A stretch of DNA of 54,758 nucleotides from assembly GCA_014728085.1 (NCBI GenBank), contig WJMF01000030.1, forward strand, positions 1 to 54,758, read 5' to 3'. This stretch comes from Candidatus Zhuqueibacterota bacterium (GTDB taxonomy: Bacteria; Zhuqueibacterota; Zhuqueibacteria; Residuimicrobiales; Oceaniaggregativiventaceae). The position numbers and the translations under genes are program-made. The notes below the pieces were generated by a model. That model saw only the letters and a list, made by a program, of their open reading frames with translations, made no database searches and was not told the DNA's origin. Below are positions 1 to 54,758 of this stretch, one piece after another; the stretch's first letter is position 1, and each line of letters begins with the position of its first letter.

Positions 1-1
1 A

Positions 2-454
2 CATCTGAATAAAGAACCGTTTTATAAACGATTACTGGCTCTGGCGCAGCCTTTTGGCAAAAAGCTGGCCCGATTTCTCGATTTTTTATTGTTGCAGCAA
101 GAAATCGATACCTGGGATGAGCGGGGTGACCGGGTGCGTTTGTTAACCCTGCACGCCTCCAAAGGTCTGGAATTTCCCGTGGTTTTTATTCCGGCCATCG
201 AGGATAATATTTTGCCGTATCGGCAACACACACAGTCCGATATCGAAGAAGAAAAGAGATTGTTATATGTGGGTATGACCCGGGCGCAAAAATATCTTTA
301 TTTGTCTCATTCTGATAAACGAACCCTTTTCGGCAAAACACGACAACAGAACCCCTCTTTCTTTTTGGAGTCTATTTCTCAATCTTTGCTACAGCAACAA
401 TATATGCAAAAGCGCACAAAGCAAAGCGTACGCGATCAGCTTGACCTTTTCTAG
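2..454 (+). CDS. UvrD/PcrA/Rep-type DNA helicase, C-terminal fragment (cut by window edge)
   Basis: This is the last 150 residues of a superfamily 1 ATP-dependent DNA helicase; the frame is open from base 2, so the gene begins outside the window. Visible motifs are helicase motif V (LLTLHASKGLEF, preceded by a GDRVR strand) and motif VI (EEEKRLLYVGMTRAQKYLYL), whose arginine acts in ATP hydrolysis. The tail ends in QLDLF, a possible interaction peptide, although that role is inferred. Enzymes of this family unwind DNA 3'-5' in repair and replication restart. UvrD, PcrA and Rep cannot be told apart from this piece. The next gene lies 65 bases downstream on the same strand. Confidence 0.9.
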   Translation, partial: HLNKEPFYKRLLALAQPFGKKLARFLDFLLLQQEIDTWDERGDRVRLLTLHASKGLEFPVVFIPAIEDNILPYRQHTQSDIEEEKRLLYVGMTRAQKYLYLSHSDKRTLFGKTRQQNPSFFLESISQSLLQQQYMQKRTKQSVRDQLDLF

Positions 455-519
455 CCGTCATTTTGTCCGCGAATCGAGATAAATGTCACTAATTATTGTA
501 TATAATTCGAACGAGGTCT

Positions 520-1557
520 ATGATTTCCAAAGTAATCGACTTGCGTAGCGACACCATAACCAAACCCGGTCAGGCGATGAGAGAAGCCATTGCTCACGCC
601 GAGGTAGGCGATGATGTATTTGCTGAAGATGCGACAGCAAAACATCTTCAGGAGCGGGTAGCGGCGCTTCTTGGCAAAGAGGCGGGATTATTCGTTCCTT
701 CCGGCACAATGGGGAACCAGGTTTCCATAAAGAGTCATACCAACCCCGGTGATGAGGTGATTTGTGAAAAGGAAAGCCATTGTTTTCATTATGAGGGTGG
801 AGGACCGGCTCTTCTTTCGGGCGTTCAATTACGGTCGCTCCGGGGTAAGAGGGGAACAATAACCGTCGAGGAGATCAAACCGGCTCTTCGTCCGGCTGAT
901 CACCACTTTCCCCGTTCCAGGCTGATTGTATTGGAAAACACCCATAATCGTGCAGGCGGTGCGATTTTTTCCCTTGAAACCATGGCCAACATTTATGATT
1001 TTGCCAAATCGAACGGTCTGGCTGTGCATCTGGATGGTGCCCGCTTATGGAATGCTCATATTGCCACGGGTATACCTTTATCTGAATACGGTAAATATGT
1101 TGACTCGGCTTCTCTGTGTTTTTCAAAGGGGCTGGGAGCACCGGTTGGATCTGTGGTCGTGGGCAGCAGAGACTTTATCGATCGGGCGCACCGTTTCCGA
1201 AAGATTTTTGGTGGCGGTATGCGTCAAATTGGAATTCTCGCTGCGGCTTGTCTGTTTGCTCTGGATCACAATCTCCAGCGGTTAAAGGAAGATCACGACA
1301 ATGCCCATGAATTAGCTGGATTTCTGACTTCTTGTGAGGGTATAAGCGTTGATTTGGAGGCAACACAGACCAATATCGTCATCGCTCATTTTGAAAAGAT
1401 GCCGGCAGCTGAATTTGCGGAGCGTTGTATGAAAAAGAATTTATTATGCATTCCGTTTTCCGCTCAGTCGGTCCGGTTCGTAACCCATTTGGATGTTTAC
1501 CGATCGGACATTCAGGAGGCCATGAATATCATAGAATCGATTATAAAGGCACGATAG
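520..1557 (+). CDS. ltaE: Low-specificity L-threonine aldolase
   Basis: A PLP-dependent fold-type I enzyme of 345 residues that cleaves L-threonine or L-allo-threonine to glycine and acetaldehyde in the cytoplasm. The N-terminal DLRSDTITKP motif, the GDDVFAEDATA stretch and the PLP-binding lysine in CFSKGLGAP (Lys203) are characteristic of the family, and the length is normal. I start at ATG 520 because GAGG (513-516) lies just upstream; a TTG at 496 would only add eight poorly conserved residues. A TATAAT string at 501-506 is too close to the start to be a conventional promoter unless the message is nearly leaderless. Confidence 0.93.
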   Translation: MISKVIDLRSDTITKPGQAMREAIAHAEVGDDVFAEDATAKHLQERVAALLGKEAGLFVPSGTMGNQVSIKSHTNPGDEVICEKESHCFHYEGGGPALLSGVQLRSLRGKRGTITVEEIKPALRPADHHFPRSRLIVLENTHNRAGGAIFSLETMANIYDFAKSNGLAVHLDGARLWNAHIATGIPLSEYGKYVDSASLCFSKGLGAPVGSVVVGSRDFIDRAHRFRKIFGGGMRQIGILAAACLFALDHNLQRLKEDHDNAHELAGFLTSCEGISVDLEATQTNIVIAHFEKMPAAEFAERCMKKNLLCIPFSAQSVRFVTHLDVYRSDIQEAMNIIESIIKAR

Positions 1558-1870
1558 CAAGTATAAATTTGATTTTTGTGATATATTTTATTATATTAAT
1601 GGATATCTTGTTTCACTATCTGCCAAAAAAGGTCGGAACCTTTTAATCAAAGCCACATAAAACTCTGTGAAAGAAAAGTGAAATATTTTTCTTTGATATT
1701 TGTTTTAAATGACGCGTGTCCCGGTGTGGAGGTTTAACAACTCTAAAAATTCCAGGGAAACGCTATTTCTGACCCGGAAATGTATCTGCATATTTTTTTT
1801 CGGGTTGCAGGACAACAGATATCGATTGAAATGAGCAATTAAATATGAAGACCAATTGACAAAGGATCCA
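1558..1870. other. 313-base intergenic region upstream of the sigma factor gene
   Basis: No convincing gene; the short open frame across 1425-1646 runs out of ltaE in another phase and has no family signature. Two signals are visible. One is a sigma70-like promoter candidate, TTGATT (1569-1574), 17 bases, TATATT (1592-1597). The other is a small inverted repeat, AAAAGGT/ACCTTTT (1627-1633 with 1638-1644, loop CGGA), followed by only four T residues, so a weak terminator at best. If the promoter is used, the sigma factor message would have a leader of roughly 270 bases. Confidence 0.35.
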
Positions 1871-2776
1871 ATGGCAAAAATTATTAAGGAAATACTGCCT
1901 AAAAAGTCAGTGGCGGGGCAAAAGAAAAAGAAAAAAAAGCAAGAGTACCGGACAAAAGAATCGATTGAAAAATACCTGGAGGAAATCGGTAATTTTTCAC
2001 CATTGCCTCCTGAACAGGAGATTGAATTGGCCCGGCGAATTCGTCAGGACGATGAAGATGCATTGGATACGCTCGTAAAGGCAAATTTAAGATTTGTGAT
2101 CAGTGTCGCCAAAGAATATCAGGGACAGGGATTACCGCTTCAAGACCTGATTAGCGAAGGGAATCTCGGCCTGATAAAAGCGGCGCAAAGATTTGATGAG
2201 ACGAGAGGGTTCAAGTTTATTTCTTATGCCGTGTGGTGGATTCGGCAATCGATTTTACAGGCATTGGCGGAACAATCCAGAGTGGTTCGTTTGCCTCTGA
2301 ATCGTGTTGGTGCCATTAATAAAGTTGGTAGAGCGCTTGAGGCATTGGAAAAGCGTTTTGGACGTGAACCGAGCATGGATGAGATTGCGAATCGGATGGA
2401 AATGACTTCATTTGAAGTTGCAGATGTTTTGAAAACATCTGCCCGTCATCTTTCACTGGATGAGCCTTTTAAAGAAGATGAGGGTAACAGTTTACTGGAT
2501 GTTCTGAAAAGCGATCGTTATCAGCCACCGGATGGAGATTTGATGAAGGCTTCTTTGCGGGAGGAAATTGAAAAGGTTTTGGGAACATTAAAGGATCGTG
2601 AAGCTGAAATCGTCAAGCTCTATTTCGGACTGGATAACGACAGACCTCTTACTCTGGAGGAAATAGGTGAATATTTCAAGCTTACAAGAGAGCGTGTGCG
2701 ACAGATTAAAGAAAAGGCATTGCGCCGGTTGCGTCATCGCTCCCGGCTTGAACCACTGAGAAAATATTTGGGTTAA
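1871..2776 (+). CDS. rpoD: Primary sigma factor of RNA polymerase (sigma-70 family, short FCB-type RpoD)
   Basis: A 301-residue sigma factor. Region 1.2 starts at about residue 35 ([11 protein letters not shown]). Region 2 contains [19 protein letters not shown] and [15 protein letters not shown] (core binding and -10 recognition), region 3 follows, and region 4 carries the helix-turn-helix [20 protein letters not shown] for the -35 element. There is no long region 1.1. In its place is a lysine-rich leader including six consecutive lysines. This short form resembles the single housekeeping sigma factor of Bacteroidetes and relatives. ATG 1871 is preferred over TTG 1856 because AAAGGA (1861-1866) precedes it. 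A strong terminator follows directly. Confidence 0.93.
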
Positions 2777-2780
2777 GATC

Positions 2781-2808
2781 AAGGCTCCGTTTTTCGGAGC
2801 CTTTTTTA
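2781..2808 (+). terminator. Intrinsic terminator after the sigma factor gene
   Basis: Nine-base-pair stem AAGGCTCCG (2781-2789) with CGGAGCCTT (2795-2803), a five-T loop and a T run to 2808. It begins four bases after the sigma stop codon. The stop codon (2806-2808, complement) of the convergent exchanger gene sits inside the T run, so the two genes share this boundary. The stem would also form in the opposite direction. Confidence 0.9.
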
Positions 2809-3753
2809 TTTGAAAAAAAGAAGATAAATAAAGACTGCATATAAACATAAAAGGAAAACGCCTTCGATCCTGCTGATGACTTTTTTGAGCGTAATCATGG
2901 GTAAAAATAAAAGCGTCAACCCGATCATATAGGGATAATGAAAGGATAGAATTTCCTTTTTCACGGGGATGGGGTAAAGGACTGCCACCAGAGCGATTAT
3001 TAAAAGGGTATTGAATAAATTGCTGCCAACCACATTACCGACCAGGATATCCGATTCATTTCTTAGGGAACTTACCGACGAGACTGCCAGCTCCGGAAGA
3101 GATGTACCCAAAGCCACCACCGTCATTCCAATGACAATGTGACTGATGCCGAATTCAGTAGCGAGAAAGGTGGCCGACCGTATAATCAGATTAGAGCTGA
3201 TGACCAGCATTAGCACACCTATAATGGAATAGACAAGATTGATCAGACTCGATTTCTTGCCATCGGCTATATCCGGTTCGACGTCCGGCCGAATCTGGCG
3301 TTTTTTTAAAGCCATATACAGAATATACCAGAGAAAGACCGCAAACAAAACGAGCAATATAATGCCATCGCCCCGGCTTAATTCGCCATCAAGGCTGATG
3401 AGCAGGAAAACAATGGAGGTTCCGATGAGGAAAGGCATTTCGCGACGGGAGGTACTTCGCTTTATTGTAATGGGTCGAATCAAAGCTGCAGCACCAATGA
3501 CCAGGGCAAGATTTGCAATATTGCTGCCGATGATATTGCCCAATGCTATATCTTTACTGTTTTGTATAGCGGCGATCAGGCTGACCGCCAGTTCCGGAGA
3601 AGAGGTCCCCATGGCTACAACTGTAAAACCGACAATAATAGGCCGAATACCCAGCAGGAGGGCCAATCTTGAGGATCCTTTGACGAGCATTTCTGCACCA
3701 AAATATAAAAGAACGGCACCGGCGAGAAACAGGATGATATTATACAGTAACAT
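2806..3753 (-). CDS. Inner-membrane sodium/calcium exchanger family protein (YrbG-like)
   Basis: A 315-residue CaCA-superfamily antiporter with about ten membrane segments in two homologous halves. Each half carries the alpha-repeat ion-coordinating motif: GTSSPELAVSLIA with GNIIGSNIANL in the first, and GTSLPELAVSSVS with GNVVGSNLFNT in the second. The acidic central loop separates the halves. Family members exchange Na+ (some K+-dependent) for Ca2+ across the cytoplasmic membrane. It is the last gene of the serS-pyr operon, starting one base after the pyrE stop, which suggests translational coupling. Ion specificity cannot be read from the sequence. Confidence 0.88.
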   Translation of the reverse strand: MLLYNIILFLAGAVLLYFGAEMLVKGSSRLALLLGIRPIIVGFTVVAMGTSSPELAVSLIAAIQNSKDIALGNIIGSNIANLALVIGAAALIRPITIKRSTSRREMPFLIGTSIVFLLISLDGELSRGDGIILLVLFAVFLWYILYMALKKRQIRPDVEPDIADGKKSSLINLVYSIIGVLMLVISSNLIIRSATFLATEFGISHIVIGMTVVALGTSLPELAVSSVSSLRNESDILVGNVVGSNLFNTLLIIALVAVLYPIPVKKEILSFHYPYMIGLTLLFLPMITLKKVISRIEGVFLLCLYAVFIYLLFFK

Positions 3754-3754
3754 G

Positions 3755-4345
3755 TTATTTGCCCTGCATAGCGTTTAAACTTCTGCTGCCGGGTTTGATC
3801 AGGGGGATTTTTTGATCACAGAGAGGGCACTTTTCCGGTTGATAGGTGGTCACTTGCATTTCAAACACGGCAAACCGGGGGCAGCCGAAAGTTGCTTTGC
3901 CTCCGCTTCTGTCAACCAAAAATCCGGCTCCTTTTATTTCGGTGTTTTGAGCAGAGGCCAGCTCGATGATTTCCGACAATGACCCACCTGTGGTAACGAC
4001 ATCTTCAACCGCCAATACATTTTCGCCTTCAAGGAGTTCAAAACCTCGCCGTAGTGTCATGGTGTTATTCTGGCGTTCTGCAAAGATCGCCCTGCAATCG
4101 AGCAAGCGCGCAACTTCCTGGCCGGCAACAATGCCTCCGATAGCCGGAGAAATGACTAGATCAATATTGTCATGACGAAAATGATTGGCGATTTCCCGGC
4201 AAAGCAGTTCCGCGTATTGGGGATACTGCAAAACCTTGGCACATTGGAAATATTGGGGACTGTGAAGACCAGAAGTAAGCAGAAAATGACCGTCAAGCAA
4301 GGCCTTGGATTGACGGAAGATTTTCAAGGCTGTTTCCTTATTCAT
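3755..4345 (-). CDS. pyrE: Orotate phosphoribosyltransferase
   Basis: Converts orotate and PRPP to orotidine 5'-phosphate, the fifth step of pyrimidine synthesis. The PRPP-binding loop is VLAVEDVVTTGGSL (about residues 109-122), and the substrate-contact region is LTSGLHSPQYFQC near residue 23. At 196 residues it is of normal size. A C-terminal CPLCDQ pair of cysteines occurs in some bacterial PyrE proteins; metal binding is only a guess. AAGGAA upstream supports ATG 4345. It lies 22 bases after pyrF, so the last two enzymes of UMP synthesis are co-transcribed. Confidence 0.93.
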   Translation of the reverse strand: MNKETALKIFRQSKALLDGHFLLTSGLHSPQYFQCAKVLQYPQYAELLCREIANHFRHDNIDLVISPAIGGIVAGQEVARLLDCRAIFAERQNNTMTLRRGFELLEGENVLAVEDVVTTGGSLSEIIELASAQNTEIKGAGFLVDRSGGKATFGCPRFAVFEMQVTTYQPEKCPLCDQKIPLIKPGSRSLNAMQGK

Positions 4346-4367
4346 TTTTTATTCCTTTTTGAGCGGT

Positions 4368-5195
4368 TTATCTATTCATTGTTTTGTCTTTACGGGCATC
4401 ATTCAGGGCCCGGTATGTTTTTTTTGCTTTCTGTGCAGCTTTTTCGGCAAAATCAGTGCCCTTTGATGCAAAAATAATACTGCGACTGGCGTTAAAGAGG
4501 GCATTGCTCCCTCTTTCATCTGTGCCGTTTTTCACCGATTTTTCCAGGTCACCGCCTTGAGCACCGATACCCGGGATCAGCAGTGGCAGTTCCGGAACCC
4601 ATTCCCGTATCGTATTGAGTTCATAGGGATGTGTGGCTCCGACCACCAGTCCGCAATTTTGTTTCTCATTCCAGGTTTTTACGGTAAGGGCGATTTTCGA
4701 GTAAAGCGTCTGCGTGCCATCATTAAAGTGCTGAAAATCCTTTGTCCCCGGATTACTGGTCAGACAGAGAAAAAAGACCCCTTTTTCGGGGTTCTCGATA
4801 AAAGGATATACGGAATCGTATCCCATCAGGGGATTTACGGTGATGGCATCAGCATTCAATTCGTTAAATAATGCCTGCGCATACAGTCTGGACGTATTGC
4901 CGATATCTCCTCTCTTTGCATCCACAATCGTTAGTACCGAATCGGGTATGTATTGAACGGTTTTTTTCAACGCTTCCCACCCCATTATCCCGCACGCCTC
5001 ATAGAACGCCGTGTTGATTTTGTAGGCTGCCGCATATTGGACTGTTTTATCTATAATTGCCTTATTAAAGTCATAGAGTGGATTCTCCCGGTTTTTTAGA
5101 TGTTCGGGAATACGGTCAGCGTGTGTATCCAGGCCTATACAGAGGACGGACTGATTCTTTTCGATAATATTCAACAATTTGTTTTGAAATGACAT
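4368..5195 (-). CDS. pyrF: Orotidine 5'-phosphate decarboxylase (type 2)
   Basis: Decarboxylates OMP to UMP. The 275-residue TIM barrel belongs to the longer type 2 class: CIGLDTHADRIP near the N terminus, the catalytic Lys-Asp network in VDAKRGDIGNTSRLYA, and the phosphate-binding PGIGAQGGD near residue 213. ATG 5195, preceded by AGGAG at six bases, is preferred to TTG 5201. It follows the phosphodiesterase gene by 26 bases and precedes pyrE, so UMP-forming steps are adjacent here while the rest of the pathway is outside the window. Confidence 0.93.
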   Translation of the reverse strand: MSFQNKLLNIIEKNQSVLCIGLDTHADRIPEHLKNRENPLYDFNKAIIDKTVQYAAAYKINTAFYEACGIMGWEALKKTVQYIPDSVLTIVDAKRGDIGNTSRLYAQALFNELNADAITVNPLMGYDSVYPFIENPEKGVFFLCLTSNPGTKDFQHFNDGTQTLYSKIALTVKTWNEKQNCGLVVGATHPYELNTIREWVPELPLLIPGIGAQGGDLEKSVKNGTDERGSNALFNASRSIIFASKGTDFAEKAAQKAKKTYRALNDARKDKTMNR

Positions 5196-5221
5196 CGTCA
5201 ACTCCTGGTAGCTATCATCGG

Positions 5222-5707
5222 TTATGGTTTCGGCAGCTTTATGATTTCAGCTTTTGGGGCGGCGTTTGCACACAAGGTCAGTAAGGCGAAAGTCGGGTCT
5301 TTTGAAAATCGTGGTTTGCTGGCGGAACCGGGATTTATAACCAGATGATGATCCTGTGAAATGACGGAGGCCGTGTGTGTATGTCCAAAAATGCTGATTT
5401 GCCAGTTCTCATTGGCGACAATATTTTTATTGTTCCGGGGCACATGTGTTATGGTGATTTCAGTATCCATGATGACGAGTTTTTCTACTGCATCCACATA
5501 TTTTCGGATTGAGAACCCGTCCATGTTTCCATGCACTGCGGTTAAGGGTGCATAGGATTCAAGCTCGAGTAATATATCCTGCTTGCCAATATCACCGGCA
5601 TGAATGATATGATCTGCATTTTTCAAATAGCCGATAATCTGTGGGGCGAGATAGCCATGAGTATCTGAAAGCACCACAATATGGACACATTGTTTTTCAT
5701 TATTCAT
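5222..5707 (-). CDS. YfcE/MJ0936-family metallophosphoesterase
   Basis: A small (161-residue) calcineurin-like phosphodiesterase. Metal ligands are visible as LSDTHGY (residues 13-19), HAGDIG, HGNMDG and the C-terminal FGHTHTAS, in the family's usual order. Relatives hydrolyse artificial phosphodiesters with Mn2+ or Ni2+; the natural substrate is generally unknown. The start codon lies one base after the serS stop and has no good Shine-Dalgarno sequence, which fits coupling to serS. Confidence 0.85.
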   Translation of the reverse strand: MNNEKQCVHIVVLSDTHGYLAPQIIGYLKNADHIIHAGDIGKQDILLELESYAPLTAVHGNMDGFSIRKYVDAVEKLVIMDTEITITHVPRNNKNIVANENWQISIFGHTHTASVISQDHHLVINPGSASKPRFSKDPTFALLTLCANAAPKAEIIKLPKP

Positions 5708-5708
5708 T

Positions 5709-6977
5709 TTAGTGTTTAATGATATCTGTTTTCATATAGTCTCTGAGTACTGGTGGAACGATCACGGTTCCTTCGTCGGTTTGAAAATTTTCCAGTATAC
5801 CGATGACGGTTCGCGGAAGCGCTACTCCCGACCCATTCAGGGTGTGAACGAATGCCGGTTTTTGGCCTTTGCTTTCCCTGAATCGTATGTTCGCTCGTCT
5901 CGCCTGAAAGTCGATAAAATTGCTGCAGGAGGAGACTTCCAGCCATCGCTCTAGTCCGGGAGCCCAGATTTCCAAATCGTAACATTTCGCGGCGGCAAAG
6001 CTCAGGTCTCCTGAAGCCAGTGTTAGAACGCGATAAGGCAGCTCCAAAAGCTGCAGTATTTCTTCTGCTTCCTCGACGAGATTTTCCAGATGGTCGTAGG
6101 AGTGCTGCGGAGGCACAATCCTGACCATTTCAACTTTGTTAAATTGATGTATTCTCATCAGCCCCCGGGTTTCTTTCCCATAAGCCCCGGCTTCGCGGCG
6201 AAAGCAGGGCGAGTAGGCTACATATTTTACCGGTAATTGATTTTCGGCAAGGATTTCATCGCGATGCAAGTTGGTAACAGGGACCTCCGCGGTTGGAATG
6301 AGAAAGAGGTCTTCCTGTTCGATGTGATACATATCTTCTTCCAGTTTAGGCAGCTGTCCGGTTCCGAACATGCTTTCTCTTCGGGTGATAAAAGGGGGAA
6401 AGATTTCCGTGTAACCGTGCTTTTCAACATGCACATCGATCATAAAATTGATCAAAGCTCTTTCCAGCCTGGCGCCCAGCCCCCGATAACTGATAAAGTT
6501 ATTTCCAGACACTTTGGCACCCCGGGCAAAGTCGATGATATTTAAATTTTCACCCAATTCATAATGGGGTAAACATCTGAAATCGGTTTCAGGACTTTTG
6601 CCCCATTCCCTCACCACCTCATTTTTTGATTCATTGCCGATGGGAACCGACTCGTGAGGTATATTGGGTATACGGATCTGTATTTCTGTTATCTTTTCTT
6701 CATGGTTATTGAGGTCGCCAGTTAACTTTTTTATCGTTTCCGACAGGTTTTTCATACGACTGATCAAATCGGAGGCGTCCTCTTTGTTGCGTTTCATTTC
6801 AGCGATTTGCCCTGTTACTTTATTTTGTTGTGCCCGTAGTGATTCCACTTCGCCAATGAGACTGCGGCGTCCTTTGTCGAGTTCGAGCAGGGCATCTACA
6901 TCGGCTTTTTCATTTTTGTTTCTGATGGCCTGGCGTACAAGATCGGGATTTTCACGGATAAATTTTAGATCCAGCAT
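5709..6977 (-). CDS. serS: Seryl-tRNA synthetase
   Basis: A class II aminoacyl-tRNA synthetase of 422 residues that charges tRNA-Ser (and tRNA-Sec where present). Residues about 1-110 form the antiparallel coiled-coil arm that grips the long variable arm of tRNA-Ser. The catalytic part shows [10 protein letters not shown], motif 2 ([15 protein letters not shown]) and motif 3 ([18 protein letters not shown]). AGGAG lies ten bases before ATG 6977. It is first in the five-gene minus-strand operon. A possible -10 element, TATACT, reads on the complement of 7017-7022, but no well-spaced -35 partner is present. Confidence 0.96.
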
Positions 6978-7111
6978 GGCTGCATACTCCTGATTACATC
7001 ACTTATTACCAAAGATAGTATACTAGTAAAAAAAACTGACATTGTAAACATTTATTCATCAGCGGGAAAAGATTCTGCAATTTCCGCTTTGCTCAACGGA
7101 GCCGGGTTCTA

Positions 7112-8512
7112 TTATTGCCCTTTAAAACGCAGCATCACAGCTATGGTGAACAACAATATTCGTATGTCCATTCGCAGAGACATATTTTCGATATAATAAA
7201 GATCATAGTCCAGTTTTTCCTTAACGTTTTCAATTGTGGTATCATATTTTCCTTTTACCTGTGCCCAACCGGTTATACCGGGTTGTACTTTGAGCCGTCT
7301 GGTATAAAAGGGATATTGACGTTTTAAGCGGTCGACAAAATAGGGGCGTTCCGGCCGTGGTCCGACCAGACTCATGTTCCCGGTCATTACATTGATAAGC
7401 TGGGGGAATTCGTCCAAACGGGTTTTCCTCAACAAGCGTCCCACAGCCGTTATTCTGGGATCCTTCTCTCCGGCCCATACAGGCCCGGTTAATTTTTCTG
7501 CGTTTTTAACCATGGTTCTGAATTTGTAAATCGTGAATATTCTTCCATTTTTACCGACTCGTTTTTGTTTATAGAAGACCGGCCCCGGAGAAGTGATCTT
7601 TATGGCTATGCCAACCAGAATTAACAGGGGTAGCATGAGAATGAGTACGGTTGCGGAGAAGGCCAGGTCGATAAACCGTTTTGTCTTGCGCTCCCAGGGT
7701 TTAAGCAATTGAGGTTGTATTTCGATCAGTGGGAATCCATAAATTTGCTGTGTTTTTGCCAACCCCATGATGGTTCCATACAGGTCGGGTTCTATTTTAA
7801 TTTGTACCGGCAGCCCCTCGATCTGCGCGATGACATTTAGTATTTTTTTTTGGTTAATGGCACCGGTGGATATCAGGATTTGTTCAATATTATATTTATG
7901 CACAACCTGATAGATTTCCGTCAGGGTGCCCAATAATTTGTCGTCTTTTGATTTGTTTTTGGCCGGTGAGGGGTCTATGGAGACGTAACCGATTAATTTA
8001 TAACCCAGGGCAGGATATTTTTCCAGTTTTTCCGCCAATTTGAATGATTTTTTATTCCATCCGAGGATAACCGTATTTCGTTGCCCGATTCCTGCGGCTA
8101 AAAGTTTTCTTTGAATGGTATGCAATATCAATCTGCCGCTGCCCACGAGCAAAAGCATCAGCACAGCGTAGCTGAGAATCATCATGCGTCCGACTGTGGG
8201 GGGTTGTGAGAGGTCGCTGTCCGGTTCGAAAGTAACAAAAAATATGATCAAGACACCCAGCCCCACAGTTTTGGCCACCGTAAGCAATTCATCGAATCGC
8301 GATTGCGTATACCAGGACTGATACATCCCCATGAATAAAAAGAGCAAAAACCACATAAAATAGATCACCAGAGATATCTGGAATTGGGCCCCGAATCCTT
8401 GTTCTACAAAGAGATCAAAACTGCTTCTCAGGTGAACCAGCCCAAAGAAGGCCAGGTTAATGGTTATAAAATCGACAAGCAGAAGCAATGATTTTTCTAT
8501 AGGTTTTGGCAT
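7112..8512 (-). CDS. Polyprenyl-phosphate hexose-1-phosphate transferase (WbaP/WcaJ-like initiating enzyme)
   Basis: Transfers a sugar-1-phosphate from a nucleotide sugar to undecaprenyl phosphate, the first committed step of an exopolysaccharide or O-antigen repeat. The N-terminal half (466 residues in all) has four to five membrane segments and a CoA-binding-like/Rossmann stretch. The C-terminal catalytic domain is typical: SPGPVFYKQKRVGKNG, YKFRTM, the LDEFPQLINV motif, GPRPERP and QPGITGWAQVKG. I start at ATG 8512, two bases after the preceding stop; GTG 8539 would overlap that gene. The sugar transferred cannot be told from sequence. Confidence 0.9.
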   Translation of the reverse strand: MPKPIEKSLLLLVDFITINLAFFGLVHLRSSFDLFVEQGFGAQFQISLVIYFMWFLLFLFMGMYQSWYTQSRFDELLTVAKTVGLGVLIIFFVTFEPDSDLSQPPTVGRMMILSYAVLMLLLVGSGRLILHTIQRKLLAAGIGQRNTVILGWNKKSFKLAEKLEKYPALGYKLIGYVSIDPSPAKNKSKDDKLLGTLTEIYQVVHKYNIEQILISTGAINQKKILNVIAQIEGLPVQIKIEPDLYGTIMGLAKTQQIYGFPLIEIQPQLLKPWERKTKRFIDLAFSATVLILMLPLLILVGIAIKITSPGPVFYKQKRVGKNGRIFTIYKFRTMVKNAEKLTGPVWAGEKDPRITAVGRLLRKTRLDEFPQLINVMTGNMSLVGPRPERPYFVDRLKRQYPFYTRRLKVQPGITGWAQVKGKYDTTIENVKEKLDYDLYYIENMSLRMDIRILLFTIAVMLRFKGQ

Positions 8513-8514
8513 TT

Positions 8515-9660
8515 TTATATTCTCTCTACCCGTCCCCACGTGAGTTTTTGCGATCCTCTTAAAAATTTAAAAAATCCCAGCAATAATCCCAAATTAACCG
8601 CACAGAGATAATACGGGATCAATAAAAGTTTCGGACATTGCGTTTTCATGTCCAGATAGCATCCCAGTCCGGCGAAGAGATAAAACATTATTTGTAATGC
8701 CATGGTGATCTTGTACTGCGTCGCGTCCAGGAGGAACAGATTGGAAATAAATGCCGACAAAAAGAAAAAGGGGATAAACCAGCGAATAATTTTATGAGAC
8801 CAAAATCCAAAGGCTGCGAATCGCCTGGAGGGATTGAGAAGCGATTTGAGTTCAGCGATTGAGTTAAAGTTGGATACGCCAATACGAATCTTTCGCCTGA
8901 ATTCTCCCCGAATCCGGGGAGAGGTGGTTTCGAAAGCGACCGCCTCATTGTCGAAAACAACATCATAACCCGCTTCAACAACCTTGAGAGAGATGACAAA
9001 ATCATCCACCAGGATTTTACGTGTGGACAAGGGGCTATAGAGATTTTTACGAATTGCGTAAATTGCTCCATTTGCACCGATTACCGTCCTGATATAACCT
9101 TCCCATTTTTTGATTTGGGTTTCATATTTCCAATAAAGAGACTCTCCCTGGCCGCTGCTTTTCTGATCAGGATTGGTAAGACAGAGCCGTCCACAAACGC
9201 CCCCCACATTTTTATCTGTAAAATGTTTCATCATGTGTTTGAGCGCATTTTGGTCGTAAATTGTGTTGGCGTCGGAAAAGACAATAATTGTTCCCCGTGC
9301 ACGGGCGACGAGTTCATTTACAACGCTGGCTTTACCACGCCTTGTCTTAAAAATAAACGGTTTAATAATGTTATCTTCGCAGGCGTTGAGGATTTCATCG
9401 GTTTTATCATCCGAGCCATCGGAACCGATCAGAATTTCGAGTTTAGCGTTTGGATAATCGAGCTGATGACAATTTTCAATTTTCTTCGGCAGCGTTTCCT
9501 GTTCATTAAAAGCGGATATAACCATGCTGATGCAGGGGCGGTTTTGGTCATCCACAAATCTTTGGCGGTGATAGAATCGGCTGGTCAGAAACAACAGAGC
9601 CGGATATCCCAAATAGCTGTAAAAAATGACAAGAAGGGATGTCAGAAAAAGTATATTCAT
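8515..9660 (-). CDS. Membrane-bound family 2 glycosyltransferase
   Basis: A 381-residue GT-A fold enzyme with one N-terminal membrane helix, a cytoplasmic catalytic domain and three to four C-terminal helices. Catalytic signposts are VISAFNEQETLP, IGSDGSDD, the DxD-like FSDANT, LVDDFV and a basic RRKIRIG stretch where processive enzymes carry QxxRW. ATG 9660 is favoured over GTG 9693 because AGAGG stands directly before it. It lies between another GT2 and the WbaP-type enzyme, so it probably extends or modifies the lipid-linked repeat. Donor and acceptor are unknown. Confidence 0.85.
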   Translation of the reverse strand: MNILFLTSLLVIFYSYLGYPALLFLTSRFYHRQRFVDDQNRPCISMVISAFNEQETLPKKIENCHQLDYPNAKLEILIGSDGSDDKTDEILNACEDNIIKPFIFKTRRGKASVVNELVARARGTIIVFSDANTIYDQNALKHMMKHFTDKNVGGVCGRLCLTNPDQKSSGQGESLYWKYETQIKKWEGYIRTVIGANGAIYAIRKNLYSPLSTRKILVDDFVISLKVVEAGYDVVFDNEAVAFETTSPRIRGEFRRKIRIGVSNFNSIAELKSLLNPSRRFAAFGFWSHKIIRWFIPFFFLSAFISNLFLLDATQYKITMALQIMFYLFAGLGCYLDMKTQCPKLLLIPYYLCAVNLGLLLGFFKFLRGSQKLTWGRVERI

Positions 9661-9673
9661 GATCCTCTGAACG

Positions 9674-10555
9674 TTAACACCATAATCTTCCACCGTGTTT
9701 TTTTAAATAATGCAAAGCTCTTTCCGAGATTGGATTGCGGTGGTTTTTGAAAAGCTCGACACCTTTTTGAATACCATCTTTAAGGGCGGAAAAATATTCT
9801 TTAAAGGCAAACATTTTTACGGCCTGAACAAACCAATATCCGCTCCACAGTGTCAGATTGATCAAGAGATATCGCAAAGGAAGATGAGGTGCAAGTACGT
9901 AAAAACGGTTACGGAAACAGTAATAGAGTTGTTTTTTTTGTGTAAATCGTCCTTTGAGGGAAGCTTTATGATAAACGACGATATCGGGTGTATAGAGTAT
10001 TTCGAATCCATTCTTTATCATTCGAAAGGAGAGCTCGAGCTCTTCGCCCCAGTACATTAGATCCATAAACGGCCCGGTTTTATCGAATACGGATTTACGG
10101 ATGGCGTTTGCACCTCCGAGAAAATAACTCACTTTCATGGTTTTATCGATTAAACGGCTGTCCGGATGAGGAAATTCCTTGGCATTGATTTGCCGGGAAA
10201 AGTAATTTTCGATCCTGAAAGCAAGGCATCCGATTTTGCCGTGTTCTTTCAGATATTTTTTGATTTTCAGCAAGGCATTTTCAGTCGCCACAACGGCATC
10301 GTCATCCAGAAAAAGAAACACATCACCATTTGCTTGTTTAATGCCGGCATTTCTTCCTCCTGCAACCCCCCTGTTTTCCTGCATACGGTAATATTTGAGA
10401 TCGTTTTGTTTGGGTAAAAGCGAATAAAGCGTGGATTGAGGATCATTGTCGATGACAATTGTTTCAAAATGACCGGCCTGATTCAAAACAGAATGAACAG
10501 CTTCCAGTACATCATTGTGCCGTTTATAGGTGATGATAATTATAGATATATTCAT
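9674..10555 (-). CDS. Family 2 glycosyltransferase (rhamnosyltransferase-like group)
   Basis: A 293-residue GT2 with SIIIITYKRHND at the N terminus, VIDNDPQ, an FLFLDDDAVV metal site, GGANAIRKSVF and the late MYWGEELELSFRMIKNG block that carries the presumed catalytic base. A hydrophobic stretch near residues 220-245 suggests membrane association. This architecture is common among enzymes adding deoxyhexoses to O-antigen or EPS repeats, but the donor is not predictable. It is the first gene of the leftward transcript of polysaccharide locus 1. Confidence 0.85.
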   Translation of the reverse strand: MNISIIIITYKRHNDVLEAVHSVLNQAGHFETIVIDNDPQSTLYSLLPKQNDLKYYRMQENRGVAGGRNAGIKQANGDVFLFLDDDAVVATENALLKIKKYLKEHGKIGCLAFRIENYFSRQINAKEFPHPDSRLIDKTMKVSYFLGGANAIRKSVFDKTGPFMDLMYWGEELELSFRMIKNGFEILYTPDIVVYHKASLKGRFTQKKQLYYCFRNRFYVLAPHLPLRYLLINLTLWSGYWFVQAVKMFAFKEYFSALKDGIQKGVELFKNHRNPISERALHYLKKHGGRLWC

Positions 10556-10640
10556 AAGGGTGTTCTGTTATGCTTTGTTTAATCAAAAACTTAAACAAAA
10601 ATTTTCTATTTTGCAACAGCTTTGCCGTTAAGAAAAAATT

Positions 10641-10668
10641 TTGTTTTTAAATATAAAATGTGTACAAT
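10641..10668 (+). promoter_or_regulatory. Candidate promoter for the Wzz-Wzx-ligase genes in a divergent intergenic region
   Basis: The 158 bases between the divergent GT2 and Wzz genes are A/T rich. A plausible plus-strand promoter is TTGTTT (10641-10646), 16 bases, TACAAT (10663-10668), leaving a leader of about 40 bases with GAGG before ATG 10714. The match is partial and other choices exist; I found no clear minus-strand counterpart. Confidence 0.35.
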
Positions 10669-10713
10669 TTACGATATTGATATGATAAAAATGAGCAATT
10701 TTCAGAGGCAAAA

Positions 10714-11946
10714 ATGAGTCGCAAGAAAACAACTTTTCTAGATTATCTTCAACTGTGTGTTTGTTACAAGTTTTTTATCATTTTTAATTTTCTGGGGGTT
10801 TGTGTTTTGGCGGCGTTATTGAGTTTGATCATTCCCAAAACCTATCGTGCCTATACTGTTATTTTGCCTTCTTCCAGGGCGGGAGACATGCTGGGTCTCT
10901 CTTCAATGCTCGGCGATTTACCGGCCGCCATCGGAAATTTAGGCATCGGCGGGATTTCCGGCGAAACCAGCACCTATTTGGCGATATTACACAGTCGTAC
11001 GGTCAAAGACTCTGTGATCAAAAAGCATAATCTGATGCAACGATATAAAACCGAAACCATGATGGAGGCGAGAAAACAGCTGGAATCCATGGTCGGTATT
11101 AATCTGAACGACGAGGGCAGTATTACGTTGTCGATCGGTACAAAGACCGATTATTTTTCTTATGGCCCGGAAGATATGCCCACGAAAATATTGGCCCGCG
11201 ATATGACCCTTTATTATCTTCAGCAGTTTGAACGGGTAAATGAGCGGCTGCGGAGCGAACGCGCGCGCACCAATCGACAATTTATCGAGCAGCGATATTT
11301 TAAAAACCTGCAGGATCTGGCCGCAGCCGAAGAGGCTTTGAATGCCTTTCAGAATAAATACGGCGCCATTGCATTGCCTGAACAGACCGAAGCGGCTATT
11401 AAAGCCATGGCACAGTTGAAAGGCATGCTGACGGTAAAACAGGTTGAAGCCGATGTTTTGGAGAATTATGTTGACAGAACGCATCCGGACCTGATTAAAT
11501 TAAGAAATGAGATCAGGGAATTACAGAAAAGATATAACGAATATATAAGTGCTTCCGACACCACCAGTCGTAAAAACGATCTATTTTTACCTTTAAAGGA
11601 CATTCCGGATCTCGGATTAAAGTATGCCCGTCTCTTACGCGATGTCAAAATTCAGCAACAGATACAGGAATTCGTATTACCGCTCTACGAGCAGGCTAAA
11701 ATTGAAGAAGTAAAGGAAACACCTGCTGTTCAGGTGCTTGATCCGCCGGTCATACCCGAACGAAAGGAAAGTCCAAAACGGATGTATATGGTATTGATCG
11801 CAGGGGTGCTGAGTTTGATTTTTTCAGCCCTGGTCATCTATTTTATTATGAATTTGGAATATTTGAAAAAGCATAATCCGGAAAAATATGATCAGATCAT
11901 CAGGATCAAAGGCGATATTTTGCGTTATAAACGGCAGAGAAAATAG
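10714..11946 (+). CDS. Wzz-like polysaccharide chain-length determinant (PCP family, no kinase domain)
   Basis: A 410-residue inner-membrane co-polymerase with an N-terminal membrane helix (about residues 21-42), a large periplasmic domain containing a coiled coil (about 190-320), a Pro-rich segment (VLDPPVIPERKESPKR) and a C-terminal helix near 360-385. A short basic cytoplasmic tail follows. Such proteins set the chain length of Wzy-dependent polymers. No Walker motifs are present, so any regulating tyrosine kinase would be encoded elsewhere. The flippase gene follows three bases after the stop. Confidence 0.85.
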   Translation: MSRKKTTFLDYLQLCVCYKFFIIFNFLGVCVLAALLSLIIPKTYRAYTVILPSSRAGDMLGLSSMLGDLPAAIGNLGIGGISGETSTYLAILHSRTVKDSVIKKHNLMQRYKTETMMEARKQLESMVGINLNDEGSITLSIGTKTDYFSYGPEDMPTKILARDMTLYYLQQFERVNERLRSERARTNRQFIEQRYFKNLQDLAAAEEALNAFQNKYGAIALPEQTEAAIKAMAQLKGMLTVKQVEADVLENYVDRTHPDLIKLRNEIRELQKRYNEYISASDTTSRKNDLFLPLKDIPDLGLKYARLLRDVKIQQQIQEFVLPLYEQAKIEEVKETPAVQVLDPPVIPERKESPKRMYMVLIAGVLSLIFSALVIYFIMNLEYLKKHNPEKYDQIIRIKGDILRYKRQRK

Positions 11947-11949
11947 TTC

Positions 11950-13449
11950 ATGTCCACTGAACATCTCCTGAGGCGTACAGCAAAACACTCTCTTTTTTAC
12001 ATTCCCTCTGTAGTGGTTCCGGCCATCGTGGGAATTGTGCTGATTCGTATTTTTACCACAGTTTTTAGCCAGGCGGAATTTGGATACTATAATGTTACCC
12101 TGTCGACTCTGGGGTTAATCAAAGTTTTCAGTGTTGCCTGGTTGTCGACCAGTGCTGTACGGTTTTACGCCGTTTTTAAAAATAAAAACAAAGAACCCGT
12201 TTTTTTTTCCACGCTTTTGATCAGCAGTCTGGTAAGCGCATTTTTTGTTGCGCTGGTTGCGTTTATCATTTTTGTTGCGATTTCTCATCAAATTCAACCA
12301 CAATTGGCCTCTGCCCTGAGAGTGGCATTTCTGGCTTGTATCTTTATTTCTTTTTTTGAAGTGTTTATTGTCATTTTCAGAGCAGCTCTTTTCCCGCAAA
12401 GATACTCTTTTTATTGGATGATGTATGTTATTGCAAAGCCGATTACCGGTTTGCTTGTCATATTCCTTTTTAACATCGGGGTTCAAGGCTTGTTCGTCGG
12501 TTTTTTCATAACATCGTTTTGTCTCGATTTACTGTTGATTAAAAAGTTAAGACTGATTCATTTCTTCAAACTCGGCAACATTTCTCTGCCCCTGATAAAA
12601 CAGTTCGCTTCCTATGGTTTCCCTCTGGCCGCCTCAAATCTGTCCTTTTGGATTCTCTCTCTTTCAGATCGGTATTTGATCGAGTTTTTTAAGGGAAGTG
12701 CACAGGTTGGGCTTTATTCTGTAAGTTATGCTATATCCGAAAAAACGCTGCAATTTGCCTATATGGCACTTATGCTGGCCGCTTACCCGATTATTGTCGA
12801 AAATTGGGAAAAACATGGAGATCGCACCACACAAAAGTTGATATCGGATTTGACAAAATACTATTTTTTTCTGTTTTTACCCATTCTTGTTTTTCTTGTT
12901 GTTCTACCCCGGGAGGTGGTGCTTTTTTTTTCAGACCGGGAATTCGTTCAGGGCGCTGTCGTGTTACCCTTTATCGCTACCGGTACATTTCTTTACGGAT
13001 TATCCCAATATGTCCTCAAGGGGTTTGAGTTATATAAACAAAGTTTTAGTATAACCAAGATCGCATTGGCAGCCGGGGGCATAAATATTGTGTCGAATAT
13101 CCTGCTCATTCCCAGGTTGGGATTTTTAGGAGCCAGCATTAGTTGCAGTGTAGCATTCCTGGTGTATCTGATCCTTGCCATACTCGGCGCCAGGAGGGTT
13201 ATGCCCTGGCTGGTACCTGTCAGAGCTGTTTTCTCAGCCATCGCATCTGCTTCCGGAATGGGTGTTTATCTTTATTTTGCTTCCGGTTGGATTGATAATA
13301 TATTCTTTAAACTGGCTCTGTTGGTGCCCACCGGTCTGATTCTGTTCCTCTTACTGCTATGGGCCACTGGCGGTTTTACCAAGAACGATATCGGCTTTGT
13401 CCGATCCTGTTTCAAATCCGAAAATCCCAGGCAAACACCTCATGATTGA
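11950..13449 (+). CDS. Polysaccharide repeat-unit flippase, Wzx-like (MOP superfamily)
   Basis: A 499-residue integral membrane protein with about 13-14 hydrophobic helices and the usual N-terminal pattern of PST/MOP exporters (FYIPSVVVPAIVGIVLIRIF, then AEFGYYNV). Proteins of this group flip undecaprenyl-pyrophosphate-linked repeats to the periplasmic face. It sits between the chain-length determinant and the ligase/polymerase, which makes a Wzx/Wzy-type export route likely. The last eight bases overlap the next gene. Confidence 0.85.
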   Translation: MSTEHLLRRTAKHSLFYIPSVVVPAIVGIVLIRIFTTVFSQAEFGYYNVTLSTLGLIKVFSVAWLSTSAVRFYAVFKNKNKEPVFFSTLLISSLVSAFFVALVAFIIFVAISHQIQPQLASALRVAFLACIFISFFEVFIVIFRAALFPQRYSFYWMMYVIAKPITGLLVIFLFNIGVQGLFVGFFITSFCLDLLLIKKLRLIHFFKLGNISLPLIKQFASYGFPLAASNLSFWILSLSDRYLIEFFKGSAQVGLYSVSYAISEKTLQFAYMALMLAAYPIIVENWEKHGDRTTQKLISDLTKYYFFLFLPILVFLVVLPREVVLFFSDREFVQGAVVLPFIATGTFLYGLSQYVLKGFELYKQSFSITKIALAAGGINIVSNILLIPRLGFLGASISCSVAFLVYLILAILGARRVMPWLVPVRAVFSAIASASGMGVYLYFASGWIDNIFFKLALLVPTGLILFLLLLWATGGFTKNDIGFVRSCFKSENPRQTPHD

Positions 13450-14782
13450 AGAGATTAGCTATAAAAAATATTTCATGTTTTTTTTGCTTTTCATCTTTAT
13501 GGAAGCATTGCTGTTGATGTTTGTCCTAAAATCAACCACGTTATCACTGGTCATGAGTATGATGATTTTGGCGGCCGTGTTTTTCTTGATTTACCCTGAA
13601 GCGGGCTTTGCGGTTGCGCTGACCAGTAATGTGCTGATCATGATTTTTTTTGATAGTGTCAAATCTCCGTTCCCGGCTCCCCATCTGGTGGTTTATCTGG
13701 CAATGATTGTAGCGGCTCTGTTTATCTACAGTCTCAAGCATGGTCTGGATTCAGAAATGGTTTTGGGAACACCGATAAAGCTTTCCTTTTACCTCTGGCT
13801 GCTGATGATACTCGGCTTGTTTGTAAGCAGCAATCCGGCTTATGGTCGGCATAAAGTGATTTTTTATTTCTTTTATAATCTTCTTTTGATTGTTCTGCCT
13901 CTGATATTTTATAAAGATTTTGAACGACTTGAGAATATTTTCAAAATTGCCTTTTTGGCCGGTCTCGTGCTGGCGTTGTTTAGTTCGCTCAAGGCTCTGA
14001 CGGTTCCCGATTATATTCGTTTCTCACCCAGTGAAAGTGTGAATCCTATCTGGCTGGGACGCAGTCTCGGCATCTCGATGTTGTGTGGTGTTTTTTGGTT
14101 TGTAACATCAAAGCAGGGTTTTACAAAGATTCTTTTTCTTGCCACCATTCCATTTTTTTTATTCCCCATGTTCAGAACCTGGTCGCGGGCGCCTTTGGTC
14201 GGCATGTTAATATGTGTCTTTCTGTTTTATCTTTTGCAGCCCGATCAGCCTCTTTCGAGAAAAATCAAAATCTCTTTGCCTTTTTTGATCTCGAGTATCA
14301 TTATTATTTTAAATACGGCAACGCATCTGGTCTCGCGATTGCGCACTCCAATGATCCAGGAAATGAGTACCGCTTTTCGGCTGCTGGCCTGGCTTAAGGG
14401 GTGGGAGTACTTTATGGCTTCCCCGCTCACTGGCGTTGGTACGGGTGGATATTATATGAAAATGATCTATGGAGATTTTACTTATCCTCATAATCTGTTT
14501 CTGGAAGTTGCCTGTGAGAACGGCATTATTGGATTGGCGATTATGGTGGTATTCGTTATCATCGTTTTAAAGATGGCAGGGAAAAATATCCGAAGGTATC
14601 GAACGCTCGGTAGTGATCTGCTGCAATTATCCATCGCTGTTACCGTTATATTTGTTTATTCGTTGTGGAATGCCATGTTCAGCGGTGCGATATATTCAAA
14701 CGAGATCGTGTGGCTGTCTGCGGGATTAATATATGTTCTCTATCTCAGCCACCAGCGATCCGAGGAACGGCATCAAACGTAG
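13442..14782 (+). CDS. O-antigen ligase / Wzy polymerase family membrane protein
   Basis: A 446-residue protein with about 11-12 membrane helices and the large periplasmic loop of the Wzy_C/WaaL family: an arginine-bearing RTWSRAPLVG segment, then GVGTGGYYMKM and YPHNLFLEVACENGIIGL, where the His and surrounding residues are conserved in this group. It either polymerises repeats or ligates the glycan to a lipid acceptor; sequence alone does not separate the two. ATG 13442 overlaps the end of the flippase gene by eight bases. This gene ends the rightward transcript. Confidence 0.8.
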   Translation: MIEEISYKKYFMFFLLFIFMEALLLMFVLKSTTLSLVMSMMILAAVFFLIYPEAGFAVALTSNVLIMIFFDSVKSPFPAPHLVVYLAMIVAALFIYSLKHGLDSEMVLGTPIKLSFYLWLLMILGLFVSSNPAYGRHKVIFYFFYNLLLIVLPLIFYKDFERLENIFKIAFLAGLVLALFSSLKALTVPDYIRFSPSESVNPIWLGRSLGISMLCGVFWFVTSKQGFTKILFLATIPFFLFPMFRTWSRAPLVGMLICVFLFYLLQPDQPLSRKIKISLPFLISSIIIILNTATHLVSRLRTPMIQEMSTAFRLLAWLKGWEYFMASPLTGVGTGGYYMKMIYGDFTYPHNLFLEVACENGIIGLAIMVVFVIIVLKMAGKNIRRYRTLGSDLLQLSIAVTVIFVYSLWNAMFSGAIYSNEIVWLSAGLIYVLYLSHQRSEERHQT

Positions 14783-14896
14783 TTTCACTCCTCATTTGAT
14801 TTCAGCTTAACGGATCCCCCGGGAAACGATCATATTTCCTTATTTACAGTTTTTGATTTGATTATTCGTCTGAACGATTTGATTCATCGATGCCCC

Positions 14897-16075
14897 TCAA
14901 ACGGAATGATCCAGGGACTCTTTGATGAATGTGGCTAATCGCTCTGCCTGATGTTTTCGGGAGAAAAAGGCGAGTTTTTCAGCGGGCGGTGGCGACCATT
15001 GCTGAAAAGCTGCAAGTGCGGTCGACATTTGATTTTCTTTGCTGATATACGTACCCAGATGAAAGTCATTGATGATTTTTGCAGCTTCATCATCCGGATT
15101 GCCGACACCGAGGATAAATTTTCCGGATTGCATATATTCAAATAGTTTGCCGGTAAGCACACCTTTGCTTTTTCTGTCCAGGCTATTTAAAAACAAGAGA
15201 ATGTCGGATTGTTTTTCCAATTCTACTGCTTGCTGGTGTGGAATGTTTTGTAAAATTTGCACCTGCCCGAAGAGTTTAAATTTTTCAACCATCCGCTTAA
15301 GGTAGGCAACATCGACATCATCAAACACAGCCGCAACGAGGTTATGTCGGGGATGCCTGCTCAGAAACGGAAAAATGATTTGAATCGGCCTGAGGCCGTC
15401 ATACAGGCTGCCGCAATAGCAAAAAGAGACACCGTTCTTCCGTTTTACAGGAGGAATGTGCACCGGCAACTCCCAAAAGCCATTGTAAATCACCCGGGCT
15501 TTTTGCCGGTAGCGTTTGAAGAGCTGTTTGCCAAGGGTTTGAGAAACGGTGCAGACCAGGGCGCTTTGTTGGAGTATTTGTTTTTCCAGTCTGTAAATAA
15601 TCGTTTTGTCCATCGCAGTCCAGTCCTGGAAAGGATTGTCAAGCCAGAGATCGCGATAATCGACGATTAAGGACAAATTGTGTTTGCGGCAAAGATGGCT
15701 TGCAAGATGCAGAGCGTCTTCCGGACCATAGGAGGCCAGAATGGCGTGCTGCTTTTTGAAAATCGAGTCCGGAAGGGCCTTCCCCGCCTTGTAAAAGGGA
15801 CTGTTCAAATAATGCCGCAATGCGCGAACCCCCGATTGCTTGAGGATATTCTTCCAGGCGTGATTGGATTTGCGGAATTGCAATTTTTCAGTTTCCCGGT
15901 GTGTATAGTGAACAATCATATCGTCGATATGCAAATCCAGGTTGCCTTGCCATTGCGGGGTTATGATTTCAACATCGATACCGTAATGGGGCAGATATTT
16001 TGCAAAGCTGTAAAGCCGGTGTGAAGCGATTGTATTTACCGGGGGAAAATATTTTGTGATGAGCAATATCTTCAT
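14897..16075 (-). CDS. Family 4 glycosyltransferase
   Basis: A 392-residue GT-B fold enzyme. The N terminus has the MKILLITKYFPP strand-loop and an acceptor-domain HRLYSFAKYLPHYGIDVEIITP. The C-terminal domain binds the nucleotide sugar, with SDILLFLNSLDRKSKGVLTGKLFEYMQSGK in the place of the usual E-x7-E region. The gene is last in the leftward run OPT transporter - toroid protein - epimerase - GT4 and converges on the ligase gene with 114 bases between them, where I see no convincing terminator. Donor unknown. Confidence 0.82.
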   Translation of the reverse strand: MKILLITKYFPPVNTIASHRLYSFAKYLPHYGIDVEIITPQWQGNLDLHIDDMIVHYTHRETEKLQFRKSNHAWKNILKQSGVRALRHYLNSPFYKAGKALPDSIFKKQHAILASYGPEDALHLASHLCRKHNLSLIVDYRDLWLDNPFQDWTAMDKTIIYRLEKQILQQSALVCTVSQTLGKQLFKRYRQKARVIYNGFWELPVHIPPVKRKNGVSFCYCGSLYDGLRPIQIIFPFLSRHPRHNLVAAVFDDVDVAYLKRMVEKFKLFGQVQILQNIPHQQAVELEKQSDILLFLNSLDRKSKGVLTGKLFEYMQSGKFILGVGNPDDEAAKIINDFHLGTYISKENQMSTALAAFQQWSPPPAEKLAFFSRKHQAERLATFIKESLDHSV

Positions 16076-16099
16076 TCAAGGCCATCCGATGCCATTTGT

Positions 16100-17032
16100 T
16101 TATTCGTGGTAATCCATATAATAGTCAAGATACAGATTGTTGAAATGGGGGTCTTTGGTTATTCTATAGAGATACTTGATTTGATCCGTATGTACAAGAT
16201 GATAATCCGGATAAGCTATCTTGTACTTGAGACTATAGCGGCTATAACCGCCGGTTTGTCTGTAAAGAGACAGATGGTCTGCCATCGTGGTGAGTCCGGC
16301 TTGCAGATAGGTTTTAACATCTTCTCTGTTGTCGATTAAATAGTAATCATAAAGACCAAAGAGAGCAAAAATATATCCATTTAGGACATGATTGGGATCG
16401 AGTTCAGGGTATTCCTCGATCCAGTAATAATGGTCATTATCAACATACGCGATCCATGGATCAGACAAACCCTTGAAAAGCGTAAAGCTTTTGAAAATTT
16501 GACTGCATATTTCCAGATAGCGGGATTTTTGTGTCACTTCATACAGTCTGGCCATTGCAGAGAGGATTTGTCCCTGGGCCATGCCGGAGTACCAGGGAGC
16601 TTTCATTTTAATCCCAAAACCGCCCAGATTCCAGTCAAATTCATAGGGAAAATAGAGAGCGTCGTTGTATTTCAAAGCATTGTCGACCAGCTTTTCAGCA
16701 AAGCGCTCTGTTTCGACAATATAGTTATCGTTATCGGTGCGATAATAGCTGGCAATAAAATGTATCATTTTTTGCGCAATTTGGACAGGATGATAATAGT
16801 GATTGCCGTTGAGCTCGAAAACGATAATTCCATGACTATCCGTAGCATAATCATTTAGTTTAGCCGGAATCCACCAGGCATAAGGTTTATCATTGAATGG
16901 CAGTTCATAAATACTATAATCATTATATTTAAATTCCGTCTCGACTCCCGAATCATTTACAGTCTCAAACCTGGTTTCACAAGCGATGAACAGAAATATC
17001 AGTAAAAAGAAAAATCTTTTAACGATGGTCAT
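16100..17032 (-). CDS. Lipoprotein with D-glucuronyl C5-epimerase C-terminal domain
   Basis: A 310-residue protein with a lipoprotein signal (hydrophobic core, then LFIAC; Cys18). The rest resembles the glucuronyl C5-epimerase C-terminal domain (Pfam PF06662), an alpha/alpha barrel. Visible signposts are APWYSGMAQGQILSAMARLYE, LNGYIFALFGLYDYY, and a C-terminal tyrosine-rich GGYSRYSLKYK. In characterised relatives this domain helps convert D-glucuronate to L-iduronate in a polymer. Location would be periplasmic or outer-membrane-anchored. Its start overlaps the end of the upstream secreted-protein gene by four bases (ATGA). Enzymatic activity is inferred; a binding-only role is possible. Confidence 0.78.
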   Translation of the reverse strand: MTIVKRFFFLLIFLFIACETRFETVNDSGVETEFKYNDYSIYELPFNDKPYAWWIPAKLNDYATDSHGIIVFELNGNHYYHPVQIAQKMIHFIASYYRTDNDNYIVETERFAEKLVDNALKYNDALYFPYEFDWNLGGFGIKMKAPWYSGMAQGQILSAMARLYEVTQKSRYLEICSQIFKSFTLFKGLSDPWIAYVDNDHYYWIEEYPELDPNHVLNGYIFALFGLYDYYLIDNREDVKTYLQAGLTTMADHLSLYRQTGGYSRYSLKYKIAYPDYHLVHTDQIKYLYRITKDPHFNNLYLDYYMDYHE

Positions 17033-18705
17033 TGGATGATATTCTCCTGCTGAGGCGATAAGGTAACATCAATCTTGTGCAGACGTACCTGGCCGGAAAA
17101 GCCGGGTTGGCAAAAAAGGGCAATATTTATGGAACGGCTTGTGGCGGTCTGCCAGAGAAGGGTTGTTTTGTTTTTGTCCGGGGTAATTTTTTTATAGACT
17201 GGTTCATTTTCTCCTTTGCTCTCTTCGGTGCCGAGGTAGAAGGCTGTAGAGGACGATTCAGTGTCCGGCATCGGGTGTGCATGAAGCGTTAAGCGATAGC
17301 GGATTCCGGACAAACCCGGTATGGTCTGCGTCAATCCGGCATAAGCGGTCTTTACTTTTTTTTGCAAGACCGTTAAATCCGGATTCTGCATCGAGTCCGG
17401 AAACAGTTGTTCTTTCCCAACCGGGTTCCAAAAAGCGGGCATCTTGTCCGCCTTGTTTTTAATATTAAAATTGAAATTTTTGGGAAACAGCATCAGAGCG
17501 ACTTTTGCCATAAAATGAAGATCCGCAGTGCCCGGGTATTTTATTTTTGAAACCACCTCGCCTGCTTTATATATTCTTTCACAGGTATCCATTTTGTTAT
17601 CGTTTTGGGCTGCAATTAATGTCCAGTTCCCCAGGGCATTGATGTTTTTTCTGGTATTTGCTTTAAATTGTCGCCAGAATCTTTTTTTGCCTTTTTCTAT
17701 ATTGTATCCGGCATAGCCGGTCACATAGGCATTAACGCTGTTGTTTTTTGTAAGAATATAGTCAGCAAGGGTATGATTGAATCTTTCTATATCGGTTTCA
17801 TTGAAGACCAGATCATGCGCATAAAAAACCCCGACCATTTCAATATCCGAGGTGCTGTGGCTGACATCTTCAAACCAGAAGGGTTCAGCGGGAAATTCTT
17901 TGATTTGTCGTTCATTGGGATAGTATTTCCAGATATAATGCTCGTCGACATTGATCAGTTGGGATTTAAAATACCGTCCCAGTTTTTCAGCTTTTTGGTA
18001 GTGCGAGATTGAATCCCGGGCGGAAAGAAACCCTGACTGTGCCAGATAAAAATGAACCAGGGCAGCCTGGGTCATATAATTCCAGGCTGTAATCAAGTCT
18101 GGGGGATAATCGATATAATAGGCAAAACGGTTGTTTTCTTTGTAGGCCCACTGGTCCAGATGTGACATGATGGTATGCAGCGAGTCTGCCAGGCCGGCAA
18201 TAACGGGCTGGTATTCATCCGCCAGCGCATACCGGCCGGCCAGATAACACAATCTTGCCATGGGATTCATGATATAGGCAGAGAGAACATGTCCCTGGAT
18301 GGTATCGGTGGCGCTGAATTTATGTATGTTGCGCCATATCGGGTAGGCTTTACCGGTATCGATATTTACCGATGACCAGGGACTGTTTTTAGCCGCCAAA
18401 TAGCTGCGGACGTTTAGGTGAGAATCCAGGTTGGAAAGCATTCTTTGCATGCGGCTAATGGCCGTGTTGATATAGATGGCCTTTCCTGACAGAAGATAGG
18501 CGTCCAACAGGGCGTTAAGATGATCACGCTCAAACCAGGCATAGTTTGCTGCATAAAACCGCCGAGCCCCGAAAGCATTGCTTTGCTCCGGGTAATCGGG
18601 AATACCGAAATCCTTAAATGCTTGAAACGTTTGCCAGGGATCATAATTTGCATAACTGGTGTTGAAAATCCAGAAACAAAGACACCCTATAACTGTTTTT
18701 TTCAT
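17029..18705 (-). CDS. Secreted protein of unknown function, probably an alpha/alpha-toroid carbohydrate-active protein
   Basis: A 558-residue protein with a signal peptide (MKKTVIGCLCFWIF...SYA). I do not recognise a named family. Residues about 40-400 are rich in helical pairs with aromatic and acidic residues (FYAANYAWFERDHLNALLDAYLL, WNYMTQAALVHFYL, FEDVSHSTSDIEMVG), a pattern seen in six-hairpin glycosidases, polysaccharide lyases and epimerases. Residues about 450-550 look beta-rich, like a carbohydrate-binding module. The gene begins one base after the OPT transporter stop and overlaps the epimerase-like gene by four bases, so the two secreted proteins are probably made in fixed ratio and act on the same polymer. 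Confidence 0.6.
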   Translation of the reverse strand: MKKTVIGCLCFWIFNTSYANYDPWQTFQAFKDFGIPDYPEQSNAFGARRFYAANYAWFERDHLNALLDAYLLSGKAIYINTAISRMQRMLSNLDSHLNVRSYLAAKNSPWSSVNIDTGKAYPIWRNIHKFSATDTIQGHVLSAYIMNPMARLCYLAGRYALADEYQPVIAGLADSLHTIMSHLDQWAYKENNRFAYYIDYPPDLITAWNYMTQAALVHFYLAQSGFLSARDSISHYQKAEKLGRYFKSQLINVDEHYIWKYYPNERQIKEFPAEPFWFEDVSHSTSDIEMVGVFYAHDLVFNETDIERFNHTLADYILTKNNSVNAYVTGYAGYNIEKGKKRFWRQFKANTRKNINALGNWTLIAAQNDNKMDTCERIYKAGEVVSKIKYPGTADLHFMAKVALMLFPKNFNFNIKNKADKMPAFWNPVGKEQLFPDSMQNPDLTVLQKKVKTAYAGLTQTIPGLSGIRYRLTLHAHPMPDTESSSTAFYLGTEESKGENEPVYKKITPDKNKTTLLWQTATSRSINIALFCQPGFSGQVRLHKIDVTLSPQQENIIQ

Positions 18706-18706
18706 G

Positions 18707-20605
18707 TTATTGACGTGCTAACTGAGCTTTTTTGAACAAATAGAAACCGAGTACTATAAATACACCGAGGGCGATAATATCACCGACAGGGTGTGGCCAT
18801 TGAATACCCAGGCCTTGCGGGCGCCCTGCAATAACCGCATAGGCTGCAATCAGGACACCAATGATTCCCTCGCCGGCAATTAGTCCTGAGCCGAGCAGAA
18901 TGCCCTGTTCCTTTTGCGTGTCTTGTTCTTGTTTTGATTTCCACTTTTTATCGACAAAATATCGGATACACCCTCCTACAAAGACGGGGGTCATCGTTGA
19001 GAGGGGCAGATAAATACCCACTGCAAAGGGCAGCGAAGGCACACCGAGCAGTTCAGACATTCCGGCAATGGCGGCACCGGTAAGCACCAGTCCCCATGGC
19101 AGATCGGCCTGTAGCACTCCTTCGATCACCGTTTTCATCAATGTTGCCTGCGGAGCGGCGAGGTCTGGGGAACCAAAGGTATAAGCTTTACCGAGTAGCC
19201 AAACGGCTGCCGCGATAAAAAACGCTGATGTTACTGCTCCGATCAATTCTGCAATTTGTTGCTTGCGGGGCGTGGCACCGATTATATATCCTGCTTTTAA
19301 ATCCTGGGAGATGTCTCCTGCAATTGAAGACGCGACACAAACCACGGTACCGACGGTGAGTGCGGTCGCTTTGCCGATGGCGTCGGTCCATCCCAAGGCA
19401 TAAAAAACGAGGCTGGTTCCGAGCAGTGTGACGATGGTCATGCCGGAGGTTGGGTTTGAGGAGACCCCGACCAATCCGACGATACGCGAGGAGACGGTTA
19501 CAAACATAAAAGCGAAGGCAGCGATACAGATAGCCGCAACAATTCTGGTGATCAGCGTTGATCCTGCGCCGAGCACCTGTTGTGTGGAAATGATAACGGT
19601 GGCGACGATCAAGGTGCCGAATACGACGACGATCATAGGCAGATCGTGATCCGTTCGAATCGGTTTTGCCATATTTTGGCTGGATTGTTTTGTCAGTTCG
19701 CTGAGGCCGATTTTAAGGGATCCGTACATCGTCGGTAATGATTTAATGACCGTTATAATACCGGCAAAGGCAACGGCTCCTGCCCCCATATATCGTATAT
19801 ATCGGGTCCAGATTTCATAAGCAGTCATATTTTTGATCAGCATTTCACTTTCGGGATAGAGGGGAGCAGCCAAATTATGACCGAAAATGTCGATAATCGG
19901 AATAATTGCCACCCATGACAGCAGGCCGCCGGCGACCATAATGGCAGAGATGCGATAACCGAGTATGTACCCCACCCCCAACAAGGCGGGCCCGGCTTCC
20001 AGTCCGATTTGGGCTTTACGCAAAACCGGCAGTTTAACCGAAAGGGCTTCCGGCCAGAGTTTGAAAAAACTCGTGCACAATTTGTATAACGCTCCCACTC
20101 CCAAACCGAGAAAGACATTTTTAGCCCTCGCCCCGCCGGCATCGGCTGCAATGAGGACCTGTGCTGCGGCGGTACCTTCCGGGTAGGGGAGAGTGTGGTG
20201 TTCTTTTACGATTAAAAAGCGGCGCAGGGGAATCATGAACAAGACGCCAAGAACGCCACCCAGCATTGCCAGCACGCCGATTTGCAGCAGGGCCGGGTCA
20301 AACCCCCATAAAAAGAGGGCGGGTATGGTAAAGATGATACCGGAGGCAAGCGAAGAGCTTGCAGAACCGGTGGTTTGGGCGATATTGTGTTCCAGAATAG
20401 TCGACTCTCCCAAAAGTGGTTTAAGGAGGCGGAAGAACGCGACGGCAACGATTGCCAGCGGGATAGCTGTACTTATGGTCAATCCAACCCTTAATCCGAG
20501 ATAAGCATTTGCGGATCCGAAAATAATACCGAAAAGAATGCCGGCAAGAATAGCGCGTAACGTGAAATCCTTGAGATGTTTTTCAGCTGGGACGTAGGGT
20601 TCCAT
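18707..20605 (-). CDS. OPT-family transporter
   Basis: A 632-residue integral membrane protein of the oligopeptide transporter family with about 14-16 helices. The N-terminal FGSANAYLGLRVGLTISTAIP block, the GTAAAQVLIA segment and the QDLKAGYIIGATPRKQQ loop are typical of bacterial members. Substrates of the family include small peptides and metal-siderophore complexes; the one here is unknown. ATG 20605 has GAGGA at six bases, whereas ATG 20611 would leave only one base, so I use 20605. It heads a transcript ending in polysaccharide genes. Confidence 0.88.
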   Translation of the reverse strand: MEPYVPAEKHLKDFTLRAILAGILFGIIFGSANAYLGLRVGLTISTAIPLAIVAVAFFRLLKPLLGESTILEHNIAQTTGSASSSLASGIIFTIPALFLWGFDPALLQIGVLAMLGGVLGVLFMIPLRRFLIVKEHHTLPYPEGTAAAQVLIAADAGGARAKNVFLGLGVGALYKLCTSFFKLWPEALSVKLPVLRKAQIGLEAGPALLGVGYILGYRISAIMVAGGLLSWVAIIPIIDIFGHNLAAPLYPESEMLIKNMTAYEIWTRYIRYMGAGAVAFAGIITVIKSLPTMYGSLKIGLSELTKQSSQNMAKPIRTDHDLPMIVVVFGTLIVATVIISTQQVLGAGSTLITRIVAAICIAAFAFMFVTVSSRIVGLVGVSSNPTSGMTIVTLLGTSLVFYALGWTDAIGKATALTVGTVVCVASSIAGDISQDLKAGYIIGATPRKQQIAELIGAVTSAFFIAAAVWLLGKAYTFGSPDLAAPQATLMKTVIEGVLQADLPWGLVLTGAAIAGMSELLGVPSLPFAVGIYLPLSTMTPVFVGGCIRYFVDKKWKSKQEQDTQKEQGILLGSGLIAGEGIIGVLIAAYAVIAGRPQGLGIQWPHPVGDIIALGVFIVLGFYLFKKAQLARQ

Positions 20606-20752
20606 GATCATTCCTCACATAGTGGGCGAATTTTATTAAAACAAAACATAGTAAAACTCTTTTGATTTATCAAGTCCAATTTATGGGTTGATGAATATAA
20701 ATCTTAACCCAATGTCTTGGCACCAGCGGACAAAGGGGAAACAAGATTATTA

Positions 20753-20781
20753 TTGCATTTTAGGGCTTAAAAAATTATATT
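20753..20781 (+). promoter_or_regulatory. Candidate promoter for the yggS-yggT-divIVA cluster
   Basis: TTGCAT (20753-20758), 17 bases, TATATT (20776-20781), about 20 bases before ATG 20803. Only TTG of the -35 hexamer matches the consensus, but spacer and -10 are good. It lies in the 197-base divergent gap between the OPT transporter and yggS, which holds no other clear feature. Confidence 0.4.
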
Positions 20782-20802
20782 AATTTTTAATGTTGAAATT
20801 TT

Positions 20803-21489
20803 ATGGATATCAGAGAACGTTTAAATACTGTACTTGAAACGATAGATTCTGCCTGCAGGCGTGCCGGGCGATCACCAAATGAGATTCAGCTGGTGGCTGT
20901 AAGCAAACGGATTGATATTGACCGGATGCGAGAAGGCATAGAGGCGGGGATTCGCATTATCGGTGAAAATCGTGTCAATGAGGCTTGTAAAAAGTATCAA
21001 CAACTGGGAAACCGGGTTGAATGGCATTTTGTTGGTCATTTGCAAACCAACAAGGTAAAACGCTGCCTGCAGTTTGCCGATCTGATAGAATCGGTAGATT
21101 CGATGCGTTTGGCGCAAGAGATCAGCCGGCGGGCCGGCGCAATGGATCGCAGCATCGATGTTTTTGCGGAGGTTAACACTTCCGGGGAGATGAGTAAATT
21201 CGGCCTGTCGCCCGAGAAGGTTATTGATGATGTTGTTGAGATGGCACGGTTACCCAATATTCAGGTAACCGGTCTGATGACGGTTGCTGCATTTGTTGAA
21301 GATGCGGAACAGGTCAGACCTTCTTTCAGGCTCTTGCGGGAGTTGCGCGACCGGATCAATAGTCGTCATGTGAGTGGGTTAACGATAAAATATTTATCCA
21401 TGGGAATGAGCAATGACTACCCGGTCGCGGTCGAAGAGGGTGCGACACACGTTCGGATCGGGCAGGCAGTTTTTGGACCCAGAGAATAA
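20803..21489 (+). CDS. yggS: YggS/PLPBP-family pyridoxal-phosphate homeostasis protein
   Basis: A 228-residue single-domain TIM barrel that binds PLP through Lys35 (QLVAVSKRID). Other family marks are IGENRVNEA, WHFVGHLQTNK, and the phosphate-binding LSMGMSNDYPVAVEEGATHVRIG near the C terminus. It has no known catalytic activity and buffers PLP levels. It starts a plus-strand run with yggT and divIVA, as in many bacteria where the Bacillus homologue is ylmE. The leader is A/T rich with no obvious Shine-Dalgarno sequence. Confidence 0.93.
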   Translation: MDIRERLNTVLETIDSACRRAGRSPNEIQLVAVSKRIDIDRMREGIEAGIRIIGENRVNEACKKYQQLGNRVEWHFVGHLQTNKVKRCLQFADLIESVDSMRLAQEISRRAGAMDRSIDVFAEVNTSGEMSKFGLSPEKVIDDVVEMARLPNIQVTGLMTVAAFVEDAEQVRPSFRLLRELRDRINSRHVSGLTIKYLSMGMSNDYPVAVEEGATHVRIGQAVFGPRE

Positions 21490-21512
21490 AAAAATCGGAT
21501 TTTAGGAAAATT

Positions 21513-21800
21513 ATGTTTATAGGAAACTTTTTCGCTGCATTGGCATACGTTTTGCATTTGATTTTTACACTTTATATTTGGATTGTGATTGCCCGGGTGG
21601 TTATTTCCTGGATACAGCTGAATCCTTATAATCCCGTTGTACAGTTTATCTATCGGGCCACAGAGCCGCTGTTGATGCGTATACGAGGTTATATACCGCC
21701 GCTGGCAGGATTAGACCTTTCACCGGCTATCTTGATTTTTGCAATAATGGTTCTGGATCGATTTCTTGTTAGTACACTTGATCAATTGTCAATGTATTAA
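21513..21800 (+). CDS. YggT/YlmG-family membrane protein
   Basis: A 95-residue protein with two hydrophobic helices flanking the family motif (ARVVISWIQLNPYNPVVQFI, then TEPLLMRIRGYIPP). Homologues are linked to cell division and, in plastids, to nucleoid and thylakoid organisation; molecular function is unsettled. It lies 23 bases after yggS and 17 before divIVA. Confidence 0.9.
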   Translation: MFIGNFFAALAYVLHLIFTLYIWIVIARVVISWIQLNPYNPVVQFIYRATEPLLMRIRGYIPPLAGLDLSPAILIFAIMVLDRFLVSTLDQLSMY

Positions 21801-21817
21801 AATTTGGAGAAAAAGTT

Positions 21818-22465
21818 GTGAAATTGACCCCTTTAGATATTCGCAAACATGATTTCAAAAAATCCATGCGCGGATATGATCCGGAAGAAGTGGATGCATT
21901 TATGAGTATGGTCTCGGACGAGCTGGAGTTGCTTATCCGGGAGAAGAATCAGCTCAATGATGAGACCATTAAATTGCGCACTCAATTAAAGGATTACCAG
22001 GATGTGGAGCAATCTCTGCGGGAGACGCTGGTTAAAGCGCAGAATACGGTTGAGGAATCTCGTGCCAATTCCAGGCGCGAAGCAGAGATTATTATTCATG
22101 AGGCTGAACTCCAGGCTGAACATATTCTCAAGGAAGCAAAGGAGCAATTGCGCGAACTCGGACATGAAATCGAAATGCTCGAAATGCAAAAAGAGTCCTT
22201 TGCCAAACGCCTGCATCATCTTTTGCAATCTCAAATTGAATTGCTCGAGGTTTTAGAAGAGGGAGACTTTAAACGCAAACATAAATCAACTGCTTCTCAG
22301 GCACGCGACGTTGAGGAAGAAGAATTTAACAGACGACAAAAACGCGAACCCAGAATCGTACGCGGGAACGACTCTGCAAGAGCGGAAGAGCAGGATGAAC
22401 CTGAAGAGCGTGGAGATGATTACGAGGAAGATGAAGATAAATTGTCCGATCGGTTCGATGTCTAG
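21818..22465 (+). CDS. divIVA: DivIVA-domain protein
   Basis: A 215-residue coiled-coil protein. The N-terminal module (MKLTPLDIRKHDFKKSMRGYD, PEEVDAFM) matches the membrane-curvature-binding DivIVA domain. Residues about 40-145 form a long coiled coil, and the tail is highly charged and acidic (EEEDKLS-like). It starts at GTG 21818 with GGAG at eight bases. DivIVA is best known from Gram-positive poles and septa, but shorter versions occur in many diderm phyla at this locus. It probably acts with the cell envelope or division machinery. Confidence 0.88.
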   Translation: MKLTPLDIRKHDFKKSMRGYDPEEVDAFMSMVSDELELLIREKNQLNDETIKLRTQLKDYQDVEQSLRETLVKAQNTVEESRANSRREAEIIIHEAELQAEHILKEAKEQLRELGHEIEMLEMQKESFAKRLHHLLQSQIELLEVLEEGDFKRKHKSTASQARDVEEEEFNRRQKREPRIVRGNDSARAEEQDEPEERGDDYEEDEDKLSDRFDV

Positions 22466-22519
22466 TCATTTACATCTGTAACCATCCTTATTCAAACAGC
22501 GATAATAAAGGAACTATTT

Positions 22520-23161
22520 ATGCAAAAACACTCCAAACCTTGTTTTAAAGCATTTTTGATACTTTGTTTGGGTTTGGCAACTTTTGTTATGCACTGCAGC
22601 AATAATAAAGTTTTACAAAAAAGTAATTTAAAAAAGGGTCAGACGGTTGCCCTGCGAATGAGTTCGGGAGAGCGAGTTACAGGTATAATCATCAAATCAA
22701 CCGAAACTGACTTTGTTATCAGGGATAGCCATGGACAAGCCTGGAAAGCGCCCAAAAACAGAATTGTTTCGGCAACGGGTCCGGAGCCGGTTTACGACTT
22801 ATCCGGTCATGTTATTCCAGAGCTACAGATCAAAGCGGCAAAACATCATAAAAATACGTTTTTGTTTTCAATCAGCGGTGGACTTTTGTCGATGGGCACG
22901 AGTTTTTTCCTCTCCAGCATGATTTCCCGAAGTCAGGGAGATGACAATCACGATGCCGTTATTTATGGAGGTACAGCTGCCGGAACCATACTCGGGACCT
23001 TTTGGTTCTCCCGGATCGGCCTGGCCAAAGATCGGAATGAGGCGATCAAAACCATTCGGGAAGAGCGCTACCAAGAGTCTGTGCTGGAGGAACAGGAGCG
23101 CAAAGAACAACTCGAAGAGGAGATCAATCGTCTCCAAAAACAAATTAAAGAAAAAAAATAA
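22520..23161 (+). CDS. Probable lipoprotein of unknown function with SH3/LSm-like segment
   Basis: A 213-residue protein I do not recognise. The N terminus is a signal sequence ending in VMHC, a poor but possible lipobox (Cys28). Residues about 38-75 (KKGQTVALRMSSGERVTG, FVIRDSHGQ) look like a small beta-barrel that often follows the words 'modify context of expression' in such proteins. Two glycine-rich hydrophobic stretches follow (about residues 113-160), then a charged coiled coil to the end. AAAGGA precedes the start. It sits between divIVA and the phosphorylases and has no counterpart in the Bacillus arrangement. Confidence 0.6.
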   Translation: MQKHSKPCFKAFLILCLGLATFVMHCSNNKVLQKSNLKKGQTVALRMSSGERVTGIIIKSTETDFVIRDSHGQAWKAPKNRIVSATGPEPVYDLSGHVIPELQIKAAKHHKNTFLFSISGGLLSMGTSFFLSSMISRSQGDDNHDAVIYGGTAAGTILGTFWFSRIGLAKDRNEAIKTIREERYQESVLEEQERKEQLEEEINRLQKQIKEKK

Positions 23162-23180
23162 AATTACACCCATAAAAGAC

Positions 23181-23987
23181 ATGGTGCTGCAGGCGGTTGA
23201 TTTTCTCAAACCGTTTTGTCAGGACACTCCCCGGTATGGTTTGGTTTTGGGTACCGGTCTGGGAAATTTGATTTCAGGGTTGGAGGTACAGGAAACCATA
23301 CCCTATGAAAAAATACCGTATTTTCCCCGTTCCACGGTGAGTTTTCATAAAGGCGAGTTGATTACCGGTCGGCTTGAGGGTGAACCTGTACTGGTCATGC
23401 AGGGCAGATTTCACTATTATGAAGGATATGCAGCCAACCTGATTACTCTGCCCATAAGAGTGATGCATGCTTTGGGGGTTGAAATCCTGATTTTGACCAA
23501 TGCGGCCGGCAGTATACGGGAGGATTTACCTCCGGGCTCTATTGCGGTGATAAGGGACCATATTAATTTAATGGGTACAAATCCTCTTGTCGGTCCCTAC
23601 GATCCTTTTTTGGGTGAGCGGTTTCCGGATATGAGCGAACCCTATTCCAGAAAATTGAGACAAACAGCGCATCGGTGTGCTGACGACTTGAATTTAGAAC
23701 TGGCAGAAGTGCTTTACAGCGCTGTAAGCGGACCCAATTTCGAAACCGCAGCAGAGATACGCATGTTACAAAGGTTCGGCATGGATGCGGTTGGCATGTC
23801 GGTGGTTCCCGAAGTTTTGGTTGCCCGTCAGTTAGGGATGGCTGTACTTGCTTTTTCGGCAATTACGGACCAAACGTTGCCAGAAACCATGCAACCGATT
23901 TCGCACAAACAAGTTGCCCGGGTTGCACGCGAGATTGCCCCTAGGCTATGCGATCTTATAAGAGCAGTCGTGAAAACACTATCATAA
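23181..23987 (+). CDS. Purine-nucleoside phosphorylase (trimeric class)
   Basis: A 268-residue enzyme that splits purine nucleosides with phosphate to base and ribose 1-phosphate. Signposts are LVLGTGLG (phosphate), QGRFHYYEGY, LTNAAGSI, GPNFETAAE and GMSVVPEVLVARQLGM. The base-contact residue is Asp230 (FSAITDQTLPE) where mammalian PNP has Asn, which may shift specificity toward 6-amino purines or xanthine-like bases; this is inference. ATG 23181 is 20 bases after the lipoprotein stop and lacks a clear ribosome site. The frame is open upstream, so a slightly earlier rare start is possible. Confidence 0.85.
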   Translation: MVLQAVDFLKPFCQDTPRYGLVLGTGLGNLISGLEVQETIPYEKIPYFPRSTVSFHKGELITGRLEGEPVLVMQGRFHYYEGYAANLITLPIRVMHALGVEILILTNAAGSIREDLPPGSIAVIRDHINLMGTNPLVGPYDPFLGERFPDMSEPYSRKLRQTAHRCADDLNLELAEVLYSAVSGPNFETAAEIRMLQRFGMDAVGMSVVPEVLVARQLGMAVLAFSAITDQTLPETMQPISHKQVARVAREIAPRLCDLIRAVVKTLS

Positions 23988-24026
23988 CACATTGCTGAAA
24001 GATGTAAACAACAGAAGGAATACAAA

Positions 24027-24893
24027 ATGCGCGTAGGTATTATTGGTGGTTCAGGTTTGTATCAGATTGAAGGGTTGGAACATGTAGAAACGATTTCTAT
24101 CGATACTCCTTTTGGAAAGCCTTCCGATGACCTGGTTAAAGGAGAAATGTTTGATAAGGAAGTTATTTTTTTGCCCAGGCATGGTAAGGGACATCGATTG
24201 ACACCAACTGAAGTCAATGCGCGCGCAAACATCTATGCTTTAAAAATGATGCAAGTTGAAGCGATTCTTTCTTTTTCGGCTGTGGGCTCTTTAAAGCCGG
24301 AAATAAAGCCCGGCGATTTTGTCATCATCGACCAGTATGTTGATCGAACCAACCAGGCTCGTCCCCAGACTTTTTTTGGGGATGGGATCGTGGCGCACAT
24401 TCAGTTCGCGCATCCGCTTTGTCCGCAAATACGGGAGGTCTTATTGCAGGCGGGTGAAGATATGGACATTGATGTCAAAGATGGCGGCACCTATATAAAT
24501 ATGGAGGGACCTGCATTTTCGACATTGGCAGAATCTCTCTTGTACAAGTCATGGAACATGGATGTGATCGGCATGACGCAGATGAATGAAGCCCGGCTGG
24601 CCAGGGAAGCGGAAATCTGTTATGCAACCCTGGCAACGGTAACGGATTACGATTGCTGGCACGAAGCGGAAACCGGCGAAACGGTTTCTGTGGATGCGAT
24701 TATCAAAGTGTTATCTCAAAACGTTGAGCGGTCCAAGAAAATAATCCGGCAAGCCGTCAGGCTTTTATCGCAGGAGAGCGACTGTTCGTGCAAACATGCT
24801 CTTGAGAATTCGATTGTCACGCCCAAAGAATATTGGGCAGCCGAGACAAAAAACAAGTTGGGACCGATAATCCAAAAGTATACAAACGAGTAG
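24027..24893 (+). CDS. mtnP: S-methyl-5'-thioadenosine phosphorylase
   Basis: A 288-residue member of the same phosphorylase superfamily as the preceding gene but of the MTAP branch: IGGSGLYQIEGL at the N terminus, LPRHGKGHRLTP, FSAVGSLKP, GPAFSTLAES and the diagnostic TVTDYDCWHE. It recycles methylthioadenosine, a by-product of polyamine and SAM-dependent reactions, to adenine and methylthioribose 1-phosphate. It follows the PNP gene by 39 bases and precedes ileS by 29 bases. Confidence 0.92.
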   Translation: MRVGIIGGSGLYQIEGLEHVETISIDTPFGKPSDDLVKGEMFDKEVIFLPRHGKGHRLTPTEVNARANIYALKMMQVEAILSFSAVGSLKPEIKPGDFVIIDQYVDRTNQARPQTFFGDGIVAHIQFAHPLCPQIREVLLQAGEDMDIDVKDGGTYINMEGPAFSTLAESLLYKSWNMDVIGMTQMNEARLAREAEICYATLATVTDYDCWHEAETGETVSVDAIIKVLSQNVERSKKIIRQAVRLLSQESDCSCKHALENSIVTPKEYWAAETKNKLGPIIQKYTNE

Positions 24894-24922
24894 AATGTTG
24901 AACAGAAACGGTGAAGAGGAAA

Positions 24923-27900
24923 ATGTACAAGGAATTACCAGCTAAAACAAATTTGCCAGATCTGGAAAAAGAGATATTAGCGTTTTGGCAAGAAAACAAA
25001 ATTTTTGAAAAAAGCATTGAACAGCGAGATGCTGAAAAACCTTTTGTATTTTATGAAGGTCCTCCTACTGCAAACGGCCGTCCGGGTATCCATCATGTAA
25101 TTTCCCGTACTGTTAAAGATCTTGTTTGTCGTTTGAAAACCATGCAGGGATATCGCGTCAGACGCAAAGCCGGCTGGGACACGCATGGATTGCCGGTTGA
25201 GATCGAAGTGGAAAAAACACTGGGGCTGGACGGGAAAGAGCAGGTTTTGGAATATGGCCTTGCCGAGTTTAATGCAAAATGCCGTGAAAGTGTATGGACC
25301 TATAAGCAGGATTGGGATGAGCTCACCCGTCGAATGGGTTATTGGATCGATCTTGATCATCCTTATATTACCTACACAAATGATTATATCGAAACCGTCT
25401 GGTGGATCATCAAGCAATTTTGGCTCAAGGGCATGGTTTTTCTCGGCCATAAGATTTTGCCCTATTGTCCGCGGTGTGAGACTCCTCTTTCCAGCCATGA
25501 AGTTTCTCAGGGTTACCAGGATGTACAGGATCCTTCAATATATGTTAAGGCTAAAGTACGGGATGCAGAAAATACATATTTTCTGGTATGGACGACCACT
25601 CCATGGACATTGATCTCAAATGTAGCGTTGGCATTCAATCCCGCTGTTAAATATGTCAAAGTCGAACATCAGAATGAATTTTTAATTCTGGCTGAAGACA
25701 GGCTGGGCGTACTGGAGGAAGATTACAGAATTGTCGAAACGCTGAACGGTGCGGATCTTGAAAATATCGGCTATGTTCCCTTTTTTGATTTTATCGAACC
25801 TGAAAAACGCGCTTTTTATACTATATTAGGGGATTTTGTTACAGTCTCCGATGGAAGCGGTATTGTTCACATTGCCCCGGCGTTCGGCGATGATGATTAT
25901 CAGATGGGTGTCAAATACGATCTGCCGGTTTTACAACCTGTCAACCATCGGGGTGAATTCACCGATGATATCACACCGTGGGCCGGGCAGTTTGTTAAGG
26001 ATGCAGATCCGGAGATCATAAAAAATCTTAAACAGCGTCATGTTTTATATAAAACGGAACGAATCGTGCATAGTTATCCGCACTGCTGGCGCTGTAAAAC
26101 GCCTTTGCTCTATTATGCGCGCAAGAGCTGGTACATCCGGACGACAGCCTTTAAAGAGAATCTGATTCAGAACAATAAAAAAATTGATTGGTATCCACGC
26201 GAGGTTGGTGAGGGCCGATTTGGTGAATGGCTGGAGAATAACATCGATTGGTCGCTATCTCGTGATCGATTCTGGGGGACGCCATTGCCGATATGGATTT
26301 GCCAATCCTGTGGTGATGAATTCTGTGTCGGTAGTATCGAAGAGTTGAGAAATCGCGGAGAAGCGGTATCTGAAGAGATTGATCTTCACAAACCATATGT
26401 CGATGAAATTGAGCTCAAGTGTGAAAAGTGCAACGATAAAATGGTCCGGGTTCCCGAGGTCATTGATTGCTGGTTTGATTCCGGCAGTATGCCTTATGCG
26501 CAATTGCATTATCCCTTTGAGAACAAGGAAGCGTTTGACAAAAACTTTCCTGCTGATTTTATTTCCGAAGGTGTGGATCAGACCCGCGGATGGTTTTATT
26601 CACTTTTGGCGATCAGTACTTTTCTCAATGATCAGCCTGCTTACAAGCGATGCCTTGCGCATGAGTTGATTTTGGATAAGGATGGTAAAAAGATGTCAAA
26701 ATCTCTGGGCAATACGGCCAATCCTTTCGATTACTTTGAAAGTCATGGTGCGGATGCCCTGCGTTGGTATCTGTTAACGGTCAGTCCGCCATGGGTTCCG
26801 ACCCGTTTTGATCCGGACGGTGTTACCGAAATTGTACGCAAGTTTTTCGGCACCTTATCCAATACTTATTCTTTCTTTGTCATGTATGCCAATATTGATC
26901 AATTCGATTACCGGGAGGAAGAGCGGATCGCTGTTGCAGAGAGAAGCGAGCTTGACCGGTGGTTGTCTTCCACGCTTTCAAATTTGGTCAACCGGGTAAA
27001 CGGATATCTGGAGCGATATGATCTGACAAAAGCGGGTCGTGATATATCCGCCTTTGTCATCGATGATCTTTCCAATTGGTATGTTCGGCGTTCCCGCCGG
27101 CGATTTTGGAAATCGGATATCGGAGCAGATAAACTGGCAGCATTTCAAACCCTGCACGAGTGTTTGATGACCGTTGCCCGTCTGATGGCGCCGTTTGCGC
27201 CGTTTTTCGCCGAGGTGTTGTACCGTAATCTCCGTAAAGGCAACGAAAAATTGCCGGAAAGTGTTCATCTTGCCCTGTATCCTAAAACCGGTCCGGCCCC
27301 CATTGATTTTTTTGATGATCTTTTGCAGACTCAGATGGATTTAGCCAGACGAATTGTTAATTTAGGAAGGTCTCTGCGGAATGAGGCTGCGATCAAAGTA
27401 CGCCAACCTTTGGCAAATTTATTGATTGTGAGCAAAAACGAAAAGCGGACCAATCTGATCAAAAGTATGGACAAACTTGTTATGGAAGAGCTGAATGTAA
27501 AGAACATCAAGTTTGTCTCAGAAGAGAGTGAACTGGTGAGTAAAAACGCCCAGCCTAATTTCAAGACGCTCGGGCCCAAGGTTGGTGAAAAAATGCAGAA
27601 AGTTGCTGAAAAAATACGCCAACTTTCTGAAAAAGATATTGATGAACTCGAAGAAAAGGAGTATATTGCTATATCAATAGACGACCAGTCGTTCAGCATT
27701 CACCTCGACGATGTAACCATCAGCCCTGAAAACCGTTCAGGTTTGGTTGCTGAGAGCGAAAGTGATTTAACGGTTGCATTGGAGACCGATATTTCTGAAG
27801 AATTGCTGTTTGAGGGGTTTGCCCGAGAATTTGTCAATCGGGTACAAAACATGCGTAAAGAAGCCGGTTTACAGGTGACGGATAGAATCCACATTTATGC

Positions 27901-28063
27901 TGAAACCGCCTCCGAGAAACTACGTCGGGCTATTGAAGCGAAACAAAATTACATCCAGAGCGAAACCCTGGGTGAAGCTTTGCAGATTGGTAAAGTAAAA
28001 GGTGACTTTATCAAGGATTGGACAATTGGTGACGATGTGGTGAGGATTGGTATAACCAAATGA
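24923..28063 (+). CDS. ileS: Isoleucyl-tRNA synthetase (type 2)
   Basis: A class I synthetase of 1,046 residues with editing domain. The HIGH-like signature is PPTANGRPGIHH (about residues 48-59) and the second signature is KKMSKSLGN. A treble-clef-like CPRCETP and a later CQSCGDE...CEKCND pair suggest zinc sites. The editing domain includes TTPWTLISNVAL. The GIHH form and overall length place it with eukaryote-like type 2 enzymes, which are usually less sensitive to mupirocin (family knowledge, not shown here). ATG 24923 with GAGG is chosen over GTG 24911; spacing is short either way. Confidence 0.96.
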   Translation: MYKELPAKTNLPDLEKEILAFWQENKIFEKSIEQRDAEKPFVFYEGPPTANGRPGIHHVISRTVKDLVCRLKTMQGYRVRRKAGWDTHGLPVEIEVEKTLGLDGKEQVLEYGLAEFNAKCRESVWTYKQDWDELTRRMGYWIDLDHPYITYTNDYIETVWWIIKQFWLKGMVFLGHKILPYCPRCETPLSSHEVSQGYQDVQDPSIYVKAKVRDAENTYFLVWTTTPWTLISNVALAFNPAVKYVKVEHQNEFLILAEDRLGVLEEDYRIVETLNGADLENIGYVPFFDFIEPEKRAFYTILGDFVTVSDGSGIVHIAPAFGDDDYQMGVKYDLPVLQPVNHRGEFTDDITPWAGQFVKDADPEIIKNLKQRHVLYKTERIVHSYPHCWRCKTPLLYYARKSWYIRTTAFKENLIQNNKKIDWYPREVGEGRFGEWLENNIDWSLSRDRFWGTPLPIWICQSCGDEFCVGSIEELRNRGEAVSEEIDLHKPYVDEIELKCEKCNDKMVRVPEVIDCWFDSGSMPYAQLHYPFENKEAFDKNFPADFISEGVDQTRGWFYSLLAISTFLNDQPAYKRCLAHELILDKDGKKMSKSLGNTANPFDYFESHGADALRWYLLTVSPPWVPTRFDPDGVTEIVRKFFGTLSNTYSFFVMYANIDQFDYREEERIAVAERSELDRWLSSTLSNLVNRVNGYLERYDLTKAGRDISAFVIDDLSNWYVRRSRRRFWKSDIGADKLAAFQTLHECLMTVARLMAPFAPFFAEVLYRNLRKGNEKLPESVHLALYPKTGPAPIDFFDDLLQTQMDLARRIVNLGRSLRNEAAIKVRQPLANLLIVSKNEKRTNLIKSMDKLVMEELNVKNIKFVSEESELVSKNAQPNFKTLGPKVGEKMQKVAEKIRQLSEKDIDELEEKEYIAISIDDQSFSIHLDDVTISPENRSGLVAESESDLTVALETDISEELLFEGFAREFVNRVQNMRKEAGLQVTDRIHIYAETASEKLRRAIEAKQNYIQSETLGEALQIGKVKGDFIKDWTIGDDVVRIGITK

Positions 28064-28103
28064 AGGGTTATTTCTTCAGTGGGCAAAGGATAAGGAGGGG
28101 AGT

Positions 28104-28478
28104 ATGACCAGGAAGCAACTTGACTATCTGAAAAGCATCATTCTTGCGAAGCGGGAACGAATTTTAAAAGAATCCGACTTTCGCAAGGGGAATGGGTTAA
28201 GCGCATCTTTTGGGGAAGCATCTGAAAATTCCGCATATGCTTTTCATATGGCGGATCAGGGCACCGACACGATGGAAAAAGAGCAGCAGTACATGTTTGT
28301 CACACGAGACGAGAATTTTCTTTATCATCTTTCTCTGGCATTGGAACGCATTGAGAAAGGTGAATATGGAAAATGCGTACAGTGTGATGACGAGATCAGT
28401 TTTGAGCGCCTTGAAGCTGTACCTCATTGCAGGTTGTGCATTAAATGTAAATCCAAGGAAGAAATCAACAAACGCTAA
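28104..28478 (+). CDS. DksA/TraR-type C4 zinc-finger protein
   Basis: A 124-residue protein with an N-terminal helical hairpin and a C-terminal zinc finger of the DksA spacing: CVQC, seventeen residues, CIKC. An acidic MADQGTDTMEKEQQ segment corresponds to the coiled-coil region that reaches the polymerase secondary channel in DksA. It probably modulates transcription. A very strong AAGGAGG lies before ATG 28104. The position between ileS and lspA equals that of ylyA in Bacillus subtilis. Confidence 0.88.
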   Translation: MTRKQLDYLKSIILAKRERILKESDFRKGNGLSASFGEASENSAYAFHMADQGTDTMEKEQQYMFVTRDENFLYHLSLALERIEKGEYGKCVQCDDEISFERLEAVPHCRLCIKCKSKEEINKR

Positions 28479-28545
28479 ACGTAATTTTATCGCAAGCGAT
28501 GACATGAGACTCCCCTGAACGCCAGACTTGGTTACGGACCGGACA

Positions 28546-29097
28546 ATGAAACAATTAAAAATACTATGGATCACCGGATGTATAGTTCTTTTGGACCAGA
28601 TCAGCAAATGGATTATCAAAAGTACGATGAGTTTGCACGAGTCGATTTCGGTGTTGGGTGATTTTTTTCGTATAACCTACATTGAAAATCCCGGTATGGC
28701 CTTTGGCATCCGTTTTGGCGATAACATTTTTTTTACTGTTTTTGCCTTAGCAGCGAGTGTCGTTATACTCGTCTATCTTTTCAAGATGAAAGGCGAGCAT
28801 ATATTTGCTCGCATTGCAATGGCTTCAATTTTGGGGGGGGCAATCGGCAACCTTACAGATCGAATCATCAGAGGAAAGGTTGTTGATTTTCTCGATTTTG
28901 AATTCTTTGATATAGAGATTCCTTCCTTCCATTTTATATTCGTCGATTTTCCCGGATATTCATTAACCCGGTGGCCGATCTTTAATGTCGCGGATATCGC
29001 TGTAACCGTTGGAATGATTATTCTTTTTATCTTTGTTCTTTTTGAGCCGGAAGGAAAAAATACCGGGGAGGAGAAAAACACGACTCTGATTCAATAG
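28546..29097 (+). CDS. lspA: Lipoprotein signal peptidase (signal peptidase II)
   Basis: A 183-residue inner-membrane aspartyl protease that removes signal peptides from diacylglyceryl-prolipoproteins. Four hydrophobic helices are visible, along with the conserved LDQISKWII, ENPGMAFGI, the first catalytic Asp region GNLTDRIIRGKVVDF, and the second in FNVADIAVTVG. ATG 28546 is used; TTG 28528 would add six residues. A terminator follows at 29121. Two or more lipoproteins in the window are potential substrates. Confidence 0.93.
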   Translation: MKQLKILWITGCIVLLDQISKWIIKSTMSLHESISVLGDFFRITYIENPGMAFGIRFGDNIFFTVFALAASVVILVYLFKMKGEHIFARIAMASILGGAIGNLTDRIIRGKVVDFLDFEFFDIEIPSFHFIFVDFPGYSLTRWPIFNVADIAVTVGMIILFIFVLFEPEGKNTGEEKNTTLIQ

Positions 29098-29120
29098 AGG
29101 CCAGATGAATCAAAATCGAC

Positions 29121-29146
29121 AGCCGGTTGCTCTGACCGGCTTTTTT
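29121..29146 (+). terminator. Intrinsic terminator after lspA
   Basis: Stem AGCCGGT (29121-29127) with ACCGGCT (29135-29141), loop TGCTCTG, followed by a run of T to 29146. It starts 23 bases after the lspA stop and closes the yggS-to-lspA transcript. Confidence 0.88.
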
Positions 29147-29177
29147 ATTGGGCAAACGTTGTATTCTTGAGGTGTCT

Positions 29178-31433
29178 ATGGAGGAAAATTTAAACATTGT
29201 CTTTATTGATCAAGACCAGGCGTCAATTCAGCCCATGGTGACCATATTGAAAAAGTCGGGTCTTTTGAAGGCACATCAATTGATACGGGATGCACAAAGC
29301 CTTGAAACCGCTATTGCACAAAAGCCGGATTTACTGGTCAGCCGTGCCGGTTTTGCTCCTCTACCTCCCCTGGACGTGCTGGACATCCTCAAAAAGCAAA
29401 ATGTTCAGGTTGCCCTTATTGTCGTGGCTGAAAATGGTGATGATCAACAGGCGGTTTCCTGTTTACAGGCCGGTGCCCATGATTATCTATCCGACGCTGC
29501 ATTGAATCGACTGGACACCGCTGTACAGGATGCACTGCACAGAGTTCGGGAAAAACACAAGCAGAAGCAGATGGAACGGGCGCTTATTTTAACAAAATAT
29601 ACAGTGGATCACGCATCTATCTCGATCTATTGGGTAGGATTGAACGGACGCTTTATGTATGTGAATGAAGCCGGTCTCCGCTTAACCGGTTATACGCTGT
29701 CCGAATTAACCTCTATGACCATATTTGATATAGATCCTTCTACCAGTGCACAAAGCTGGCCGCAGAAGGTTCAGGATATGCAACAGCAAACATCAGTTTT
29801 CGAAGAAACAATTTTTAAGCATAAAGACGGTCGTCTTATTACCGTTGAATTGACATGCAATTATTTCAAACATACCGGCAGAGATTATATTCTGATTTTT
29901 TCCCGTGATATCAGCGGTCGTAAACGGGCTGAGGCTGAATATTCACGATTGGCTACCGCCATCGAACAAGCCGGAGAGAGCATTATGATAACGGATTGTG
30001 GTGGCAATATTCTCTATGTCAATCCTGCATTTGAGAGAATCAGCGGTTATAATAAAGAATCGGTTATTGGAAAAAGACCTTCAATCTTAAAAAGCGACAA
30101 GCAGGACAAGCCTTTTTACGATCGGCTTTGGGGGACCATTATGAATGGCAAGAGCTGGCGGGGTCATTTTATCAACCGGCGTAAAAACGGTGGTTTGTAT
30201 AAGGAAGAGGCGACCATATCTCCGATAAAAGATAAAAATGGCAAGATCAACAGCTTTGTTGCCGTCAAACGAGATGTTACCGATGATATTCATCGTGAAA
30301 AACAATTATACCAGGCACAAAAGATGGAAGCCATCGGGCGGTTGGCTGGTGGTGTTGCCCATGATTTTAATAATTTATTGACCATCATTACAGGATATAC
30401 CGAGCTCGCTATTAAGCAGATTGATAAAAACGACCCTCTGCGAACCAATCTGGAGCAAATCCATAAAGCGATTGAGCGGGGTTCCAATCTGACCCGTCAG
30501 CTACTCGCCTTCGGACGCCGTCAACCTCTGGAAGCCAAGGTAATCGACTTGAACGCGGTTTTGGGTGATATGATAAAGATGTTAAAGCGTTTGCTTGGCG
30601 ATGATATTCAGCTGGAAACCAGTCTGGATAAAACCAGCGGTCACATCAAGGCGGATCCGGGTCAGATAGAGCAGATTATCATTAATTTGGCAGTGAATGC
30701 CCGGGATGCGATGCCCGGCGGCGGAAAGTTGTTTATTGCCACTGAAAAACGTAATCTCGATGAAAAATTTTGTCAGACTCATCCTGATCTCAAACCCGGA
30801 ACGTATGTCAGGATTTCTGTCCGGGATAATGGCGTTGGAATGAGTGAGGAGATAAAATCCAAAATTTTCGAGCCTTTTTTCACGACAAAAAGCAGTGGAA
30901 TGGGAATGGGGCTTTCTTCTGTCTTTGGGATTGTTCGGCAGAGTGGCGGCTATATCACCTGTATGAGTGATATAGAAAAGGGTACCGAGTTTCAGATATT
31001 TTTTCCGGCAGTTGATCAGCCTGTGGAAGATGAAAGCGGTGAAAAAGAGGTCGAAACGCTTCCGCGTGGTAATGAAACCATTTTGCTGGTTGAAGATGAA
31101 ACCGAGGTGCGCGAGCTTGCTGCGAGAATGTTACGCTTACAGGGATATACAGTACTGGATGCTGCTCAGGGTGGAGAGGCCTTGTTGCTTTGCGAACAAC
31201 ACGAGGGCCCGATTCATCTGTTGATCGCGGATGTGATTATGCCCAAGATGGGAGGCACTGATCTGGCAAAGCGCCTCAAAGCCATAAAGCCTGAAATGCA
31301 CGTACTGTATATTTCTGGTTTTGCCAGCAATATAATTAACCGGGAATCAGGCGATGAAGAAAAGGCCTTCCTGCCCAAGCCATTTACTTATGAAGAGATA
31401 ACGCGAAAAGTGCGGCAGGTTTTGGATAATTAA
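29178..31433 (+). CDS. Hybrid histidine kinase: degenerate receiver - PAS - PAS - HisKA - HATPase - receiver
   Basis: A 751-residue soluble sensor kinase. Residues about 1-125 have a receiver-like fold but lack the phosphorylatable Asp (PDLLVSRAGF where an Asp is expected) and the usual Lys. Two PAS domains follow (about 140-260 and 265-385). The H-box is GGVAHDFNNLL with His395, the N-box NLAVNARDAMP, then VRDNGVGM and GMGMGLSSV. The C-terminal receiver has Asp685 in LIADVIMPKMGG and Lys734 in FLPKPF. No membrane segment is seen. No DNA-binding regulator is adjacent, so it is an orphan. ATG 29178 has GAGG upstream; the ligand is unknown. Confidence 0.92.
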   Translation: MEENLNIVFIDQDQASIQPMVTILKKSGLLKAHQLIRDAQSLETAIAQKPDLLVSRAGFAPLPPLDVLDILKKQNVQVALIVVAENGDDQQAVSCLQAGAHDYLSDAALNRLDTAVQDALHRVREKHKQKQMERALILTKYTVDHASISIYWVGLNGRFMYVNEAGLRLTGYTLSELTSMTIFDIDPSTSAQSWPQKVQDMQQQTSVFEETIFKHKDGRLITVELTCNYFKHTGRDYILIFSRDISGRKRAEAEYSRLATAIEQAGESIMITDCGGNILYVNPAFERISGYNKESVIGKRPSILKSDKQDKPFYDRLWGTIMNGKSWRGHFINRRKNGGLYKEEATISPIKDKNGKINSFVAVKRDVTDDIHREKQLYQAQKMEAIGRLAGGVAHDFNNLLTIITGYTELAIKQIDKNDPLRTNLEQIHKAIERGSNLTRQLLAFGRRQPLEAKVIDLNAVLGDMIKMLKRLLGDDIQLETSLDKTSGHIKADPGQIEQIIINLAVNARDAMPGGGKLFIATEKRNLDEKFCQTHPDLKPGTYVRISVRDNGVGMSEEIKSKIFEPFFTTKSSGMGMGLSSVFGIVRQSGGYITCMSDIEKGTEFQIFFPAVDQPVEDESGEKEVETLPRGNETILLVEDETEVRELAARMLRLQGYTVLDAAQGGEALLLCEQHEGPIHLLIADVIMPKMGGTDLAKRLKAIKPEMHVLYISGFASNIINRESGDEEKAFLPKPFTYEEITRKVRQVLDN

Positions 31434-31448
31434 TTCCCGCCTTTGATT

Positions 31449-32246
31449 TTAAACCACAAATGTGAGCATCCGCATGACCTCGAAAAAGTCGCGGGTATGA
31501 AATTCAATAGTATATGCATCGATGCTTTTTACATTCGGATAAAATGAAGATTTATAGGCATCAGCGGATTTTTTCATACCGATTTTCACGGTAAAGGATG
31601 GCGGCAGGGGCATCAAAGCCTTTGATAAATTTCCCTTTAGCGCAATTTCCGAGTTTTTTTCGATTTCTTCGGCTGCACGTGATGGATGAATATTTATAGT
31701 TGAATTGCCGATACATCTTTTCACGGACACACTTTTTATGGCAGCATTAAAAGCGCCGGCTTCCCGGCATACCCCTTCATCTCCGGACAAAAATACGACC
31801 GGTACGTTATGACAGGCTGCGATATAGCTGTTAATCATAAACTCCGACACTGGTTTGCCGTTGATCGTCATATAAGCGAATTTCATGCTATAAGTGTGTG
31901 CCAGAGAACCGGTTTTTTCACCTGCTCTGGAGTGGTAACCGATCATAAATACGGCATCGAATGAATGATCGATCTCTTGCATCATCGAATAAGGGTGTTC
32001 ACTCCAGCCCCTGATGAGTACGGTTTGACGCAGCAATTTTTCGGCGATAATGTTTCGGCCGCTACCATGGGCATCATTTATCCAAATTTCCGATGCTTCG
32101 GCATTCAAGGCGCCACGACAGGCCGCAGTAACCTCTTTTGTCATCTGTTGGCGAAACTCACCATACTCTGCTTTGTTCGATTCTGTTTCATTCCAATCCG
32201 TTACCCCGGTAATACCTTCTATGTCAGCACTTAAATACACCTTCAT
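31449..32246 (-). CDS. DppA-type D-aminopeptidase / M55 family peptidase
   Basis: A 265-residue zinc peptidase of family M55. Visible metal-site and family motifs are YLSADIEGITGV at the N terminus, INDAHGSGRN, MIGYHSRAG, LAHTYS and the FLSGDEGVCREA block. Bacillus DppA hydrolyses D-Ala-containing dipeptides; relatives occur next to peptide transporters or cell-wall genes. Here the start codon follows the stop codon of the GrpB-family gene with no gap, indicating tight coupling. It converges on the histidine kinase gene with 15 bases between. Confidence 0.87.
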   Translation of the reverse strand: MKVYLSADIEGITGVTDWNETESNKAEYGEFRQQMTKEVTAACRGALNAEASEIWINDAHGSGRNIIAEKLLRQTVLIRGWSEHPYSMMQEIDHSFDAVFMIGYHSRAGEKTGSLAHTYSMKFAYMTINGKPVSEFMINSYIAACHNVPVVFLSGDEGVCREAGAFNAAIKSVSVKRCIGNSTINIHPSRAAEEIEKNSEIALKGNLSKALMPLPPSFTVKIGMKKSADAYKSSFYPNVKSIDAYTIEFHTRDFFEVMRMLTFVV

Positions 32247-32795
32247 TTATTTGCCCTCCACTCGATTTTGTGACCGGTATTTTTGCAAAGAATTGACAAA
32301 CGTTTTTTTAGCTTGACAATAATCGGTCGGATCGAGAATGCCTTTGTTAACGATTTTATATTTTAAATTGATATACGCTTGTTTCAATGCGGCATTTTCG
32401 ATTAAAAGATTGCGAAAAGATAGAATTCTTTGAATTTCGTCCGATCCCTCAAAAATAATATGCAGGTGAATTCGGTAGATTGTTCCATTATACCTGACCC
32501 CACCGGTTCGCATGGGCCGGCTTTCAGGAAATGGATCTCTGGAAATTTGTTTTTGAAATCCCAGGTGGTCAATGCGATTTTTTATTCTTTCCAGATCATT
32601 TTGTTTGTAGGTTATTACAAAATCAATGATGTCCTTACCGTCACATCCGGGGATCGATGTGGAGCCAAAGTGATATATGTTTATGTCCGGAATTTTGTTA
32701 TGTAGATAGCTTTTCAACTTATCGGCTACTTGCAGATAAGTGGGATGCCATTTATAAAGCGTAACCGGTTTTGTGCTGTAGGGGAGTATTTTCAT
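32247..32795 (-). CDS. GrpB-family protein (nucleotidyltransferase-like fold)
   Basis: A 182-residue protein of the UPF0157/GrpB family. Core motifs are the YHFGSTSIPGCDGKDIIDF strand, a nucleotidyltransferase-type GSTS with the downstream DIID acidic pair, and YRIHLHI with the following FRNLL. The family is uncharacterised; some members are fused to dephospho-CoA kinase. ATG 32795 has GGA at five bases and overlaps by four bases (ATGA) the out-of-frame end of the adjacent thioesterase remnant. Confidence 0.82.
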   Translation of the reverse strand: MKILPYSTKPVTLYKWHPTYLQVADKLKSYLHNKIPDINIYHFGSTSIPGCDGKDIIDFVITYKQNDLERIKNRIDHLGFQKQISRDPFPESRPMRTGGVRYNGTIYRIHLHIIFEGSDEIQRILSFRNLLIENAALKQAYINLKYKIVNKGILDPTDYCQAKKTFVNSLQKYRSQNRVEGK

Positions 32796-33185
32796 TTTTT
32801 CCAAATCGTTTTTGCCCTGAAAATTTCATCTTGCTGTTTAAGCTGGTGTACAGAATAACCCTTTTTTTTAATCGAGGAAAAGATTTATTTTGTCCAGATA
32901 CAATGCCTCATTCATATAATGTATGGACAACTCGCCCAGAGTATGAGATTTATGAAACCCGGGAGGGAATCCGTTCATTATATAGTCAACACATTTAACG
33001 TTGTTCACATGCCCGTTAACATCCAGGTCGCTCTGTTTTACGGTAAGCGATTGAATAGGACCTTTTTCTTTGATTGATTCAATTTTTACGAATAATTTTT
33101 CCGTTGCAGAATCACCAAAGTCCGGATTTTTTATGCCACTTCTATTCTTCCCGATTTTTGTATTACACCTTATATTTTTACTCAA
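32792..33185 (-). pseudogene. 5'-truncated and frameshifted acyl-ACP thioesterase remnant
   Basis: The frame from 33185 to 32868 encodes the C-terminal hotdog domain of a fatty acyl-ACP thioesterase: SDLDVNGHVNN, then HTLGELSIHYMNEALY. It stops at TAA 32870-32868. From the eight-A run just beyond, another frame continues with KKGYSVHQLKQ and EIFRAKTIW, the expected family C terminus. That frame ends at TGA 32794-32792, overlapping the GrpB start as ATGA. One extra base therefore splits the domain. The N-terminal hotdog domain (roughly 120 residues) is absent; the upstream sequence belongs to the DUF3108 gene. A full-length relative is about 240-250 residues. A sequencing indel could explain the shift but not the missing half. 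Confidence 0.8.
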
Positions 33186-33978
33186 TAAAACAATATTCCG
33201 ATTTTTCCGTGTTTAATTGCATACGAATCATTTCCTTTTCGCTTCCAAATTCCATGACATAAGGAATACGCCGGGGGGGCGGGCCCAGATAAACAACCAG
33301 TTTTGCTCCTTTTTTTGAGAGTCGGTTGAATAACAAGTCTGTTTTCCACGCACGCGGTATAATTTGACCGGCGGGCTTGAGTGTGGCCACAATGCGATCC
33401 ATTTTTATGGTTTTGAATTTTTTGAATCGATCGATAGCCGGAGCCGATTCAACCTCTACGCTCCATAAATGACTCTCCAGATCAATCAGTACTTTACCGT
33501 GCGAGCGTTTAATACGGTTCGTGCATCGTAGATGATAAATAAAGCCAAACAAGTCGAGACAACCGGACAAAATCGGCCATGACTTGTCATCGGAAGTGTG
33601 GGCCTGTAGTGAATCATAATGGTAAATCGTCGTAAACTGTTGCCTTATGTTTGTCTGGTTAATCATCTTTTTGGTCTTTAACGGCATACCGGTTTCGATG
33701 TTCAGCCATGATTGATACAAATTATCAATATGAAAGAGCAAGCTGGTTAACGGGCTGGTTTTCATCTGACAGGAGATTACCAGCAGGGAATCGTTGCCCG
33801 TTGTCTGTTCAGCAGTCAAACAGGCACTCGCCGAGCCCACTGGTCCATACTTTAAGGTATAATGCAGCTTTTCCCGGGTAAATTGGTTCGTTTTCTGGCA
33901 GCCGAGCTGACCATGAACTGCTGTGATTGCAGTGAGAATGAAGAATGACAGGAACAAAAGGATTATTCGCATTTGCAT
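33178..33978 (-). CDS. DUF3108-like secreted protein
   Basis: A 266-residue protein with a signal peptide (MQMRIILLFLSFF, cleavage near VHGQ). The mature part fits the DUF3108 family of periplasmic or outer-membrane beta proteins: EKLHYTLKYGPVGSASA at the N terminus, FHIDNLYQSWLNIETGMPLK, and VYLGPPPRRIPYVMEF near the end. Function is unknown. Start could be ATG 33978 or 33972; neither has a clear ribosome site. It lies 45 bases after the radical SAM gene, and its end overlaps the thioesterase remnant by eight bases. Confidence 0.72.
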   Translation of the reverse strand: MQMRIILLFLSFFILTAITAVHGQLGCQKTNQFTREKLHYTLKYGPVGSASACLTAEQTTGNDSLLVISCQMKTSPLTSLLFHIDNLYQSWLNIETGMPLKTKKMINQTNIRQQFTTIYHYDSLQAHTSDDKSWPILSGCLDLFGFIYHLRCTNRIKRSHGKVLIDLESHLWSVEVESAPAIDRFKKFKTIKMDRIVATLKPAGQIIPRAWKTDLLFNRLSKKGAKLVVYLGPPPRRIPYVMEFGSEKEMIRMQLNTEKSEYCFIE

Positions 33979-34023
33979 GGTTCGTACAAATAAAATTATT
34001 TTTATAATATCACCCAAAAGCCT

Positions 34024-35082
34024 TCAGGTATTTCGTTTAAGTTTGATCGTTTTCGCAACATTATTTATCAGTTCATTCAGGGTGCGGGGGTGAAGCAGCA
34101 AGTATCTTTGGGTATAACAGGTCGTCCAGCAGCCACGACATTGGGCGTATTGTTTTAATCTTTGTTGATAAGGCTTGCTTGAAAAGATATCTTCCAGGTC
34201 TTGTTCAAACAGATTACCGATGGGACCTCCCCAACAGAGATGAAGATCACCATTTTCCATGATGGTTGATCGTGTCATGGAAAATTTCGCCGCTACAAAC
34301 GGACATTCTGTGCTTTTTTGCTTTTCGATATAGGGTTTGATACCGCGAATATATGCATTGAGATTCAGAATATCCGGATTGCCATCCAAATAATCAAGGA
34401 GAGCGTCCACTCTTTTCCCTGGTATGAGTTTCAGGTCATCCTCTTCCCGTGTTGTACCGGTAAGATGATGATACATTCCGATAGTTGCTTTCCACCCTCT
34501 CGTTTTGATGTTTTCGACGAGTTCCGGAACTTGCTCCAGGTTTAAATTATTAATAACCACATTGGCATAAAGCAGAGATCTGCTGTTCTGGCGCATAGCA
34601 TTTATCATATCCATGTGTTCGAGCACTGTATCGGAAAAATTTTTAGCGCCTCTCAAATAGTCACCCAATGGCCCGGTTGCGTCGAGACTGGTTTGGATGT
34701 TAATATTGTTCGTCAGACAAACGTTGGCGATTTTTTTGATTTTAGCTGTTTCGTTGTACAGGCCGGTAACAAGGGTGGTGGCAACCGGGAAGAGATTTTT
34801 TGAGAGAACAAGAATAGGTATCAAATCCGGCACCAGAGTGGCTTCTCCTCCGGAGATGAAACCGATATGTGCACCGTATGCTTTTAATTTTTTAGCGATA
34901 AAACGAAATCGTTGCAAATCCATGCTTGCAGGAAGTGTTTGTCGTTCATAAACACTACATTGTTTACAGCGTTGTGTACAAAGCCTTGTCAGACGGATTT
35001 CCGTACTGGAGTTGAGCGGTTTGTTTTGGAAAAAATGCGACAAGCCTTTTCCTGACCGATATATCAAATTATCAGTGCGCAA
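34024..35082 (-). CDS. Radical SAM protein with SPASM-like C terminus
   Basis: A 352-residue enzyme whose 4Fe-4S cluster site is CTQRCKQC (Cys-x3-Cys-x2-Cys, about residues 35-42), followed by the SAM-contact motif ISGGEATL. A second cysteine cluster, CRGCWTTC, near residue 320 and an earlier CPFVAAKF/LCWGG pair suggest an auxiliary cluster of the SPASM/twitch kind. The reaction is unknown. TTG 35082 is supported by AAAGGA at eight bases, which overlaps the stop codon of the upstream GT2. The context of four GT2 genes points to glycan or lipid modification, but this is inference. Confidence 0.82.
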   Translation of the reverse strand: MRTDNLIYRSGKGLSHFFQNKPLNSSTEIRLTRLCTQRCKQCSVYERQTLPASMDLQRFRFIAKKLKAYGAHIGFISGGEATLVPDLIPILVLSKNLFPVATTLVTGLYNETAKIKKIANVCLTNNINIQTSLDATGPLGDYLRGAKNFSDTVLEHMDMINAMRQNSRSLLYANVVINNLNLEQVPELVENIKTRGWKATIGMYHHLTGTTREEDDLKLIPGKRVDALLDYLDGNPDILNLNAYIRGIKPYIEKQKSTECPFVAAKFSMTRSTIMENGDLHLCWGGPIGNLFEQDLEDIFSSKPYQQRLKQYAQCRGCWTTCYTQRYLLLHPRTLNELINNVAKTIKLKRNT

Positions 35083-35094
35083 AAACGAGTTCCT

Positions 35095-36285
35095 TTAACA
35101 GGTTTTATGTTTGGTTGTGGCTGTGTGTTGTCGTCCTTTCCAGGAAAAACGCCCGAATGTGCCGAACAGTCCCGCTATAACAACATAGGGTATTTGAATG
35201 AAAAACCATACCGGAAAATAGTCGAGTAGATCGAACCGCCGGAAATGGGAGGCGCTTTTCAAAGCGACGAGTCCCTCGATCAGGGCTTTTGCAAGAAAAC
35301 AAGAGATGATCAGCGACTGGTGCATACCGGTAATCAGAGCAAGGGGGACACCAATGAGAAGGGATGCATTGTTAATAAAAACGACGAAAAGATACAGGAA
35401 AAAGGGAAAATTGAGTTTGATCTGATAAGAACCATTGGATGCCCACCGTTTTCTCTGGTTGATAAAATCTCTTAGGGTCGGCTGGGGTTGAGAGGTGGTG
35501 TAAGATTTTCTGTCAGCTGCAAATACAGCTTTCCACCTTGTGGATTTTTGAATGAGCTGCAAGAGTAAAACATCGTCACCGGAAACTCGATGTGAAATTT
35601 TCGTATAACCCTTGACCTCTTTATAGGCTTTGTGACGATAGGCCAAATTTTGTCCCGAGGCAGCCAACGGTATGCCTAAATTGGCTGCTCCGGCATTCGC
35701 CCCCATAAGCTGTAAAAAATCAAAAGCCTGCAGGTTTTCCCACTTTGTCTGCTCTGATGCCTTTTGTCCGAATTGTGAAAAGCCAATGACAAAACCGATC
35801 TTATCGGTAAAATAGCTCACCATCGTTTCAATCCATTCGGGTTTAACCCGGCAATCTGCATCTGTGGAAAGGATGATTTCTCCATTTGCGTGTTTTACCG
35901 CTTGCTGCAATGCATATTTTTTGGGACTAAAGTTCGGCGGTGTTTCTTTTATATTGATTTGTTTTATAATTGAATGCTTTTTTTCAAATTGAGCCATAAT
36001 ATCAGTCGTTGTATCCGTAGAGCCGTCATTTGCAAGCAGAATCTGATAGCGGTTTTTATCATAAGTTTGATTTATAAGGTCGTCGAGAAGGGTTGCAATG
36101 ACCTTTTCTTCGTTTCTGGCTGCCACAACCACGGTCACTCTGTAGGGAAATTTGTTGGTTCCATTTTTCGGATAAAACAACCCGATGAGGAAAAAAAGGC
36201 CAATAAGGGAATATAAAACTGTAGAGGCCAGAATGATTTGAGCGATAATTTCCACCAGAGACCCAGCTCCTAGTTGGTTTTCCAT
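35095..36285 (-). CDS. Membrane GT2 glycosyltransferase, paralogue D of four
   Basis: A 396-residue processive-type GT2. One N-terminal helix precedes the catalytic domain with VVVAARNEEKVI, LANDGSTD, the DxD site STDADC, VSGDDVLLLQ and a QxxRW motif as NQRKRWAS. Three C-terminal helices follow. Between the first two sites it has FSPKKYAL, equivalent to TPKK or GKKxAL in this subfamily. Its start overlaps the end of paralogue C by 16 bases. Most similar by motif spacing to the three other GT2 genes in this array; sugar unknown. Confidence 0.86.
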   Translation of the reverse strand: MENQLGAGSLVEIIAQIILASTVLYSLIGLFFLIGLFYPKNGTNKFPYRVTVVVAARNEEKVIATLLDDLINQTYDKNRYQILLANDGSTDTTTDIMAQFEKKHSIIKQINIKETPPNFSPKKYALQQAVKHANGEIILSTDADCRVKPEWIETMVSYFTDKIGFVIGFSQFGQKASEQTKWENLQAFDFLQLMGANAGAANLGIPLAASGQNLAYRHKAYKEVKGYTKISHRVSGDDVLLLQLIQKSTRWKAVFAADRKSYTTSQPQPTLRDFINQRKRWASNGSYQIKLNFPFFLYLFVVFINNASLLIGVPLALITGMHQSLIISCFLAKALIEGLVALKSASHFRRFDLLDYFPVWFFIQIPYVVIAGLFGTFGRFSWKGRQHTATTKHKTC

Positions 36286-37367
36286 TCAAATTTTTTAAAT
36301 TGTCCCAGTGCTGCAAAGATAACAACATACGGAATATGTAATAGAAATGCGACCGGGAAATATTTTAAAAAATGCAATCGCTTCATGTGAAAGGCAAAGA
36401 CAAATAAAAGCATAAATTCTGCGATTGCCTTGACGGCCAGTGCCAGCGCGGGCAGTAATACGTGGCCCGTTAAGAGCATCCAGGGGAGGGTAAACAAAAG
36501 CAAAACATTGTAGAGATACAAAAGAACAAGTAGCGCTGTTTTTGTGATGGAGTAATGAAATCCTTTAGATGCATGCCGCAGGCGTTGATGATAAAACCGC
36601 TTAAAACTATCGATAAAACAGGTTGGTACCGCAGCACGGGGATCATAGGCATATTGAATGTTCCATTTTGTTTTGCCTTTTACTTGTTGCAGAAAAAGAT
36701 CATCATCTCCCGAAGCAAACATCTCTATTGATTTGAATCCATTTAGCTGAGTGAACACTTTTTTTCGATAGGCCAGGTTACGTCCGCTGCACGTTGCCGG
36801 CATTTTCCAGCCGGTCGTGGCAGCAGAAAGCGCAGCCAGGGCCAGTGAATCGAGGGCTTGCATATAATGCGACACTTTACGCAGTTGAGGATTTTCATAG
36901 GGCGAAAATCCGATCACCATCCCCGTTTGTGGTGAAAACCACCGCATCATTTGAGTTATCCAGCCAGGGGGCGGTACGCAGTCGGCATCGGTCAGAAGAA
37001 TAATTTCGCCTTTGGCTTTCTCAATCCCGAGAGCAATTGCTTGTTTTTTTGGTGAAATGAAATTGCGATTCGATGTACGGTAGACGGCTAATCGTTGCGG
37101 ATTCTTTTTCTCGGCAATATTTAAAACGGTTTCGGTACCATCTGTGGATTGATCATCGACGATGATGATATCATAAAGATGCCGCGGATAATCCTGTCTG
37201 AGCAATGCCGTCAACAATTCCCCTATATATTTGGCTTCATTGCGCGCAGCAACAACAATGGAGACTTGGGGTTGACGGGTATTATACGAACAGTTTGGTT
37301 TCTCAAGTCCGGCGAGGATAAAGATTAATCCTGCCGCATATAACAGAGACAACAGTAAAAAAAGCAT
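36270..37367 (-). CDS. Membrane GT2 glycosyltransferase, paralogue C of four
   Basis: A 365-residue GT2 with an N-terminal helix (residues 1-20), VSIVVAARNEAKYI, VDDQSTD, ISPKKQAIALGI, the metal site LTDADC, ASGDDDLFLQ and, in place of QxxRW, the variant HQRLRHAS with His for Trp. Three C-terminal helices close the protein. It begins nine bases after the stop of the Wzi-like gene, without a visible Shine-Dalgarno sequence, and overlaps paralogue D, so it is clearly in the same transcript. Confidence 0.86.
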   Translation of the reverse strand: MLFLLLSLLYAAGLIFILAGLEKPNCSYNTRQPQVSIVVAARNEAKYIGELLTALLRQDYPRHLYDIIIVDDQSTDGTETVLNIAEKKNPQRLAVYRTSNRNFISPKKQAIALGIEKAKGEIILLTDADCVPPPGWITQMMRWFSPQTGMVIGFSPYENPQLRKVSHYMQALDSLALAALSAATTGWKMPATCSGRNLAYRKKVFTQLNGFKSIEMFASGDDDLFLQQVKGKTKWNIQYAYDPRAAVPTCFIDSFKRFYHQRLRHASKGFHYSITKTALLVLLYLYNVLLLFTLPWMLLTGHVLLPALALAVKAIAEFMLLFVFAFHMKRLHFLKYFPVAFLLHIPYVVIFAALGQFKKFEWKTN

Positions 37368-37376
37368 ATCATGAAC

Positions 37377-38960
37377 TTAATAATTTATCGACAATTCAAA
37401 ACGAGCGATATGGTCAACAAATTGCTCACCCGCTATATTGTTTGCATTATCTGTATCCGAGTACGAATATGATATAGAGGCAAAAAAATCGCGCCGGATT
37501 TGATCTACAATTTTTAGGGTAAAGAGCCGTCTCCTTTCAATGATGCCTTGCAGAAATGACTTGCTAACACCCTCATCAGGTCTGGAAATCGTGTTAAAAT
37601 CGCCTTTGCCGTGCCGGACTTGTTCCATGGAGCCCTGAATTTGAACATCGCGATTGAGGCGATGGCTGACACGAGCGTAAACAACCTCAGAATTTGGTTT
37701 TGCCCAATGTCCGATTGGTTCTCCGGCATGCCGGTAGATATTGAGAGAGTCCCAATGGGTATACACATAGGGTTCGATGCGGGTATATTCAATACGCAGA
37801 TCGGTATTTTGAAGGGATAATGGATTCGCACATAGCCCTCCAAGGGTAAAGGCGAATTTATTGCCATAAAAGCGGGTAAGGTTTTGAGTCGTTGTCATAT
37901 CATCTATAAAAAATTCCGCATAAAGCGTCATGGCCGGCAGCGATGTCAGGGTGGCGTCGATACTCATCGCATTGTTGTCACGATCTCCCAGGTGGTGCTC
38001 AGCGACGTGGTATGGCATGATGGGATTCAGATACCCCAGCTCGATATCCCGTCCACCATAAATCAGGGTTTCAGTCGCGCCGAGATAAAATCCGGGTCGT
38101 ATTTTTATATCGAGACGGTGTGCAGCGAGGAATTTTGCGCCCAGATCATCCCTTAAAAACGCATGAAAGCTGGAAAAGGTAAAGCTGCTCATGCGGGTGC
38201 TGAGACGAAGCATGTCGACGGGTTTCATGTTGCCGGAGAGTGCCAGGTGTCCCCGGTAACCCGGTCCCCAGCTTTGACGATCCCGTCCGATTTGCACCCT
38301 AAGCCACGGTTTTTCGTAAACAAGATAGGCAATTGCCTGATCGCGAATCAGGTTGGAACCGGATACAACCGTTGGAGACCCCTGAGAGGGGTCGAACACT
38401 TCATCCTCTTCCTGGACATCATCTTTGCCTTTAATGATGGTATTGCGGGCCTGGCTGTAAAAACCAAGTTTTTGCCCAAGATGACCGCGTAAAATTCCGC
38501 CCAGCATGGTTTCCGAAAGGAGGGATTCTTCATTGTATTGATCGCTCCGGTTGACGATTACAGACTGAGCGGCGAGGGCATCGAGGTAAAAGAGGCTCTG
38601 TTTTTCACGATACTCGAGAAGATGGGGTTCTGAAGAGGATAAAAAAAGTTCGTCTGAAAAATCTGATTTCAACTGGTCGAATTGTCGCCAGTCTGTTCGG
38701 GAGAACTGATTCGGCTTGTTGCTGACGGCTTTTTCTATAGAGCGAATGATGGCTGAAAAGTTGGTTCGGCTCAGGGGCCGGGTACGCAGGTCATGAGTAG
38801 AAATGAGATTCATGGCTTCACACCGGTACAAAAAATCATAACCCCAGTAATTCAACGGAACGTTGACAGATTGACTTTCAAGCGTTGCGATGCGAAAAAG
38901 AAAGACGAGTAAAAAAATATATAGAAGACGATTCAACATAACCGGATCAAGTATATGCAT
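37377..38960 (-). CDS. Wzi-like outer-membrane beta-barrel (capsule assembly family)
   Basis: A 527-residue exported protein with a hydrophobic leader ending near LESQS. The remainder shows amphipathic strands with a GRDRQSWGPGYRGHLALSGN block (about residues 215-235), characteristic of capsule-assembly Wzi homologues, and ends in an aromatic residue (LSINY), a usual beta-barrel terminus. Wzi binds exported group 1 capsule at the cell surface; other members are simply outer-membrane glycan-associated barrels. Start is uncertain: ATG 38960 or ATG 38939, neither with a clear ribosome site. It lies between two GT2 genes, linking the array to the outer membrane. Confidence 0.7.
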   Translation of the reverse strand: MHILDPVMLNRLLYIFLLVFLFRIATLESQSVNVPLNYWGYDFLYRCEAMNLISTHDLRTRPLSRTNFSAIIRSIEKAVSNKPNQFSRTDWRQFDQLKSDFSDELFLSSSEPHLLEYREKQSLFYLDALAAQSVIVNRSDQYNEESLLSETMLGGILRGHLGQKLGFYSQARNTIIKGKDDVQEEDEVFDPSQGSPTVVSGSNLIRDQAIAYLVYEKPWLRVQIGRDRQSWGPGYRGHLALSGNMKPVDMLRLSTRMSSFTFSSFHAFLRDDLGAKFLAAHRLDIKIRPGFYLGATETLIYGGRDIELGYLNPIMPYHVAEHHLGDRDNNAMSIDATLTSLPAMTLYAEFFIDDMTTTQNLTRFYGNKFAFTLGGLCANPLSLQNTDLRIEYTRIEPYVYTHWDSLNIYRHAGEPIGHWAKPNSEVVYARVSHRLNRDVQIQGSMEQVRHGKGDFNTISRPDEGVSKSFLQGIIERRRLFTLKIVDQIRRDFFASISYSYSDTDNANNIAGEQFVDHIARFELSINY

Positions 38961-39023
38961 TGAATTTTTTGAAAATATATCAATTGAGGCTCAAAATTCA
39001 AAGGTCTTTTTTCGATCATCAGG

Positions 39024-40151
39024 TCAATTCGATAGCTTTCCCCTGCTATAGGATCGCTCTTTCCATTTATAACGGCCGATCATGCCGCTTATGGCGACAG
39101 GAGGTAAATAGAGGATCTGTAAACATTCTGCCAACAGGAAAGCTGACAGGCGAACGGGCTTTTCTATCTTTTTCAATGCATGGAATATAAGGCAGTAATC
39201 GGTTATCAGTTTAGTGCCTGCAAGCAGCATATAGGGCCACAACGGCAGTCCGAGCAGAAGGTGGAATGGAATTCCCAACAGTAAGGTGAAATAGACGATA
39301 AAACAGAACGACCCGATATATTTTATGTCCTTCCGGTATGCCCGGCTTTTTGATGCCCAGCGTATCCTTTGCCGAAAAAAACATCGCCAGGACGGACAGG
39401 GTTGAGTATAAACGATGGCATTGGAGTCTGTGAGAAAACGAATTTGATTTCCCGTTTCGCTGGCAATTTTTTGCAATAAAAGATCATCGTCACCGGAACC
39501 CCATGTTCCGATTTTATTAAATCCATTGATGGCTTGAAAGCTGTTTTTCCGGTAGGCAAAGTTTGCCCCATTGGCCAGAAAGGGCCTGTTCAGGCCGATA
39601 AATGCAGCGCCCGCAGCAACATACGCAAAGGAATCAAAGAATTCTATTTGAGTACGTAAACGATAATCGGCTTTAATCAGCAGCCAGGAAAGCACAGCGG
39701 CAACGTCAGGATTAAATCCGGATATCATGGTGGTGAGCCATTGGTCGGACATTGTGCAATCTGCATCGGTAGTCACGATAATTTCTGCAGAACTCGCTCT
39801 GATACCGGTTAAAATGGCTGCTTTTTTGGGGGTGATATCGCCCTGCAACGGCATGGATTCGAGATAACGGATCCGATTCGTGCGTTGAGCGAGTTGAATT
39901 GTCAATGGCTTTGTCTTGTCGCTGGAATCATCATCGACGACAATGATTTCATAACGGTTATGAGGATATCTTTGATCGGCCAGGTGGTGCAGGCAGGCCT
40001 CTATATGATCCTCTTCATTTCGGGCCGGTACGATTACGGCCACTGGCGGTTTTGCCGTTGAATGGCCGGGTCCCAGTCTTTTTAGACCTATATGCAATAA
40101 AAGAATAAAAAGGATATAAGACAGAATCAATGTAAAATAAAAAATAATCAT
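39024..40151 (-). CDS. Membrane GT2 glycosyltransferase, paralogue B of four
   Basis: A 375-residue enzyme with an N-terminal helix, VAVIVPARNEEDHI, VDDDSSD, ITPKKAAILTG, TTDADC, GSGDDDLLL and RQRIRWAS as the QxxRW-type acceptor motif. C-terminal helices start near residue 285. ATG 40151 is chosen; GTG 40157 is possible. It begins nine bases after the stop of the UPF0104 membrane protein, so the two are co-expressed. The four GT2 paralogues share all motifs in the same order and probably arose by duplication. Confidence 0.86.
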   Translation of the reverse strand: MIIFYFTLILSYILFILLLHIGLKRLGPGHSTAKPPVAVIVPARNEEDHIEACLHHLADQRYPHNRYEIIVVDDDSSDKTKPLTIQLAQRTNRIRYLESMPLQGDITPKKAAILTGIRASSAEIIVTTDADCTMSDQWLTTMISGFNPDVAAVLSWLLIKADYRLRTQIEFFDSFAYVAAGAAFIGLNRPFLANGANFAYRKNSFQAINGFNKIGTWGSGDDDLLLQKIASETGNQIRFLTDSNAIVYTQPCPSWRCFFRQRIRWASKSRAYRKDIKYIGSFCFIVYFTLLLGIPFHLLLGLPLWPYMLLAGTKLITDYCLIFHALKKIEKPVRLSAFLLAECLQILYLPPVAISGMIGRYKWKERSYSRGKLSN

Positions 40152-40159
40152 AGCCACTT

Positions 40160-41110
40160 TTACAATTTGGGACCATTCAAACGGCTTTTTAAAAGCAATA
40201 CCAGACCGAGCAGAGCCGGAATCAAAATATTGATCAGAAACAACAACAGCGAGGCATCAAAAGCCGCAGCGGCAACGACCTGGTAGCGGTGCAGATAAAA
40301 AATTGCTATACTTTCTCTCACGCCCAAATCGCCTATTGCATAGGGGAAAAAGATTTTAGTGGTCAGAATAGAAAAAGCAGTTATCAGGCTATCTGTGAAT
40401 TTGATTGAACTAAAAGCCATAATAAGAAGATTGAACTGAAAGGTAAAGGTAAGCACCAACAACAGCGAAAAAGTGCGCAAGGTTTTAGCTGTTTTTATTT
40501 CAATATAGTCTGTCGCCCGGACAAATTCTTTGAGTTTTTTATGTCTGGAGAAAAAGTTTTCAAATATCGTTTTATGTAAAAGATTTTTTACCCCTTGTGG
40601 GTTTCCAAGGAAACGATAGAGCAGAAAAAAAAGGATGGTTGTCATAAACAGCAATAACAGACAGAAGGGAGGGTGAATGAAAGTCCTAAAGTATAGAATC
40701 ATAGCGATGATCCCGGTTGAGAATACAATCGAGAGGGTGTATAATTTATCGATAAGCGTCAACCCCACCAGGCTGATTCGATGATTATCGCGGATAAAAA
40801 GAACCCGGGCGTATTCTCCCAGCCTGGCTGGTGTGACTATGCCCATTGTAAAACCGGCAAGAAGCGATAAAAGAATCTCTTTTCCCGGCGCCTTAACGTG
40901 TTGCCTGACCAGTGTTTCCCATTTTTTGTATTGACAGTAGATATTCAGCGGTAGCAAACCCGCGGCAACAAGTATGAGTTGAAAATTGGCATGATGAAAG
41001 GCAGAACGAATCTCACCCAAGTGGATTCGTTCTATCAAGAAAAAAAGAACAAAGAGAGTGAACAGAATTTTGAAAACAACAAGCGTTTTTTTTGCTGATA
41101 TTTTTGCCAC
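40160..41110 (-). CDS. UPF0104 / LPG-synthase-type transmembrane protein
   Basis: A 316-residue protein with about eight hydrophobic helices matching the membrane domain of lysylphosphatidylglycerol synthase (PF03706). The family motif is GFTMGIVTPARLGEYARVLFI. Stand-alone members accompany glycosyltransferases and are suspected lipid or glycolipid flippases; this role is inferred. I start at GTG 41110 (VAKISAKK), 16 bases after the methyltransferase stop; ATG 41194 would overlap that gene by 68 bases and add unrelated residues. Confidence 0.75.
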   Translation of the reverse strand: MAKISAKKTLVVFKILFTLFVLFFLIERIHLGEIRSAFHHANFQLILVAAGLLPLNIYCQYKKWETLVRQHVKAPGKEILLSLLAGFTMGIVTPARLGEYARVLFIRDNHRISLVGLTLIDKLYTLSIVFSTGIIAMILYFRTFIHPPFCLLLLFMTTILFFLLYRFLGNPQGVKNLLHKTIFENFFSRHKKLKEFVRATDYIEIKTAKTLRTFSLLLVLTFTFQFNLLIMAFSSIKFTDSLITAFSILTTKIFFPYAIGDLGVRESIAIFYLHRYQVVAAAAFDASLLLFLINILIPALLGLVLLLKSRLNGPKL

Positions 41111-41126
41111 AGAAAGCAGTTTCCGA

Positions 41127-41942
41127 CTAGGTTTTTTGTGCCATAATAAACCAGGTTGGATTGATGAAGCGATTGAACGCTCCGTTAGAATCATCAACAA
41201 GGTTTAGGAGTTTTGAATAGAGTCCAATAGTATTGAGAATTTGAATAATTTTCAAGTGCCAATTTCGATTCCATATGGAATGCGGCTGTTGTTGTGCGAA
41301 GGTTAAGGCTGCTTGATTTACGAATTTCCATTGCAAGCTGTTTTGTTTTAACAGCCGATCGAGCTGGTCGAGGGAGAACAATTCAGCATGATCTTGCTTG
41401 TCCGGCTCTGTTACCTGTAGCCATGAAGAGAGAAGAGTTTTTAGCGATTTTCGTTTTAATAAAGCGACAAAGGGCAATGAGTAGTGCGGATCACAGAGGA
41501 TATTCAGAAAAGCCAGGCGGTTTGGTGTGGAAAGGTATAGCCAGCCACCGGTCTTTAGTGAGCGACAGATCATGCTCATGGCCTTTGCCGGATTTTGAAT
41601 ATGTTCGATTACATCGACGAGCAGAGCCGCGTCGTAAACACCTGCTTTGATGTGTGCGGCATCGACACCTACAGGATGAAAGCAAATTCCGCTGTCGATC
41701 TTTTTTAAGAGTTCCGGCCGAATAAAAGGATCGTAGGCATCCACTCTGGCACCCTGACTCGTCAACAGAGCGGCGATTTTTCCACTACCGCATCCGGCGT
41801 CAATAATTCGGCTATTTTGAAGATGTATTTTCTTTTTTAGCAGATAAAGTACAAGTTTGCCGCGGTAATTCGCGTCGGCTTGATACTGATCCCACAATTT
41901 GTGCGATGTTGTTTTGCGGATTTGCTGCATTGATTCTACCAT
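41127..41942 (-). CDS. Class I SAM-dependent methyltransferase
   Basis: A 271-residue Rossmann-fold methyltransferase. Motif I is IIDAGCGSGKIAALL, the acidic ribose-binding residue is in DAYDPF, and motif IV/post-I is LLVDVIEHIQNPAKAM with a following GGWLYLSTPN. The order resembles UbiG/COQ3-like enzymes, but many glycan and lipid methyltransferases share it. A late basic and aromatic region (about 190-270) is likely to bind acceptor. ATG 41942 overlaps the end of GT2 paralogue A by seven bases. Confidence 0.85.
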   Translation of the reverse strand: MVESMQQIRKTTSHKLWDQYQADANYRGKLVLYLLKKKIHLQNSRIIDAGCGSGKIAALLTSQGARVDAYDPFIRPELLKKIDSGICFHPVGVDAAHIKAGVYDAALLVDVIEHIQNPAKAMSMICRSLKTGGWLYLSTPNRLAFLNILCDPHYSLPFVALLKRKSLKTLLSSWLQVTEPDKQDHAELFSLDQLDRLLKQNSLQWKFVNQAALTFAQQQPHSIWNRNWHLKIIQILNTIGLYSKLLNLVDDSNGAFNRFINPTWFIMAQKT

Positions 41943-43018
41943 TCAGTTTTGTAAAAAAAAGCCTTTGGTGCACAGATCAGATGATAAAGGGGGTAGATAA
42001 AATTCCACAGAAAAAAATCATAAAGCTTGAGAGGTTTATCCAGTCGATTAGAAATTTTTTTCAAAGCTGTATAATCGGCTATCCATTTTAGAATTAGAAA
42101 AAGTACGATTGCCTTATTTACAGCAATCCCAATGATAGCGCCTCCCCATAGTATCAGATTGGTGGTATGATAAAAAAGATAAACGATTTGAGTTTTGTTT
42201 TTGTATTGTTTTCCGGCGGAGAGATGACGGCTTTTCTGTTTGAAAAAGAGGCGCCACGAAGCAGGTCCCTGTGCGGGCATATGACTTTTCGGCTCGAATT
42301 GATATTTTAGCTGCAGATTGGTGCCAACGGCTATGGTTTGAAGGATAAAATCGTCGTCTCCGGAAAGCGTATCCGGCAGGAGGGTATAGCCTTTTATTTT
42401 ATTCAGGGCGTTTTCTGTTATGGCAATGTTCCTGCCGCAGGCCGTAACCGGATGATTGTGAGCAATAGACGCGGCGGAAACCAGAGCCGTTGCCATGCTG
42501 TCCAGGTGTAAAAAGCGGTTCAGGGTGCTGTTTGTGGAAACCTGGTATGAAAAACCGGCGATAGCACCGGTGGAATAATTGTATGCTTTTACTATCGTGC
42601 GTAACCAGGAGGGCGGAGGTGTACAATCGGAATCTGTATAGAGCACGAGCTCTCCGCGCACCTGTTGGATGGCGAGGTGTAAGGCTTCTTTTTTTGAGCT
42701 TTTCCATCCCAGGCTGTATTGTTTGGTAATAAAGGTCAGGTTATGGTATTGCTTTGAGGCTAAAGCCAGAATTTCGATGGTTTTATCTTTTGAGCCGTCA
42801 TCAACAACGATACACTCAAATTGATTCTTGTCATAGTCCTGCCTCAAACAGGCATTTAAACAGGTTTGAATGGTCTCTTGACTATCCCTGGTGGCGATAA
42901 CAATTGAAACAAAAGGTGTTTGTTTACCGTCATAAATTCTGGGTGATTTGATGATGCCCCAAATGAGATAGGAGACAATGCTCAGATAGATTATTGTAGA
43001 GATTACAAGAATTGTCAA
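41936..43018 (-). CDS. Membrane GT2 glycosyltransferase, paralogue A of four (first in the array)
   Basis: A 360-residue GT2 with N-terminal helix, VSIVIATRDSQETI, VDDGSKD, SSKKEALHLAI, the metal site YTDSDC (DSD), LSGDDDFIL and KQKSRHLSAG at the QxxRW position, again with His for Trp. I use TTG 43018: GGAG lies seven bases upstream and the start then aligns with the other three GT2 genes. The longer frame to 43072 has no ribosome site. The divergent gap to the transglycosylase gene is 168 bases. Confidence 0.85.
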   Translation of the reverse strand: MTILVISTIIYLSIVSYLIWGIIKSPRIYDGKQTPFVSIVIATRDSQETIQTCLNACLRQDYDKNQFECIVVDDGSKDKTIEILALASKQYHNLTFITKQYSLGWKSSKKEALHLAIQQVRGELVLYTDSDCTPPPSWLRTIVKAYNYSTGAIAGFSYQVSTNSTLNRFLHLDSMATALVSAASIAHNHPVTACGRNIAITENALNKIKGYTLLPDTLSGDDDFILQTIAVGTNLQLKYQFEPKSHMPAQGPASWRLFFKQKSRHLSAGKQYKNKTQIVYLFYHTTNLILWGGAIIGIAVNKAIVLFLILKWIADYTALKKISNRLDKPLKLYDFFLWNFIYPLYHLICAPKAFFYKTEW

Positions 43019-43186
43019 TTTATTACTCCGAATGCTGAATGCGAAAGTAAAAATTATCCTTACAATGCGCAAGAAATTTAATCAACAAAAATATTGTAAA
43101 AGGTTAAAAAAATTATTAAATTTTTTCAAGATCACTTTTATCTGCTAGTAAAAACGAGGTGGAAGAAATCAGGGGGAAAGGAGAAA

Positions 43187-43885
43187 ATGAACCAAAAAGA
43201 AAAAATTGTCCAGTGGTATCACTATGTCGGGTTTACAGTTGTCTTTTTAGCTCTTGTTCTGGTTGTGTATATGGGGGTCCGCCATGTATACAGCCAAAAA
43301 CACAACACCCAGATTGCCCTGCTTGAACGTCAGATCGATGCATTGCGTTCTTCCATCAATGTCGACAGCATCCGTCAGTACAACATTCAAAAGATTATTG
43401 CCATCATAGATCAATATAACGTCACCATGCTAACGCATCAGAAATATGAGATTGCCGAAGAGATTTTTAGAATGACCCAAAAATACAGCAACCTGAATGC
43501 CGATTTAATTTGCGCGACCATTACGCATGAAACGGCAGGCACCTGGAGGCCGGATATTGTTTCTCCGGTTGGGGCTATGGGATTGATGCAGATCATGCCG
43601 GCCACGGGCATGTTTGTTGCCGCATCGGAAGGGATTCAATGGACACAGTCGGAAGAGATTCTTTTTGATCCGATTTACAACATCCGTATCGGAGCAAGGT
43701 ATTTGTCTTCTCTCATTGAACTCTATGATGTGGATGGCGGGCTGGCCGCCTATAATGGCGGTGAAAAGCGGGCATCACTCTGGATCGGCAGCGGCAAAGC
43801 AAGTGGAATTCTTGCCGCAGAAACGCAGGCGTACATACCTGCTATACAAAGATTGTACAATGAATTTCAGGATTTTCGTCTTTAA
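43187..43885 (+). CDS. Membrane-anchored lytic transglycosylase (SLT domain)
   Basis: A 232-residue protein with one N-terminal helix (about residues 12-32), a short helical linker and an SLT-type muramidase domain. The catalytic glutamate is Glu115 in THETAG. SPVGAMGLMQIMPATG, NIRIGARYLSSLI and LAAYNGGEKRAS follow in the usual order. It cleaves peptidoglycan to 1,6-anhydro-muramyl products in the periplasm. AAAGGAG precedes ATG 43187, and a weak promoter (TTGTAA 43094-43099, 17 bases, TAAATT 43117-43122) is possible. Its last four bases overlap the convergent menG gene. Confidence 0.9.
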   Translation: MNQKEKIVQWYHYVGFTVVFLALVLVVYMGVRHVYSQKHNTQIALLERQIDALRSSINVDSIRQYNIQKIIAIIDQYNVTMLTHQKYEIAEEIFRMTQKYSNLNADLICATITHETAGTWRPDIVSPVGAMGLMQIMPATGMFVAASEGIQWTQSEEILFDPIYNIRIGARYLSSLIELYDVDGGLAAYNGGEKRASLWIGSGKASGILAAETQAYIPAIQRLYNEFQDFRL

Positions 43886-44622
43886 GCCGACTTGGTACTT
43901 TTCGCTATTCGGGCGGTGTACAGATGGCAGATTCCCATAAAGAGTTGTTTGTGCGATATTCGGACCAATCCACCCTGTCTCATCGTCTCCATAAATGACG
44001 GCGGCTGAGGAAAGTTTTTGATAGAATCGATGAGATAATCATACGCCGCCGGATTGGGTGAGAATTTTCTTGCTGTTGGTGGGATAACCCGGGACATATA
44101 GAAAGCCAACAATGTTCTCAAGCATCTGGCTGACGGCAAGGCCATTTCCAGAACAATCACCATACCCCTGTCTGACGTTACTCTTTTCATTTCTTTCAGG
44201 GCCGTCTTGTGGTCGGTGATGTTTCGCATGCCGAATGCAATGACGGTGACATCAAATGAATTGTCTTTAAAGGGCAGACTCAAGGCATCTGCCCGGCAAA
44301 ACGCTGCAGCACTCGTTTTGGTTTGTGCCCTTTTAAGCATCGGGAAAACAAGATCTGCCCCAATCGCTTTTATGTGAGGATGTTTTTTACGGGCCCGGAT
44401 GATAATGTCAGCGGTGCCTGTTGCCACATCGAGCAAACGGTTCATTTGGCCGAAGCGCATGCTTTGCACCGCCTTTTTGCGCCACCAATAATCAAACCCC
44501 AGGCTGGTAAGATGATTTAAAAAATCATACCTTGGTGTTATGGTGGTAAAAATTTCCCTGACGATTTTTTTGTATTGCTGTTCTTTTAGATTTTTAACCG
44601 AGGGATACTTGTTTTTTGTCAT
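43882..44622 (-). CDS. menG: Demethylmenaquinone methyltransferase (UbiE/MenG family)
   Basis: A 246-residue C-methyltransferase for menaquinone (or ubiquinone). Typical blocks are FTTITPRYDFLNHLTSLGFDYWWR (residues about 25-48), LLDVATGTADI (motif I), FDVTVIAFGMRNI and the C-terminal KQLFMGICHLYTARI. ATG 44622 is set by GGAGGA at eight bases. I call the menaquinone activity because FCB-group bacteria normally use menaquinone, which is inference. No other quinone gene is nearby. Confidence 0.88.
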   Translation of the reverse strand: MTKNKYPSVKNLKEQQYKKIVREIFTTITPRYDFLNHLTSLGFDYWWRKKAVQSMRFGQMNRLLDVATGTADIIIRARKKHPHIKAIGADLVFPMLKRAQTKTSAAAFCRADALSLPFKDNSFDVTVIAFGMRNITDHKTALKEMKRVTSDRGMVIVLEMALPSARCLRTLLAFYMSRVIPPTARKFSPNPAAYDYLIDSIKNFPQPPSFMETMRQGGLVRISHKQLFMGICHLYTARIAKSTKSA

Positions 44623-44696
44623 AGACGAGTCCTCCGTCCGATAAAATAGATAATGTAAGGAAAAAATCAAAACGTTTCATAGAGGTAGAAACAGCC

Positions 44697-45254
44697 GTGA
44701 TCGATTATTTTCGCATCATACACAAATATATATCGCCCGATTCGACAACATATCGCTTTTTTATTCATCACTCAGTTTTGGTTACCGAGAAAGCCCTTAG
44801 AGCGGGCCGGCGGGTAGGTCTGAATCAAACACAACTGGACTTTATAGAAGAGGCCGGCATGCTCCATGATATTGGAATCGTTCGAGTCAGGGCGGAAGAA
44901 ATCGGTTGTTACGGCAATAAACCCTATATCTGCCACGGCGTCGAGGGAAGTATGCTCTTGGGTGATGAAGGATTGGAAAAGCATGCATTGGTAAGTGAAA
45001 GCCATGTCGGAGTCGGCATTACAAAAGAGGAGGTTGTTGTAAAACAGTTTCCTTTACCGGCCAGAGATATGGTTCCCCTGTCCATAGAAGAAAGGATTCT
45101 GTGCTGGGCTGATTTGTTTTTTTCCAAATCTTCTCACAAATTATGGATCGAAAAAACAACCGATGATGTCCTGGAACGAGTACGAAGATATGGAGACAGG
45201 CAGGCAAAAACATTTCTCGCCTGGCAAGAGGAGTTCGGAGAACAAGACTCATGA
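44697..45254 (+). CDS. HD-domain phosphohydrolase-like protein
   Basis: A 185-residue HD-superfamily protein. Metal residues are apparent in FIHHSVLVTEKAL, the central GMLHDIGIVRVRAEE (the HD pair), the CHGVEGSMLLGDEGL histidine and WADLFFSKS. It probably hydrolyses a nucleotide or phosphate ester. Starts at GTG 44697, preceded by AGAGG at a longer than usual distance. It overlaps the Smr-domain gene by four bases (ATGA), so the two are coupled. Substrate unknown. Confidence 0.8.
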   Translation: MIDYFRIIHKYISPDSTTYRFFIHHSVLVTEKALRAGRRVGLNQTQLDFIEEAGMLHDIGIVRVRAEEIGCYGNKPYICHGVEGSMLLGDEGLEKHALVSESHVGVGITKEEVVVKQFPLPARDMVPLSIEERILCWADLFFSKSSHKLWIEKTTDDVLERVRRYGDRQAKTFLAWQEEFGEQDS

Positions 45255-45526
45255 ATGATCCAATAGACCTGCCGATTGATGGTATTCTTGACCTCCACAC
45301 ATTTAAACCTTCACAAGTCGGAGATTTGGTTCCAACCTATCTGGAAGCGTGCCGGGAGAAAAATATTTTACGTGTCCGTATTATACACGGTAAAGGCACA
45401 GGCGCCCTGCGGCGAACCGTGCATGCTATATTGGACAAAACCCCGGGTGTTGCCGCTTATCATCTTGATGGTGAACGGGGCAACTGGGGAGCTACGATTG
45501 TCCGGTTGGCAGAGGATTTTTCCTGA
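45251..45526 (+). CDS. Stand-alone Smr-domain protein
   Basis: A 91-residue protein made only of the Smr domain. Visible are DLHTFKPSQV (the LDLH motif), RIIHGKGTGALRRTV (the HGxG nucleic-acid-cleft motif) and GNWGATIVRL. In MutS2 and other proteins this domain nicks branched DNA or acts on RNA; solo members are mostly uncharacterised. Coupled to the preceding HD gene. It converges on the secreted-protein gene with four bases between, so no terminator fits there. Confidence 0.88.
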   Translation: MNDPIDLPIDGILDLHTFKPSQVGDLVPTYLEACREKNILRVRIIHGKGTGALRRTVHAILDKTPGVAAYHLDGERGNWGATIVRLAEDFS

Positions 45527-45530
45527 TTTT

Positions 45531-47009
45531 TTATTGCAATGCAATTGATTTTGTGACCCCGATTATTTCGGGCGGCGATGGAGAAATGTTATCCGTATAA
45601 TCATCCATCAAAATCAGGTACATGCTGGAGGATGTTCCTCCCTTGTTGGCGCCAAGGGTAATGGTGCCGGGATGATACTCTTTTTTGTATATTTTATAAG
45701 ACGTATCTTCGCTTTCTATGGTCATATTGGTTTCTTGCCACGGCAATAGCCACGTCGGTAACGAGTCGGTATATCGTGCATCATAAGCGACATACAGGGC
45801 AACACTTTTATTAACATAGAAGGAGATAAATTCCGATCCGAACAGGTCTTTGTCGTTATTGGCCGTCTCTATCCAGGTCAATTGGTTGAGTGTTTCAGGC
45901 AGCAGAGTGATAAGATAAGGCCGGTCGCTGTATACCGGATCACCAATTTGTTTTGCTTTTGTGGTGTAATTTTTTCTGCTTATGCCATCGACAATGAATT
46001 CCCTGGTAAATTGATAGCCAATCGTTGTGTCTTCCAGGACATCAGCTATATCGAGCCGATCTTTAAGGTTTTGAATGGTCAGGGAATAGGAGCGATTTAA
46101 TCTGTGAGCTGTGGTCTGTAATTCAACGGTTTTAAGATCCTTCAAAAGGTTTGATTTAAGGATCTTAATTTCTGGTGTAATGCTATAGTTGTCAAGATGT
46201 TCAGCTGATTGTTGATCCAACGCCTTGTTAAAGGACGCGTACACCTTGTTGACACATGTGACGGCAACTGATTCCACCTTTGGAGGGCCGGCATCGGGTT
46301 TAGGATCACCCTCTATATAAATTCTTAGATTTGAATAAACCGGACCGGGTTGTCCGCAATAACCCCATATAAGGTTATCCCGGCCGAGTAAAATAATTTT
46401 ATAAGCCCGGATTTGGTCTTCATGAGGGAGTGTTGAAATTAACTCATCGTCTACAAAACAGTAAATATTGTTATGGGTCCAGGTTACTTTGAAGGTGTAT
46501 GTTCTGGTAGAGTCCCATATGGCTTCGAGCATGACATCGTCAGTTGTGCGGGAATCGATATGATTTGGAGCAGCCTGGAAGCGAAATCCAGCCAGGCCCT
46601 CGCCCAGGGAATATTCATGATAGGTGCGAATATTCCACCAGGCATTATCTGTTTGAAAGAGGTTTTTATTGTTTGACGGGTGTATAACTGAATATAAATT
46701 GATAATTTGATGCTTTAAATTTGTGGCCTGATGTGCAGGGTCAAAGTTGCTAACATCTACCATGAGCGTGCCTTTAAACGGAATAAGCCGTGACAATTCT
46801 ATTTTTAATTGACTGTTGGTGTTTGTGGCCTTCCATCCGGTAGTCGAGATAAATTTTCCATCGGTATTGGTGATTTGTTCTCCTTCAGCGGGCATTGCAT
46901 TCGTTAAGGGGTGGTAATAAAACAAACGGCGATGAACGGGCTGTGCTGAAAGGGATTGCAGAGTCAGCAAGATCGTCAGCATAAAAAATATAAGACTGTT
47001 GTTGTTCAT
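45531..47009 (-). CDS. Secreted protein with LamG-like and Ig-like domains, function unknown
   Basis: A 492-residue exported protein. A signal peptide (MNNNSLIFFMLTILL, cleavage near LSAQ) is followed by a concanavalin-like/LamG-type region (about residues 25-235: WWNIRTYHEYSLGEG, FKVTWTHNNIYCFVDDELI). Next comes a segment like bacterial Ig or SbsA repeats (about 245-345: VESVAVTCVNKVYASFNKALD) and an unassigned beta-rich C-terminal third containing DLFGSEFISFYVNKS. ATG 47009 is supported by AGAGGA. It is transcribed away from the GH2-like gene. The LamG-type part often binds glycans. Confidence 0.6.
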   Translation of the reverse strand: MNNNSLIFFMLTILLTLQSLSAQPVHRRLFYYHPLTNAMPAEGEQITNTDGKFISTTGWKATNTNSQLKIELSRLIPFKGTLMVDVSNFDPAHQATNLKHQIINLYSVIHPSNNKNLFQTDNAWWNIRTYHEYSLGEGLAGFRFQAAPNHIDSRTTDDVMLEAIWDSTRTYTFKVTWTHNNIYCFVDDELISTLPHEDQIRAYKIILLGRDNLIWGYCGQPGPVYSNLRIYIEGDPKPDAGPPKVESVAVTCVNKVYASFNKALDQQSAEHLDNYSITPEIKILKSNLLKDLKTVELQTTAHRLNRSYSLTIQNLKDRLDIADVLEDTTIGYQFTREFIVDGISRKNYTTKAKQIGDPVYSDRPYLITLLPETLNQLTWIETANNDKDLFGSEFISFYVNKSVALYVAYDARYTDSLPTWLLPWQETNMTIESEDTSYKIYKKEYHPGTITLGANKGGTSSSMYLILMDDYTDNISPSPPEIIGVTKSIALQ

Positions 47010-47202
47010 TAAATTATCCTCTTGTTTTGGCTCAATATTGTGGCATTTGTGCGGATTTTTCGATACGGCATGCCACACTTAAAGGATTAAAGAAACGTAA
47101 AATAAAGAGTTAAGCGACCACCACCATTTTTAAAATTATATGCGTTGTTTTAAGCAATTTTCAGACCAAAACGTTGATTGAGTACTTTTGCGTTACACAA
47201 TA

Positions 47203-47231
47203 TTGACAACAGTAAATAAAGTCCTTATATT
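47203..47231 (+). promoter_or_regulatory. Strong sigma70-type promoter for the GH2-like gene
   Basis: TTGACA (47203-47208) is a perfect -35 hexamer, followed by 17 bases and TATATT (47226-47231), five of six matches to the -10 consensus. It predicts a transcript start near 47238, about 22 bases before ATG 47260. This is the best promoter match I found in the window and lies in the 250-base divergent gap. Nothing else in that gap stands out. Confidence 0.75.
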
Positions 47232-47259
47232 GGGTCTATATTTCAAGGCCAGATAAAAA

Positions 47260-49782
47260 ATGTCACTGATAAAATATTACAATCTGCCAGGCTATGTTAA
47301 CTGGTTATTCGCGTTTTTTTTGCTGATCATGATTTTACCGGGACGAGGCGATTTTGCTTTGCCACGGTCTTTGCAGTTTAGCAGGATTCAGCTTGAACGC
47401 CCGTCCGGTGGAATCGCACTTGATGGTGAGTGGGAACTCAGAGCGATGAATGGCGATAGCCGGGAAACCGTTGTTTTACCCTCATATCTGGATCGAGTCG
47501 GTCATTTTACCCTGATTAAGACGTTTCGAGTCGATTCCTCTGCATCCGCAGAGGAATATCTGTTTCACATTGGCGGGATTGAGGGACAATGTTCTGTTTA
47601 TTTGAATCATCAGTTTATCGGCGGCCGTGCTTTGGCCCGTTTTCCGTTTACGCTATCAGCGGGAGCTGAAAATGTCTTTACAGACAAACAAAATCAACTT
47701 TCCATTGAGGTTGACAATCGTCTGGATTATAAAGAAACCATTCCATTAAAGGCAAGACTAAACGGTTTGCCAATCCATGGTAAAGGCGTTTTGGGGTCTG
47801 TGGAGCTCGTCCCCCTGTCAACCCCTTTTACCAAATCTGTATTGCTCGATTCGATCGAGATCAGTGGGAATCGTCTCCTCTTTGATTTGAATCTAAAGCT
47901 GCGCTCGCCGGAAAATAAAGCCGTGGTTGCGCGCATACAGCTTTTAACGGAACGATTCAGGCGGCCGCTGTGGCAACAGCAGCACACCATCTCTTCGCCG
48001 GCAGCAAGGGATGGGGATGAGTTTATGGAACTGGGCAACATCTCGGTGCCGTTTTATCCCTGGCAGCCCGGCTCTCCGCATTTTTATACACTTGAGGTTC
48101 GATTATGGCAGCAAAACCGGGATGATCAGAGCGATGTGTTTCGCGTCGATTTTGGCGTGCCCGCAACGAATGAGCCAAGGGTTCCGGAAGATATACGGGC
48201 CATCGGCTATGTACTGGATAAACAGCTGGCCGGATTATCTCCCGATACGTTGAAAGCTCGGCTTTTTGACGATTTGCGAATGATCAAGCAAATGGGCGCC
48301 AATACCGTTTATTGTTACGCCTCTTATCCCCTGCCTCCGTTTTTAAGTGTTTGTGATGAGTTGGGATTATACGCACTGGTAGAACTTCCGCTTGCTGATA
48401 TTCCAACCGATTTTCTAAAGCGGCAATCTTTTATCCAGCTTTTTGAGAATCATTTACATCGTTTCATAGAGACGTTTAAGGTTCATCCCAGCGTTCTGGC
48501 CTGGGGTTTGGGGAATGGATTTGCACCCGATCATCCGTTATCTCAATCTTTTGTCAGGCGAATGGTCGGGAAGCTCGGAGCCTGGGATGGGCGACCGGTC
48601 TATTTATCGCCGGCACTGCCGGCGACGTCGCCATCTTTGGGAGCGGATTTCTATATTGTAGATGTTATCGACCAAAATAATCAGCCGGACGAAACGGCAC
48701 TCTCCTCCCTGGGGCGGAATGTTTTACCGCGTATCGTCGCCGCCGTTGAAATTGGCGAGGAAGATCAGCGCTATTTAGAAAAGCATCATGCCCATAAAAT
48801 ACGGGAAATTTTTGCCGATCTTTCAGAACGCTCCTGGAAGGGCGGACTCCTGGTAAGCCCGATTTATGACTGGTACGGGGACGCTTGTTATTCTTATTGG
48901 GGAGCCGGGCTGGAGATGGATAAACATATTACCGGTTTGATCAATGCCGACGGCGTCGAACGACCGGCCTTTCAGGTGGTCAGGTCATTTTTTTCAAGTC
49001 GTTCGCTGATCGATATTTTATATGAGGATGTACCGCCAGAATCTTCATTGTTATTTCAGATTTTGGCCCTGACTCTTTTTGCTTTATTTTTACTTTTATT
49101 AAAAAACGACAAACGGCTGCAAGTCTATTTAAAAAGAGTATATAGATTTCCGCATGGATTTATTGTTGATCTGCAGGAAAATCGAAAGGTCAATGCGTTT
49201 TTAACGCTTTACGTCGGCACGACATTAATTTTATCTCTTGCGATTATTTTCAGCAGCTGGATATATTGTTTGAAAGACAACTTTCTCTTTGGGAAGGTTT
49301 TGATTTACTTATTCTCGGAACCGGAATCGCAGCGTCGGGTTATTCAGTTGATTTGGCATCCGCTCTGGCTGTTGTTTTTTCTTTTTGTTGTTCTGTTTGC
49401 CGGGATTGTTTTTTCAGCCGCATTATTGCGTATTTATTTTTTCATCACAAAGAGGACGATATATTTTCGACAGACCTTTTCTTTTTGTGTCTGGATAAAT
49501 TCTCATATATTGTTTACCTTACCGTTGGCTATTGTATTCATCAAGGCCTACCAGGCAAAAGAATTTCATTTGTTTATAAACATATATCTCGTTGTAATTC
49601 TGTTGTGGACAATCGGCAGGTATTTTAGGGGATTTAGATTGTTTTTACAGCTCGGTTTTCTGCAGACGAGTATGGTCATTGGCGTTGTTCTGTTGTTCGT
49701 TTTATCTGCCGGGTATTACTTGCATATACAGAGCGCATTTATTTCATACCTTCGCTATTTTTTAATGATGATCGGTTCATGA
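47260..49782 (+). CDS. GH2-fold membrane protein, acid/base glutamate missing
   Basis: An 840-residue protein. After a signal anchor (about residues 12-30), residues about 35-590 follow the GH2 plan. There is a sugar-binding domain (LDGEWELR, HIGGIEGQCSVYLNHQFIGG), an Ig-like domain, and a TIM barrel beginning near IKQMGANTVYCYASYP. The acid/base motif that normally reads NE is LGNGF, with Gly420 for Glu. The putative nucleophile Glu497 (AAVEIGEE) is kept at the usual 77-residue spacing. The C-terminal 230 residues carry about six membrane helices (with NRKVNAFLT between the first two), resembling Yip1-like membrane domains. It is probably a periplasmic sugar sensor or scaffold rather than a hydrolase. 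Confidence 0.75.
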   Translation: MSLIKYYNLPGYVNWLFAFFLLIMILPGRGDFALPRSLQFSRIQLERPSGGIALDGEWELRAMNGDSRETVVLPSYLDRVGHFTLIKTFRVDSSASAEEYLFHIGGIEGQCSVYLNHQFIGGRALARFPFTLSAGAENVFTDKQNQLSIEVDNRLDYKETIPLKARLNGLPIHGKGVLGSVELVPLSTPFTKSVLLDSIEISGNRLLFDLNLKLRSPENKAVVARIQLLTERFRRPLWQQQHTISSPAARDGDEFMELGNISVPFYPWQPGSPHFYTLEVRLWQQNRDDQSDVFRVDFGVPATNEPRVPEDIRAIGYVLDKQLAGLSPDTLKARLFDDLRMIKQMGANTVYCYASYPLPPFLSVCDELGLYALVELPLADIPTDFLKRQSFIQLFENHLHRFIETFKVHPSVLAWGLGNGFAPDHPLSQSFVRRMVGKLGAWDGRPVYLSPALPATSPSLGADFYIVDVIDQNNQPDETALSSLGRNVLPRIVAAVEIGEEDQRYLEKHHAHKIREIFADLSERSWKGGLLVSPIYDWYGDACYSYWGAGLEMDKHITGLINADGVERPAFQVVRSFFSSRSLIDILYEDVPPESSLLFQILALTLFALFLLLLKNDKRLQVYLKRVYRFPHGFIVDLQENRKVNAFLTLYVGTTLILSLAIIFSSWIYCLKDNFLFGKVLIYLFSEPESQRRVIQLIWHPLWLLFFLFVVLFAGIVFSAALLRIYFFITKRTIYFRQTFSFCVWINSHILFTLPLAIVFIKAYQAKEFHLFINIYLVVILLWTIGRYFRGFRLFLQLGFLQTSMVIGVVLLFVLSAGYYLHIQSAFISYLRYFLMMIGS

Positions 49783-49871
49783 GCTTTGGAATTTCTGCTT
49801 GCATTTTGTTGGTGTACGTCGTACTTTTATAAACTTTGCTCAAATATTAATATAACTGGTAAACGGGAAAC

Positions 49872-52800
49872 GTGTATTTATCTGAATTAAACATCATTGG
49901 TTTCAAGTCATTTGCGCGCAAGATACAACTTCGGTTTAACAAGGGGATAACCGGAGTCGTGGGGCCGAATGGATGCGGCAAAAGCAATATCGTCGATGCT
50001 ATCCGTTGGGTAATGGGGGAACAGCGAAGCGGTGTCTTGCGAAGCGAGCGAATGGAAAATGTTATTTTTAATGGTTCCGAAAGCGCCAAACCGGTTGGGA
50101 TGGCAGAAGTCTCCCTGACCATTCAGAACAATAAAAATATTTTACCCATAGAATATACTGAAGTGGTTATTACGCGGCGTCTGTTCAGATCAGGCGAGAG
50201 TCAATATCTCATCAACGGTAATCTGTGTCGTCTTAAGGATATTCTGGATCTTTTTATGGATACCGGGGTCGGACCGGGGACCTATTCGGTGATTGAACTG
50301 CAACAAGTAGAAAAGATTCTAAATGGCAAGGCAGATGAACGGCGGGCCATATTTGAAGAAGCAGCGGGTATAACAAAATACAAGTTGAGAAGAAAAGCAA
50401 CCTTTCGAAAACTTGAGGCAACTGAAAAAGATCTCATTCGGATTGAAGACATCATGTCTGAAGTCGAGAAGAATGTACGTTCCTTGCGCCGCCAGGTCAG
50501 CAAAGCGGAACGCTACCAGACAATGACCAGTGAACTCCGCGATCTTGAGATTCAGGTCAGCACGCACGAGTATTCAAAAATTTTAAATGAACTGGATCCG
50601 CTGCAAACCAGGTTTGAACTTGTACGGGACGACCGGGAAGCGTCCTCATCCACTCTTGCCACGTTTGAAGCAAAATATGAAGAGACGCGCAGTCAGTTAC
50701 TGGGTCTTGAAAAGAAATTATCCGCTGAGCAAATGGAATTTAATGCGTTTGAGAAGGAGATTCAAAAACTCGATGAACGGATTTTGGTCAACAAGGAGCG
50801 TCTTCGCTCTCTGGAGGAAAATAAAAACAGATATCTTCTCGAGCAAAAGAGTTTTAACCGGCGGTCCGGAGAGTTGAAAGAATCTTTAGAAGAGATAACA
50901 ACCCGTATGAGCGGGCTCGAGGGCGTATTTGATGAAAAGAAACTGAATTATCAGGAATTGGATGCAAAATATCAGACCGTGCGGGAAAAGTACAATCTGT
51001 TGAGAGAACAAGTGCGCCGGCACGAAGAGGATGTTTTACGAATCATTGAAGAGATCAGCCGTCTGCAGAACAGGGGGGAGCGATTAAAGGCTAATGAAGA
51101 AAATCTCAGCAGCCGGCTTGGACAATTGGATCAGGAAGATAATGAAGCGGAAGAAAAGAACAGAGATCTGGTAACTCGTTTGACTCGGGTTCGCTCGGAA
51201 GAGGAAAAATACAATCAAACCCTGAATGAAAAACGCAACCAGTTGGAGAGTAAGGAAAAACAGATAGAAGAATCCCTGCGATCTTATGAAGGCTTGCAAA
51301 AAATCGACAGCCAGGATGAAAATAAAATTGAGGTTTTGAACAATCAGGCGGCCTTGATCAGGCGTTTAATCGAAAATTTCGAGGATTATCCTGCCGGTGT
51401 TCGTCATCTGTTAACGGAAAAGTCCGAAGAATTGAAAAATTTTGGTCCTTTTGCCAATATCCTTCATATTGATGAATCTTATCGTCTGGCTATCAGTGCT
51501 GCACTGGGAGATGCAGCGACGTTTTTACTGGTGGACAATGCGGATCGAGCCTTGACCGGTATTGAGATGCTCAAGCAGGATAAAAAGGGAGTGGTCACTT
51601 TTCTCCCCATACAGCAGTTACGCTTTGATTTTGTCAGTCATCCGCAGCTGGATGATTTGGGGGTTATAGGATGGGCGGATGAATTGGTGGAGTATAAACC
51701 CGAGTTTGAGCAAGTGGTAAAGGCGTTATTGGGAAAATTTCTGGTTGTCCAGGATCAGGCGACAGCAACGCGAATACTCGATGATGCAAAACAATATGGC
51801 ATTAATCTGGTGACGTTGGGAGGTGAGGTATTGACCTTTTGGGGGTTGATTCGCGGCGGCGCCAAAAGCAAACAACAAGCAGAACTCATTGGGCGTCAGG
51901 AACAACTGGCATCATTGCTGGCTCAAATTGAGGAGATCAAAAAGCGACGGGAACAGCGCTTGCTGGTGATGTCTGAACTTGAGGAGAAAGCTCATGCAGA
52001 CAAAATCGATGCCGAGGAATTACACACGCAACTGAAATCATTAGAAGAAGAGTTAGGGGCAAAGCGCATCGAATTGGGCCGGTTGACATTCGAGGAACAA
52101 ACGCTTAACGAAGCAAAGGTAAAACGCGCCAGCGAAAGACAACGCCTGCTTGAACAGATGGGTCAGGTGGATCGCAACCTTAAAGAACAGAATTATGGCA
52201 CAGAGGATCAACAAGCCAGGCGGCAGCAATTTGCCAAACAGGCACAGGAAAAGAATGAAACGCTTAAAAGCCTGGAAAAAGAGCTCAACACGATGGCCGA
52301 GAAGGTCAAAACGGCAAGCGTTGAGCTGGCCAGAGAACAAAGCGATTTTGATGCCTTAAAACGCGAACAAGACTCTGTAAAACGGCAGATTTCTGAAACC
52401 GAAAGTCTCATTCAAACCCGGGAATCGGAATCTAAAAGTGCTGAACGGGAAGCCCGGGAACTCGGGGAAGTCAATGCTGAATATGCCGACAGAATCGAGA
52501 GTTTGAAAAAGAAGACGGATATTGTTCGGGAACGAATTGAGACATTAGAAGTAGAACAGTATGAGGCCAATACAAAAATTGCAGATCAGGAGAGACAAAT
52601 CCGGCAGGCGCGCACAAAGGCTGAAGAGCTTTCCGAATCTATCCATCATCATGAATTGCGAGTCTCTGAATTGAAAATGCGGGCACAAAACCTTGTGTCT
52701 CGAATAAAAGAGGAATACGACTATCAGCTTGAACGAAAAGAAATCGATGATCAATTGCCGATTGATGACATGTCGGAAAAGATGAATCAGCTAAAAGAGC

Positions 52801-53453
52801 GCATAAAGGACTTTGGACCGGTAAACCTGCTTGCCTTAAAAGAGTATGAGCAAGAAAAAAACAGAATGGAGTTTCTACAGAATCAGAAAGATGATCTGAT
52901 TTCAGCGAAAAAGAACCTGGTTCATACCATTGATACGATCAACCAGACTGCACGAAAACAGTTTTTGGAGACATTTGAAAGTGTACAACAAAATTTCAGC
53001 AAGGTTTTCAAATCTTTCTTCGAGGGAGGCCGGGCGAGTCTTATTTTGCGGGAAGGAATTGATCCGCTGGAAGCAGACATTGATATTTATGCGACTCCTG
53101 GTGGTAAACGGTTATCCGCTCTAACACTGCTCTCAGGCGGAGAAAAATCCCTGACGGCGATTTCTTTACTGTTCGCAATTTATTTGGTTAAACCAAGCCC
53201 TTTTTGCATATTTGATGAAGTTGATGCCCCCCTTGACGACCAGAACGTCAGACGATATACGGCGGCACTTGAAGATTATGCTCAGGAAACACAATTTATA
53301 TTGGTGACACATAATAAACTTAGCATGAGAGCAGCACAGCAGTTATATGGTGTTACGATGCAGGAGGAAGGGGTTTCCAAAGTTGTTTCTGTTCAATTTG
53401 AAAAAGAAGAAGAAAAATTGGTTCCCAGCCAGGCAGAACAACAAGAGAATTAA
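49872..53453 (+). CDS. smc: Chromosome segregation/condensation ATPase SMC
   Basis: A full-length 1,193-residue SMC. Walker A is GPNGCGKSN (residues 31-39), followed by a long coiled coil and a hinge near residues 510-640 (DYPAGVRHLLTEK, then LGDAATFLLVDNADRA). The returning coiled coil leads to the ABC signature LSGGEKSLTAISLLF and Walker B CIFDEVDAPLDD. SMC loads with ScpA/ScpB, neither in the window, to compact DNA. Start is GTG 49872 (MYLSELNIIGFKSF), with only a weak GGGAAA leader. An 11-base palindrome, GTACG-T-CGTAC, lies at 49814-49824. The next gene follows after 11 bases. Confidence 0.97.
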   Translation: MYLSELNIIGFKSFARKIQLRFNKGITGVVGPNGCGKSNIVDAIRWVMGEQRSGVLRSERMENVIFNGSESAKPVGMAEVSLTIQNNKNILPIEYTEVVITRRLFRSGESQYLINGNLCRLKDILDLFMDTGVGPGTYSVIELQQVEKILNGKADERRAIFEEAAGITKYKLRRKATFRKLEATEKDLIRIEDIMSEVEKNVRSLRRQVSKAERYQTMTSELRDLEIQVSTHEYSKILNELDPLQTRFELVRDDREASSSTLATFEAKYEETRSQLLGLEKKLSAEQMEFNAFEKEIQKLDERILVNKERLRSLEENKNRYLLEQKSFNRRSGELKESLEEITTRMSGLEGVFDEKKLNYQELDAKYQTVREKYNLLREQVRRHEEDVLRIIEEISRLQNRGERLKANEENLSSRLGQLDQEDNEAEEKNRDLVTRLTRVRSEEEKYNQTLNEKRNQLESKEKQIEESLRSYEGLQKIDSQDENKIEVLNNQAALIRRLIENFEDYPAGVRHLLTEKSEELKNFGPFANILHIDESYRLAISAALGDAATFLLVDNADRALTGIEMLKQDKKGVVTFLPIQQLRFDFVSHPQLDDLGVIGWADELVEYKPEFEQVVKALLGKFLVVQDQATATRILDDAKQYGINLVTLGGEVLTFWGLIRGGAKSKQQAELIGRQEQLASLLAQIEEIKKRREQRLLVMSELEEKAHADKIDAEELHTQLKSLEEELGAKRIELGRLTFEEQTLNEAKVKRASERQRLLEQMGQVDRNLKEQNYGTEDQQARRQQFAKQAQEKNETLKSLEKELNTMAEKVKTASVELAREQSDFDALKREQDSVKRQISETESLIQTRESESKSAEREARELGEVNAEYADRIESLKKKTDIVRERIETLEVEQYEANTKIADQERQIRQARTKAEELSESIHHHELRVSELKMRAQNLVSRIKEEYDYQLERKEIDDQLPIDDMSEKMNQLKERIKDFGPVNLLALKEYEQEKNRMEFLQNQKDDLISAKKNLVHTIDTINQTARKQFLETFESVQQNFSKVFKSFFEGGRASLILREGIDPLEADIDIYATPGGKRLSALTLLSGGEKSLTAISLLFAIYLVKPSPFCIFDEVDAPLDDQNVRRYTAALEDYAQETQFILVTHNKLSMRAAQQLYGVTMQEEGVSKVVSVQFEKEEEKLVPSQAEQQEN

Positions 53454-53464
53454 AAGGAGGAATT

Positions 53465-54758
53465 ATGTTTTTACGACATAGTATCTATTGTCTTTTCCTG
53501 GTTCATTTATTGTTGGGAACAGCATTATTTGCCCAGACGGCTGACAGCACAAGGCAGGCCGAAAACAACGACAAGATACCGGTAGCGCTGGATTATTCCC
53601 GTTTTCCCTTTGCTGACAGCCTGACTTTTTTCGAGTTGTATGGTACCTTCCCGCGCAGTATGCTTGCTTATGTTAAAGATGACGATCGTTTTAAGGCGGA
53701 ATTTACCGTTACTGCTCAGGTTTTTTCCAAAGATTCCCTGCAGTCGACGAAAAAATGGCAAAGTGTCAATTATGCAGACAGTTTGGAAGAGATCAATATT
53801 TATCAGCGGCTTTATTTTATTAATAATTTCGTCCTTGAAACCGGGACGTACGATGTAAAAATAAATGTAGAGGATGTCAATTCTACCCACTTTTCAGAGC
53901 ACACATTTCCGGTAGAAATAAGCGGTTTTACGACCGGCAAGCTTCGGATCAGCGATATTGAAATCAGTTCCAGGATTTCACGTGACACGACAAAAAATGT
54001 TTTTACAAAAAACAATTTCAAGGTTATGCCGCATCCGACCGGGATGTACGGATTGAGTATTCCAATATTGTACATGTATTCGGAAATCTATAATCTAAGT
54101 GAAGCCCCGGACACGGAAGAGGATAGATTTAGGGTTGCTTATAAAATTTATGACGCCGATGGCCAGGTGGTCAAGGAAATGGGCCCTCTGGATAAACAAA
54201 AAGCAGGAGCGTCGGCGGTTGAAGTAAATGGTATTAATGTTGCAACCCTGGTTTCGGGTCCTTATAAGATCATCCTGGAAGTTGAAGACCCTGCAAGCGG
54301 GCAACAGGCTGTTACCGCCAGACGATTCTTTGTATACCGCGAAGACGATTTTAAAGAGGGTGGTGTAAAATTCCAAAAAACGGAACAGGTGGCTCAAAAA
54401 GGCAGTCCTGGCCTCGATGCAGACCGTTATGATTCGATGGACGAGGATGACATCGATGATGAGTTTGACTATACGAGATATATGAATACGAAAGAAGAAC
54501 GCAAGACCTACAAAAAGCTCAATCTGGAAGGGAAGCGCAAGTTTATTAAAGGGTTCTGGGCCAATCGCGATCAAACACCGGGTACGCCTGTTAACGAATT
54601 TAAACGAGATTATCTGACCCGGGCCAATTACGCAAATCAAAAGTTCAAGGGCACGTTCAGAGATGGCTGGAAGACTGACCGGGGCAGAGTTTTATTGCTT
54701 TACGGCTTTCCCGACGAAGTCGACCGGCACCCCTTCTCCGCGGATACCAAGGCATACG
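53465..54758 (+). CDS. GWxTD-domain protein (N-terminal part, cut by window edge)
   Basis: The first 431 residues of an exported protein, open to the window end. A signal peptide (MFLRHSIYCLFLVHLLLG, cleavage near FAQ) follows AAAAGGAGG. Residues about 30-300 are beta-rich and unassigned (FPFADSLTFFELYGTFPRSM). Near the end comes the GWxTD region: FIKGFWANRDQTPGTP, TRANYANQKF and the DGWKTDRGRVLLLYGFPDE signature (Gly-Trp-x-Thr-Asp). These proteins are common in Calditrichota, KSB1 and Acidobacteria-type genomes and have no settled function. It follows smc by 11 bases. Confidence 0.85.
   Translation, partial: MFLRHSIYCLFLVHLLLGTALFAQTADSTRQAENNDKIPVALDYSRFPFADSLTFFELYGTFPRSMLAYVKDDDRFKAEFTVTAQVFSKDSLQSTKKWQSVNYADSLEEINIYQRLYFINNFVLETGTYDVKINVEDVNSTHFSEHTFPVEISGFTTGKLRISDIEISSRISRDTTKNVFTKNNFKVMPHPTGMYGLSIPILYMYSEIYNLSEAPDTEEDRFRVAYKIYDADGQVVKEMGPLDKQKAGASAVEVNGINVATLVSGPYKIILEVEDPASGQQAVTARRFFVYREDDFKEGGVKFQKTEQVAQKGSPGLDADRYDSMDEDDIDDEFDYTRYMNTKEERKTYKKLNLEGKRKFIKGFWANRDQTPGTPVNEFKRDYLTRANYANQKFKGTFRDGWKTDRGRVLLLYGFPDEVDRHPFSADTKAY

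Follow-up and report, generated by a model that had tools for sequence, protein, structure and literature searches.

We found that a gene in a 54,758-nucleotide stretch of contig WJMF01000030.1 from a Candidatus Zhuqueibacterota bacterium (this whole stretch is called the window below) encodes a protein that belongs to a pseudo-glycosidase family of KSB1/Calditrichota genomes; this family is old and has been inherited vertically within the phylum. The reading frame reported in a first-pass annotation of the sequence is intact, and the strong promoter match described there was found again. In an AlphaFold model of the protein, residues 11 to 24, within the hydrophobic N-terminal stretch, are helical and lie in a low-confidence region.

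47203 to 47231, + strand, sigma-70-like promoter match, TTGACA-17-TATATT (11 of 12 consensus positions; a consensus match only)
47260 to 49782, + strand, gene for the pseudo-GH2/Yip1-like membrane protein, 840 aa (open reading frame; 37 full-length homologues in two classes)
47290 to 47346, + strand, N-terminal hydrophobic helix, residues about 11 to 29, signal peptide or signal anchor (from the sequence)

The ectodomain has a GH2 fold

Three domains of the GH2 layout were assigned in the ectodomain.

47392 to 47820, + strand, GH2 N-terminal jelly-roll domain, residues about 45 to 187 (Glyco_hydro_2_N in 24 of 29 family members; strands in the model)
47827 to 48159, + strand, GH2 Ig-like domain, residues about 190 to 300 (Glyco_hydro_2 in 24 of 29 members)
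48172 to 48999, + strand, degenerate GH2 TIM barrel, residues about 305 to 580 (Glyco_hydro_2_C in 28 of 29 members; Foldseek matches to GH2 enzymes)

Taken alone, the window protein has a weak Pfam match to Glyco_hydro_2_C (E=1e-4, barely above the cut-off) and one to NCBIfam GalB (E=3e-9) that is far below the cut-off of that model. When the family profile was compared with the PDB, positions 65 to 598 matched GH2 enzymes (beta-glucuronidases) with E values down to 7.5e-52. The first-pass annotation had proposed a GH2 layout and, as a check, a comparison of the predicted structure with GH2 templates; in this comparison, the AlphaFold model (mean pLDDT 76) matched GH2 enzymes of the PDB by Foldseek with E=2.4e-30 and a TM-score of up to 0.72. 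The profile and structure searches together bear out the three-domain fold with a TIM barrel.

Both catalytic glutamates are lost throughout the family

The alignment comprised 37 full-length family members and 12 intact GH2 enzymes, the latter drawn from the window's genome and its relatives. The columns were anchored on VTDFGAP in two loci (L043 and L073), set against VSEFGAD in the intact enzymes, and on LIDEVSFA in a third (L053).

48517 to 48519, + strand, codon 420 (Gly), GH2 acid/base column (Glu in 12 of 12 intact GH2 enzymes and in 1 of 37 family members)
48730 to 48732, + strand, codon 491 (Arg), GH2 nucleophile column (Glu in 12 of 12 intact GH2 enzymes and in 1 of 37 family members), where barrel strand 7 stops
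48748 to 48750, + strand, codon 497 (Glu), the nucleophile candidate of the first-pass annotation, outside the nucleophile column and not conserved

The placement of Gly420 at the acid/base position, for which a homologue search and alignment had been suggested as a check, agrees with both the alignment and the model, in which barrel strand 4 (residues 412 to 421) carries this residue at its C-terminal end. Family members have Gly (17 of 37), Asp (8), or Asn (5) in this column, and the one Glu already listed. In contrast, the claim that Glu497 is a retained nucleophile did not survive. The nucleophile column of the intact enzymes falls on Arg491, where barrel strand 7 (residues 488 to 492 in the model) ends and where the family has Ser (10 of 37), Ile (7), Arg (6), Gln (4), Asp (3), or Glu (1), while Glu497 sits in a short separate strand (residues 495 to 497) and is Glu in 2 of 29 homologues. 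Alignment with the intact enzymes and the AlphaFold model rule out Glu497 as the nucleophile; since the nucleophile column is Arg491, the 77-residue spacing between positions 420 and 497, which had been read as matching beta-galactosidase-type GH2 enzymes, is coincidental.

Other residues of the active site are also missing. Asn419 and His354 are present in all 12 intact enzymes and His318 and Trp533 in 10 of the 12; none of these four columns is kept in the family, and the His or Trp of the intact enzymes is never the commonest residue at positions 318, 354, and 533. The losses of both catalytic Glu residues, the preceding Asn, and three other active-site residues span the 37 homologues, with isolated exceptions. 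Scaffold residues W58, W268, Y276, G369, P377, D537, and G559 are identical in the family and the intact enzymes. It had been proposed that one catalytic residue was lost while its partner persisted. We found that both are lost family-wide, and therefore the protein belongs to an old pseudo-GH2 family, as opposed to being an enzyme half inactivated in a single genome. On a quick tree with long branches, the family and the intact GH2 enzymes were parted by one branch with 100% support, which fits a loss of activity that took place once, long ago.

Conservation is highest in a predicted cytosolic loop of the membrane domain

About six membrane helices had been expected from the sequence, and in the model the barrel is followed by six long, hydrophobic helices (residues 597 to 616, 646 to 673, 701 to 729, 748 to 765, 767 to 796, and 800 to 825).

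49048 to 49779, + strand, six-helix Yip1-like membrane domain, residues about 597 to 840 (AlphaFold model pLDDT 86; Pfam Yip1 in 12 of 29 homologues)
49108 to 49194, + strand, most conserved segment, cytosolic loop 617 to 645, RxxxxPHGFxxDLxENRK (identity; positive-inside charge pattern)

The Yip1-like assignment rests on the homologues, because the window protein itself has no match to the Yip1 profile at E 0.1. The matches of the 12 homologues to PF04893 have E values of up to 1 (the best being 2e-7) and span profile positions 2 to 172 of 173; most family members score below the curated Yip1 cut-off, and one, from genome G026, lies above it at 34.2 bits. In a fold search of the membrane-domain model against the PDB, whose library may hold no Yip1 structure, there was no significant match. 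The AlphaFold model and the distribution of charges predict a feature of Yip1 proteins, five membrane helices after a cytosolic N-terminal segment, here residues 617 to 645. The ectodomain is probably periplasmic, and the charge pattern is consistent with this topology, as basic residues cluster in the loops that are cytosolic if the GH2 part is in the periplasm.

Mean pairwise identity is 51% in loop 617 to 645, the best-conserved stretch of the protein (RxFxxPHGFYxDLxENRK), compared to 29% in the jelly roll, 19% in the Ig-like domain, and 25% in the barrel. Thus, the strongest constraint is on the cytosolic face. To our knowledge, few roles of the Yip1-like membrane family have been described in bacteria.

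The family occurs in related genomes and fits vertical inheritance

Full-length, co-linear homologues of about 810 to 920 residues, with 24 to 31% identity, occur in related genomes. About 40 of the 61 phylum (KSB1/Calditrichota) genomes carry the gene, in one copy each, including members of a second class (families f14 and f15). This distribution gives good support to the earlier suggestion of a retooled, membrane-fused pseudo-GH2 protein under selection. We also scanned all species genomes of GTDB release 220 with the membrane-motif pattern, a single peptide pattern that distant relatives elsewhere could escape, and found 19 relatives; wherever a title gives a taxon more specific than "bacterium", it is KSB1 or Calditrichota. 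Over 22 genomes, pairwise identities within the family correlated with those of SMC (r = 0.88), as fits vertical inheritance. In one KSB1 genome (L049:5746-8327 and L061), the gene is split into two overlapping reading frames of 696 and 164 aa by a frameshift or a sequencing error in the membrane part.

The gene lies upstream of smc in most informative genomes

The pseudo-GH2 gene is followed in the window by smc, which has a role in chromosome organization, and by a gene for a GWxTD-domain protein.

49872 to 53453, + strand, smc, 89 bases downstream of the pseudo-GH2 gene
53465 to 54757, + strand, GWxTD-domain protein, runs off the window (Pfam GWxTD E=1.5e-12; conserved after smc)

Among the 39 genomes in which the contig permits a view of the neighbors, 28, from both classes, have the gene just upstream of smc, with zero to two genes between. 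A GWxTD-domain protein is often encoded next after smc, and this order is kept in much of the phylum, even where the pseudo-GH2 gene is absent; an open-access search found no literature on the GWxTD domain. In 19 phylum genomes that lack the pseudo-GH2 gene, smc is present, and therefore the gene is dispensable in those lineages. Where the contig permits, the slot upstream of smc in such lineages holds unrelated genes, and the free-standing Yip1-like or GH2-like gene expected there under a relic hypothesis was not found. The adjacency to smc may reflect old gene order only and is no proof of a common function.

Other neighbors recur in parts of the phylum. In several families, the gene immediately before the pseudo-GH2 gene codes for a protein of 650 to 690 aa with a HELGH zinc-protease-like motif and no Pfam match (L033:3848-5881, L032:3774-5825, L034:3949-5901, and L031:1-1800; also L090, L092, and L093); this upstream gene overlaps the pseudo-GH2 gene by 4 bases in L033 and still lies close to smc in genomes without the pseudo-GH2 gene. 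At L039, L043, L066, and L073 (family f8 and neighbors), the gene is followed by one for a CHAT-domain protein and not by smc. On the other side, the window has a divergent neighbor gene (45531 to 47078, - strand) for a secreted-looking protein of 515 aa with no Pfam match, a homologue of which lies near the same place in genome G001 (L063). Also adjoining this region (36270 to 43072, - strand) is a cluster of three glycosyltransferase-like genes, a methyltransferase-like gene, and genes for membrane proteins.

Proposed role of the protein and alternatives

We computed the family, its fold, the loss of both catalytic glutamates, its distribution, its synteny, and the location of its conservation; from these we infer a role. 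We give about even chances to the reading that the pseudo-GH2/Yip1-like protein, as a member of an old family, is a non-catalytic scaffold or accessory subunit. Its ectodomain, a GH2 fold that probably lies in the periplasm and has no functional active site, is joined to a Yip1-like domain of six helices in the inner membrane. The ectodomain would dock to a putative envelope partner and would position or regulate the Yip1-like membrane module, and the membrane domain might, via the conserved cytosolic loop, assemble with or regulate a complex in the membrane or the cytosol. Such a role is favored by the finding that the strongest constraint is on the cytosolic face while the sugar pocket is not conserved as a site. 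A precedent is YknW, of the Yip1 family, which modulates how an ABC transporter complex assembles (PMC4887032). There is also an analogy in the ectodomains of rBAT and 4F2hc (SLC3), which have a glycosidase fold, have been called fake or orphan glucosidases, and serve a membrane protein complex (PMC8537225).

It is possible, if rather unlikely, that the protein is a glycan receptor or sensor, a role that the first-pass annotation had suggested. The dead barrel or the jelly roll would still bind a polysaccharide, either of the envelope or from outside, and occupancy would be relayed to the cytosol by the Yip1-like domain. The fold is kept across the whole family, the conserved cytosolic loop is at hand for output, and aromatic residues that are new relative to intact GH2 enzymes occur at columns 317 (Trp in 30 of 37; Tyr in the window protein) and 448 (Tyr in 31 of 37). 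There is also an analogy in alpha-Klotho, a membrane co-receptor with a glycosidase fold in which both catalytic Glu residues are substituted, by N239 and S872 in the human protein (PMC8302672). However, the GH2 sugar-contact columns H318, H354, N419, and W533 are lost with no new polar set in their place, divergence is more rapid in the ectodomain than in the membrane domain, and no signaling domain or regulator consistently adjoins the gene in the loci compared. A wider version, which we consider improbable, is a phylum-typical transmembrane receptor or regulator that would pass an envelope-glycan or wall signal inward through the PHGFYxDLxENRK segment of the loop, where it would reach some process of the cytosol connected with smc.

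We think it quite improbable that the protein is still an enzyme, acting through other residues, such as Glu375 with Asp537, or by substrate-assisted catalysis. E375 is found in 34 of 37 family members and D537 in all 37, and in some members an Asp occurs close to the acid/base position (D420 in 8 of 37 and D422 in 11 of 37). However, intact GH2 enzymes keep E375 and D537 to the same degree, and both are therefore ancestral scaffold or support residues. The second class has three full-length proteins, and as none of them retains E375, this residue is a poor candidate for a replacement catalyst; there is also no new conserved acidic pair. The reading as a decaying gene or an assembly or ORF artefact, to which the one split gene and the absence from some lineages could be credited, is already refuted by conservation, since the frame stays open for more than 800 aa in 37 different genomes although identity is only about 27%, and invariant residues occur in all domains.

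Significance and comparison with known systems

Dead glycosidase folds on membrane proteins are of a known kind. For the combination of GH2 and Yip1, we found no report in an open-access library and no model in NCBIfam, where members score as beta-galactosidases or beta-glucuronidases (the window protein far below the cut-offs). Automatic annotation would probably label the window protein a beta-galactosidase, and a conserved pseudo-enzyme annotated as an enzyme would inflate the enzyme counts for the phylum. The family adds a case from bacteria, known from two classes or more, in which a multi-pass membrane protein has a repurposed glycosidase fold for its ectodomain, and its short cytosolic motif is a place to seek the function of the Yip1-like domain.

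The family has the jelly-roll, Ig-like, and TIM-barrel layout and the scaffold residues in common with GH2 enzymes (beta-galactosidase/beta-glucuronidase; PDB 6ncw, 6xxw, and 6d8k). Unlike these enzymes, it has lost the acid/base Glu, the nucleophile Glu, and the sugar-site residues, carries a fused membrane domain, and forms a separate clade. With the Yip1 family (PF04893; for example, Bacillus YknW), it shares a predicted set of five helices after a cytosolic P-x-x-F segment, but it is divergent, has one more helix before these, and carries a large ectodomain of GH2 fold, whereas the open frames of ordinary Yip1 proteins, among those listed for relatives, are about 185 to 380 aa long. The likeness to rBAT and 4F2hc, as glycosidase-fold ectodomains of a membrane complex, is an analogy only, since those animal proteins are not homologous and have a GH13 fold, one helix, and a separate catalytic transporter subunit. 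Likewise, alpha-Klotho resembles the window protein only by analogy, as a membrane glycosidase fold with its catalytic Glu residues replaced; it is a GH1-type, single-pass, animal FGF co-receptor whose domain architecture is not homologous.
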